Part shown: in pieces, positions 1 to 64,000 of the stretch | Layout of the letters: each line of letters opens with the position of its first letter | How positions within the stretch are numbered: the stretch's first letter is position 1 | Assembly (NCBI GenBank): GCA_025917655.1 | Contig: CP084620.1 | Location: 930,001-994,000, forward strand | Reading direction: 5' to 3' | Source: Chlorella sorokiniana | Taxonomy: Eukaryota; Chlorophyta; Trebouxiophyceae; Chlorellales; Chlorellaceae | Length of the DNA: 64,000 nt | Notes under the pieces: generated by a model | The model's database searches: none | What the model saw: only the letters and a program-made list of their open reading frames with translations | What the model was told of the DNA's origin: nothing | Made by a program: the position numbers and the translations under genes

Positions 1-2969
1 CAACATGATGCTGTTCAATTCCGACGGCGTCATCCACAAGTACGCCAGCCCCGAGGACATCCTGCGCGACTTCTTCGACCTCCGCCTCGCCTTCTACACC
101 AAGCGCCGCTCCGCGCTGCTGCGGGTGGGCGCCGCCAGCAGGCCGACACCGCTGGGCTCCCCCTGCAGCCTGCTGGCCTGCACGGCCCTGTCTCTGCGCC
201 GTCGCACTGCATCGCGCCCACAAGCCTGGACTCACCGCCCGCATCTGTGCCTTGCCTGCCCTCTCCCCTCCCCGGCCCACCACCCCAGGCCGCAGAGGCC
301 GACCTGCTGCGCATCTCCAACAAGGTGCGCTTCATCCTGGCGGTCGTGGCGGGCCAGCTGAAGCTCAGCAACCGGCGCAAGGCGGAGGTGGAGGGGGAGC
401 TGGAGGATGAGGGCTACGACAGGCTGCCCTCCCTGAAGAAGGCGCAGGCGCAGGTTGGCGGCACGCTGGGGCCTGCAGCAGGACAACTGCATTGCACCTC
501 TTGCTTTTGAAAGTATGGAGGAGCAGCCAGTGCCCATCACTTGTGAGCCGGGAGCCTGACGGGCGCTTGCAACGCGTCCTGGCTGCTCGCAGGCTGCTGC
601 CGAGGAGGTTGAGGAGGGCGAGGGCGCCGCCGCCTCCTACGACTACCTGCTCTCCATGCCGCTGTCCAGCCTCACCCTGGAGAAGGTGCAGGCGCTGCAG
701 AGCGAGGCGGAGGAGTGGAAGGCGGCGGTGGAGCGGCTGCGGGGCACCACCGAAGGACATGTGGCGCGCCGACCTGGACGCCTTTGAGGGGGTGGGCGGC
801 GGCGGAAAGGAAACAGCAGGCCCCACCAGGGCCTGCGCTCGCTGGCTGGATTGCCTGGTGCAAAGTGCTGGGCTGGAGGGGTCATGCACTTGCTGGGGGC
901 TGCGGTGCAGCTTCAGAGCCAGGGTGTTCGTTCCAACCGCGCCCATCCAGCAAGACGAGAAGCGCCCATGTTGATTAACTGTGCCCACCCCGCCTGCTCT
1001 GCCCCCGCAGGCCTTGGACCAGTTTGAGGAGGCGGAGGCGCGGAAGGACTCCCAGCTGGAGCGGCAGCAGGCGCGGGCCAAGAAGGCACAGAATGCGGCG
1101 GCCAAGAAGGCGGCGGGCAAGGGCAAGGGCAAGCGCAACCAGTGGAGCGACGAGAGCGAGGAGGAGCTGTCGGACAGCGAGGGTGGGCTGGGGCTGGGGC
1201 AGCAGCGGCAGCTGCAGAGGAGCGAGAATCCATTTGCATGGGCATGTGGCTGGCAATGCTGCTGCGTGGTTGTTTCAACTGTGTTCCCTGTTGTTCCCTG
1301 CCGTTTGCCTGCCTGAAGACGAGGACGACCACTTTGATGCGTACCGGCAGCCCAAGAAGGCGGCGGCACCCCGCCAGCGCGCCCCTGCTGCGGCCCGTGC
1401 CGCCGCGCCGCCCCCTCTGGCACATCCAGCATGCAGGTCAGCCAGCAGACGGGGCCTGCAGCAGGTGGCAGCAAGAAGGCTGTCGCAGCGCGGAAACCTG
1501 CCGTGGCCAAGCCTGCAGCCAGGACCAAGGCGGCAGCAAGCCGGCCGGTGAGCGAGGACGAAGAGGAGGAGCGGCCAGCAGCAGCAAAGCCCAAGGCTGC
1601 AGCGCCGCCGCCACCGCCGGAGGAGGAGCTGAGCCTGATGGCACGCCTGGCAGGCCGCATGGGCAAGCTAGGCCTGAGCCCTGCCGGGCGGCTGCGGCAG
1701 CTGCTGCTGCTCCTGCCCCTTCGGGCAGCCGCGGCGCGGTGGCCGCGGGCGGGGGGCGCGCGACCGGGCCGGGCCGCTGCGGCGGCGGCGGCCAAGAAAA
1801 CCGCCAAGGTGGTGGTGGTGAGTGACGACAGCGATGAGAGCGAGGAGGAGTCCGAGGAAGAGGAGTCTGAGCTGGAGCTGAGCGACAGCGACGATGAGGT
1901 GGGTGTGTTGGGTGGGGGGCCGGAGAGGGTCGGGGTGCTGTGTGGGCGGGCCAGGACCCCCAGCCTGGAGGCCGCCTCGCCGTGCACCGGCAGCAGGGGT
2001 GAGCAGCCGCCTTTGCACGACCGCCTGCAGATCAGCAGCCCCGCGCCCAAGCCCGAGCCCAAGAAGCGCAGCAAGCCGGAGCCCAAGAAGAGCCTGGCCG
2101 CCAAGGTGCGGGGGTCGCAGCAAGCTGCCCGCGGCTTGTCGAACGCAGAATCCGCGGCTGGAGTCAGCACGTACAAGCTCCTTGCCCGTGTGCTCACGCC
2201 CTGCGCCCACCGACCCTCATGCCACAGGCCATGGCCAACAGCAAGGCGGTGGAAGCCAGCAGCTACGACTACGACCTGGCCGACGACGACGAGGCTGCCT
2301 CCCCAGCCCCAGCGCCCAAGGCCAAGGTGGGCGGGCGCAGGGCAGCCTGGCGGCAGGGCCATAGCGCAGGAGGACAGGCCTGCGTCAGCCCGCGTGAGGC
2401 GGTGTGTGCATGTGGCAGGCCGGCTGGCCGGCAGGGCCCACCACATCCCTGCCCGGAACCACCCCGCCTGCTGCGGTCAAGGAGGCATCGCCTGCACCGC
2501 TGCATAGCGGCGCCGCTGAGCCGCAACCCTCTGCCTGCAGGTCCAGCGCATGCGGCCCAGCCCATTCAACAAGAACTCGGGCAAGCCCAAAGGCGGCGGC
2601 GGCCGGCCGACCGCCCAGCAACCTGGGCAACAGGGCGCCGGCGCCCGCGGCGGGCGGCAAGGGCAAGAAGGCGGCGGTGGTGGAGGACTCGGAGGTGAGC
2701 ACAGGCCCTGCAGGCTGGCTGTGCACACCGGCCCCACCTGCATTGGCACACCAGGTGTTCCTCAGCTTCGCCCCCACCTGTCCGCCTGCCCCGCTCAGGA
2801 TGAGGAGGAGATTCAGGACATGAGCATCAGCCCGGCGCCGGCGCGCCAGGTGGCGCCACGGCGCGTGGGCGCTGCCAAGGCTGCCCCCAAGTACAAGGAG
2901 GACAGCGACAGCGAGGAGGCAGAGAGCGAGAGCGAGGACGAGGCGTCCGACTACGCGCCGTCTGACTGA
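1..2969 (+). CDS. TOP2: DNA topoisomerase II, C-terminal part (5' end outside window)
   Basis: Type II topoisomerase passes one DNA duplex through another in the nucleus. The window opens inside the coding sequence: the first exon reads NMMLFNSDGVIHKY then DILRDFFDLRLAFY, the conserved end of the breakage-rejoining core. Later exons give RISNKVRFILAVVAGQL (about 307-360), YDYLLSMPLSSLT (about 637-680) and DMWRADLDAFE (about 757-790), in the order known for eukaryotic TOP2. From about 1012 the protein becomes a charged tail alternating Lys/Ala-rich and Ser/Asp/Glu-rich blocks (e.g. DSDSEEAESESEDEASDYA), the usual divergent C-terminal regulatory domain, ending at TGA 2967-2969. At least eight introns are present. 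The frame breaks near 755 (TTE|KDMW), probably a consensus error. Identification is firm; exon borders in the tail are uncertain. Confidence 0.92.
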
Positions 2970-3410
2970 GCGCTGGCGGGCGCAGCGGTCATGTACCAGT
3001 CTCTGCACCGTCACTGTGGCGCTTGTTACAAGCTGCAATAGGCTTGTTTGCACCCCTGCGCCTTGATGGACCGTATGGAGGGAGAATCTCATACACTGTA
3101 AAATGAAGAGTGGCATTGCTGGGGGCGGGACAGCCGCTGCTCAGACAGTCGGGCGGCAGGCGGCATTCTGGCCCTGTTATAATTCAGAAAAAGCGACCCA
3201 GGCCTTTTTCACACCGTGCATCTCGTACAAGGCGCTAGTTCAGGCTCGCGCCTTAGCCTCCCACCGCGTTCAGAGCCAGCCAGCCGCTTTAAACTGGGTC
3301 GTCCTAGTGAGGTGAGGCGCCGTGCAAGGAGCTTCCGACGGTTGACTGGCGAACCAGCGAGGCGCCTGCCTGATGCCCAGCTGGCTGCCGCCCGCCGCAG
3401 ACGGCGGGCA
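2970..3410. other. Intergenic: TOP2 3' region and GST upstream region
   Basis: Between the TOP2 stop and the ATG at 3411. It should hold the TOP2 3' UTR and the promoter and 5' UTR of the next gene. An open frame continues upstream of 3411 to 3216, but it is Arg-rich and unlike any protein, so I treat it as untranslated. No RNA gene or repeat was seen. Confidence 0.5.
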
Positions 3411-4366
3411 ATGGCGGCGCAGGAGCTCCCCACCCTGTTCACCTTCCCGCTGAGCCACTACTGCGAGAAGGCTCGGTGGGCGCTGCAGCGCTATGGCATC
3501 GAGTTCAGGGAGCAGGGCTTTGCACCGGGCTTTCACCGCGGCACCCTCAAAGCCGAAGGCGGCAGGGGCAGCGTGCCGCTGCTGCGCCTGCCGGGCGGCG
3601 GCTGCGTGGACGAGAGCACGCCCATTCTGAAGTGGGTGGACGAGCAGGCGCGCGGTGCGGGCGGGCAGGCGCCGCCGCTTTTCCCAGCCGACGCCGCCGC
3701 CCGTGCCCAGGTGGAGCAGCTGGTTGCGGATTTCGACAAGACGCTTGGCGTAATGGTGCGCGTATGGGTCTACTCCCACCTGCTCTACACGCGCCCAATC
3801 GCCGACGCCTTTGTCGCGCCGCCGGTGCCCACGTGGCAGGCCACCTTCCTCCGCTGGGGAGGCATCCACCTGCTGCGGGCTGTCATCAGAACGGTGCGCC
3901 GCGGGCGTGGTGTGCAGCCGGGGGAGGCCTGCGATGGGCCAGGGATGAGCAAAGAGGTGGCCAGAGTGATGCGCCGCCAGGCCGCCTCACGCATGCCCTT
4001 CCAGCGGCCCTGTGGCGGGCTGGCACCCCACCCTCGCCGCAGGCCATGAAGACCACCCCGAGAACGGCGAGAAGGCCCTGGGAAAGATCCGGGCCACGTT
4101 TGACCGCGTGGCGGCGCTGCTCCAGGACGGCCGCCCCTTCCTGGCGGGCGCCCAGTTCACCGCCGCCGACCTCACCTTTGCCGCGCTGGCGGCGCCCGCT
4201 CTGGGGCAGCCCTACGGCTCGGCCCCGGGCCTGTCGGACGACAGCCCCCCGCCTACCGCAAGGTGGTCGAGGAGCTGCGGGCGCACCCGGCGGGCGGCAC
4301 GCCCTGCGCATGTGGCAGGAGCTGCGTGGGGAGGTGCTGCCCGCCGCGTGTAAGGGCCGCCTCTGA
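3411..4366 (+). CDS. Glutathione S-transferase-like protein
   Basis: Start at ATG 3411 gives MAAQELPTLFTFPLSHYCEK, a thioredoxin-fold GST N-terminal domain. The SHYCEKARWAL motif carries Ser/Cys at the catalytic position, followed by SVPLLRL and DESTPILKWVDEQ, the cis-Pro and glutathione gamma-Glu binding strand. The second domain includes VEQLVADFDKTLGVMVRVW and, after an intron (donor probably at 3910, acceptor at 4041-4042), GKIRATFDRVAALL and FLAGAQFTAADLTFAALAAP, the typical N-capping helix of GST domain 2. Near 4243-4250, in a C run, the frame slips, and it slips again near 4300. The last segment LRMWQELRGEVLPA is readable only in another frame, ending at TGA 4364-4366. I take these slips as sequence errors. 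The substrate is unknown. Confidence 0.8.
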
Positions 4367-4591
4367 GGCGGGAGCGGCGGCGCCGAGTTGCAGTTGCATC
4401 CCTTGTGCCCTAGTTGTTGACTTGCCTGGTTGACAGACCGAACCGGCAGCCTTTTGACATGAATTACTGGCCGCGTGGGCAAGGCAGGCAGGCTGGCAAT
4501 GTGCTCCCCGTCAGAAACAGTCGGTCAATTGAAATTAACACAGAAGGGCCAGCAACGACATCACAGGGTCAACGTGGCTGGCCAGGGGCCC

Positions 4592-6427
4592 CTAGCTGCT
4601 GCCCACCGGCTGCGTCGCTGCCGCGTCCGCCGCCGCTCCTTGGTCGCCGCCCGCCCGGATCACCTCTGGCCGGTCGTTGTTGTCTCCCTCAATGCCCCCG
4701 CGACACACGACGCCGCCCAGCGCCAGCCCTAGCACCAGCTGCACCACCCCCGCCGCTCGGATGACGGGCGGCAGCGAGGCGCGCGCCGCCAGCCAGCCGC
4801 CGTTGAGCAGGAAGGCGGCGACGAGGCCCCACAGCAGGGCCTTGCCGGAGCCGCTGCACTGCTGCAGCCCCACCTGGTCCATGCCTGGAGGGAGGGAGGA
4901 GCGGGGGCAGCAGGGAGGGGTGAGTGAGCGCAATGGCGGCATGGACAGCGGGCCCCAGGCACGACAGGACGCCGAAAAGAGGCGGCAGCTTGGCGCGTGA
5001 TGGCCCTCATGCCGCAGCCACCTGCATCCCAACCGCCACCCACCCTCTTTGTCCGACTGGCCGCCGCGCGTGAACACAAAGAGGCTGCCCCTGCTGCCCT
5101 TGCCCAGCCGCACGCGCTCGTCCACATACGTCGTCTTCAGCACCACGCTGCTGGGGGCCCGATCCTGCAGGCAGGTGCAGCAGAGTTAAGCGCAGGCCGT
5201 TGGCAGCCAGCCTGCCTTGCCAAGTGCCCAGAGAACCCGCCCAACCACGCCGCACATTGACTTCCATCCAAAACCCCATGCCCAGCGCCGCCGGGCCCCC
5301 TCGCCTTGCCTGACGTGGATGCCGGCGGGCAGCGACAGCACCGGTGGGTCGAAGAACACCTTGACCGTGTCGCGCCGGTCCTCGCCGCCCTGCTCCTCCG
5401 GGATGCCCACAAAGGTGCCGCGCAGCCCAACAGACCCGGGCAGGAAGCCCAGCAGGCGGAAGGCCACCTGCGGGCAGCGGGGAGGGGCGGCGCGTTGGCA
5501 CGCCGGGGCCACGGCCATGCTCGGCCAAGGGTGGCCAAGGGGGCGGGCGAGAGGCTGGCACAGGGGTGTGCTGCCCTGCTGCCCTTTTCCCGGCATCACG
5601 GCCAAGCAGCTGATGCCGTCCCCGCGAACAGCCCGCTCCCACGCCACCTTGTTCGTCACGATGTTGGGCTGCAGCACCGACTGGCCCAGGAAGGTTGTTC
5701 GGAAGAGCAGCTTGCCGAGGGTGCCGCGGAAGCGACCCCACGGGCTGCCCGTACTGCTTGGGGCCCGCCGATACGTAAGCCACGTTGTAGTTGCCAAAGA
5801 CGAGCGGGTCGTCGGGGGCCGCTGCTCCTGCAAACAGGAGGGAGAGGGAGTGAGGGGGCGAACGGTTGGAGCCAGGCTGCAGCCGGCAGCTGGCAGCCAG
5901 CAGGCAGGCAGCAACCGCAGGAGCCTGGCGTGGCAGGGCCTCCCGGTCACGGCGCACCCGTGCCTCCCCAATGTCGTCCAGCTGCCGCAGGAAGCCGTCA
6001 ACCGCGCTGCGCATGGCGGGGTCCAAGCTGTCGCCGCTGTCTGCGCCAGGGCAACAGGGGTGCTGGGCGTAGCGTAGGGCGCCTAGTAGCGACATGGCAG
6101 GTCACACAACAATGCGGGGGCGCCACCCCTTTCGAAGCGTCAATCGTTGAGACAGCGAGGTGAACCTTCCGCACCTGTGCCTTCAATCATGGTCAGGACC
6201 CTATCCACCAGCTCTGACATCGGCTGCGGGCTGTCCACCTGCACCGGCGCCGCCGGGTCGGCAGTGTGCGGGCGCAGAGAGAGCCGCTGCGCAGAGCGGG
6301 ATGCCATCTTGCGCCTGTGCCCAAGTGGCGCGTTGATGGGGCATGTGGAGAGCCTGCCGGCCCGCACGGGCGCCGCAGCTTGCGCCGTGGGCTGCAGACA
6401 GACTGGGAGCGCCGCCATTGACGCCAT
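4592..6427 (-). CDS. Plastid fibrillin (PAP) with C-terminal membrane segments
   Basis: Fibrillins are plastid lipid-associated proteins of plastoglobules and thylakoids. Exon 1 starts at ATG 6427 (MASMAALPVCLQPTAQAAAP), a Ser/Ala/Arg-rich leader that looks like a chloroplast transit peptide, then SELVDRVLTMIEGT. The donor follows 6175 and exon 2 starts at 6040 (DSGDSLDPAMRSAVDGFL). The fibrillin core follows: DPLVFGNYNVAYVS, LGKLLFRTTFLGQSVL, FRLLGFLPGSVGLRG, VFFDPPVLSL and YVDERVRLGKGSRGSLFVF. This order and the last motif most resemble the plant PAP8 type, from memory. After the core an extra exon adds GMDQVGLQQCSGSGKALLWG and two hydrophobic stretches (LLWGLVAAFLLNGGWLA; VVQLVLGLALGGVV) before TAG 4592-4594. 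A frame slip lies at 5735-5739, in a C run. Confidence 0.82.
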
Positions 6428-6717
6428 TTATTGCGACTTGGTCGCAGAACGCGGTGGTTTGGCAATGAAGGGAACAGTACCAGATGATTGCATGCCGCCA
6501 CTCGTGCGCAGCAGGGACAGCGCAGAACTGGGCCCCCATCTGGCTTTCACAGTTGCTGGGCCGCTGCACAACATCCACTGCGTGTTCCTGAACTAGTTCG
6601 CGAGTACTTGTCGTAGGGAAGCCCAGTACGTGAAGAGAAGCGGGAGGGCATTCCTGCAGGCAGCCTAGTGGCCAAAAGTCTCCCTGTCTTCCCTGCTGCC
6701 CAAGCAAGGCCGGCGCC
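6428..6717. promoter_or_regulatory. Shared upstream region of two divergent genes
   Basis: About 290 bases between the fibrillin start codon (6427, minus) and the RING-like gene start (6718, plus). It must hold both promoters if the chosen starts are right. No TATA box, repeat or RNA gene was recognised. Confidence 0.4.
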
Positions 6718-7358
6718 ATGTGCAAGTTCTGCGCAGCCAATGAAGGTACGTGGAGACTTTAAACGCCTGGTACACAGCAATAGCTGGAGCTGCAGGGCGG
6801 CCTTGCACTCGCGCCAGCCCGGAGCGGCGGCACTGCCAGCTACATGCCCGGCCCGCCTTTCACTTTGCCTCGTGCACGCGCTCCCTTACAGACAAGGACA
6901 TGTGGAAGGCCTGCGAGTGCCCGCCCAGCCACCGCGCCTGCCTGGAGAAGGACATCGTGCGCCGCTTCAGCCAGGCCGACGCCGGCTTCAAGCTGTGCTA
7001 CACCTGCCGCAAGCCCTTCCAGTGTGGGTGCACGAGGCGGCAGGCTGCCCCGCCACGCCGCTACTTCCCCACCCGAAACCGCCCGCAGCCCTGCACACAC
7101 GCCGTCGGCGGTGGTGCCTGCTCAAGCCTGCCCTGCTGCTGCGCCTGTGCAGTCGACAACGCCGCCAGCGCCTGGCTGCGGGGCCTGCTGGTGGGCGAGC
7201 AGGCGGTGGAGGAGGCCAAGGCGAGGCGGGACGCCGCGCTGGACAAGGTGGAGTGGCAGGACATCCTGCTGGGCGTCTTCGCCTTCCTGGCCCTCCCCGC
7301 CGTTGGCTTCACCGCCTTCTGGGTGGGCCGCTGGTCTTCGTCCTGCCCCTCGGCGTGA
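6718..7358 (+). CDS. Small RING-CH-like, membrane-anchored zinc-finger protein
   Basis: Three exons: 6718-6745, about 6891-7023 and 7153-7358, about 120 residues. The start MCKFCAANE is joined to DKDMWKACECPPSHRAC and then FKLCYTCRKPFQ. The Cys/His order is C-x2-C, C-x-C, H-x2-C, C-x2-C, that of the RING-CH (MARCH-type) E3 ligase finger. The gap between C-x-C and His is only three residues, whereas the family normally has about seven. The last exon has a charged helix (EQAVEEAKARRDAALDKVEW) then one hydrophobic span (DILLGVFAFLALPAVGFTAF), so the protein is probably tail-anchored. It could be a membrane ubiquitin ligase, but the shortened spacing makes a divergent zinc-binding protein equally possible. 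It converges with the HemK gene, 86 bases away. Confidence 0.7.
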
Positions 7359-7443
7359 GCTCAGCGGCGGCGCTGCCGACACCTGGCAGGGGGAGCCCAC
7401 GCTGGCGGCGCAGATTCAAACAGCTCATGTACAGCACCACAAG

Positions 7444-9657
7444 CTATGCCGGGATGGTATGCACGTGCGCTAATGTTTTACTACCAGTGTAACCAAGCAA
7501 GAGACGTCCACCGCTACGCAGCATCTGATGAGGAGGCAGGGCTGGGCGGCGCGCGCGCGTGGCCGTCACAAAGCGGTCCACGCCCCGCAGGTCCTTCCGC
7601 ACCCGCACATCCCTGAACGCCGCCGCCCTCGCCGCCGCCCACACCGCCGCCGCTGCTGAGGGGCCCGCCGCCGCCGCCCACGCGCACCAGCCCAGCGGCG
7701 GCGTCTGCCAGCGCGCTGCACCGCATGTGGGCCAGCAGGTCGGCGATGTAGTGCGCCTGCTCGCCTCCCGCAGTCTCCAGGGCCAGGAAGCCGCCGGGTT
7801 GCAGGCGGCGCGCAGCCCCCGTGCAGATGGGCAGCAGGCAGTCGATGCCCAGGCCCTCGCCGCCGTGCAGCGCCAGGCGGGGCTCGTGCCTGGGGGCAGC
7901 AAGGGGAGAGGGCAGGCGGCGCCAGGCACGTGTGTGCAGTTTGGCGGAAGCAAGCTGGCAGCTGGCAACCAGTTCTGGCACGCCAGCTGTGCCTCAGGAC
8001 CCACCAGAGCTGCTATTTGCCCCCTCTTCACCCCACCACAACCACCACCACCACCACTTGCCTGCCCACCTCCGCCTGCAGGCCCGGCATCTCAGTGGAG
8101 GGGATGTAGGGCGGGTTGCTCACCACGCCCGCCAGCTGCGGCGCCCCCGCCTCATCCAGCGCCTCGTACCAGCTGCCCCGCAGCGCCGCCACCCTGCCGC
8201 CCACGCCCAGCCGTGCGGCGTTGAAGGCGGCGTAGGCGAGGGCACCGGGTGCAGATCGACGGCGTACACCTGCAGCCGTGGGGGTGCAACAGAATGAGCC
8301 GGCAGGTGCAACCCGAGCGAGCCGGCAGGTGCAACCCAGCGAGCCGGCAGGTGCAACCCAAGCGAGCCGACAGGTGCAACAAAGGCGAGAGCAATGTGCA
8401 GCGTGAGCAAGGCTCCTGAGCAAGGCAAGCAGCAAAGAGGTTCCCGGGAAGCGAGCAGAGCGGCAGCCAGGGCACAGCGCATCGCACCTGGCACGCCTGC
8501 GGCAGCGCCCGCGCCACCCCCACCGCCAGCGCCCCGCTGCCCGTGCCCAGGTCTGCCCAGGCCCCAGCTGCGAGCTCGGGGCGGCCGCCACCGCTTCTTG
8601 CACAAAATCAATCACCAGCTCGGTTTCGGGCGAGGGATGAGCACGCCCGGGCCCACTGGCAGCGGGATCGGGGCGAGCAGGGGTTGGGAGAGGACGGGAC
8701 ACCTGGGAGGGCGGGCAGGCATGCCGGCGAGACGGCAGCAGGTGCCTCTCGTGCCTCACCAGACAGCACCACGTCGCGCCAGAAGCAGGTAGCGGTGAGG
8801 TACTGCAGCGGGACGCGCTGCTCCAGCCGCTGCTCCCAGATAGCCTCTGCTCTTAGCGGGGGCAGCCGCGGCTCACACACTTCTCCGCGCTCGAACAGGG
8901 TGCGCAGGCATGCGTGAAATGAGATGAGCAAACCCAAGCGCCATGCACGGCAGCCAGCCAGCCGCCTGACCAACAAAGGCTCTGCATGTTTCGCGATGAG
9001 GGGCAGGCGCCCTGCCTGTGGGCCCAGCCCTCCACACCCACCCAGGCCGTCAAGCGGCTCCCGCAGCTGCACCAGGTACTGGCAGGCGGCCTCCAGCAGC
9101 TCCGCCCGCTGCCGCAGGTCCCGCTCCAGCTGCCGCCAGCTGATGGGGCGCCAGTCCTGGCCTGGGCGGGCCCACGCCGCCAGGCTGTCGTCCAACAGCC
9201 AGCCCAGCTCGGTTTCAAGGTCCTCGGCCGAGGGGCCCTCATCCAGCCGCGCCCAGCTGTCCCCCACCCCAGCGATGCGCCGCTCCGCCACCTCACGCCA
9301 GGCCAGAAGGTCGGACAGGGGCACGGCGTGCCGCGCCTCGCGCTCGCACAGCGGCAGCTGCGGCTGGGCCTCCAGCGGGGGCTGCGCGGGAGCGCCCTCA
9401 CCTCCTGCGCGGCGCATGCCGTCAGCCGGGCCCCGCGCGCTGCTCCTGCTGGGTGCTGTGCGGCATAAAATGGCACTGTGCCCGCCTTGCCCTGGCACCC
9501 ACGCCACTGCATGATGCGCTGGCAGATCTGCAACAGCGCGATGACGAGCAACAGGCTGGGACCTGGCTTGAACGGTGAGCCAACGGCGGCAGCCGAGCAG
9601 CCGTGGCGGGGAGCAAGCTGCAAGGGCCCCCTGCTGCCAGGTCATAGATTCCGCCAT
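7444..9657 (-). CDS. HemK/PrmC-type release-factor glutamine N5-methyltransferase
   Basis: PrmC enzymes methylate the GGQ glutamine of class I release factors. This copy matches the plant organellar type, so plastid or mitochondrion is the likely site. The N-terminal part holds LSDLLAWREVAERR, SWARLDEGPSAEDLETELGW and later RLEQRVPLQYLTATCFWRDV. The next exon carries SPETELVIDFVQEAV, and the SAM-binding motif DLGTGSGALAVGVARALPQA is readable near 8490-8560. NPPYIPSTEMPGLQAEV (about 8070-8130) is the catalytic NPPY loop. The end reads FLALETAGGEQAHYIADLL and KDLRGVDRFVTATRA, stopping at TAG 7444-7446. The frame must shift near 8577 and again between about 7620 and 7740 to keep the conserved blocks together. 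The start at 9657 is a choice; an open frame from 9739 (MQRAVAIARALQALQQARGW) could be an upstream exon. Confidence 0.88.
8296..8386. repeat. Four-copy 22-23 bp minisatellite in a HemK intron
   Basis: Four head-to-tail units start at 8296, 8319, 8341 and 8364, each beginning gagccggcaggtgcaaccc with small differences (the last unit has gagccgacaggtgcaac). A partial ggtgcaac precedes them. They lie between the exon with the SAM-binding motif and the NPPY exon, so they are probably intronic. Confidence 0.85.
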
Positions 9658-9739
9658 ATAGTTCTCTTACCTCTGGCGACCAGCCTCGGGCTTGCTGCAA
9701 TGCCTGCAGCGCGCGAGCAATCGCTACTGCGCGCTGCAT

Positions 9740-10474
9740 CGGGCCTACTCAACTAGTAACTGCAGCAATGATATGTCATGCGTTATACAAACACGAGATG
9801 CGTCTTTACATGGGACATAAGCTCCCAGGGGGCCTGCCACCTCGACGACGGGACTGGACGGCGATCCATTTGGATTGCGTGCATCATTAGCAAGCCTCTG
9901 AGATGCCAAATCAGGATCAACTCGTAGCAATCTTCTCACTAGCACATGTTGAGTCCAAAAGCCGCGCTGAAAGGAGGAGTGCGCTCACGCTCATATGGGT
10001 ACCTGCTACCGCTGTGTACGGTTTGGCAAGTGAATTTGCAGGTGCGAACTCCTGTCAAGCTTCAAATGTTTTATATGTATCAACTCACTGCCAGAAAGGG
10101 CTGCACACCGGTGGGTTGCAGAGACGAGCATGAGCTGCTGACTGGGAGAGGAGCTGCCGCTGCCGCTGCCGCCCGCCCCTTTCCAACACCGCCCGCCCGG
10201 TGCGGCAAGTAGAATGCATGCATCTATATCGCACACAGGATATATAACAAAACATAGCTTGAACAGCTGACCGCTTTGCTGCTGAGAGTGCCGCACTGCT
10301 TGCATCCACATCTGTTGAGCTCCGGGTCGGCAACATATTCGCTTTTTGGGCTAGAGTATCACGGCACGGTACGGTGCTGCGAATTCAGGCAACGGCAGCC
10401 AAGTGGGCAAGGATGGCAACGACAGTGGCGGCTGAGGAGGCAGGCAGCAACAAGTGAGCTTGTGGGGCTGACCA
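9740..10474. other. Divergent intergenic region, HemK / TRM1
   Basis: About 735 bases, more A/T-rich than its neighbours (for example a tatatg run near 10070 and gatatataac near 10240). It should contain the promoters of both flanking genes. No RNA gene, repeat or convincing coding exon was found, though a short upstream TRM1 exon cannot be excluded. Confidence 0.5.
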
Positions 10475-13400
10475 ATGGGTCGCCGCAGAGAAATCGTCGC
10501 CATTGTACTACGTGATGCTCCTGTCGGGTCGAAGCGGCTGCCAACAGCGGACGTTGCTGCTGCCGCGCCCACCGCTGTTGCGCCTGGTTTTGCTGCACCT
10601 CTCTGCTGCAGGCCTGCCGTGCCCGAAGGCTTCACAGTGCGCAGCGAGGGCAAAGCAAGCATCCTGCAGAGCGGCAACGACGTGTTCTTCAACCCCGCTC
10701 AAGTCATCAACCGCGACATGAGCCTGTCGGGTGAGGCACAGCAGCCTGCCTCTGTGGCTGGTGGTTTCTGGGGCTGCTGAAGCACAACTTGACCAGTGAT
10801 CACACTCGCAAGTATGAACCGCCCCAAACATAGCCCTGAACTCCTCGTCACCGCCACTCCCGCAGTGCTCAAGTATTTCATCGCACAGCGCGAAAAGGAG
10901 ATTGAAAATGGCACCGCTCGCAAGATGTTCCAAAAGTCAAGAACACGGGGCTTGCAGGCAGTGGGGTCAAGGCGCCGGAGCCTGGCGAGGGGGTGCGTGT
11001 GCTGGAGGGCCTGGCGGCCTCGGGCCTGCGAGCAATCAGGTGGGCCCGCTGACAGCTGCCCTCCGCTTGCCTGCTGCCGGCCGTCAGCCTGGCTGTGCAT
11101 GCTGTGCGTTCAGTGGCACCTGGGACGGCAGGGCGGCGGGCAGTGCGGGCACCACGCGTGCAGAGCCAACACGATTTAGCCAGTCAAGTGCTCTGCTCAC
11201 TGTCACGCCCCACCACCCCACACACATCAGGTATGCCACCGAGCTGGATGGCGTGCGGGAGGTTGTGGCAAATGATCTGGACCCAAACGGTGGGTGGGCA
11301 GCGGGGGCGCAGCAGGGCACGTCAGGAGGGAAGGCACCAGGCACCCACACGCCGCGCCCTCGCTCGCCCAGCGCCGCGCGCCGCTGCAACGCTCCTGCGC
11401 TGCGCCATGCGCGCCGGGCAGCACGGAGACCCCCTCCCCCACCCACACACATCCACGTCCAACCCCGTCTGCAGTTGTGGAGTCGATGAAGCGCAACATC
11501 GCGTACAACGGCGGCACGGCGGCGGCCAAGGTCAAGCCCAGCGTGGGCGACGCCCGCCTTGTCTGCCTGCAGGTGAGGCTGGCTGGCCGGGGTGCATAAG
11601 GGCCTCCTGCAAGGCACCCCCACCAGCGCCTTGGCCCAGGCCTGCGTGCGACTTGTTTTGGCGCTGCAGCCCCCTGCCCTGCTGTTCCCCATCTGCGCCA
11701 GTCGCTCTGCGCTGCTTCCCTGTTGCTGCCTCTCCTTGTGTCCGTCTGCTCTCCCCGGTATCTCCTCGGTCTTTTGCCCCCCTTCTCGTGAATCCCCCCC
11801 CACCCCTCCCCCCCCCCCCCCCCCCCCCTCACCACCCCACCCCACCGCCCCAACACACACACCCGCCGCCACCAGAGCTGCGGCGCGTTTGACGCCGTGG
11901 ACCTGGACCCCTACGGCTCCCCCTCCCGCCTGCTGGACGCCGCGGTGCAGGCGGTGGGGAGGGCGGCCTGCTGCTGGTCACCGCCACCGACATGGCGGTG
12001 CTGTGCGGCAACAACGGGGAGGCCTGCTACGCCAAGTACGCGTCCTACCCGCTGCACAAGTGAGCCGGGAGGGCGGAGCCCGGGAGGGGGGCAGGGGACG
12101 AGGTCAGGGGCCGAGGCGGCGGAGGCAGGGCGTGCCTGGGCATGCGGGGGCAGCGGGCAGCCGCCACCCGGGCGCCAACCCCGGCTCGCCGCTGCGCCGC
12201 AGGCCCTACTGCCACGAGATGGCGCTGCGCATCCTGCTGGCGTCGCTGGAGCAGCACGCGGCGCGGTACAAGCGGTACATCAAGCCCGTCCTCTCCCTCT
12301 CCATCGACTTCTACATCCGCGTCTTTGTGCGCGTGTACACCTCGGGTGGGCGCCGGTGCTGGTGCCGGTGCCAGGGTGTGAGGAGGGGGGCGGGGAAGGG
12401 GGGGCGGGGCCGCCTTGCTGGCAGCATGTGGTCGCACCAGAATACAGCAGTTGGTGAGTTGCGGTGGCCAAGTCGAGCGGCAGACGTTAGTTGCCCCCTA
12501 CACCTCCCCACACCCCATCCCCACCACAACCACCACCCCTTTTCGTGCATTGCAGCCTCTGAGGTGAAGAACACCGCCACCCGGCTTGGCTACGTGTGGC
12601 AGAGCACCGGCTGCGACAACTTCTACTGGCAGCGCGTGGGCCGCCGCGTGCTCAAGGGCAACGGCAACACCGTGAAGTACATGCCTGGTACGCGGGAAGC
12701 ACTTGTGCGGCGTGTGCCGACGCTGGCTGCCCTGGCCTTCAACACTTTCTCGGTGCTGGGGAGGTGACTTCAAGTTGCTGCCTGCCCTGGCTGCGCGGCC
12801 TCCCGCAGGGGCGGGCCCCGCCGTGCCGCAGCAGTGCCCCGAGACGGGCAGCGGCTTCCAGATGGGGGGCCCTTCTGGGCGGAGCCGCTGCACGACCCCG
12901 AGTGGGTGCAGGGCCTGCTGCAGCAAGTGCGGCGCGACAAGGACGTGTGAGTGCGGCGGGCAGCCGCTGCTGTGCGCTGCTGCCTCCGCCGGTGGTGGCG
13001 GCTGGCAGCACGGGGCTTGTCCAGTGCCCGCTGATCCCTCGCGCCGTCCCCCCGCCCTCCCGGCCTCGTCGCTGTCCACCTTCACCCCTGACCCTTTCCC
13101 CACCATGCGCGCCCGCCCTGCCCCTCCCGTCGCAGCCTGCCCGCGTTTGACAAGGTGCATAGCCTGCTGACGACGGTGAGCGAGGAGCTGCCGGACGTGC
13201 CCCTCTACTTCAACCTGCACGACACATGCAAGCTGCTGCGCACCACCGCCCCGCGCTCAGAGGTCTTCCGCTCTGCCCTCGTCAATGCCGGGTTCAGGTG
13301 GGCGGGGGTGGGATTGTGAGTGAGGGTGTGCGCGGGGGGTTCACATGTGGCTGCGCGACAGCTATGCCTGCGTGGCCCAACCTTGTCCTTCAAGGCCACC

Positions 13401-14302
13401 AAACCCCCTCCCTTTCCGGTTCCCTTCACAACCACAACCACGCAGGGTGAGCGGCACCCACGCGCACCCGCTGGGCATGAAGACCGACGCCCCCTGGGAG
13501 GTGGTGTGGGACGTGATGCGCTGCTGGGTGAAGGAGCACCCGGTGAAGAAGCCAGCGGCAGGGTCGGCAGGTGTGTGTGTGTTTTTGGGGGGGGCGCGCG
13601 GGCAGATAGAGCCCTGGCTGAGCCCGCTTAGGGGCCGTGGCGAAGGCTGGTGAGCAGTTGCGCTGGATGTGCGGCATTGTCGACTTGCCTGAGCCCTGCC
13701 GCCCCTGCTGGCCCCCTGCAGCCGAGAAGATCCTGGGCAAGGAGCCGCAGCTGAAGGCAGACTTCTCGCGGGCGCAGCAGGCTGTGAGCAAGGCGCGGCA
13801 GAAGGGCGTGGCGCGCTACCTGCCCAACCCAGGTGGGCAGGCCAAAGGGTGCCCACCGTTGCGGGCGACAGCGCACCTGCACTGCATGTCACCTTTCAGC
13901 CCCGATGCCACAAAGCCTACACCTTGCCAGCGTGCGGGCACTGAGACCGAGAGCTGAGCGCACGTGGCGCCTGCCCCTGACCCGCTCGCTGCGGCGCCTG
14001 CCCGCCATCCGCTTGCTGCAGAGGCCAACTGGGGCCCCAGGCCCAAGCACGGCAGGGTCGCCAAGCAGCCACGCAACCAGGGTGAGCAGCAGGCAGATCC
14101 ACAGCAGCAGCAGCAGCAGCAGGAGAATGATGGCGACCAGGTTCCCGCGGCGGCAGACGGCGCGGCTGAGGAGCAGCATGAGCAGCAGCAAGCGGCCGCA
14201 GATGGGCCAATGGAGGTGGAGGGAGCGCCCGACATCAAGGAAGCTGAAATCGCACAAGTATGCTTGACCTTGGAAACCGTCCCTGGGAGAAGACCCGACT
14301 GA
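10475..14302 (+). CDS. TRM1: tRNA (guanine26-N2)-dimethyltransferase
   Basis: TRM1 methylates G26 of tRNAs using SAM. ATG 10475 opens exon 1 (10475-10730), with [20 protein letters not shown] and [14 protein letters not shown]. Exon 2 from 10797 gives [20 protein letters not shown]. Then come the SAM-domain motifs [42 protein letters not shown] and [20 protein letters not shown], then [15 protein letters not shown]. Later exons carry [65 protein letters not shown] and [14 protein letters not shown], then [12 protein letters not shown] and a Gln-rich tail ([17 protein letters not shown]). About a dozen introns. Conserved blocks are split by one-base slips near 10934 (A run), 11953 (G run) and 12866 (G/C run). 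The true end may lie in a further small exon after 14323. Confidence 0.93.
11808..11828. repeat. Poly-C tract (21 C) in a TRM1 intron
   Basis: An uninterrupted run of C followed by a CCACC-rich polypyrimidine stretch, just upstream of the acceptor before the [12 protein letters not shown] exon. It probably serves as an extended polypyrimidine tract, and its length will be poorly determined. Confidence 0.9.
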
Positions 14303-14680
14303 TTTTACACTGACGTTTGCAGCAGAGCAACGCAACATGCTGCGCATGCAGGAGGAACAAAAGGTGGCAGCTGGGGGCAGCAACACGTCCACGGCATCCT
14401 GGGATCCAGGGCAGCGAGATTCAATGCAGCACAGGCAAGCGCACCGGTCGGGGCAGGCGCGCAAGGGCACACCCTTAAGACCTTCAGAGCAGCTTGCTCC
14501 GGCCGCATGCGCTAATGAGTGCCAGCGCATCCGGTGCCCGCGGTGTCGGCGGCCTCAGGGGGCGGCACCGGTGACAGTGCCGGACATGGGCTCGGTGTGG
14601 GTGGCCGCCCGATCAAGCTCCTCCTCCTCCTGCACAGACGCTCTTCTAAGGTAAACTGTTCTGGCGCATCGCAAGTCTGC
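14303..14680. other. TRM1 3' region / convergent intergenic
   Basis: Between the chosen TRM1 stop and the stop of the minus-strand gene at 14681. An acceptor-like site (tttgcag, ending near 14322) is followed by an open frame with LRMQEEQKVAAGGSNTS. This could be a last TRM1 exon or just 3' UTR. Nothing else was seen. Confidence 0.4.
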
Positions 14681-15402
14681 TCAAGCAAGGCAAGCGCTGC
14701 TCGGAAGCAAAGGGCCTACCCTCAATACTTCGATGGTCTGCCGCTGCATTTCGTCCACAGGGCAGTCCGGGCACTGCAGGACCGATGAATAAAGGCAACC
14801 TTAATCACGCAATGTAGAATGCAGCGTGGACGAGACTCAGCACCCTTGCTCAACACAAGCGAAGGCGGCGGCAGCATCGGCTGCGCCTCACTTCACGCTC
14901 CGCCTTGACCACCGCCTCCGCATCCGACGCCAGATGCTCATTCCAGCCAGGCACCTGCTTGATGTGTGAAATAGTCTTGCCTGCAGAGCAGGGGTTCAGC
15001 ACAGGAAGCGTTGCTGGTACTTCGGCAACCAAGAGGAAGCGTTGCTGGTACTTCGGCAACCAAGAGGCGGCGCACTGCCGCTGGTAGTTAGTTGTAAGCC
15101 GATGCGTCCCACCTTGCAAGTGCCTCTGCTTCTCCTTCTCCAGAATCTGCAAACATGATGGGAGCAGCGCACTCGATATTGGGGGCATACAAGGCGCCCT
15201 CGAAGTCGGGAAACTGACGAGCAAGGCCTTGGACAGGGACAATTGGCGCTGATGACAGCCTCACCTCCTCGCTGTTGTCGCTCATATGAGAGCCGAAGCC
15301 GTAGCAGCGCGCTTGCCGCAGGGTTGGCCAGACTGCGCCCAAAACCTCTGGGCGGACGGCCCGAAGGCCGCCCGACACTGCACAAAGACTTTGCAGAGAC
15401 AT
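14681..15402 (-). CDS. Small conserved mitochondrial-type protein (PGWNE...LAS family)
   Basis: Four exons fit exactly in phase: 15402-15265, 15146-15113, 14980-14892 and 14773-14681, giving 117 residues. The leader MSLQSLCAVSGGLRAVRPEV...RQARCYGF is Arg-rich without acids, like a mitochondrial presequence. The mature part reads SDNSEE, ILEKEKQRHLQG, KTISHIKQVPGWNEHLASDA, EAVVKAERE and CPVDEMQRQTIEVLR. I recall small plant and fungal proteins with the same order (acidic start, I-E-K-E-K-x-R, P-G-W-N-E-x-L-A-S, x-V-K-A-D/E-R, then E-x-Q-x-x-T-I-E), which are mostly unnamed. Function unknown. The start could also be the in-frame ATG at 15447. Confidence 0.68.
15006..15067. repeat. 31-bp perfect tandem duplication in an intron
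   Basis: Two identical 31-base units, 15006-15036 and 15037-15067, starting aagcgttgctggtacttcgg. They lie between exons 2 and 3 of the minus-strand small-protein gene, so they do not touch coding sequence. A 31-base duplication would break the frame in an exon. Confidence 0.92.
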
Positions 15403-15561
15403 GATGCAATTGTGTACTCGCGAAGTGGCCGAAAGCATTATGTCCACAGAATGCTGACTCAGAGTCAGACGACAGCATGTGCACCAGCTGCCTCCTTTCC
15501 AGGTTGTGATTCAAAGGCCTTCTCACAACCAAACATATCAAGTCAAGCCAAACGCGAACAA

Positions 15562-18500
15562 TCACACCCATGGCATCCATCCCTCATACATCCTGGCTAG
15601 GCGGGCGGGCGACGTGGCGGCGGCGATCAGTCGGCCCACTTGCTGCCGCACGGCCTCCTGGTCGCCGCCTGCCCGGTCGCCACACAGCTTGACCCTGAAG
15701 CGCTGCAGCACCTCGTCCGCGTACTGCTGCTGCTGCTCCCGCCTGGCGGCCGGCCCCACGGCGGGTGCGCCGCTGGCCAGCACCAAGCTCCCGTTGAGGG
15801 CGGTGCCGCCCGCTGGCGGGCCGTCCTGCCGCGGTGGCTCTTCTTCCACTCGCGCTCCCAGCAGCTGCTGCAGGCCTGCCAGGCTGAATCCGTGCTGCCG
15901 CTGCGCCTGCTGCGCCTGCTGCGCCGCTGAGGCCGCCAGGGCCTGCAGGCGGGCGGGCAGCGCCTCCAGCCAGCGCTGCGCCAGCTCCGCTTGATCCAGC
16001 TGCGGGCGGGGCGGATGGCAAAACGCATAGTGGGGGTTGCTGGGGGGCTGAGGCGAACAAGGTGGGCAAATGGATACCAGAGACACAAACACGAGCAAAC
16101 AGCCAGACAGTGATTCTCTGCTGTGCCGCCATGCAAGGCCATGGGCAACGGGCCACAGCCAGCGGCACCCCCTCCTGACCTGCGGCGCCAGCTGGGTGAG
16201 GCAGGGGGCCAGCGCATCCACCAGCCCCGCAGCCTGCTGCCCGGCCGCCGCCTCGCCCCGCCCCCGCCAGCAGCTTGTTGCGGGCCGGCAGCAGCGTGGC
16301 CTGCAGCCCCTGCACCGCGGCTGGCAGCTGCTGCAGGCAGGCACCCGCCGCGGCCAGCTGCTCCACGGCTTCCGCGGCGGCCGCGGCGTCGGCGGCTGGC
16401 AGCGCGCCTGAGCCAGCCAGCTCAGCAGCCCAGCGCCCAGCGCGCTCCAGCTGCGCCGCCCAGCCTTGGCAGCCCGCCAGCCGCGGCAGCAGCTGGACCA
16501 GCGCGGGCGCCAGCTGCTGCGTGGCGCGCACCAGGGGCAGCGCGGCGGCGGCAAAGCCCGCTGCCGCGGCCGCCCGGCCGCCTCGGCAGACTGTTGGCTT
16601 CTGGCTGCGTCTGCCCGCTCAACTTGCAGCTGGTCCAGCTGGGACGCTGCCAGCGCAACACGCGCCTCAGCTGCCGCATAGCTGCCGTGCAGCTGCCGCA
16701 TGGCCTGCAGCAGCGCGGCGTAGCGGCGCCACCCCTCCCGCTGCTCCGCCTGGTAGCGGTCGCCGCCCACGGAGCTTGCGTCGCCCGCCGCCGCCGCCCG
16801 CCGCTGTCCGCCGTGCGAGCAGCCTCCAGCTGCAGCACCGCCTGCGCCACCTCAAGCAGGTTGGCGGCGTGGGAGGCGCCGGCCTGCAGCCAGCCCTGCT
16901 GGCGGCTCAGCGACTGCTGCAGCTCGGCAGACGCGGAGGGGGCGGCCGCCGCCACCTCGCCCGCCAGCTGGCGCGCCGCCGCCACCAGCTGCGCCTGCCA
17001 GCGCTGCAGCGGCGCCTCCAGGCTCAGCAGGGTGGCGGCCCCCGCCGCAGCTGCCCCAGAAGCTGCCCACGGCTGCTGCTCAGCGCCCAACCCGCCACAG
17101 CCGGGTGCACAGCCGGCAGCGGCGCTCCCGGGAACGCAGCGGCACTCCCGCCAGCAGGGCGGCGGCTGCCGCCGCCGCCTCTGGGGGCAGCAGGTGCTCG
17201 TTGGCCCACTGGAAAGCCGCCAGCTCGGCGGCATGGGCCTGCCGTGCACGCTGGGCTTGCTGCGCCGCCAGGCCGGTCAAGTACAGGGCGGCGTCCGCGG
17301 CCGCCAGCTCGCCGCCGGCCGCCGCCGCTGCCGCCACCAGCTGCCGCATCGGCGCCCGCCGCCCCCCACTCGCTTCGCCCTCCCCCTCCGACTGCTGGCT
17401 GAGGCCGCCGCCGCCCTCCAGGGCCTCAAAGCCGCCCGCTCCACCCGGCTCCAGCTCACCCCCAGCAAGTCGTCTGCGGCGGTGGCAGCAGCGGTGTTAA
17501 GGCTAGATGGCAGCACAACTCGCCAACCTGTGCGGGCTCTAAGGGCACAGCATCGGGCAAGGTCGTCCAAGGGCAGAGCTGCAGCGATTGGCCCTACAGC
17601 CTCCCGCGCGGCCAGCCCTCAAACCCACCCACACCCCAGCGCCCGAATCGACCTACAGCCTCTTGCGCTGCCCCCAACCCACCCACACCCCAGCGCCCGA
17701 ATCCACACAGCCGCAGGCACCCACCTCCACCCGCCAGCGCTTCGTCAAAATCAAGGAAGGGGACCAGCTGGGGCTCCTGGCCACCATGTGGCGCTGCGTC
17801 GCCAGGCCGGCGCGTGAACAGCCCGCCGCCGCCCCCGGCTGCCCCTCCGCCTCCTCCCCCTCGTCCAGCAGCCCCCAAGCAGCACGCTCGCGCCCGGCAG
17901 CTGCGCATCAAAGTCTGTGAAGGGCACCAGCCCAGGTGACTTGGCGCGTGCTGCCGCCGAAGGCGAAAGCGCTGCGCCGGGAAGGACGGGCAGTGGCGGC
18001 GCCGCCGCTCGCTCCAGCCCGCGCGGCGCGCCAGGCTGGGGCGGCGGCGCGCAGCGCCTCTGCGGTGCTGCCCAGAGCGGCGGCCAGGGGCTGCAGCAAG
18101 TGCTGCGCCGCCTCCTCTGCCACCGCGGACGCCAGCACGGCTCCGCACTGCTGCCAGGGCACGTCGCTGCCAGGCTCGGCCGGCGCGGCTGCCTCCTTCG
18201 GGCCACCCCCTCCAGCGCCGCCGCCTCCTCCAACACCCCCTCCAGCTCCTGCCAGGTCACCACCGCAGCGCTGGCCAGCTGCAGCTGGCGCTGGGCCAAG
18301 GACGGTCGCTCCGCCGCGGGCAGCAGCTGCTGGGCAGCCGCCTGCGCCTGCTCCAAGCCCTGCAGCAGGCCAGCCAGCGGCGGGTGCTGCCCAGCCGCCG
18401 CCAGCAGAGGCTCCAGTGCCGCCGCCGCCGCCGCTTCGCTGCCGCCCGGCAGCTCGACCTGCCCCGGGCTGCCGCCGCTGCTGGGCTCTTCACCCCGCTC

Positions 18501-21500
18501 CCATCCAGCAGGTCCTTGGCGGCAGCCACGGCGGTCGAAACTTGGGCCGCCGCAGCGGGCGCGCACAGCAGCGCCAGCAGCGGCGGCAGCAGCAGCTGCA
18601 GCTCCGCGGCGGCGGTGCCCAGCCCGTCGACGGCCTGCACAGCGTCCGACAGCCAGGCCAGCAGGTTGCCGCCTGCGGGGCCCAGGAAGAGCTCCTCGGA
18701 TGTGGCGTCCCGCAGGGCCACGGCGGTACCGGCATAACCCAGCACCAGCTTCTCCACAGCTGCAAGGATCGCCCGGGGCTCCTCATCGCTTCCCGTCCTC
18801 CTCCCCCCCTCCTCCTCCTCCTCCCCCAGCCAGCCGCTGCTGGTCCGCCGCCAGCTGCTGCACGGCGGCAGCCTGGGCCTCGCTGTACGCTGCAAACGCG
18901 AGCGCCAGCTCAGCGGGCCCCTCCTGCCCTGCCCGGCCGCCGGCGGCCGCCGCCCAGCCAGCAGCGGCTGCGTCCAGCAGGTGCTGCCTCGCCTCTGAGG
19001 CCGCCAGCGCGACATCCACCCGCTCCAGCTGCAACGAGCCTGCAGAGCTGTGCAGCTGCGCCAGCAGGCCTGTGGAGGCGGCGGCGGCAGCGGCCAGGGG
19101 CCGCCAGGCGTGCAGGGCAGCGGCGGGATCCGGGGGTGGGGGCGAGCTCCGCCGCGCGCTCAAAGCTCTGCACGCAGGCAGGCAAGCGTCGGGCGAGCAT
19201 GCCTGCTCGCCTGCGCTGCTGCGGCGGTCGTTTTAATGGGCCATGCAGCAGGTACGCCCCAGCAACGCAGCCAGCTCGGCTCCCCACCTGCGGCACCGGC
19301 AGGTCTAGCGCAGCCTGGAATGCCGCCCGCCAGTGGGCATGCTGGCTGGTGCCGGCGTAGGCAGTCCCGCCCAGCAGGCAGGCCACGGCGGCGGCGTACT
19401 GCTGCAGCGCAGCGACCAGCTGCCCGGCAGCTGCCGCACGCTCGGCCAGCAGCTGCAGGCCCTGCTTGTCGGCGGCGGCGGCCTGCAGCAGCAGGCCCGC
19501 CGACAGCGGCGCGCGCGACGGCAGCACTCGCAGCGTCGCATGCACGATGCTGCCGCTGCCCTCGCCCGCCGCCGACACATCGCCGCCAGCTGGCGAGGTC
19601 ACCAGCAGCAGGGGGATGCCCGAGGCAGCTGCCCCGTGAGGATTCAACACAGCGGAGCCCGACAGCATGGCGGCTGGTGGGTTGCCTAGCAGCAAGGGCA
19701 GCAGGGCGTCATGCCGAGCCTGCCAAGCCTGCAGGCGAGCGCGTGGGGGGCTGGCTGTGAGCTGCTGTGCCATCCCACGACCGAAAGCCGATCGTAGGCA
19801 ATGCCTGCAAGCCTGAGGAAGTCGCCAGCCAGCAGGCGCCCGCCCCCAGTCCCCACCTGGCACTCCTGCAGGCTCGCCAGCGCCTGGGCGGCCAGCGGCT
19901 GGGCCTCGTGCATCAGCCCCGCCAGCATCCCCCTGGCCTCATCAGCCTGCTCCGTGAGCGCCCGCTCCTGCACCTCGGCGCTGCCCAGCGTGGCCTGGCA
20001 CCGCTGCACCAGGGCGTGCGATTCGGCTGCCGCGGCGGCCGCGCCTGCCGCGCCCTGCAGCTGCTGCAGGTAGGCGGCCAGTGCGGTGCGGGCCGCAGCC
20101 AGGCTGGCAGACGCGGAGGATGCCACGGCGGACAGCTCGGCAGCGCCGCCCGCCAGGCGCAGCGCAAACAGCTGCAGCGCGACGGCCCGTCCAAACGCCT
20201 GCAGGACGGAAGGAACCAGGCGCGAAAGCAACCCTTTAGCCAGTGAATCCAGGCAACAAGTCATCCGAGCAGCCCGCAAGCTTCCGCCATGCCATGCAGT
20301 GCGAGGCGCGGTCCCCACCTTGCTGCCCGCCTTGGCCGCCCCTCCGAGTCCCAGTCCACCCCCGGGTCCAGCAGCGCAGCCTCCAGCAGCGCGCACAGCA
20401 GCGCGGAGTTGGCACGCAGCGCGCACAGCGCGCGCCGCAGCCGCTGCGGAACCCGCCCTCCACGCCTGCACGGGTGTACGGGCGACGTGGCTCGGCGTCA
20501 ATGGCGCGCGCGGGCATGCAGCCGCGTAAACAAGCAGCGAGGGTGGCGGCGCCCGCTGAACAGGTGCACCCTCCCGGCCCCACCTGTGACGCCCAGAGCT
20601 GCTACCAGGGTGGGCGTGAGGCGGAAGGGCACCACCTCGGGCACCTTGAGCTTGAGCCCCCTGCAAGCGGCGAGCACGCAGCAAGGAGAGGGTGGGGGAG
20701 CCGAAACAAACTGGCTTGCGCAACTCAGCAGCATGCTGGTTCAATGCAGGGTCGCGGCATGTGCCATCATGATCGACAGATACCGCGCGGTGCCAGCGGC
20801 TTCTGGGGCTGGGGGACCGGGTGGGTGCAGAAAGCCCCAGCCACCCGGGGCAGTGCCGCCGAAGATCGGCGCTGGTCCCCTGTGGTCCCATGCCGCTCCC
20901 CTCACCGGTCAAAGATAACGCTGAAGTCTATGTGCACGACCTGGGCGGCTGAACGCTGGAGCAGGATGTTGTCCAGGTGGCGGTCTCCCAGGCCCAGCAG
21001 ATGGCCCACCTGCATGGGAAGGGAGCAGAGGAGCAGTTGGAGGCCGCGGCCGCCCGGGCAGCCAGCTGGCGACATGTCTGGAAGGGCCCATGACGCCAAT
21101 GGGACAGTGGCACGGTTCGTCACTTTGAGTTCCGTAGTTTAACGGTTGCAGGGTCCCACAAGCGGGCCAGAAGCCCCCGGACGCAGCGCTTGTGTGCGGG
21201 CAGCGGATCCCCAGACAAAGCACGTCGCGCGGCGGCTTGTTGTAACCATGTGGGTACAAACAGCATCCGGCTCTGAAACGGGGCGGTATTGTGCCCGAGC
21301 TACGGGCAGCACATCGGGGCGGGTTGCCCCAGCAGAGCCTGGCCGGGAAGGAGCCCCCGACACCTTGAAAGTCACAATGCTGGCAATGTCAGGCAGCGAG
21401 GCCCGCCGGTAAACCCTATTGCTGCCAGCCCGCACCCTGACGCTGTCCCCGCCCCGCCGCTCCTGGCAGGGCGCTCTTGGAGAGCTTCCGCCGTGCCGAC

Positions 21501-24500
21501 CTCAAGGCACAAAAGTCCTTTGTGAACCATGAGATGGATGCAGCGACGCAGGACACGCTCTTTGGCAGCGTGTACGACGGCGTGGCCAGCGGCGCCCTCA
21601 CGGTGCACACTGCCGTGGCCGGCGGCGTGGAGCAGGTGGGCGCCTTCTTCCGCAGCCTTGTCGGCGGCAATGGCAGCAAAACGGCAGCCAGCATCGCTCC
21701 TGAGGTGGTCACCCCGAAGGTGCCACGCCAGAGGTCGCAGTGTCCATGAAACCGCGGGAAGTGGAGCACAGCGTGTCGAATGCGTCGGCCAAATCGGCAC
21801 AAACTGAGCTGGGCGACGCAACGGGCGGAGCGAGCACCCCGACCCCGGCCTGGGGCGCAGATCCGGCACCTACCGCGTGGATTACCAGGTGGGCGGTGTG
21901 CTGGTGGCAGGTCGTTGGTGTGTGTGTGTGGGAGGGGGCCTCTGCCATCATTGCCTCATCACCCTGATCCCCATTTTTGTCGCAGAAGTACCCCATCGCT
22001 GGCTACGTGAAGCTTCCCTACGCGCTGCAGCCTTTTGTGCAGCTACCCTACCTTGACCACGTGATTGTGGTGGCCAAACCGAGCGGAGACGTGAGCGGTG
22101 GCCTGGAGCACTACAGAGAGGTGGGCCTTTTTGTACCGCTTGACAGGCCATGCATGGCGGGTGGCCGAACAAAGAAGAAAGAAGGAAACCTGCTCGCGGG
22201 AACTGCTCGTGGGAGCCATAGATAAGGCTCCATGCAGCTGCCGGGGCAGGGCATTGCGTCAGAGGTAAGAGTGGCTCCCTCGTTCTTCCGCAGTCGGTAT
22301 CCAAGCCAGAGCGGGCGGCGGCGCCCATCTTTGCGGTGATTGACGCCCGGGCAAGCAGGTCCAGGACAAAGGGTACCTGTGGATCGAGGTGGGCCCTTAG
22401 CGGAAAAGCTGCGGGACCGTGCTGCCACGGCGACGGCCGACAGCGGCTGGGGGCACACTCCTTTAGGAGGCGGGGCTGCTAAGCAGGGCGCCACAACCCC
22501 GCTCTGTTGTGTGCCATGCCGCAGATCCCGCTGTCCGACGTCTTCAAGCTCCATGTTGGGGAGATGAAGTCGATCGACGACTACTTGAAGGTGGGCAGGG
22601 CGCGGCAGCCTGGCTGCACAGCATGCCCCAAGGGACGCTCCGCAAAGGGCAGCCAGCGCACAGGCCTTTGCGATCGCTGCGCCACTCACCCCCTGCCGCC
22701 TACCGTGCTGCGCAGGTGCTCAGCAAGAAGGGGCGATGGAACTTCAAGGATCGGCAGAAGAAGTTCAAGGCGGGGCTCAGCTGCGAGTATGTGCCGCTGC
22801 CACCTGGGTCCAAGGAGCTGGTGGATGAGCTGTGGCCGCTGTACCGCAAGTGAGACCTCGGTACCGCCGTAGAAAAGTGCACTTTGTATTGCTGGGGCAG
22901 AAGCAGCAGGCAGGCAGGGATGGGGTTTGTCCGCAGAGCGCTTAGGGATTGGTTTCTTGGAGGATCAGGTGGCTGTGGAGCAGACAGGGCGCACCGATAG
23001 GAGAATCGATGGTGCAGGTTCTCGCCACAGCCCCGCCAACACGCTGCGTTGCCCATCCTGCTGCAGCACAGGCGAGCGCAATGGCTTCACGGTGCTGACG
23101 GAGGAGGAGTTTTACGACTTTCACCTCAACACACCGGACCTCACAGTCATGCTCATCCGGGTGAGCGGGTGCGGCAGCTGGGGCCGCCGGGCGGGGGCGG
23201 GCGTTTAGCAGGGGGCTGAACGACAGCTCCCAGTGCACTGCGCTGCATCACAAGACTGCGAGTGTGTCGCCCTCCTGAAGCCACGTGCCTGCTTTACGCC
23301 CGGGCAGCTGGCCCCCTTGATCTTGTCACAGCCTGGCTGACACCCCCACCCAGCACGCCTCGCAGGATAAAGACAACGGCCAGCTGGTGACCTTCTGCAC
23401 GGGGGTGCGGGCGGCCGACACGCTGATGCCCATGTGGTGCGGCACCGACTACGACAACGAGAAGAGCCGCTCCTGCTCCTCCTACTTCAACATGCTCTAC
23501 GAGGTGGGCGCCGCCGCAGCACGGGGGGCACTGGTGCCCAAGGGCCCTGCGGCGCCCCCGCAGCAGCACAGCTGGCAGCTGTAGCGCTGCATGCTGCATG
23601 CTACAGAGCCCAACCGCCCGAGCCGGTGCCCCGGGACGCGGTCCCAAGCGTTTTGAGCGGCTCATGGTGCCCCCCATCTCCCCGCAGTACGTGAAGGTCG
23701 GCATTGCCGACCCCACCATCAACTGGGTCGACCTGGGGGCGTCGCGCCGCTCAGCCAAGACAGCCATCGGCTTCACCGGCTACCCAGTCAGGTGGGACCC
23801 CGGGGGAGGGGGGTGCACTTGCGTGAGGGTGTGCACCGATTGCGTGAGGAAGGGTCCGCGCCGCCGTCATCGAGGCAGAGCAGCAGGCCACCTCATACAG
23901 AGGGTGACAAGGCTGCAGCAGCAGTGGGGCCTATCGCCACACCCCGGCTCTTTGGGCCTGGGCAGAACCCCTCCGGCACACCGCAGACCAGCACAGTCTT
24001 GCCTGACGCGAAGCGTGCACGCTCTACACATCAACCCTTGCCACCCCGGCGTTGCTTTGCAGCATCTACATCCGCTGCAAGAACAGCGTGCAGGAGGCCC
24101 TCTACTCCCAAATGATGGCGGTCTACTTCAAGGTGGGAGGGCTGCTGCCAGGAGGAAGCTGGTTTGGGGCTGCGGGGGCCCGCTTTGCTCACCCTCAAGC
24201 AGCGCACTGTTGAACACACTGCTGTCAAGCTGGTGCACGGAGTCAACACACCTTGCGGCTGAAATGCCATTTTTCGGTGGTGTGGTGCCCATTGCAGAAG
24301 GAGGAGCTGATCAACGACCCTTGACCAGCGCAGAGAGCCACCCAGGAATTGTACGCATTTGTTGTGCTGCCATGTATGCGTCCCGTGCAAGTTTTTCGGC
24401 ACTTCCTCCCCTTCGCCTGACACGTTCCTAAGCCTCCACACATGAGCCAGAACCGTATAATGCTTGCTGCCCTTTTGGGCCTTGCAGCCGTAATGCCCCA

Positions 24501-27500
24501 TCCGAAAACGGCAGCAACAGCTCACCACGCTCATGGCGGCGACGGAAGACGCAAAGCCTCGCTGGCGATGCCACCAATCAGCGCCGCTGCCGGCGCCCAG
24601 CCATAGTTCGCGGTGCAGCAATTGATGGTCCGCTGCAAAGCAGCAAATGGAGGAAAGGCCAGGCACGCGTTGGCTGGAGGCAGAGGCTGGGTGGGAGCAA
24701 GCCATGCTCTGGCATGATGCACCATGCAGCGGCCAAGTGGCCTACACGCTGTGGCAAGCCCGTTGCGCTTGCCTGTCTGCTGCATGGCCTGCAGCACGCG
24801 GATCAGCTTGGCCTCTGGCCAGGAATCACGCGGTGATGCCGGGTCGATGCCAACCTCCTGCACATGTTCGGGGCCGGGACCAAACCGCCAGGCAGGCCCC
24901 GCACAGGTTGACAGGGAAGCCGCGACCACCGCTGCCAAGCGCAAATCCGGCACCCATGAGCAGCCTGGTCGTCTGGAGGAATCAGGCTGCTTCTAGAGAG
25001 CAAAGCACGCGCGCAGAATGCACGCACCCTCAGCTTAGCGTAGAAGAGGTCGGCGGGGCGCAGCTGCTCCTCATGCTGTGCACGCTGAGCATGCTGCGCG
25101 GCCTGCGCCTGCCCCTGGGCCGCCCGCTGCTTGGGCACAGCCAGCACACGCCCCCGCAGCGTGCCGCGCGCAGACTGCAACGCGATCTTCGAGCCTAGCT
25201 TGCTTGCAAGTGCTGCACGGGAAACGATGCGTGGCGCGACATCCTGTTGCTGCCGGTGCTGCTCCTGCTGCTGCTGCTGAGCCGCAGCAGCGGCGGCGAG
25301 TAGACGCGTGCGCTGTGAGCGGCGCTCCCGCCAGCTGGTGTAGACTTCAAACAGCGGCACCGTGCCTTCCACCCACTGCACCAGTCAGACCAAGTGAACT
25401 CGGGAGGCAGACCTCAACAGTTGCTGTGCATTATTCAGCAGAGGTGATCAATCCATGACACAGCCGGCTTGCAAGCTACATGACATCCTTGGTGCCCACC
25501 TGAATCAGGCCGAGCCTGCGGCCCAGAGGCGTCACCTCGAAGCACTGTGCTACAGCCATGGCAGCCAGGTCGCCGCCGCCTGCGCGCAGAGCTGCCCGGC
25601 ATGCGCGCAGCACCTGCATCAACCGAGCATCAGCCCGGAGATCTTCCCGACCCTGCAATAAAGAGTAGGCAGCAGGGTTGTGGGGCTGCTCAGTGCAGGC
25701 CAAGCACATCCGCTGCGCCATGCGAGCAAAACCAGCGTACTCATAGCTCGGCTGCAGCCTCGCCTTGAGTAGAAAGGAGTAAGCTGCTCCGTCGCTGCCC
25801 ATCAGCTGCAGGCGCTTGGGCCGCGTCTTGGTGGGCAGCACGGCGACCTCGCCGCCCACCCCAGCCACCGTCGCGCCGGCGGCGACGGCGCCCGGCACGG
25901 GATGGCGGCGTTGGTCAGCGAGGCCAGCGCTGGCGCCACGTCAGCGAGGAGCAGGCGCCTGGGCCGCAGGGCGGCAGCCAGATCGCTGGCAGCGCCGCGC
26001 AGCAGGCCCACCACGCGCCGCTGCTGAGCTGCCCTGGCGAGGCCCTGGGGCCCCGCCGCGTCAGCTGGCGGCGTCGCCAAAGGGCTGCCCAACTCTCGCA
26101 GCAGGCTGCGCAGGCGGGGCAGATGTTCTTCCCGAAAGCGCTGCTCATGCGGGGTCTCGGGCACAGCTGCCTCCGCCGCATGCAGCTGCTGCTGCAGGCA
26201 CAGCAGCACCGGCGCCAAGGCTGCCAGGTAAGCATCGGCACCTGCAGTGCTGCTGTCAGCCCCCCTGCTCACACTGCTGCGCGTGCAGGCGCCGGGCAGC
26301 ACTTGCAGCAGCCTCCTGCAGCACCGAGTGCCAGTGCTCCTCCGGCAGTACCGCCAGCCTGGCAGCCTCTGTCTGCAGTACGTGTAGCTGCCGTGCCAGT
26401 CGAGGGTGCCGCTGCTCCAGCTCGCCGACAAAGCCTGCAGCCGCGCTCCAGGCAGCGCATCTACGCCCGCCGCCGCAGGCTGAGCAGCTGCCGCCACCGA
26501 GGCCGGCAGCAGCACCTGGGAGGGAGCTGCATCCGCCACATGCACCAGCAAGCTGTGCACGGCCTGGCTGTCGCTGGCTGCCTCGCCACCCGCCAGCTGA
26601 GACAGGAGGTGCGGGACCACTGGGAGCCAAGCGGCTGCAGGGACAGCTGCCAGCTCTGCGGCTATGTCGGGGGACAGCTGCCCACCGCTGCCCTGCACAA
26701 CCCCGGCAGCAGCTGGAGCACCTGCAGCAGCAGCGGCAGGGCTTCGTAGCTGCCGCCGCCGCCCGCGCCCCCAGCGGCCAGCGACAGCGCCACGCAGCTG
26801 GCAGTGAGGGCCGCTTGCTGCAGCGCAGCCTGGACGCCGGGCTGACCACCTGCTGTTCCAGCCTCCTCCCCCTCCGCCGCCTGCCGGTGAAGCCATGCCG
26901 CCAGGTGCCACCACTGCTGGGGAGAACCTGGCAGGGATGCGACGCACGCCTTGAGCGCCGCATACTGCACCACACGGGACTGCAGCAGCTGCCCTTGCCC
27001 CGTGAAGTAGCTCTCCAGCCGGGAGAAGTGGGGCGTGCTGAGGGCAGGGGCGGCGCAGGACCGCAGCAACGCAGCCACCTCAGCAGCAGGTGCGCCCGCT
27101 GCAGCCTGCCCCCGCTCCAGAAGCAGCCGAGCGGCGGCGGGGATCACAGCTGCTGCTGCGGCAGTCGCCCGCGCCTCCTGCAGCAGCTGCCATGCCGCGC
27201 TGCCGTCGGTATCCCGCGCGCTCAGGAGGCGCAGGCGCTGCCAGCGCTCCAGCAGCCCAGCCGACGCGTCCCCGGAGCTGCCAGTAGGGCTGGCCCTGCC
27301 GCCATCCGCTGCCCTGTCCAGGAGCCGCTGCGCACAGGCGGCGTTTCGCCCTCCAATGGCGGCCTGTGCGGCTGCTATCAGGAGAAGAGGCTTGTCGTAA
27401 GGTGGCGCGGCCCTGCCAAGCAGCAGGAGAGGCTGCAGGAGGGTCCCTGCCGCTGCGCCATGGGCAGCCTCCTCCTCGCATTCCGCGACAGCCTGCTGCC

Positions 27501-30500
27501 AAGCACACAGCGGCTCCCCAGACGGCTGGCGATTTGCGGCTGCTACCGCCTGCAGCAGAAGCTCGCTGGGCACCTTGGGCAGCTCTGCTGCCCCGCTCCC
27601 TGCCACAGACAGCTCAGCCAAGACGGCCGCCGCCGACGCTGGGCTGGCCGACAGAGTGGCGGCGGGGTCCATGCTGCACAGCTGGAGATCCTGCAGCAGG
27701 CGAGAGGGCCGCTCCTCGGTGCCTGCGCTCGCTGTGCGCCGCCGCTCCGGCTGCGCATCCCAGCTGGCCAGCTCCAGGCACCGGTCGGCGGCCTCAGGGG
27801 GCAGCCGGCTGCCGCGCTTGGTCTACAGCAACCAGCATGGAGGGGAGAGTTGTGAGATGCATGTACGACAAGGCACGGCAGTGAGAGCCAGCAATACAGG
27901 GGCTGGCGCAGGTGTGGCGGTGCCAACGTCTCACCTGCAACCACCCGCGAAGCCCGGCGGGGTCGCCCAAGGCTGTGTATGCGTCAGCCACCAAGCGAGC
28001 CACTGTGCCAGATGGCACGCACTGCAAGCTTGAGCGCGCGCCCGACACGAACAGCTGAGTGTAGCGCTCAACAGCAGCCTCATACCGCCCGGCTGCTTGT
28101 TCCCTCGCCGCAGTGAGCCAATCCCAGGCTGCCGCGGCTGCCTCAGCCAGTTCGCCATCGTCGGCTGCTGGCGGGAAGGTGGCGCCTGGCGTGGCCGGCT
28201 GTACGGCCCGCAGCAATGGGTCAAAGGCGCTGCGGCAGTAGGCCTGCAGGCCTTCCAGCCCGGCTGCATCGCCCAGCGTGCACAGCGCAGCAGCCGTCAT
28301 GCCCGCTGCATCTGCTACTTTGGCAGCTGCACTCTGCAGCTGGTGCTGGCTCAGCCCGCGCCGCTGCCCGGCTGCCGACCGCGACCCGGCCTGCTGCTGC
28401 TCCTCCCGCAGGCCGGGGTCTGGGCTGCCGCGCGTCGCCGCCAGAAGCGCCACAGCTGGGTTGGGGCGGCGGCGGCCTCTGGTGCACCCGGCAGGCGCGA
28501 GCCGTGGCTGCCAGCAAGCGGCGTCTTGGGCGGCATGGCGCCGGCCGCGGTCGGCGACAGCACCCCGCCGCGCGCCTCCGCTGCCTCCTCCCCTGTGCCG
28601 CTTGCAGCAGGGGCTTTGGGCAGCAGGCGATCCAGCTGGAGCTGCAGGTCTTGCAGGCGCTGAAGGCCGTGGTAGGCCGCGAGGTGCGGCAGGTGGGCGG
28701 CCGCCGAGGTGCGCAGCAGCAGCAGCCGCACCCGGCCAAACCACGAGGTGCACACCTGCGCCGGCATTGGGGGAAGGCATGCAGCCCTGACATGACATGA
28801 CGACGCATGTACGTTCGCTTCAGCTTGCTGCACGCAGCAGGGGGACAGAGGATTGGCAGAGATAGGACGTTGACCACAGGACCAACCTTTTCATTTGCAG
28901 CAAAGAAAGCCGCGGCATCCTGCGGCGAGGCAGCGCGGCTGCCGCTGCCCGAGGCTGCAGCGCTGATGCCTTGCTCCAAGGCAAACAGAAAGAGGACCAG
29001 CAGCGCCGCCGCCTCCTGCTTTCCGCGGTCAGCTGCTGCCTGCTCAGCTGCGGCTGGCCCAGCCCGCGAGTTGTGTTGATCTTGGTGCCCGGCTGCGGCC
29101 TGCTGCAGAGCTCTCTCCAGGGCGGCCAGCGTCTGAGCGGGGCCCCCATAGGGTGTGCGCAGGCGGGCAGCTACACATTGCTTGGCGGCCTCCTGAACAG
29201 CCACCCAGGCAGCCTGAGACAGGCAAGCCAGGGATCGCCTGCAGAGGGACGCAGAGCAGCACGCGGTCAAGGCGCACGTCAGAACACGCACGCACAAACA
29301 GTGGCAGCTCATGCGCTCGCCTGTTGTGTGCAGGAGGCGTGCTGGGTGATGCGCCCCTCGCGTAGTGCAGCATCCGCGGCAGCCAGTCTGACGGGGAGTT
29401 GACTGGTAGCTGTTCCCCGCTGCTCAACACAGTGGGAATGGCGAGAGAGCCGGGAGACAGGTAGGACAGGAGATGCTGCAGCTGCACAGGCCGGAACTGC
29501 AGCTGCTGAGGCTCCAGAGCTGCTGCTGCTGCATCGCGCGAGTCTGTCACTCTACACTCAGCGCCGCTGCCGACGGGACATAGGGCGCCGCTGAGCGCCA
29601 GAGGGGCGGCGGCCGCAAGCAGCAGCTGCTCCGCCTCTGATGCGCCGCAGGCGCATGGAGGTCTGTCAGGTGCAGCAAGGCGGCACGGAACAGGGCGACC
29701 GACAGTCCGGCGTCTTGCAGCAACGCCGCGCTGCCAGCACTGGTGGACACCCAAGCGCGAGTTGCGCTCAAGGCGGTGCAACGCACGGCTGCGGCGTGCG
29801 AGTCGGTACAGGCCAGGGCAGCTGACAAAGCTGCCGCCAGATCAGTGAGTTCCTGCAAGCCGGATTCGCCTTGGGGCCCCGGTCTGCCCAGGATGCCACA
29901 TGCTGCAGCCAATCGAGCACTGCCAGCAGCACCGGCTCAAGTCCTCGGCTGCTGCCGCGCGCTCCAGCTTCCAGGATGCCAGCCACCAGCTGCAAGGTGC
30001 CCTGTAGGGGCGCTCCTGCTGCTGCAGGGCCGACTGACCCCTTGTCATGCACCGCAGCAGACCGCAGCTGGTCTGCAGTCGCCTTCAGCAGGGTCAGAAG
30101 CTGCAGCCAAAGCCTGTGCGGCTGCTGCTCCCCCAACACCCCTCCGCTGGCCAGCGCAGAGCTCGGCAGCGCCAACAGCAGCAGACGCTGCCACACGGCA
30201 GTCAGGCCGGAAGGCGGCAAGTGCGGGACGGAGGCTTGAAGCACCGACAGGTCAAAGAGCAGCCCTGCAGCTCCCTCCTGCACCGCAGCAGGCCCTGGTC
30301 CTGCCGCCAGAGCCTCTGCGTCTGCCAGTAACGCCTCCAGGGCTGCTGGCGAGTGCTGCGCCAGCAGCGCTACCAGCTGTGCAGCCTGCAGCACGACCTC
30401 CCTGCTGGCATAATGCCGCAGCGAAAGCAGCCACGGCACGCCTTCGGTGCCGACTGGCAGCAAAGCGGCAGCCGCTGCGTCAACGGCCCCCTCCAGCCCT

Positions 30501-32879
30501 CCGACGCCCTGCGACTGCTGCTGCTGGCGCTGGGTCAGCAGCTGCGCCCAGGCCCGCACCGCCGCCAACACCGCCAGGACAGCCGACTGCTGCGCCGCCA
30601 CAGCAGGCTGCTCCATGGCAGCGGCTGCAAAGGCGAGCGCCGCCTGCGCCAGCGTCTGCAGCGGGTCGCTGGCCTGCCCTTCTCCCGCCGCTGGTTGCTG
30701 CTCAAACAGAAGCTCAAGCTGGACCTGTTCAGGGCCGGGCACGGAGCCAGCTTCCTGCATCACGCCACTCACAAGCAGCTGCACGCTCACATGCTCGCCT
30801 GCCGTGCTGCGCTCTGGCGCAGCTGCCGCCACGGCGGCTGCGGCGGGCGCCAGCGCCGCCAGCCGGGCGACGTGCCCTGCCAGCTCAGCAGCGACGCCGG
30901 CATGCGCTGCGGAGGCTGCAGGCACCCGCACAGCAGACTGGAAGGCAGCCAGCAGGTCTTGAAGCTGCGCCCGGCAGGCGGGCAGGCGGGCGTCCACCGC
31001 CGCATCCAGGATGGGCAGCACGCAGGCGGCCAGGGCCAGGGCCTGCCTCAAGCTGGGCGGCACGCTGGGAGCGCCCGGGCCACCGCCGCCGTCGCCGGCC
31101 CCGGCTGCAGGCGGGCCGGCCTCCTCGGCAGCCTGGCCCGCCAGCCGTCGGAGGTCCGCCAGCAAGCTGCCCAGCAGCGAAGCGGTGAAGGCGGGCTGAT
31201 GACGCCACAGCGCGCCAAAGGACGCCAGAGCCCGGCTCAGTGCAGGCCTGCGGGGGGCCATGCAGGCAGCCGGGGCCAGCCTCAGCGGCAGCTGGCGCGC
31301 AGCGAAATTGCAGCACCCGCGTGGCTGCACAGGCAGGGCGGGGGTGGCAGCGCGGCGGCCCACCTGGCGGCGTCTGGCAGCGCGGGCTCCAGGGCCCAGC
31401 CCAGCAGCAAGTCGACCAAGTCACGGAAGCGCACCCTGCGGTGGAGGGGAACCAGAAGTGGCAGTGGTGTGTGTGTGGGGGGGGTGGGGGGGGGGGGGGG
31501 GCTTTGGCACACTTGCCAGACGCAGCGCAGACGAGCGACCCAGCGCGATGCTCGGCAGGGAGGCCATGCATCAATGGATTCTAGCAGCGGGTGCCGCACA
31601 GCCCAGGCCGCCTGGGCGCCCACCGCAGCGAGTGCTGGTGCCGCGCCGCCTGCTGCACCGCGGCCAGCAGCGGGGGCAGGGCGGCGGGCGGGGTGCCCTC
31701 GTCCTCCAGCAGGGACTGGCAGGCCGCAAGCACGGCGTTGGCGTAGCGCGCCAGCGTCACGCCGTCCACACCTGCGGCCAAGGTGAGACAAGAGCATGGT
31801 TCACCAACGGTCACCGGGCGATGCTGCCGTCTTGTCTTGTCTTGTCGTTGTCAAGTGAAGCAGAGGCGGCGCAAACGGGGGCCAGCGGCGTGTCCGGCGT
31901 GGCGCAGCAGCCACGGGCGCAAGCGGCCGCAGCGGAGCGAGCGTGCATGGGCAGGAGCAGGCTGGGGAGGTGCGCAGCGTAGCGCGCCTGTGAGGCAGTC
32001 ACGCAGCGCCGCCAGCACGGCCACCAGGTGGTGCGGGCGAGCGCTGCGCCGCTGGGCGTCACGCGGCGCTGCAGAACCGGCAGCAGCCAGTCAAAGAGCA
32101 GCCCCCGACGGAGCTGCCGGCAGAGCCGCTGGCGAACCCTGCTCCAGATGCAGCGCCAGCTGCGGGGCCAGCCTGGGCCGCGGCTCTGGAGGCTGCTGCT
32201 GCGGCGGCGGCCTGGGCCGCCAGCGCGCCGATGGCGCCCACGGCAGCGCCGCCGCCGCGCTGACCGCGGGGAGGGGTCGCTCCACAGCGTGGCCAGCAGG
32301 CGGGGCCACAGCGCCTGCAGCTGCTGCAGAGCTTCTCGCTGGGCCGCGGGGTCAAAGAGCCGCTGGTGCAGCTGCTGCAGCGCCGCGGCCCTGGCAGCCT
32401 GCATGGGCGACATACAAAAAGCGGCACGAGGTGAGGGAGCCAAAGGAGGTGAGGCGCAAGTCGCACGAGGATGCTGCGAAATAAGGAGTCGGTCATTCAG
32501 GCCAAGCGGAGGTGAGGGCGGCTCACCGCCGGCTGCGTGGCATCAGAAGCTGCATCGACAAGAGCCGCCACTGCGGCGTTCCCCGTCTCTGCATCGCCAT
32601 GCATTGCCTGACGTGCCGTGCCACGCTGCTGCTGCCGCCCAGGCGCAGCATGCCCCAGGGGGCGCCTGCCGCCGCGGCCTGCTCCCGGCCGCCGCCCGGC
32701 TGGGTGCTCCGCCCCCAGCTGTGCCGTCCCGACCAGCCGGATGATGCTGGTGCAAAGGCTCTTCGCTGGCCTGGGGAGCCTGGGGCTGTTGATGCCGCCG
32801 CGGCTGGTAGGGCTGGGGGTGGGGAACGCCGGTCGGCGCGCGGCGGCGGTGGGTCCTGCTGCTGCATCCCGTCGCTCAT
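15562..32879 (-). CDS. SMG1: SMG1-type phosphatidylinositol-3-kinase-related protein kinase
   Basis: SMG1 phosphorylates UPF1 in nonsense-mediated mRNA decay. The model starts at ATG 32879 (MSDGMQQQDPPPPR). Ala/Leu/Gln-rich helical exons down to about 26,000 fit HEAT and FAT repeats; FRDLVDLLLGWALEP (about 31,400) is a SMG1 signature. The kinase N-lobe reads VAVLPTKTRPKRLQLMGSDG (about 25,840), then DLRADARLMQVLRA and VEGTVPLFEVYTSWRER. Then come RPADLFYAKL, SPRDSWPEAKLIRVLQAM, LLHRELWL and SVAAMSV (ending 24526). After a 3516-base intron come VGHLLGLGDRHLDNILL (21009 down; catalytic Asp in GDRHLDN), VVHIDFSVIFDRG (DFG-equivalent HIDF), VPEVVPFRLTP and ALGVTGGAG. A long helical insert follows (about 20,200-15,750), then the FATC end QQVGRLIAAATSPARLARMY, EGWMPWV and TGA 15562-15564. 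Many exon borders are unresolved. Confidence 0.9.
17593..17705. repeat. Two-copy imperfect repeat (59 and 54 bp) in SMG1
   Basis: Units at 17593-17651 and 17652-17705 share the start cctacagcctc and the end acccacccacaccccagcgc plus ccgaatc. They lie just 3' (minus strand) of the exon ending LVPFLDFDEALAGG, probably in an intron. Nearby exons also repeat a protein motif: LVPFTDFDAQL and LVPFLDFDEAL. Confidence 0.75.
21377..24324 (+). CDS. Conserved acyltransferase-like protein nested in an SMG1 intron
   Basis: The whole gene lies on the opposite strand inside the SMG1 intron 21010-24525. Exon 1 (ATG 21377, MLAMSGSEAR, donor 21409) joins exon 2 at 21470 (ALLESFRRADLKAQKSFVNH). Later exons give YPIAGYVKLPYALQPFVQLP, YLDHVIVVAKPSGDVSG, IPLSDVFKLHVGEM, KGRWNFKDRQKKFKAG, LPPGSKELVDELWPLYRK, NGFTVLTEEEFYDFHLNTPD, LTVMLIR, LVTFCTGVRAADTLMPMWCG, WVDLGASRRSAKTAIGFTGY and PVSIYIRCKNSVQEALYSQM. 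It ends KEELINDP, TGA 24322-24324. The sequence is strongly conserved in style; the segment DLGASRRSAKTAIGF recalls GNAT/FemAB-like acyltransferases, so an N-acyltransferase is possible but unproven. One base seems missing near 22343 (G run). The start may lie further upstream in the same open frame. Confidence 0.75.
31486..31501. repeat. Poly-G tract in an SMG1 intron
   Basis: Sixteen consecutive G (poly-C on the coding minus strand), with a (GT)n stretch just before it, near the acceptor of the exon encoding FRDLVDLLLGWALEP. Likely a polypyrimidine tract on the minus strand. Confidence 0.8.
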
Positions 32880-33745
32880 CGCGCAGTCAGCCAGTCAGCA
32901 GGGAATGTTGGGTGACTTAAGTAGTTGAAGGGCCTCCGAAACATCAACTTCCCTTACAATCAATGCAAACCTGCAGCAAGGGCAACAATCGTCAGAGCGG
33001 GGCGAGCAGGCGACAGCACGAGCGTCGGCAGCGGAGAACCCAAACTGTCGGCAGCAGCGTCTTAGCGATCTTGGCGTGCCCCACCTTCCCGTTCGCTCTC
33101 ATCCACATTCTCCACCAGAAGCACAGCCTCCCAGCGGCCTCCAGGGGCGAGTGCAACACAAACTCCTCCCCATTTTGTGCAGATTGATCCCTTTCAGGAA
33201 TCTCCACCAATTCCGTAGTCGTTACTATAGATGTTAAACGAGCAGCTGCTGCCAACGCGCCACCAAGCGCAGTCGCCGGTGTTTGCAGGCGTTCTGAGCT
33301 GCTGTAGTCCTCAGGCTTCACAAATGATAGACATGCGTGCGTCCACTTGCAGTTCAGAACATTGCGATGCACGCTGCACAATGCCACAGGACACCTCAGC
33401 AGTGCACGATCAACGGAAGCGCGCCGTTGCGCTGGCTTCTGCAGTGGGAAGCCCAGCCAGAGTGCCTGCGATGCCACTTATGATTCAATCCAACTACAGG
33501 GAAATTTCCTTCCATCTTTGAATTTCGAGAACCGCGCAGGGCGCCCAGGGAAGGGAAGTGGCAGGAGTGAAGGAACAAGGTTTCATCACGGCACGCAGGG
33601 AAGCCGGGGCCGGAGCGCATCCAAAAGCAGTGATTTGATTGGGAAAGGCATAGAGCACAAAGTAGCAAGCGAATGAAATTCATGCAGCCTCCAAGGAGTG
33701 AAACAGTTGCCGTGCAGGTACGATAGCGCAGCAGCGACGGGCTGG
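32880..33745. other. Intergenic: SMG1 upstream / uridine kinase A downstream
   Basis: About 870 bases with A/T-richer stretches. A minus-strand open frame (33477-32992) contains NGEEFVLHSPLEAAGRL, which I do not recognise. It could be a 5' exon or a small gene but lacks support. No RNA gene was found. Confidence 0.4.
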
Positions 33746-36700
33746 TCACTCGCAAAAGTACCTGCAGGTTGAGGAAACGCACAAGTCGGCAAAACCGCCA
33801 CATCAAGCGGGGCTGTATCCTTGAGCCACGAACAAGCGGAAGCGATACATTGGCCATGCTCTCGTGCCGCTGGCATGCATCGCGTGCGTGGCGCTTGCCT
33901 GTCGCCAAAGTTGCCGCAGCCGGGCACCACCCTGAAGTCCATGTCTATGCCCTCGTCAATCTCGCTGGTGATCACCTGGGCAGCGTGCAAGGCAGGGGCG
34001 CAGATCGGCGGCTCGGCGGCGACCAGGGGCCAGCCAGCAACTGGCTGCCCCGTGCACCAGCTGCGATGCCAGAGCGGGCAAGCGTAGGGATATGGCGGGT
34101 TCTGACCTTTATGCGGGGGAACCTCCTGCATAGTGTGTGGATGCCCTCCGGTGCAGCAATAAGGCTGCACAAATGCGGGACATTCAAGGGATGATAGGTA
34201 ATGGGGTACAGGCGTGCAGGAGCAACCGCCCTGCCAAAGGCAGGCGCTTTGAGCGAAGCTCTGCATGCCCGCCACCCTGCAGCGCGGCCGCATCCCAGCC
34301 ACCTGAGAAACAGGATCTTGCCCTCGTCCACGCCCTTGCTCAGCAGCACGTTGACCGCGCGGGTGGCGGAGCCCCAGAGCCCAGGATGGGATCCATCAGC
34401 AGCACAAAGCGGTCGGCGATGTCGGTGGGCAGCTTCTCGTACACAATCTCCTGCTCCATCACCCGATCCTCCACCCTGGGGTGTGCAAGTGGGTGTGAGT
34501 GTGTGTGGGAGGGGGTTTGGGGGAGGGGGGCGGCGGCCGCCCTGGGAATAAGCGCAAAGGGAGCACCGGCTTCACACAGTAGAGGCGGGCTGCTCTAGGG
34601 CACAAGCAAGCTACGGGATGCAAGGCTGATGCCTTGCTGCGTCGGAGACGGAAGGGCTGCGCCTGCACATCCCCGCAACCGCACCTGTGCACCAGGATCT
34701 TGCCGATCTTGATGCCCTTGCAGCAGGCGCGCAGCGCGTTCTCCATGCTCTCCCCGCTGCGGATGATGGACACGCCGCACAGCTTCTTGGCAAAGTCCAC
34801 GCCCACGTACTGGTGGCCCGTGGGGGTCACCACCACCCGTTCCCTGCAAACGGGGCACCAGCATAGCAACCAAGTTCAGAACCTGCCTCGCCTCCCTCAA
34901 TGCGCCACCAGAGCCTGATGGCCAAGCTGCCGTGAAGCCACAAGGGCGTGTTTCACCTGAAGGGCAGGTGGCCCAGGCTGGCCTCCACCACCAGGCGCAG
35001 CAGGCGATCGGCGTAGAACACATAGTCCGCCGTGGACGTTTCCCTGTCCCGCACAATAGTGTGCATGCCTCGAATCTGGAAGTTGGAAGGGATGACCTGC
35101 ATGACCAGAACTCGTGATGAGAGTGTGGCGTTGTGTGCCCTTGTATTTGCTTGTAGTTGGCTGTTGCTGGGATGCATGTCTGGCCAGCACGGTCAGCCCT
35201 CCTCTTCACACCCCTCCACCCCCACCTCCAGGTTGGGGTAGATGCGGCGAAGGTCGTGCTGCTGCAGCTTCATGCGGATGTGCTCCGTGATCAGGTCAAT
35301 GGCCACTACGTTGTCGCCCCTGCAAACGGGCAAAAAAGAGGAAAGTTGGGGGCATGCACAAGATATGGCCAGATAATGGTTAGGCAGGCCACACCATGGC
35401 ATGCAGTTGGACTCACGCTTCATTGCAGCGGTGCCACGGAATGATGATGTCCGCATACTTGCGGGAGGGCGCCACAAACTGGTCGAAGGCCGGCTTCACA
35501 AACTTGGTGTACTGATCAATCACGCCTGCCACATCACGGCCCCGCACAGCCACGTCGCGCTGGATCCTGTGATCAAGCGGGCAGGCAGCAGGCTGGGATG
35601 CGCATCCTAACATTGTGTCCATGGTAACCTGCTCATCTCTGTGCGCGCGCCCGCCCGCCCGCGCCGCGCCCCCGGCCCCAACCTGCGCGCCAGGCGCACG
35701 TCGTCGTCCGTGTCCACATACACCTTCATGTTGAGCAGGGAGCGGATCTCCTCCATGTGCAGCACCAGGATGCCCTCAATGATCACCACGTCGGCGGGCG
35801 GGACCTGCGGGCAGAGCCATGCCTTGAATGTCAGCAGAACCTCACACAGTGGTCAGCACAGCACAGACGGGGCAGGGGCGTTCAGCTGCCTGCAGCGCAC
35901 CCGACGCGTCTCGCTGCTGCGCTGGTGTGTCGTGAAGTCGTAGACCGGAATATCTACAACACGCATCTCCTGCAGGTGGAAAGCTCACAGCAGATTTGGT
36001 TCGGTATGTCCTGGTCACCACGACTGTCCCAAACTCAAAGGATGTGCAAGGGGGCAGGCAGCCGTCGTTCCACCCACCTTCAGCTCGCTAAGGCATTTGA
36101 GGATGGCTTCCTGGTCAAATGCTGAGGGATGGTCAAAGTTGTAGTCTGCGCAAAGCAAAGCAGGCGATCAAGAGAGGCCTACCAAGAGACAACAGCATTC
36201 ATGGTGGACGCGGTATTAGAGAACCTTAGAAGCAGAGGAGGCACGGCAGCCAGCACCCTGTCCCAGACCTGCAAGCCCCCAACTCACTTTTCACGTCCTG
36301 CAGCTCTTCCGGGCCCAAGTTCCGGTAGAATGAGTCCTGGCTGAGCATCACCACGCACTGGTCTGCATGTGGGTAGGCGCATGGCACCTCAGCACCGCGT
36401 GCAAGGCAGCAACACGCCCCCTTGCTTCAAGGCCAGGGCAAGCCGGCGCACCATGTAACCGCTGCATGATTTGGTCGCACACCGTAGTTTTGCCTGCAAT
36501 AGACGTGAATTCCGCAGGGCACGCATCAGCGATCAGCGCGCAGCACAGCAGAGCAGGTGCAGGGTGTTGGAACCAAAGCGGCACGCAACGGGAGCATGTC
36601 AACCAACCTCAACCAACTTTAGGCTCACCGCTTGCAGTGCCTCCGGCAACTCCAATGAAGAAAGGCTCATTGCGATGCCCACGAGCAGCACTGCGGTGAG

Positions 36701-37041
36701 GAGAACCTCCGCTGCACAGGCGGCAGGGGCAGGCGGCGGGCAGGGGCAGGCAGCGGTGGCGGCCCCAAGGGATTGCTGTGGATGCGGAGAGTGTTGCTGA
36801 TCACCATGTGTGATCACCAAGATGCCATCCTGCAGAACACACTGCCAAACCCAAGCTTTCGCCATACCCACCTGCACACTGAGTCGTGCTCCCAGGTCCC
36901 GCTGACATCCCTGTACAGCAAGCCTCCAGATGACGCTTTCGTGGTCTGAACTAGCAGCTTGCTGACATCGCCAAGCTTGGCAGAGCCGCCAATTGATCGG
37001 GCCTGGGCCCAGTCGTGACTTCTACCGTCTGTTCCCTGCAT
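33746..37041 (-). CDS. Uridine kinase-uracil phosphoribosyltransferase fusion, copy A
   Basis: Pyrimidine salvage enzyme with an N-terminal uridine/cytidine kinase and a C-terminal UPRT domain (plant UKL type). Start ATG 37041; the second exon reads [15 protein letters not shown], joined to [13 protein letters not shown] (Walker A GGTASGKTT). Then [67 protein letters not shown] (Walker-B-like) and [24 protein letters not shown] part: [60 protein letters not shown] (PRPP loop), [30 protein letters not shown] and NFGDRYFCE. The last intron (33762-33898) has a GC donor, not GT. One G seems missing at 34372-34375 in the PRPP loop (LGSG|SATRAV). Both active sites are otherwise intact. Copy B lies directly upstream on the same strand. 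Confidence 0.9.
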
Positions 37042-37498
37042 TGATCCACTGCTGCCAGTAACATATAGTGCGGCAAGATTGGAAGGTTGCTACAGTGCGC
37101 CTGAGCGACGACTTGATACCCGCTCTGCTCTTTCAGCCGTAAATGAGAGCACTTGGCACCATAATCGACTGGATGTCAGTGATAATCATTTGCGGCGCAG
37201 GGGGTGGCCATTGCATGATTGCTCACCGCAGTGGCCGCCACAGCGCGACACGACAGCGCCTCGTGGGCGGCTAGTGTGCAAGGGAGTCCTGGAGTTGCTG
37301 CAGTTTACTACGTCAATGCTGCACATTGGGTCACGTCGCGGCCATGAGCACCATGCACAGTGCAGTCATTAGGCGGCTCGGACAGATAGGTGGGCGGTTG
37401 AGTTTGAAAGGGGACCGCTGTGGGGAACACCCCGGCAGCAGTTGAGGCAAGGACGAAAAGAGAATCGCCGCAACAAGCCAGGCCTTCAGCTTGGAAGC
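37042..37498. other. Spacer between the tandem uridine kinase copies
   Basis: About 457 bases between the start of copy A and the last exon of copy B. It should hold the copy A promoter and the copy B 3' UTR. No repeat, RNA gene or remnant of a third copy was seen. Confidence 0.5.
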
Positions 37499-41335
<3,837 letters not shown>

Positions 41336-42911
41336 CCTGGTGTCAGAAGAAGCTCAACCTGCTGTTCGGTTGGCAGCAGAAAGGTGGCGGCGGCGGCAGC
41401 CTGAAGACCTGCACGGTGGAGCGGCCCTTATCATAGCGGGTTCGTCAAACGATGCATTCAAACATGGGAGAAGATGTGGGCTGCCCAATACGGCTGCGAG
41501 CGACACCTTGATGGCCGGCGGAGTTGCAGGGAGTTGCGGCGCAATTTGGCTTGTTCCTAGGTGACACAGAACTATATAAAAGTTGAAGCATAAGCAAGAT
41601 TGACGTGCAAACGGACAGGCGCACTGCAGGCACTTGACGACCCTCCTTCTTCACACACTGCTGCAAGTTTGCTGCTTGTGGGAAGACTCGACATCAACGA
41701 AATGACAGAGCAGCGCACATAGAGCATCAGATCACCCTGTGGGTCGGGCACCCATGCTGATGGGCGCGCCGCAGCCTTCTTCGCATGTAACTCTGACCGC
41801 CGTTGCACACGCCCGCATGCACGGCTGATGAAGTGGACTTGACTCAGCGTGCACACGTTCAATTTGCAGGATGCACTCGAGATAACACAGTACTTTGGCC
41901 ACAATGGTGGCCGCTCGAACTCGAAAATTGCAGCACAGGTGGGTGACAGGTTGCAATGGAAGGGAGCAAAAAGGGGAGCCCTGGGAGGAGCGGAGCAGGC
42001 AAGGCACTGTGGGAATCTCGAAGAAGATTTGGAAGCTGTGAGGGTTGATGAAGGGGTGCGAGGAGTCTGGATGCGTAACTAGGGTCCACTGCAACGGCGT
42101 CACCGGTGGGCGGTGGGCAGAGGCAGCACAGGCCTTCTCTGCTGGATTTTGGAGCCCGTGCACCGGAGAGGCGGTTTTAAGGCCACCAGGCATGGGAAAA
42201 GAAGACGCAGGGGCAGGCTATTAGTCGTACTCGCAAATGCTGTGTGGCTGTAGATGGCTAGAAAACTAGACCATGCGGTGGCTGAGTGTGGCGGCGGCAA
42301 GGCATGAGCAGCGCCACTTGCGCAGCCGCCAGCCATGAAATGGGCGGGCTGTGAGGCAGGTGGGGCTGCCACCAGCAAACAGGGAGGGGGAACGGTTGGC
42401 ACGTGGCCTTGAGCGGTCAGCCGCATGAACCAGACTGCGGAACAAAAACGCACACACAACAGGGGACGAGGGCAAGCAGAAGCACGACGCTCGGGGAAAA
42501 ACTATCACGTATCCATGGCAAGGCCAGATGCAGTAGCGGTGGGCTGGCATGGGGCAGCGGGGAGCACAACCGCTGTCAGTATGGTCAGTGCCCGGGCAGC
42601 TTAGTAAGCAGCAATAGGTGGCTATGAAAAGGGGGCCACGTAGCATGTTCGTGACTGTGAGGCAGGGGCACAGCCACGAAACAAAGGCAGCCATGTGTTG
42701 AATAGGACGCGCACGCCCTCAAGTGATTCATGCGTAATCTCTGCCAAAATGGTGAGGGAAAAGGGTGCACACTCGTGTTCGCAAAGGAGCAGGGCCCGCA
42801 GGCTGGCAGTTGAGAACAACAGTTGACCCCGGCCAGGCTGCAGCAGGGCTGCGCCACTGCAGGGACCCCGCGCAGCGCCAGGGCAGGCAGCGCTGAGCGG
42901 CACGGCGCGGC
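41336..42911. other. Long intergenic region
   Basis: About 1.6 kb between the start of uridine kinase copy B and the stop of the next minus-strand gene. It must contain the copy B promoter and the 3' UTR of the other gene. I looked for tRNA arms, tandem repeats and conserved protein segments and found none. Short open frames on both strands look random. Confidence 0.5.
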
Positions 42912-45900
42912 TCAGCAGACCTCCGCCACCTCTCCCAGCAGCAGGGCGGCCAGGGAGGGGTCCTTGCGCAGCCCGTCGGCGCTTCGCCGTGCCGCGCTGG
43001 TGGGCAGCGCAGCGCTGTGCACGTGGCCCGCACGCCGCCCGGCCTGCTCCTCGTGCCGTGCCAGGCGTGAGACGGACCAGGCGCGGCGCATGCCGTTGTC
43101 GTTCTGCAGAGGGGAGGAGGGCCGGGGTGCAGGGCGGCAGTGGGTGGGCAGGGCAGGGCGGGTTCGGTGCGGCGGGTTCAGCGCACTGCTTCCAGGGCTG
43201 AGGGCATGCAGCGGCTCGGCAGGCGGCCAGGGAAGCAGCAGGGATGCTGCAGAACAGCTGCAAGAAAGCTGTGGGGAGGCTGGCGGAAGGTGCAGAGAAG
43301 CTGCGGCGCCACGCACCGCCGGCAGGTCGTTGGTCAGCAGCTCCAGCGGCTCGTGGCGATCGGAGGGGAGTTGACCCGCCACAGCGCTCGCAGCCCCAGC
43401 GCCTGCAGGTGCGCGCGCTTGCGCACCGCGCGCCAGCGCCGCATGAAGGAACGGTTCCACTCGCGGCTGTCGGCAGCGAGGTCCCCGGGCAGCGCCTGCA
43501 CGGGGGGGGCGGGGGGAGCTCGGCGGTGGCACCCAGGGGCATGTGTGGCATGCCAGCGCTGCACGGGAGAAGGAGTTGCGGGGCCGGGCACGGCCAGCAG
43601 GCAGCAGTTGCAGGCAGCAGCCCTGCTCACCTGGCAGCACTGGCTGGTCGGCTGGTGTGGGTGCGGGCCGCGGTGGGAGGACTGCGGGCAGGCGGCGTGC
43701 GTGGGGCGCTGCCGCCCAGCTGCACCGCGGGCGGCAGCTGCTCGCTGGCCGCCGCGTCCCAGCTGGAGGACAGCACCGCCGCCACGTCGCTCGCCGAGGC
43801 GGGGAAGCTGACCGCGGCCGCGCGGCGGCCCACGCATCGCTGCAGGCCGCGCGAGGCTGCGGGCTGGCCACCACCTCCACCACAGCGTGCTGCTGAGCAG
43901 GGGGCGCTCCCTGCTGCCAGCCAAGGCCAGGTCTGGATCGCCCACCAGCACGTTGCCGTGCGGCGTGCCGGCAGCTGTGTCGCCGGAGCCGCAGGTTGGG
44001 GGGTGGCCTGTGAGGGCCTGCAGCGCCGCCGTCAGCAGCGTGGGGTCCAGCCTGGGGGTGGGCGCAGGGCACGTTGGGCAGGCAGCTGTTAGCCACCATG
44101 CCCAGTGAGAGACCCGCCCCCTTCCTCCCCCTCTCAAAAGAAAGAACATACATCAAAAACAAACAGAACGCCCTGTGGGACAGCAGGGCAGCCGCTGGTG
44201 GGCGTTGAGGCCCCCGTGCTGCTCGGCTGTGCAGCATCACAACTTGGCCGAGGGGGCTCACCCGCCGGGCTGCTTTGTTGGCGCCGTCGGTGGGGCTGCC
44301 CCAGGGTACTTGGTCACCCGCTGCGCCCAGGAGCCAACCTGCGGGGCGGGCTGGGGCACAGGGGTTGAGGCCACGGAGGGGATGCAGACCCCGCCAGAGG
44401 TGCTTGCCCCCTAGCAGTGGCTCAAACCGCCGGCCTGCTGCCTTGCTGCACCGGCGCACCTGCTGCGGCTGGGGTGCCGGCGCTGCAGGCGCCAACTCAT
44501 CCTCCTCGAAGATGGCGGGGCCGGCGGGCGCATAGGCGGTGGCATCGGGCGGCGCAAAGGGGTCCAGCGTGGCATGGGAGAGCTCGTCGGCCGAGGCCAG
44601 CTGTGGGGCGGGGGCAAGGCGGGGCATCGCAATGGTCGGCATCGGGAGCAACAGACGACAGCTGTCCCGCACGCAGGAGGTCACAGTGTCTGCCGGCGCA
44701 CACAGCAGCTGCACGAGGACCCACCATGCGGGCCAGAGGCGGCACGCCCATCCACTCGCCGCTGCCGCAGCCGACAGCCGTGTCCTCCTGGGCCTCGGGT
44801 GCCGCCATGCGCAGCCCGCGGTAGGTGCGCTGCCCGTCGGGGGCCACCACCACCTCCTCCCGCCCGCCGCTGCGCCGCACGCTGCGCAGGGAGCTGTCGC
44901 GGAGCCACCCGCCCGCACCGAGGTGTCCTGCGTGCCGCGGATGGAGCCCCCCGCACCGAGCTCTCCCGAGACAGCGCCCTGGAGAGGCCGCCCATCGGCT
45001 GCCTGCGGCGCACAGCAAGCACGGGCGATGGACAAGGTCTGGAGCAGCTGGATTACTGCCATGGGCGGCAGGAGGGCAAGGCAAGCCGACGCAAGCACGC
45101 AGGCAGCGCAGGCAGCAAACCACAGAGCATGCCGAGCCAACCCATGCTGCCCCCCCCCCAGCTGCGCACCTCCTGCTGCTGCGGACCGAGTTGTCCCGCG
45201 AGGCGGCGGCGCTGTTGGAAGCCGAGCCCCGCAGCTGCACGCTGAGCAAGGAGACGGAGGCGAGGGAGGCAGGGGTGCCGCCGCCGTCGGGCAGCGGAGG
45301 GCTGTCGCCGCCGGGAGGGCAGGCAGCGGGGCGGCCCCAGCGTCCGCCTGCTCCGCCAAGCTGCCCTGCTGGCGCTCCCGCCGAGCAAGAGCTGCCAGCA
45401 CAACCTCAGCTGGCGCGGTTTCTGCGGGGAAGGCTGTGGCAGCCGCCTGCTTGTGCGGCTGGCCTGCGGCGCTCCTCGCTGGAGGTGCCCTTTCAAGCGG
45501 GGAGGGGTCCAGCAGCGACGACTTGTCTCGGCCGCTGGGAACAGCGTCAGGCAGCCCTCCTGAGCCCGCAGTGGCCCTGCTAGCGCTTGCCAGCTCGCTG
45601 CCGCTGCTGTCCATGCCGCTCAGGTGGCAGCCGGGCAAGCCTGCCTTGCTCTGGGCGCTCGCCATCTGCCCAGCCTTGCGACCTGGCGGTGTTGCGGCGC
45701 CGGCGGGGGTGTCGCTCGCGGCAGACACAGCATCCAGGGAGGGGGTGGCGGAGTCATGGGAGCCACCGCTGGGCTGCGTGCCGCACGGGGTGCTGCTGAC
45801 GCGACGCAGGGCGGGTGCTGCAGCCGGGTCGGGGCTGACGGGGCCACCCGTCCCGCTGCCTGCAGCGGGCGGCATCCCGTCGCCGCCCTGCGCCAGGGGC

Positions 45901-46378
45901 TGCGGCAGCGAGCTAGGTCGCTGCAGGGTCAGCGCCGCCGCGGGATTCGCCATCTCTGCAAGGCTGAGCACGCTGCAGCCCGCGGCCGCATGCCCAGCGG
46001 CGGCGCTCGTCCCACACAACCTGCCCTGTTGTGACATGCTAGCAACCTCCGGTCTGCCAGGTTCCGAGACACCGATGCATGTATCGAAATCCTCCCGAGG
46101 TTGTGCAGCGCCCGCTGCCCAGCAACCCAGCTGAGCCGCCGCCCAGCTGCAGTGAAGCCGAAGTAGGTCGCGGGGTTGCTTGCGACAGCTGCTGGATGCG
46201 TTTTCCATGCCTTCCCGACCTGCAGGGATCGCTAACTAAAATTGTGAAGCCGTCGTGAGGAGCACGTGAAAGCAGCATCGCTCAGCCGCCGCCATGCAAC
46301 TCACCAGCTCTTGTCAAGCAGGTCCAGCGGATCCCCGGACTCCTTGCCACCTCCAAAAATCCGCCTGAAGAAGCCCAT
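42912..46378 (-). CDS. Unrecognised low-complexity protein
   Basis: A probable first exon starts at ATG 46378 (MGFFRRIFGGGKESGDPLDL, then LDKSW) with a good donor (ctg|gtgagt). It is followed by a long open stretch rich in Ser, Ala, Pro and Gly (about 46,200-45,180), with repeated Ser motifs such as SRDNSVRSSR, LSRALSRESSVRG and WLRDSSLRSVRRSGGREEVV. Then come VAPDGQRTYRGLRMAAPEAQ, ADELSHATLDPFAPPDATAY, FEEDELAPAAPAP, VGSWAQRVTKYPGAAPPTAP and REWNRSFMRRWRAVRKRAHL near the end, and the terminus LAALLLGEVAEVC. I know no family with this order. The Arg-x-x-Ser clusters suggest phosphorylation by basophilic kinases, and the C-terminal Trp/Arg helix may be a binding module. Exon structure is only partly resolved; a start within 46208-45950 is also possible. 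Confidence 0.5.
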
Positions 46379-46875
46379 CCTCCAACGTCGGCAGCGGACG
46401 GGATGAGAGCGCAAACAACCGTCTTTCAGTAGTTTTGCACGACCATGATGTGCAGCAAAGTCGAAGGGCGAACCTTCGATGGCGGCGGAAGAGCAAATGC
46501 GGAGGCAAGCCTGTACATTGTGTGCAAGGACCACCGCCCACTTGTCGCAAATAGGCGCAGTTGTTCTGCAAGTATAATAGGAACTCAATTGATCGCCTGC
46601 AAATCGTTCTCTGGAAGCATGACACTGCAGCCGCCAGGGGCATTGCAACGAAGCTGGACAGCTGGCAAACAGGCAGAGCGGACGGATTGCAACCACAGGA
46701 TGTACCCTGCAAACTTGCTAGTGGGGGTCTCAGAATGAAGTAATGTCTTGCAAAGGATACAACCATGCCTGCCTTCATGCGGTGGAGCCTGCAAACGTGC
46801 TGCAGTGGAATGCGCTGTCAGCTAGCAGTGGAGTGCGATGCCACAAAAAGGCGGCGCAGGAGGCGCGCTGCGCGC
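46379..46875. other. Intergenic, unknown gene upstream / PYROXD2-like 3' region
   Basis: About 500 bases, relatively A/T-rich around 46,540-46,600. It should hold the promoter of the unknown gene and the 3' UTR of the oxidoreductase gene. No further feature was recognised. Confidence 0.45.
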
Positions 46876-49800
46876 TCAAGCCGTCGCAGCCGGCAGTTGC
46901 CACCACCGCTGCAGGCCCAGGTCCCGGATCAGCGCCGCCGCCGCGCGTTGTGCCCCGCGCAGCCCACCACAGAGCCGCCCGGGTGTGTGCCGGCGCTGCA
47001 GGAGTAGAGGCCCTGCGTGCGTCAGGGGCACATCACCTCATGATCATGCATGGGAAGGCTGGGGACAGGGGACCCACTTAACCAGGCCGGCGTTCATGTG
47101 GGCAACACGGCTCGCACGCTGGAGGGCCCAGCAAGCGTAGCGGGTCCCCGGGGCCTGCCGGGAGCCTGCAGGGGCCCACCTCCAGGGGCGTGCGGTACGG
47201 GAAGCGGTCGGCGGCCGAAGCTGTTGTCGATGTGGTGGATGTGGCCGCGGGTGATGCCAAAGTAGCGCTCGATGACGGGGGGCGTCAGCGTGAAGCTGTC
47301 CACCACCAGCGAGCTGGCGCCTGGGGCAGCGGGGGCGCAGCGGTGCGCACGGCCGGCTCCGTGAGCGGGTGAGGGAGCCCGATGTCGGGCAGCTTGGCAG
47401 CACGGCAGGCATCGGCCTGGAGCGGAGCAGACCGCAGCCCCTGGCAGAAACGCCAAAGCGGGCTGTGAGGCATGGGGGTGCTGCCGCTTCACCCCAGGCT
47501 GGCGCTGGCCTGGAGAGCCCACCTGGCGCAAAGCGGTCCAGCAGGCCCAGCAGGTGCTGCACGTACCGCCCCTCCTCCGCCTCCCAGCTGGTCCCTGCCA
47601 GCTCGTAAGGCACCCACTGCACAAACAGCGCCGCGCTGTAGCGGCCCTCCGCGTCTGCGGCGGTGCGGGCAGCGGGCGGGGGTTGCACAGGCGTCAGGCC
47701 ACGCGGACTCTCCAGCTCACCAGCTCATCGGCTCACCGGCTCTTCAGCCGGCAAGACAGGCGCGCAGACGGGCATGCAAGCCAGTCACCCGTGAGCGACG
47801 GGTCCACCGTGGTCTGCCAGTAGATCTCGATGGTGGGGAAGTCGGGCAGGCGCCCCGCCTGCACGTCGGCAACGCCGCCTGCACCGCCCCAGCACGCTGC
47901 CCTCGTCCCCGGGCAGCAGGTGGGTGGTTGTGCGGTGCTGGCCGCGGTCCTCGGGCAGGCAGGAGAAGGTGGGGAGCCCCTTGAGGGCCAGGTTGACCTG
48001 GGGGCGGCATGCCAGGCGGGGGTGCGATGTATGGGGTTAGGGTTGGGTGCGGTTTTGAGGTCCAAGGAGCATCAGAGTGTGTGTTGTATGTGTGTGTGTG
48101 TGTGTGTGCGTGCGTGTGTGTGTGTGTGTGTGGAGGGGGGGACAATCTGGAGGGCACAGGGCGGTGGTGTGCGAAACAGGGCCGACAGGGAGTGCTCTGC
48201 AACCGCCCTGCTGCAAGCACGGGGGCAGAGGCGCACGCGGCTCTACCTTCATCGTGGTTCCGTCCTTGCGCTGCGCGTCCAAGCGGGCGTTGAAGTCCGG
48301 AGGGAAGGCGGACGTGCCGCCTGCCAGCTGCCGCAGGCGGTACGGGTCGGCATTGACCAGTACCGCGCGGGCCCGCCGCTCCTGGCCCCGAGAGGTGAGG
48401 ATGCCGCGGGCGGCCCCGCCCTCCACCAGGACGCTGCAGGAGGGGTGGGAGGGCGGGCTGTGGGCAAGCGCAGCAGCTGGTGGCATGCCAGAGTCACACA
48501 GCAAGGAACACGGGCTGCCTGCGCGCCACAACAGCTTCCAGCACACGTGCACCCCCACAACCAATGAAGCACGCCTCGCCCACCACGCAACACGCCCACC
48601 TGCTGGCGCCCTGGCCAGTGTGTATGCGGGCGCCAGCCTGTCGGGCCGCCGCCCGAGCCGCTGCGTCACCACCCCCATGCCCCCTCCACAACCATCCACG
48701 TGCCGTCTGCGCCGGGCAGGCGACACTGCATCAAAGAAAGCGTGGGAGGGACAGGGTTGCGGTCGCAGCGCTGCCGTGATCCGGGTTGTTTCAGAGTGGC
48801 ATGATCCCAGCCACCGCGGAGGGCTGGCGTGTGGCAGCTTGCATGCAGTGGCTGCAGCCCGCCTCACCATGTTGTGCACCAGGAAGTTCATGCCGGTGCC
48901 CGGGGTGTCCCAGCCGCCGTTCAGGCCGCTGAAGCCGTCGGTGGTCTGGTGACGGGCAGGGAAACGGGGGCTGTGAATGGCAACTGGGCCGCTTGCAGCG
49001 TCCCTCAATGCCTCGCTGATCGCCCTTGCCAATCACCTGCCCTGCCCACAAGCATTCATTCCGGGCTGGCCAACATGAGCTGGCCCCCGAGCCCCCTCAC
49101 CTTCACCCCCACCCGGCCCCCACACCCACAACCCACACCCCCAATGCACACCCCTCCCCCACCCAGCCCCGCACACACCATGCCGGCTCACCGCGTACAT
49201 GACCTTCAGCAGGTCGCTCTTGAAGCCGAAGCGGGACAGGTAGTCGGCCACGGAGCCGCGGCACAGGTCCACAAACGCGGCGCGCAGCGCGGGGCGCACG
49301 TGCCGCTCAGCCGTCTCCTCGATGCTCAGCGGCTCCTGCGGGGGCAGAGGCGGAGGCCTGCTCGCCGCACGCACGACACAAGCAGGTTTGTGTGCGAACA
49401 AAGGTCAGAATAGGGTTGTGAGAAATCGTGCGCAGGGTTTCTCAGGGATTTGGAGCGTGCCGGCATGGGGCGGACTGGCGGTGGCCCGGCCTCTCGTGCC
49501 TGCAACCAGGTGGGGCCCACATCCTGGCGCAGCGCCTCCAGCTCTGCCTGCATCGCCCGGTCAGCACGCCAGTCCTCCTGCAGGCACACACAGGTCCGTG
49601 CTGGGGGGGTGTCTGGGCCAGGCGCCCGGCGGGAGTGGGCACTGGTCCATGGGTCGGTCGCGCCCCTTGCCGCTTTGTGCAGCCGGATGCTGCGCCCGCC
49701 GCCGCCCCCGCCGCCCTCAGGCGTGCCCCACCTCGCTGAAAAACTGCACAAATTGTTGCCTGGTGGCCTCGGCGTCCGACCCGAACAGCAGGTACTTGCC

Positions 49801-50473
49801 GCCGGCGCCGGGGTGGGCAGGAAGTAGTGGGGATCTCTTCGGCGCAGCGGCAGGTCCAGCTGGAGGAGCGACAGCAGCTCCGGGGGCATGACGCCCAGCA
49901 GGTAGGCGCCTGCAGGGTGCGGGCAAGCCGGCAGTGAGCTGCTTCGGCGATAAGATGGAAGCCAAGGGCTGCTGTGGTGGGGCCGCCAGCTGCTGCTGCT
50001 CACAGGCAGCTGTGCAAGCCCACCCGTCGACTGCGGCAGGCCGGGCGCCTTGCTGAACGGGTACTCGGTGCGGCAGGCGCCCCCACGATGTCCTTCTCCT
50101 CAAACACCTCCACGCTGAGCCCCTGCCGTGCCAGCAGCGTGGCCGCCACCAAGCCGTTGTGCTGCAAACAGCGGGGAGCAAGAGCGGAGGTTAGCAAGGT
50201 AACATGCAAGCCCCTGGGTTGAACAAAGAAGAACTCTCCCTATGTCCAACTAGTCAATTATCTTCTTCACACTGCACTTACCCCAGCGCCCACGATGATC
50301 ACATCTGCAGGATCGCTGCTGCCGTTCAAGGCGGCAATGGTGGCCGTCGTGCGGCGCGTTAGGGCTGTGCCCAGCGCCGCACCACCGCTTGTAAGTAGCT
50401 GGCTCGCGGCATCAAGTCCTAGACCAATCCCTGCTACCCTTGGTGCGGCCCATCCCAGGGCTGCACGCAGCAT
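46876..50473 (-). CDS. PYROXD2/CrtI-like FAD-dependent oxidoreductase
   Basis: Starts at ATG 50473 (MLRAALGWAAPRVAGIGLGL), a presequence-like leader. Next is ADVIIVGAG, joined across an intron (donor gg|gtaagt) to HNGLVAATLLARQGLSVEVF and EEKDIVGG, the Rossmann FAD-binding motif of the phytoene-desaturase superfamily. Later exons: GAYLLGVMPPELLSLLQLDL, RRRDPHYFLPTP, LRAAFVDLCRGSVADYLSRF, TTDGFSGLNGGWDTPGTGMN, VVEGGMGVVTQRL, ARAVLVNADPYRLRQLAGGT, FPTIEIYWQTTVDPSLT, LFVQWVPYELAGTSWEAEEG, DSFTLTPPVIERYFGITRGH, IHHIDNSF and GLYSCSAGTHPGGSVVGCAG (C-terminal FAD motif), ending WWQLPAATA, TGA 46876-46878. The order matches mitochondrial PYROXD2-type proteins better than carotenoid desaturases. Substrate unknown. 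One G is probably missing near 50077 (VGG motif). Confidence 0.88.
48077..48132. repeat. (TG)n-rich tract in an intron
   Basis: Impure TG repeat with GCG and TATG interruptions, in the intron upstream (minus strand) of the exon encoding the NLALKGLPTF-like segment of the oxidoreductase gene. Confidence 0.8.
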
Positions 50474-51066
50474 CGGCTGGTCGCCGAAACTTGGGGATGG
50501 CGCGGAACCTTGGGTTAACGTCTGACTTGATCCATAAACTATGGTTTAGCGGGTAGACATCGATAGCGCCGATCCAGAGCAGAACAGCCTCTGCTGCAGC
50601 AAGTTTTTCGACGTTGCTGCCAGCGTGGATCGGACTAGAAAGTGGGAGGGAGGGGTCCCTCGATGCGCACCATAGGGCTGTGCAAGCTGCACGCGTTGGT
50701 GAATCGACAGAATCAGTGCCCCGAAGCTCTTGCAGGTTCCCCACCTTTTGGGTTGGTTTCCCTTGGCTCTTTATCGGCACCGCTGCAACCCTTGCCGCAC
50801 GGGTAAGCTACAGGTGGACTCTGTACACGCATAAAAGCTTGCAGAAGGTGCTGGTCGCGCTGGCCAGCCAGCCGGCCATCGTGCGAGGTGTATGATGACA
50901 GAAAGTCGCCGAGAAATACTTCACTGACGACATCCATCCTAATATAGTCTTCAAAGTTCACTGACACCTCACGGTCCAGCCCTCCCAAGTTGCACCCCCT
51001 TGCTGCGGCTTGAACCCTCGCTTGTTTCCCTTGCTGTAGGCCCCAATCGAAGCAGCATTGAGCATC
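50474..51066. promoter_or_regulatory. Divergent upstream region, oxidoreductase / QCR7
   Basis: About 590 bases between two divergent starts, both for probably mitochondrial proteins. A plus-strand open frame (50614-50895) exists but matches nothing known. No TATA box, repeat or RNA gene was recognised. Confidence 0.4.
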
Positions 51067-52043
51067 ATGGCCGCACGGGTGAGTGCGTGGGCCCGGAATG
51101 CTGCTTGGGCAAATTCAGGCGACGCGACGCCAGGCAGCGGGCGTCAACGGCTCACCTAGCGGCTTGCAGCAGGGCACCATTTGTTGTGGGGACATGGCGG
51201 CTCATGTCCCCCTGGCTGCTTGTCATTGAATCTGAAAGGGACAGCAGCATGATGCTTAGCAACGGGCCGCCTGCTTACGCGCCGTCGCTACCGCCCGCCC
51301 TCTCAGGCCGGCGTGCTGGCCAAGCTGTTTGACCCGCTGGTGGCTTGGATGGCGCCGCGGTACCAGGCGGTCGTGGCGAAGGAGCTGCGCAAGTACGGCC
51401 TGCGTTACGAGGACCTCTACGACCCGCAGCTGGACCTGGTGAGGCGGGCAGTTCTCGCAGCGGTCACCCATGGACCAGTCGGCGACGCCTGCAGCGCCCT
51501 TGCCTGGCTTGCAAGAAGAGGGGGCCTGCGGCACTCAGGGCGTGCCAAGCCGGCGGGCTGCCTGCACGCTGCATTCCTCCCTTCTCTCCTCACAGCTCGG
51601 AACCATTTCTCCCCTCGCTCATCCTCCCCCAGGATGTGGACGAGGCCCTGAAGCGCCTGCCGCAAGACGTGGTGGACGCGCGCAACCAGCGGCTGAAGCG
51701 CGCCCACGACCTGAACATGAAGCACAGCGAGCTGCCCGCCGACCTGCAGCAGCTGCAGACGCCCTACCAGTTCTACGTGAAGGACACGCTGGAGGTGTGT
51801 GTGTGTTGTGTGTGTGGGGGCGGGGGGCTGCAAGCCACGCCCCTGGTCTGCGCGCCAGCGGGCAGAATGGGATTCAATCGTCTGGCGTGCATCAAAGCCG
51901 TGTATGCTGCTCGCTTTGGCAACCAAATCTGCGTCTTGCGCCCGCGCGCCCCCGATTGTTCCCTCCCGCAGCTGGTGAGGCTGGAGAATGACGAGCGCCT
52001 GGCCCTGGGCACCGGCAAGCCCTATGAGCGCCAGCTGCCCTGA
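51067..52043 (+). CDS. QCR7: Ubiquinol-cytochrome c reductase subunit 7 (14-kDa subunit)
   Basis: Complex III subunit on the matrix side of the mitochondrial inner membrane. Four exons fit in phase with GT-AG borders: 51067-51078 (only 12 bases, MAAR), 51307-51438, 51633-51794 and 51972-52043, giving 125 residues, the usual family length. The protein reads AGVLAKLFDPLVAWMAPRYQ, LRKYGLRYEDLYDPQLDL, DVDEALKRLPQDVVDARNQR, LKRAHDLNMKHSELP, QTPYQFYVKDTLELVRLEND and ERLALGTGKPYERQLP. The block GLRYEDLYD, the EALKRLP helix, RAHDLNMKHSELP and the charged C-terminal helix match the UQCRB/QCR7 family. No frame break was seen. Confidence 0.93.
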
Positions 52044-52463
52044 CAGCACTATGAAGCGCTCCACCTCTCGCATAGCGCTTGGGTCACCGCCACCCAGCCC
52101 GGCCTGTGGTGTGCTCTGTGCTGCCTGACGCGGCCGGCCTGCCACAGCACGGGGCGAACTGAACAATTGGAGCAACGCCAGCTGGTTGTCCTTGCAGCCG
52201 CCCTGCTCCTTTCCTCCTGTCCAGGTGCTTGGTCTCTCCTTCCGCACCGCAGCTTCTAGTCGTTGTTACAAAACTTCCTGCCATTATGATGCCCAGCAGG
52301 CAGCAGCGAGAGCAACTCAGTGCAGGAAATTAGGCTGGGAGCTGCCAATTCAACATGCTCCACTAGCGTGCAGGTTGAAATGGGTTGCCGGCTGCAGGGG
52401 CATGCAGCGCGGCGTGCAGATGGAGTGCATGAAATGTTATGCTTGTCGGTCGTTATGCCTCAG
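52044..52463. other. Convergent 3' regions of QCR7 and CDT1
   Basis: About 420 bases between two stop codons on opposite strands. It should hold both 3' UTRs. Nothing else was recognised. Confidence 0.5.
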
Positions 52464-55242
52464 TCAGGCTGCCAGCCAGTTATTCGGCGGCCCCCGGCCC
52501 CTCGCCCCGTCGATGAATGCTTGCGGCAGGCTGTCGCCGCTCCTAGGCGGGGCCCCCTCCAGCGGCGCCAGGCGCGCCTCCGCCACCTGCCGCAGGCGCG
52601 CCGCCACCGCAGCGCTGTCTGCACGGCGGTTCACCCACAGCGCAGGCGTGCCGCAGCTGCCGTAGGGCTTGAGGGTGAGGTATTCGGGCGTGGAGGGCCA
52701 GCGCGCGGAGCTGAGCTTCCACGTCTGCCGCGGAGGAGGTCTCGGCGCCGCCCTGGCGTATGCGCTGCACCACCTCGCGCAGCTTGAGCGCATTTGGGCC
52801 CCTGGGGGGTGGGGGGTGGGAGGCAGAAACGTTACTTGCAGCTGAAGTATGTGCCTGAAATTGCCTGACAGGGGGTCGCTGGGGAGGGAGGTAGCAAGCT
52901 GGCGGCACCAATGAATCCAGTTGTGAGCCAGTGTGTTTGCGCGGAAGTGGTGCCACGCAGCCCACCTGCACCCCGAAGATGCGCTGCAGCCGGCTGAAAG
53001 TGCGCGGCAGCTGGCCGAGCGCCGCATTGCTGTCGCGCCGCTCGCGCGCCTCGTGGCTGCTCAGCCGGCGGTGCTCCTGCTCCGCAACCTCCAGCTTCTG
53101 CAGCGGGCGGGTCCAGCAGGCAAAGCAGCTTTTCAGAGGTTCCACGTATGCATACAGCACACCACTGCAAGCCGTCTTTAGGCAGCGGCAAAGCGACGCC
53201 ATTGGATGCGGGGCAGCGACCATGCCTCGCCGGCAAGTGCTGCTTCAGGCAGCTCTGCCGCCGCTCCCCAACATCCCTGCTTGCAGCTGGCCAGATCCCC
53301 TGCCAGGCAGATCCTGCGGAGCACAGCCCAATTGGCAAGCCGGCCCTCACCCGGAGCGTGTCCATGCTGATGATTCCGTCGGTGGACAGGCGCCGCAGCT
53401 GCTCCGGCATGCCCGCCAGCAGGGCGGCGTCCGCCTGCGCCTGTGCATCCAGCGCATCCGGCAGGCAGGCTCCGAACTGGAGGTCCTCGGGGGCGAGGGC
53501 TGCTGCCAGGGCCGCCTGCTTGGGGTGCAGCTCCGCCGCCGCGCCCGAGGTCTGCTGCGGCCGCTCGTCGAGCAGCCCACGGGCGGGCGTCGCGTGCTGC
53601 TGCGCCGCCGGCGACGCGAGCTGGCTGTGCAGCTTGTCCAGGGCGTGCCCGGCTTTGTGGCGCGGCCCGTCACCTGGCCGCGCGCAGCAGACGCCGCCAG
53701 CGTGGAAGCAGGGACGGTGGCCGCCCTGGACAGCTCACCTGCCGCGGCAAGGCCAGCCTGGCTGAACGACAGCCGGCGCTGCTTGTGGGCTTGGCGTGCC
53801 ACGGTGCTGGGGTGCATCGGCGGCCGGCCGGTGCGGCCGGTGGACGGCGGCGGCGCCAGGCCTGCAGTGGCGGGCGTGGCCGGCACGTCCAGCCGCTGTG
53901 CCGCCGCCGCCGGGCCCGCGCTGGGCAGGATGGCGGGGCTGCGGGCCGCCACCTGCGCCTCGGGCCGCGGCGGCAGCTGCTCCTGCGGCACGTCTGTCGC
54001 GTCCTCTGGGTACGGCGGCACAAACTGGGCAACGGGTGGCTCCTCTGCCGCAGCAGCGGCCGCCTCCAGTGGCTCCGCCGCCGCCGCGTCGCCAGCCTGG
54101 CGCAGCCGGCGCTGCCCGCGCCCCCAGATGCTCGCGGTAGCTGTCCAGCAGGTGCGCGGCCAGCCGGCAGTGCAGCAGGCGCCGCGCCGCCTGCATCTCG
54201 CCGTCTGCCGCTGCCGCGGGCACAGCACCGCTTTGGGCTGCAGCAGCCGCGGCTGCCGCGGTGTTGAGAGAGACGAGCAGGTGGGGCTCGGTGCGGCTGC
54301 TGTGGGCCGCCACCGACAGCCGCACCCACTCCAACGCCAGCGCTTCCGGCATCAGGTGCCGCAGTTGGGCCAGGTGGGACATCTGCTTAGGGGGCGGAAA
54401 GGAAGGATGCAAGCCAGGTGGGATGGACCACATGTGTTCAGGGAAGGGCAGGCAGGCCGGGGCCAAGCACCAGCACGCCACATCCGCAGCTTTCCTCCAA
54501 AGGGCGGCGCACCAGGAAGCGCCGCCCGCTCGCCTCCTCCACCGCCTGCCGCATGTTCTGGTAGGTGGTGCGCTGCCCGCGCTTGCGCATCACCTCGTGC
54601 ACGTTCTGCAGGCCGGCTGCAGCGTGGAGGGAAGAGAGGTGGGGGAGGAGGAGGGCCAGTCGCGCAGGCCGGGACTGCAGGCAGGCGCATTCCGTGCACT
54701 TTGCAGCCATGCCAGCGCTCACCAAACATGTCTGCAAGGGCGGCCAGCTTGCGGGAAGCTCCTGCTGCAGCAGCGGGTTGCGCGCCGCCGAGCGTGGGCC
54801 CGAGCGCCGCGCCACCGCCTCGTCTACCGCACGCCGCGCCGCCTTGCTGGCGCTTTCCTTCTGGGTGGACAGCTTGGGAGGGGACGTGGCAGCTGGCACA
54901 GATATGCCCGCCGCCGTGAGGAATGCTGCTCCCCTGCTGCCTGCATGGGGCAAGGCAGGATGCGGCTCGGCGCAAAGGCTGGCAGGAGCTGGCAGCAGCG
55001 GCCGCCAACCCCAAGCAGTGGCCATCAGGTGATGGGGCTGATGACCCACCTTTCTTTGGAGCTACTCTAGCAGCTTGCTTGCTGCGTGAGCCAGGCGCTG
55101 AGCCGGGCGACGCTGCGGACACTGACCTGCCGCCCACCTCCCCGTTTGGCGAGGTCGCAGCAATACGACTTCGTTTCGTCGCTGAAGCTATTTCTTGATC
55201 GGCGGCGGCAACAGCCGTCCGCTTGCGTGTGGTCACCCCCAT
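52464..55242 (-). CDS. CDT1: DNA replication licensing factor CDT1
   Basis: CDT1 loads MCM2-7 onto origins. The start MGVTTRKRTAVAAADQEIAS (ATG 55242) is basic and probably nuclear-targeting (ATKRSRIAA), within a disordered Ser/Ala-rich N-terminus. The central winged-helix domain reads NPLLQQELPA, KLAALADMF, GLQNVHEVMRKRGQRTTYQN, MRQAVEEASGRRFL and HLAQLRHLMPEALALEWVRL, then HLLVSLNTA, an Ala-rich loop and LLHCRLAAHLLDSYREHL. The C-terminal MCM-binding winged helix includes DGIISMDTLR, KLEVAEQEHRRLSSHEARER, LGQLPRTFSRLQRIFGVQ, LKLREVVQRIRQG and PEYLTLKPYGSCGTPALWV, ending NNWLAA at 52464-52466. The order fits CDT1 across plants and animals. A PIP-box degron was not found with confidence. Intron borders are approximate. 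Confidence 0.83.
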
Positions 55243-55639
55243 GATGCCTGCAACTGCTCGCGAGCGCCTGCGGCGCTGTTAATGGAGTCAAATGCTGTTA
55301 CGAGACACAATAAAAGACTCAAGGTGCGGATGAAGCCTCTGCGACGAGGATTTTCAAATGGCGGGGCTGATGAGCTGGCGGGCGGGTCGGCGCCTTGGGG
55401 CTTCTGCTCGTTCAAGGCCACGGAGGCGGCCATGCCAGCTTTGGCTCTTTGCTACAAGCAGTCAGAATGTCGCGGTAGACTGTTGCATTGTGCACAGGCT
55501 ATTTGGCTGGCAACACTGCCCAGGCTGCAGCAAAACAAGTTGGTGTGAGGCGCTGGTGGGCCGCCGCCGCCACCGCTGGGTGTGACCTAATGTGACGACT
55601 CTGGAGTGCTGCAGAGCAGTGGTTAGTCGAGGCACAAAG
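55243..55639. other. Intergenic between CDT1 start and the tRNA terminator
   Basis: CDT1 upstream region, about 400 bases. No conserved protein or RNA was recognised apart from the tRNA elements listed separately. Confidence 0.5.
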
Positions 55640-55644
55640 AAAAA
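55640..55644 (-). terminator. RNA polymerase III oligo-T terminator of the permuted tRNA
   Basis: Five A on the plus strand, so TTTTT on the minus strand, eight bases after the end of the tRNA 5' half. A second TTT follows. Its place after the 5' half, not after the T arm, supports transcription of the permuted order. Confidence 0.75.
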
Positions 55645-55652
55645 GATCTACA

Positions 55653-55737
55653 TAGAAGTCACACGCCTTATCCACTAGGCCAAGAGGGCAACAGACACAA
55701 ACGCCCCCTCTGGGATTCGAACCCAGGATCTTGTGAT
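55653..55737 (-). tRNA. Circularly permuted tRNA-Arg (anticodon UCU)
   Basis: On the minus strand the 3' half comes first (55737-55702): A38, anticodon stem TCACA, variable AGATC, T stem CTGGG, loop TTCGAAT, CCCAG, acceptor AGGGGGC and discriminator G73. A 12-base spacer (55701-55690) follows. Then the 5' half (55689-55653): acceptor GCCCTCT, TG, D stem GCCT, loop AGTGGATA, AGGC, G26, anticodon stem TGTGA and CTTCTA. Joining base 37 to base 38 gives the loop CTTCTAA and a 73-nt cloverleaf. The acceptor is 7/7 paired (one G-T), the D stem 4/4, the anticodon stem 5/5 and the T stem 5/5. The B box (GGTTCGAATCC, 55723-55713) lies upstream of the A box (TGGCCTAGTGG, 55682-55672). The junction is the normal tRNA intron site. 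TGTA just after the 5' half (55652-55649) can pair with TACA in the leader (55746-55743), a relaxed splicing helix. Confidence 0.93.
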
Positions 55738-56140
55738 AGCACTGTAATCTGGTCCGACCAGCATAGCCTCAGGCAGAAGCGAGGAGGAAGCCATGAAATT
55801 ACCGTATATAAAGCAGAACCACGGTTTTTGGCCTACAAAAAAATGCGGTACAAAACTGCAATACTGTCTGTCCCCAGCGCGCTACCTTGTCTGCTCTCTG
55901 TAACAGTCAATGCGCCAAGTCAATGCGGCTTTGTCAAGTCAAGTCATGCGGCTTTGTACCGTACCAGAGCAAGAAGGATGCCTGGTACGTGTCCCCCATG
56001 CGTTGCCGCGCATGGGTCTCTGCAAGAGCATCAGCAGGACCAGTACTTTCGGCGAGCAGCCATGCATCTGCTTCTACTCTTGTGGGCATGAGCGCATGCT
56101 GTCATATGAACGTGCTGCACGTGCATTTGCCAGAAAATCT
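55738..56140. other. Upstream region of the tRNA and GST 3' region
   Basis: About 400 bases. It contains the TATA-like element described separately and a short repeated phrase (ttgtcaagtc / aagtcatgcg, near 55930-55955). No coding feature was recognised. Confidence 0.45.
55805..55810 (-). promoter_or_regulatory. TATA-like element upstream of the permuted tRNA
   Basis: TATATA (within cgtatataaa on the plus strand) lies about 68 bases upstream of the first tRNA base on the minus strand, in an otherwise GC-rich area. Plant and algal tRNA genes often have A/T-rich upstream elements. The distance is rather long, so this is only suggestive. Confidence 0.3.
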
Positions 56141-57323
56141 CTAGGGCTGATTCAGTAAGGCAGCGTTGTGTGGGTGCAGCTGGAAGCAGCCAAACGTCTC
56201 ATAATCAAAGAAATCCAGGCTGCGATGTTGGCGGTACGCTTGCAGCAGAGCGGCGCTGCTGGCGGCGCTGGTGCGGCACGAAGGCCGAGCATCCATGGCT
56301 GCCAGCCAGCGCCCGATGCTGCCGCCCAGCGCTGCGCTGACATCGTATCGTGTCAGCGGCGCGGCCACATCAAAGCGCTTCATGAACGGGTAAACCACGA
56401 TGTCTGCCAGGCTGGGCTGCGAACCCAGCAGGTACGGGCCGCCGTGACGCTCCAGCGAGGCGTGCAGCCCGCGCAGGTGCTCCTCAAAGCTGGCGCGCTG
56501 CGCCGCCGTCTGCCCGCTGCCAATGCCCCAGCTGCGCGCAGTGCTGCCTGCGCCGGGGCAGCAGGCTTGGCAAGGTGAGCTGTGGAAGGTGCGTGTCATA
56601 CCCTGGAGTGTTTGCTGCAGCTTTGCTGCAGGGAAAAGCTCTCCCTGAAGCAGCAACCACAGGGCGGGCCTGCCATGCATGCAGCCCAGCCCTGGCCTGG
56701 CATCCCACCCCTGGCCCACCTGACATCAAATCCAGCCCAGATGACACCACGCCGCTGCACGGCCCCCGCAGCAGCGCCTCCATCTCCTGCTGAAGGCCCG
56801 GCTCAGCGGGCGTGAGGCTAGGCCCTGCCGCCGCCGCGTCCAGGTAGCGGCAGATGTCGGCAGACTCGGTGTGCACCCGGCCGGCGTGCCGCAGCGCGGG
56901 CACCAGCCCCCGCGGGTTCACCCGACCGTACCAGGCGGGCTTGCGGGACAGGTCCACGTGCACCAACCGGTGCGGCACGCCCTTCTCTAGCAAGGTGATC
57001 CACACGCGCTCAGCATACTGCGGCACAGGAAAGGCCGACGAGCAGATGTGAGATTCGGCTGCACCCGCGCCGCAGAAGCCGAGCAAGCCAGTACGCTCAC
57101 CGGACAGAGCGTGTGCGTGTAGAAAACTGTTCCCTGCATAGTGTGCAAGTGGTCTCGTAAAACTAAACGTCTGGTGGCAAGGCACTGGCCCCCTCGCGCA
57201 CTGCACCTGCCCGCTGGGTGGTGCCGCCATGTCCGCCGCCTCTTCTGCTGTGCACAGGGCGGCCGCATCGTGATAAGCGGCGCAGCCTTCCGGGATGGCT
57301 GATGAATCGATGCGACGGGGCAT
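56141..57323 (-). CDS. Cys-type glutathione S-transferase (omega/lambda/DHAR-like)
   Basis: Likely a thiol transferase or dehydroascorbate-reductase-type GST. A 33-base exon (57133-57101) encodes GTVFYTHTLCP, and the next exon continues YAERVWITLLEKGVPHRL. This places the catalytic Cys in LCPYAERV, as in Cys-GSTs. Then VDLSRKPAWYGRVNPRGLVP (cis-Pro), HTESADICRYLD (glutathione gamma-Glu site), SFEEHLRGLHASLERHGGPY, LLGSQPSLADIVVYPFMKRF and GGSIGRWLAAMDARPSCRTS, ending HNAALLNQP at 56141-56143. The exon before the 33-base exon ends MAAPPSGQ at 57207, in phase. The start may be ATG 57230 (MAAPPSGQ) or, as given here, 57323 (MPRRIDSSAIPEGCAAYHDA). No clear transit peptide, so a cytosolic site is likely. 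Confidence 0.82.
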
Positions 57324-58111
57324 ACGGCCGGTGCGTCGCCAAGCGAGGCGCAACAGTGGACTGCGGGCTGTGCTTCTGCCTGTAGCCAGCTGGTTGCGTG
57401 GGTGTGTTGATGCGATCATGATGGGGCTAAGGCAGCGACTACGCACTGCTGCATTTTCGTTGAGAGCACCTAGGACAGCACGCCGAGCGCCGCCCCCATG
57501 ACAAACGCTGAAGGTGCAAAACATGTTGGGATTACAGATCATTAAACGGGAAACGACACATTCGTTGCTGGCAACAATAGAAGACCGCAGTGAAAAGCGG
57601 GACCGAAAACTGGGGGCCAGCAGTGGCAGACTGGACACGAGCTCAGAACGGGTTGGCGCCTATCAGCAGGCGACAGCAGCATCGGCAGGGAAAGTTGGAT
57701 TCATTGGCACCCGGGGCAGCAACGGCAGCACCCGATCTGCATTGTCTGCAAACTGAGCGCAGCGCCCGCGCGGGAAAAAGCGCAGGCAGGGGCAGGGCCG
57801 GGAGGAGACAGTACACACAAGCGCCGCCAGCGGGGACGCGGCATGTATGGCGTGGGGTTTGAGGCGCGGAGACAGTCAAGGCAGCGAGCCACACGCCGAA
57901 AAAGTGTGGGGGCAAGGAAGAGGGGTGGCAGCAGCGAAACAGTGCTTCCGGGTGCCTGACAATGGAGGTTTAGGTAATGATACACGCCGGGGCAGAGAGC
58001 AAGGGGAGCATGTCTTCAAGGTGCTCAAACCAGGGGCCGGGGGTGGGGGTGGGGGTGGGAGGGTTGGGGGTGTGTGTGCTAGGGAGGGGCAAACCGCGGC
58101 TCCCCAGCCGT
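57324..58111. other. Intergenic: GST upstream / ATP-ADP translocase downstream
   Basis: About 790 bases containing the GST promoter and the translocase 3' UTR. A G-rich stretch with three GGGGGT units lies at 58037-58060. No RNA gene or conserved coding segment was found. Confidence 0.45.
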
Positions 58112-61100
58112 TCAAGCCGCCTGCGGGCTAGTGGCGGGAGCAGGCGTGGGCGTGCCTGCGCCGCCCGCGCCGTTCAGCCCGCCCACAGGCGGCTCGGCGG
58201 TGCCGTTGGGCGGCGCCGCGGCGGCCGCCTCCGCCTCCTTGGCCTTCTGCTGCTCATACTCCTTCAGCTGCGCCCCCAGGCTCATCACCGCGCGCAGCCA
58301 GGAGAGGATGACGGCGGTGAAGGCGGCGGCGATGACGGGCAGCGAGCCGGCGATGGAGCCAGTCACCAGCAGCAGCGCCTGGGTCACCCAAGCGCCGCCT
58401 GGGGGGGGCAGCCAGGGCGCACAAGCGGTGCAGTCAGGTCGGGAGCAGCAGGCTTGCAGGCCCCAGGAACAGGGGCGCCGTGCCCCAAACAGGCGCACCC
58501 CACAGCCCGTACCTACCTCCACCCTACATGCAAAACCAGGTCTTGATTGGATACTGCTGTGCACCAATCGCCGTCTCCGCCGCCGCCCCCGCCCGGCCAT
58601 CCCCTCCCCCTTGGGTCGAATCGCCCCCGGTGCCGCCCCCAGAGCACTCACCCGACTTGCCGATCTGGGAGCCCAGCAGGTCCACCGCCGCCTTGCCCTT
58701 GCTCTTCTCCTCCCTCGACATCTCGATGTACACCATCTCCTTGGCGGGGTCGAACAGCGAGAACTTGGAGGAGCGCGCAAACACCTGGGTGACGGCGCCC
58801 GCGGCCGCCCCCGCCACCGCCATGGCCCCGCGTCCAGCCCCCCAGGCTGAGCCCCTGGTTGGCGGCCAGCGACAGGCCGAAGAAGCCGGCGCCCGCCAGC
58901 AGCATGATGGCGGGGGTGGCGGAGGCTGCGGCGATCCAGCCCAGGTCTGCAGGTGGGGAGACGGCGGGAGGCGGACAGGATGGAAGGACAGCAGGGCGGG
59001 AACAGGCGCAGCAGGCACAGCAGGGCCGCCTTTAACCAGTGCCGACAGCCCCCGCCCGCAGAAGCCGCACACCACGTGGCATCGTACGCCGCACTGCACT
59101 GCACTGTGCGGCCGCCCACTCACACTGGAACACAAACTTGCCCAGCAGCATGAGGGCGATGGTGCAGTAGCCGGTGGCGATGGACACATCCGCCAGCACC
59201 GACTGGTAGGCGGCGGGGGTGGGGTAGAGCGCGCGCAGCTGCCCCTTCCACGCAAACTCAAACAGGCGGTGGCTGACGCCGCACGACACCACCAGCAGCG
59301 CCAGGTTCAGGATCTGCGGCGGGGCGGCGCCGGGAGAGCGAGCAAGGGTTGCGTGGGCCGGGATGCAGCCGCGGGCAAAGAGTGCAGGGCGGGAACGGAA
59401 GCGTCGGTGCCATGCCGTGCAGAGCATCCAGCCTGTTGCATTGCAAGCGCAGAGCGGAGGGAGCGCGGCGGCACCTTTGGGCTGCTGCGGATGACGGCGA
59501 AGCTCTGCCCCAGGCTGCCCTTCTTCTTCTTCTTCTTCACAGTGGGCTTGGTGCCGTCGGGGTCAATGGCGCAGTAGTCGCCCACGCACCACCTGCAGGC
59601 AAACGGCGGCGGCGGCCGGGGACAGCTGCGGCTGGGCATCCAAGCGGGGTCCTGCCCTGCAGGCTTCTCCACCACCCTCCAGACCACCACAATGCAAACA
59701 GCGAGCCCCGCGAGGCCCCAAGGGCGGCGGTGCAGTGCTGCCAGCCGTGAGCCGGCCAGGCGGCAGCAGAGTGGCTGGGATCCTCTTGCTCAAGGGCCGG
59801 CGACACACAGAGGCCCACGCATGCCAGCCCCTCACTTGTCCAGCGCAAACTTGGCGGCCATCATGACGCCGGTGAGGCACACGATGCCGCCCACCAGGTA
59901 GTTGAGCATGGCCTGGGGCAGGACAGGCGGGAGCGCGGGTGGTGGCGGCGCAGGCTGCCTGGCAAGGGTGCAGCGCGCTGAAGCCAGCGCACCGTGCCCA
60001 GCAGCACAACACACACATACAGCCATGCCTGTGCATGCCCACCTGGGTGGAGCCGCCCGCCATGGGCACCAGGGTGCGGTTGACCCACTTGACCCAGCTG
60101 CCCGCCAGCACCAGCGCCACGTTGGCGGCAATGCCCATCAGGGGGTACACAGTCTGTACGCAGAGGTGGGGTGTGGCGTGCTTGAATGGCTTCGTTATTT
60201 ATAATTGCCATGCAGTGAAGCAGCACCACGTGGCCACTGCAGCCCAGCTATGGCAGCCCAGCCAGTGCAAGCAATGGAAGATGCAGAAAACGAGTGCCCT
60301 ATCTCTGCGCTGTTGACAACCTTCCATCCTTCAGCCAAAGAGCCCCCCTCCCCCTTGCGGAGCTCCTCCCACCCCACCCCAAGGACCCCGGCTGCGCCGC
60401 GCACCTTGGCCTCGCTGACGGTGCACACCTCGTTGGCCAGTGACCAGAAGAGGACGGAGATGGCGACTGAGCCCCACAGCTCCGAGGCGCAGTAGAAGAG
60501 GGAGAAGGTCCAGTACTCCACCACTGCAATGGGAGGGGTATGTTGGGGGGAGGGGGCACAGCAGTGGATTCGCAGGGTGGCTGACCCGCGCTCTGCTGCT
60601 GCGGCGAGCTGCACGCCGGTGGTGCAGGTCTGGGGAGCACGCCAGGTTTCACGTGCCTGCCCCCCCAAGCGCACCCTTGAGCAGGCCGTGCAGCCCGGCA
60701 GGCACCAGGGGCGCGGTGGCGGCGTAGAAGCCGTTGAGGTGCAGCGAGCCGTGCATGGGGTAGAGCACCGCGGTGAACAGGATGTAGAAGGCGACCAGGG
60801 GGCCAGCGCTGCGTAGAACACCGATCTCTGGGGGAAGTGCGGCAGGGCGGCAGCACGGCGTTGAAGCGCTGGACCGAGGTGTGAGGGCAGGCAGAGAGAA
60901 GCTTGAATGATGAGGACCAAGGAACCCAGGCCGCCCGCTGCCCCCCCCCCGCCCCCTTGCTCCGCCCCTCACCGAGGGCAGCGCCTCCACCATCTTGCCG
61001 TAGGCCATGAAGAAGGCGAGGGAGGCGGGCAGCACGACGCACGAGGCCAGGAAGGGCAGCGTCTCCGCCCCCGCGGTGGTCACCATGATGGCGTCCTTCA

Positions 61101-62052
61101 GGTTCTGCAGGGGGCCGGTGGGATGAGGGGGGGGCGCGCGGCGGAGAAGGTTGGAGGGTGCAAGGTGTGGTGTGTGCACTGAGAGGGCACATGGGCGGTG
61201 CTTGAGGCCGGCCTGACGATGTTGTAGTGTAAGAGCACTATGGGGTGGCCAACAGAGGTGACCCGTGGATCCCTGGGGCATGCAAGCGAGGCATGCACCC
61301 AGGAGGCAGGCGGGATGGAACGCATTGGGCCTCTGCAGGCTTATGTGCGTCGCGGCTGCCGCCGCGACGCACAGCACATTCGAAATCTCACCTCCCCCCC
61401 TCCCCTCCCCCCCCCCATAGCCCTCCCACACACCTGGAGGATGGTGAGGTTGAAGGAGGCCACAAAGAAGATGAGGCCCAGCGGCAGCACCTTGACCCAC
61501 ACCTGCACCAGGCCGGGCAGCCACCCGCACCCCGCTCTCAGAGCCTGCTGGCGGCCAGAGGCAAGCAGCCGCAGCCTGCTGCGCACACTCTTGTTCGCAC
61601 ATGTGCAGCGCAGCGCTGCGGCACCCCGTCCCCACCTGCACCTCCGGCTTTGTGTCCAGCCCGGATTCTGCGGGCACGCGCGGAAACTTGGCGCGGCGCC
61701 ACCACCGCGTGCGCCCCCGCTTCTCCAGGTAGTGGGCATCCTCCCTGCTGAGGGCGGCAGCCACCGCCAGCGGCACCTGCAGCACGCGCTGCGGCCAGCC
61801 CAAACCCCCGGGGTCGGCGGCGCCGGGCGGGCCGACGGAGCGCTGCCGCCGCGCGGCGCCGTCCCCGGGCGCCGCCTCTTCGAGCTCGCTGTCGCTCGGC
61901 GCCTCGGCCGGCGGGGCTGAGCCCTCGTCGTCAGACTCAGGCTGCGGCTGCTGCTGCTGCGCACGGGTGGGCTGCTGGGAGCCGCGCCGAACCCGCTGCT
62001 GCTGCCGCTGCTGCCGCGGGGCCGGTAGGCGCCACCGCGCCGCCCCAAGCAC
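58112..62052 (-). CDS. Plastid-type ATP/ADP translocase (NTT/TLC family)
   Basis: Antiporter exchanging ATP and ADP across the plastid envelope. A long Gln/Pro/Glu-rich leader (from ATG 62052, MLGAARWRLPAPRQQRQQQR) precedes the membrane domain and resembles a transit peptide plus disordered segment. About eleven hydrophobic spans follow over many exons: VLPLGLIFFVASFNLTIL, NLKDAIMVTTAGAETLPFLA, ASLAFFMAYGKMVEALPS, GPLVAFYILFTAVLYPMHGS, VVEYWTFSLFYCASELWGSV, AISVLFWSLANEVC, PLMGIAANVALVLAGSWVKW, LNYLVGGIVCLTGVMMAAKF, ILNLALLVVSCGVSHRLFEF and SVLADVSIATGYCTIALMLL, then the family signature FSLFDPAKEMVYIEMSREEK, KGKAAVDLLGSQIGKSG and GSLPVIAAAFTAVILSWLRA. A Lys-rich loop (TVKKKKKKGSLGQSF) joins the two halves. 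Stop at 58112-58114. An upstream exon is possible, and a G-run frame slip near 58840 is likely. Confidence 0.88.
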
Positions 62053-62948
62053 GGCTGCAAGGCGGGCAGGGGAGGGGCACTGTAACTAGGACCACAAATG
62101 TCGCAGCTGCTGCATATTGATAGCGAATTGCGAACAAACGGATGCACAAGGTCAGGGAGGAAGACCACGCTGGTTGGTTGGCGGCGCAGGCCTGCGGCGG
62201 GAGGCCTCACCCAAAGGATTATGTGCATGAAGCGATGTTGTGAGTGGCGCAAGGAGGCTACCGGCCGCTGTGTGCCGCTGGCGGGATGCAGGGCCAGCCC
62301 TGGCCAACCCCTTCTGTAGCAGCGCTCGCGGCATGGGTCTCGGGGGATGGGTGGGCTGTGTGAGCCTTGCGGGAGCGTCAGGTGAATATTTGATGCTTGC
62401 AACGTGCGGGGTGGCCCACCAGATGCCTACAAGCAGGCCAGGGCCCCAAGGCAGAGGGCTAAGGGAATTGCAGCACGCGGAAAGCGGGCTCACGTGGGTG
62501 TTTCAGAACAGCGTAAGATGAAACCACAAGCCTCGATTGCAAACTGGGGGCTGTCGATCGCCTCCAGCCGGCTGCAGCTTGCCACCCACCTCCCTTCCAC
62601 CTGAACCCCACGAACACCTGATGTTGGCCTCCGACCAGCACATTCTGCATACCGTCAATTGCCGATTCTCTCTCATCATGCTTGGGCAGGCTTGCAGCCG
62701 AGGGGCCTGCATACAGCCCCCTTCTGCCTGCTCACCACACCCTACGCAAGTTTGGGCGCCAGGCAGGGTGCTGGAGCGCCATACAGCATGGCATCAACAT
62801 CTGGGAAGAGGCGGCAGGCGCGGGAGCGGCAGCAGTAGAGCTGTGCCAGCGCCGCTCCCGCAGCGGCAGCGGCGCTCGCTAGCAGTTGTTCCCCAGGTGA
62901 CTGGCAAGCTAGTTGAGAGCAGCTGCCGACCCATGCGGATGCTGATTC
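62053..62948. promoter_or_regulatory. Divergent upstream region, translocase / Lon-domain gene
   Basis: About 900 bases between two divergent starts. An acceptor-like site just upstream of 62052 suggests the translocase may have a 5' exon here. No RNA gene, repeat or TATA box was identified. Confidence 0.4.
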
Positions 62949-64000
62949 ATGCTCATGGTGATGCAGGCAGCAGCAGCAAAGCCTGGCGGCACCCGCGAGA
63001 AGCTGCCCATCTTCCCACTAGGCATCGTCGCGCTGCCGGCGGCTGATGTGCCGCTGCAAATTTTCGAGGTGCGTTGCCTGGTTGGGCTCAGTACCCGAAG
63101 GCAGTCTATGAGTGGTTTCAGCCGAGTCCACTCATGACTCAGCACAGCGGCAGCCACAGCCGAGAACCCTGTTGGGAGGAGCAACTGACACGATGCACGC
63201 CTGCTGCCTTTACGCAGGCCCGCTACCGCGTCCTGTTCAGCACGCTGATGTCTGGAGCCAAAGGGTGGGCGCCCGCCCCTGGCTGGAAGCCTCCTAGATT
63301 GCATGGTTCCGTAGCGCCGCAGGCTTTGCCACCATTGTGAATATTGCGAAGCTTGTCCCGTGGCCTTCGACGCCTCCCTCTGCAGGATTGACGAGGGCCT
63401 GGTGAACCCGGAGAAGGCCTGGTGCGGCACCCGCCTCTTCGGCATGGCCTTTTACGACTCAAACTCGCAGGCAGGTGGCGGGCATCTGCTTCAGGCGGCG
63501 CTTTCCTCACGCTGCAGGCTCCAGCGGGGTCGAGCAGCCTTGCGCCCTTTTCTTGGATCACCCTCCCCGCACCTTTACGCCGCGCACCCGCGCCCCGGGC
63601 AGGGCCTGGCCTCCATCGGCACGCTGCTGGAGATCAAGGAGCACGCCAACCTGGAGGACGGCCGCCTGCTGGTGAACTGCGTGGGGCGCCAGCGCTTCCG
63701 CATCCTGGACGTGGTGGAGGAGAAGCCGGTGCTCGTGTGCGAGGTGGAGTACCTGGCCGACGACGCAGACCCCAGCGCAGACACGCCGGAGGTGGGTGGG
63801 TCTGCTTGGTTGTGGTGATCCTTTTGGGGGAGGGGGCCCGCACTGCAGCCAGAGGCTTGCCGAGGGAGGGGTGGGAGGCGAGCGATTGGTTGGGTGGTGG
63901 GCGGCACACGATGTCATGAACCATGCAAGTCTGCCGGCAGGCTGCCCTGTTTGCCTGCAGCCGATCTGCCGGCACCTTCCAACCCCTGCCGCCTTGCTTG
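62949..64000 (+). CDS. Lon N-terminal (LAN) domain protein, 5' part
   Basis: The Lon substrate-binding domain occurs in Lon proteases and in stand-alone plant plastid proteins. Exon 1 (ATG 62949 to 63068) reads GGTREKLPIFPLGIVALPAA and VPLQIFE; exon 2 (63218-63264) ARYRVLFSTLMSGAK; exon 3 (63386-63470) IDEGLVNPEKAWCGTRLFGM and AFYDSNSQ; exon 4 (63603-63791) GLASIGTLLEIKEHANLEDG, RLLVNCVGRQRFRILDVVEE and KPVLVCEVEYLADDADPSAD. These are the standard Lon-N blocks (LPIFPL...IFE.RYR, G.L.EI, G.QRF.I). The exon 3/4 join needs a GC donor (63471-63472) or an unseen small exon. The gene runs past the window, so it is unknown whether AAA+ and protease domains follow. The short N-terminus leaves targeting unclear. 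Confidence 0.82.

Follow-up and report, generated by a model that had tools for sequence, protein, structure and literature searches.

The 64-kb window, the whole stretch of DNA analysed here, contains two tRNA-like segments in swapped order, which raises the question of whether they make up one functional gene and, if so, whether the genome holds any other source of the tRNA that it would encode. The gene lies on the minus strand, an orientation absent from the initial annotation. Read on that strand, the 3' half of tRNA-Arg(UCU) comes first (positions 38-73; 55702..55737, 36 nt) and comprises the 3' strand of the anticodon stem, the variable loop, the T arm, the 3' strand of the acceptor and the discriminator G73. 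Next comes a 12-nt spacer without TTTT (55690..55701), which would become the acceptor loop of the proposed circular intermediate, and then the 5' half (positions 1-37; 55653..55689, 37 nt) with the 5' strand of the acceptor, the D arm, the 5' strand of the anticodon stem and CUUCUA of the anticodon loop. This arrangement, with the 3' half before the 5' half on one strand and a short spacer between them, is the type II layout of permuted tRNA genes, and it bears out the swapped halves and 12-nt spacer first proposed for the locus.

Rejoining the halves at 37/38 gave a 73-mer in which 21 of 21 pairs form, one of them a wobble (U5-G68). The minimum-free-energy fold of this joined sequence is exactly the cloverleaf, with loop CUUCUAA and anticodon UCU, in agreement with the perfect 73-nt tRNA-Arg(UCU) that had been predicted. 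Consensus bases are also kept (U8, A14, G15, C48, G18G19, U33, A37, UUC54-56, A58, C61 and G73). The B box (GGTTCGAATCC, 55713..55723, minus strand) stands upstream of the A box region (TGGCCTAGTGG, starting at position 8; 55672..55682, minus strand), and a TTTTT run resembling an RNA polymerase III (Pol III) terminator (55640..55644, minus strand) starts after an 8-nt trailer, so that the coordinates confirm both the inverted promoter boxes and the oligo-T terminator of the initial annotation.

The window belongs to a 38.8-Mb assembly of 15 contigs. One of these, C15 (118 kb), has frames that from reading them we take to be rbcL-, atpA- and atpB-like, and another, C14 (77 kb), has frames of mitochondrial type that, likewise by reading, are presumably atpA- and cox2-like. 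The plastid-type and mitochondrial-type frames indicate that the genome is that of a plastid-bearing alga, and the permuted tRNA-Arg(UCU) gene sits in its nuclear genome. Our guess is that the alga is a green one of trebouxiophyte-like type. Two tRNA splicing endonuclease (tRNA_int_endo) domains are encoded in the genome, on C1 and C9, and the nuclear loci examined contain 35 distinct ordinary tRNA genes, five of them with introns (ARAGORN calls made locus by locus, excluding a repeat-borne call in L077). Together the two domains and the five intron-bearing nuclear tRNAs indicate that tRNA splicing is presumably in use.

The two halves meet at the canonical intron position, and the initial annotation had argued that ordinary tRNA splicing endonuclease could open the junction. 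The leader strand of the junction (AGATTACAGTGCT, 55738..55750, minus strand) runs up to A38, in front of which the splice site is proposed, and the trailer strand (TGTAGATCT, 55644..55652, minus strand) follows the 5' half. For a cut at 37/38, the register that we scored sets positions 32-35 against leader positions -3 to -6, and trailer positions +2 to +5 against leader positions -7 to -10. In Arg(UCU), six of eight positions pair (2/4 in the central helix and 4/4 in the outer helix between leader and trailer), which is a relaxed bulge-helix-bulge. The same register gave 7/8 pairs in Ser, 6/8 in Ile and 4/8 in Thr, the companion permuted genes described below. Pooling the four isoacceptors gave 23 of 32 pairs, compared with a mean of 12.5 for random flanks drawn from the window (p 0.00015, 20,000 draws) and 13.4 for their own flanks shuffled (p 0.0004); the register was fixed on Arg(UCU) first, so the Arg share of this pooled test is not independent, and the count is 17/24 without it. 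C32 faces a G at -3 in three of the four genes including Arg(UCU), Thr being the exception, and this is what we take to be the anticodon-intron pair of eukaryotic endonuclease substrates. Folding of the whole pre-tRNA was no better than that of shuffled sequences (z -0.26, with 72 of 200 shuffles as good). The flanks of the gene are thus consistent with cleavage at 37/38 in a relaxed bulge-helix-bulge.

These features suggest the following pathway. RNA polymerase III, for which the signals are present, would transcribe the whole unit, from the leader through the 3' half, the spacer and the 5' half to the trailer, and stop at the T-run. Pairing of the leader with the trailer beside the anticodon stem, as read from their sequences, would create the relaxed bulge-helix-bulge, and tRNA splicing endonuclease would cut before A38 and after A37. 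By the pathway of Cyanidioschyzon merolae and green algae, tRNA ligase would then join A37 to A38 to give an 85-nt circle, from which RNase P and tRNase Z would excise the 12-nt spacer; after CCA addition, the tRNA would read AGA codons. The Arg(UCU) RNA must therefore probably be closed into a circle and then re-cut before it can be used.

We also asked whether the genome has a conventional tRNA-Arg(UCU) gene, as the permuted locus had been suggested as possibly the only source of this isoacceptor. Pattern and DNA searches of the genome, none of them exhaustive, found no such gene. A DNA search with the joined 73-mer returned only its own two halves, at a sensitivity too low to report the similar Arg(CCG). 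The 17-nt D-arm sequence GGCCTAGTGGATAAGGC occurs elsewhere, with up to two mismatches, only in Arg(CCG) and Arg(ACG). Exact matches to AGATYNNNGGTTCGA were found at 53 places, namely Arg(UCU), Arg(CCG), Arg(ACG) and 50 places where it appears as AGAT[CT]GTGGGTTCGA; 47 of its 64 one-mismatch places were listed and few of them looked at. The 50 places were considered as Arg 3' halves and rejected, as the copies checked belong to a repeat. An Arg(CCU)-type D arm with at most one mismatch was present in Arg(CCU) and at seven other places, none of which ARAGORN called as a tRNA (100 of 215 matches were listed, and those with at most one mismatch were checked, plus L106). The uninterrupted anticodon arm GACTTCTAA occurs at 17 places, 14 of them nuclear, and none of the 14 is a tRNA according to ARAGORN or Rfam. 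No Arg(UCU) was among 19 nuclear matches to RF00005; that search covered 63 of 450 candidates, and two tRNA-Val genes that ARAGORN calls in L003 escaped it.

Among the loci examined, Arg(ACG), Arg(CCG) and Arg(CCU) genes each occur once and are non-permuted. A further locus (L106 115-218), labelled by ARAGORN as an intron-bearing tRNA-SeC, reads by eye as a non-permuted tRNA-Arg(UCG) with its intron at 37/38. No Arg anticodon found other than UCU reads AGA, and for this reason the permuted gene is probably indispensable. In the one glutathione S-transferase (GST) exon checked, AGA is used zero times and AGG twice; since AGA is absent from this exon, demand for tRNA-Arg(UCU) may be low. From these searches, the permuted locus is most likely the only nuclear Arg(UCU) gene. 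They could have overlooked a diverged Arg(UCU) gene, or one that has an intron and a different stem. Within these partial searches, the original suggestion that the locus may be the only source of this isoacceptor is supported, short of proof.

The same observations bear on whether the locus is a gene at all. It could instead be an unexpressed relic, either a tRNA pseudogene that has been rearranged or what recombination left of a tandem pair as two fragments; incomplete tRNA-like pieces do occur in this genome (L064 and L086). We consider such an origin very unlikely, because the locus shows no decay, with every pair and the tested consensus bases intact in both halves, its flanks suit a splice junction, the 5' half is closely followed by the T-run, and the partial searches found no intact copy that could have spared the permuted gene. 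Separate transcription of the halves followed by joining in trans, as in archaeal split tRNAs and with no circle, would start from halves that are indeed separate blocks and would yield the same mature RNA. This route seems less likely still, as the halves are only 12 nt apart with no TTTT between them and a T-run behind the 5' half, and pairing between leader and trailer is possible within a single transcript.

Standard tools gave no call at this locus. ARAGORN run on the whole 64-kb window called no tRNA, and Rfam at gathering score found no match there, a silence that is expected because the gene is permuted. As both programs missed it here, the tRNA counts of related genomes may also be too low. 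For an independent test, we built a covariance model (R2) from seven further nuclear tRNAs that this genome encodes, permuted in silico at 37/38 with N spacers and with the Arg(UCU) gene excluded. R2 scored tRNA-Arg(UCU) at 75.8 bits (E 3.3e-23, a rough value given the short calibration) and had no other match in the window up to E 5. An earlier model, R1, had included the Arg(UCU) gene itself, so its score of 92.9 bits was circular and it was replaced by R2. A rule-based permuted-tRNA finder likewise gave one match in the window, with none in the reverse or the complement of the window; reversed loci totalling 453,398 strand-bases also gave none. That unrelated sequence resembles a tRNA here by chance, in favour of which we found no point, is extremely unlikely given this E-value from a model lacking the gene and the empty reversed controls.

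Run on the same loci read forwards, the finder returned 12 rows, corresponding to five distinct permuted genes and two false matches on the plastid contig C15. The false matches were read as two neighbouring ordinary tRNAs (L004) and as AT-rich noise (L017). A further candidate, in L105 (score 17, spacer 114), was set aside as a chance match. The other permuted genes were found in a partial survey with B-box patterns, and their number is a lower bound. Pattern GGTTCGANTCC occurs at 140 places, and 56 of the 100 matches listed fell in the loci examined; GGTTCAANTCC occurs at 54 places, 42 of them nuclear, and 27 of these were covered; all 12 places of GGTTCGAGCCC and all nine of GGTTCGATCCC were covered.

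The companion genes encode three other isoacceptors. Permuted Ser(AGA) is present in two copies, each with a 36-nt spacer and a 37/38 junction (1479-1595 of both L061 and L062, in gene orientation; C3 near 925,354 and 933,144). The copies are part of an inverted repeat whose arms extend over at least 918 bp with 99.6% identity. Permuted Thr(CGU) has a 28-nt spacer (L093 286-386, plus strand; C6 near 2,288,599), and permuted Ile(UAU) has a 10-nt spacer (L089 115-32, minus strand; C10 near 1,771,260). R2 scored Thr(CGU) at 68.9 bits, Ile(UAU) at 61.6 and the class II Ser(AGA) at 31.3. R1 had given 32.7 bits to two ordinary mitochondrial tRNAs that are neighbours in L001, about as high as the 33.2 bits of permuted Ser(AGA), so the model score alone does not carry the Ser(AGA) assignment; its parse does, with 5 pairs in the T arm, 7 in the acceptor, 3 in the D arm and 5 in the anticodon arm. 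In Ile(UAU), a cut at 37/38 leaves G37, and moving both cuts back by one base would give A37 and the loop CUUAUAA, so the true junction of this gene may be 36/37. At least four isoacceptors thus have permuted genes in this genome, which adds a plastid-bearing alga to the genomes known to carry them.

Taken together, the independent covariance model, the companion permuted genes, the bulge-helix-bulge-like flanks, the T-run and the endonuclease domains support reading the locus as a permuted tRNA-Arg(UCU) split at 37/38. We are highly confident, on the strength of these sequence features, that it is a functional nuclear gene for tRNA-Arg(UCU), circularly permuted as type II with its junction at 37/38 and probably present in a single copy. 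As a separate observation, L109 (~160-265, plus strand; C5 near 1,703,206; score 19) has a T arm and 3' acceptor strand, then 14 nt, then a fully Watson-Crick 5' acceptor strand and a long T-run, all without a normal D or anticodon arm; it may be a pseudogene, or a tRNA gene permuted at a different junction.

With the A and B boxes swapped, how such genes are transcribed becomes a question in itself. Terminator-like signals are uniform, as TTTT starts 8, 5, 5, 6 and 2 nt behind the 5' half in the five permuted genes (2-8 nt in 5/5), compared with a background of 0.8% of 12-nt stretches of the window, and TTTT is found in none of the four distinct spacers. Upstream, TATA-like hexamers are scarce in the window (30 in 128,000 strand-bases). 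When the region 70-120 bp upstream of the B box is considered, ten of the 35 ordinary genes show a TATA-like box, at distances of 85-107 bp: 85-88 bp for Arg(CCG), Arg(ACG), Val(AAC) and one Glu(CUC), 85-97 bp for one Asp(GUC) and 97 bp for the other, 90 bp for Leu(GAG), 94-100 bp for Ser(GCU), 106 bp for Ala(CGC) and 107 bp for an intron-bearing His. Of the remaining ordinary genes, 3/35 have only a farther box (142-157 bp) and 22/35 have none within 110 bp upstream of the gene.

When 150 bp upstream of the permuted genes were scanned, similar TATA-to-B-box distances appeared in three of them: 87/89 bp for Arg(UCU), 88 bp for Ser copy 1 and 95/97 bp for Thr. The box of Arg(UCU) is TTTATATA (55805..55812, minus strand), 75/73 bp upstream of A38. 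No TATA-like box at this spacing was found at the other two of the five permuted genes, as Ser copy 2 has none and Ile has one only at 161 bp. Measured from the first base of the gene, the box lies at -66 to -83 in the three permuted genes versus about -28 to -55 in the ten ordinary ones; being kept at the B-box distance places it about 30-40 bp farther from the 5' edge of a permuted gene. Where present, the TATA-like box therefore seems, from these three genes, to follow the B box and not the gene edge or the A box.

A review of permuted genes holds that TFIIIC is ill served by A and B boxes in exchanged order, and that a TATA-like sequence farther upstream may act instead (Soma 2014, PMC3978253). 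By the same source, most permuted genes of C. merolae have a TATA-like box no more than 50 bp ahead of the 3' half, compared with 66-83 bp here where seen, and the Arg(UCU) box at -75 is beyond that range. A full-text literature search on permuted tRNA together with TATA, B box and TFIIIC found nothing beyond this review. The spacing in the three genes suggests that TFIIIC would read the B box at its usual distance from the upstream TATA-like box, with the A box out of place. We therefore raise, tentatively and as the less probable case, that the permuted genes here are TFIIIC-dependent, with the box at normal B-box distance and the misplaced A box dispensable. The spacing makes the open question of permuted-gene transcription directly testable and, if the idea is true and Arg(UCU) is sole-copy, an essential isoacceptor would need both a B-box-only promoter and an RNA circle for its supply.

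Auxenochlorella, a trebouxiophyte green alga, offers one comparison. Permuted tRNAs with swapped halves, as here, were found in Auxenochlorella UTEX 250-A because tRNAscan-SE gave an incomplete set (Plant Cell 2025 koaf259, PMC12636532; preprint PMC12633428). According to the initial annotation, such genes are known from Cyanidioschyzon, prasinophyte algae and nucleomorphs; the review tabulates 34 permuted tRNA genes with spacers of 1 to 74 bp (Soma 2014, PMC3978253). Its Table 1 includes a permuted Arg(TCT) of Ostreococcus tauri, a nuclear algal gene of the same isoacceptor, also type II with a 37/38 junction, whose intervening sequence is 11 bp versus 12 here (PMC3978253). That table lists no permuted Arg for O. 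lucimarinus, M. pusilla or M. sp. RCC299, and the permuted Arg of C. merolae is an Arg(CCT) of type IV (PMC3978253).

Other features of C. merolae in the review match those seen here, namely the 3' half placed first, a T-stretch after the 5' half, a bulge-helix-bulge at the junction and a permuted Thr(CGT), although C. merolae also has junctions at 20/21, 50/51 and 59/60 (PMC3978253). In the published entries, Ser(AGA) is permuted in M. pusilla and in two chlorarachniophyte nucleomorphs, as here at 37/38, and the nucleomorphs also have a permuted Ser(CGA) (PMC3978253, PMC4494063); unlike those Ser(AGA) genes, the one here is present as two copies in an inverted repeat. Judged by title, none of the other papers listed in our literature searches deals with permuted tRNA genes in such green algae. 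The kind of gene, and even its isoacceptor, is thus already known, and what is new is this member, its companions, the case for indispensability and the promoter-spacing lead.

Several minor observations accompany these results. L081 288-393 is called by ARAGORN as an intron-bearing tRNA-Ile(UAU), and by eye it is perhaps rather Leu(UAA). The block TTAAATAAGGAGCTGGACCGTCTGCGACGCC... adjoins a tRNA gene in L082, L085 and L089 and is possibly an unannotated Pol III RNA; it is not a known non-coding RNA by Rfam at gathering score in these three loci, and Rfam up to E 5 on L085 and L089 gave only weak sub-threshold matches for it. The repeat met in the 3'-half search has a T-arm-like block, AGAT[CT]GTGGGTTCGATTCCCATCACGGGA, with copies often ~270 bp apart; it is found mainly at 2.29-2.36 Mb of C4 and on at least ten other contigs (for example L077 1440-1530), and our guess is that it is centromere-like or retroelement-related. 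Pfam found no match in four of the 12 window ORFs of at least 420 aa. A fifth frame, beside the permuted tRNA gene, is an exon with a GST C-terminal domain (56141-56725, minus strand).
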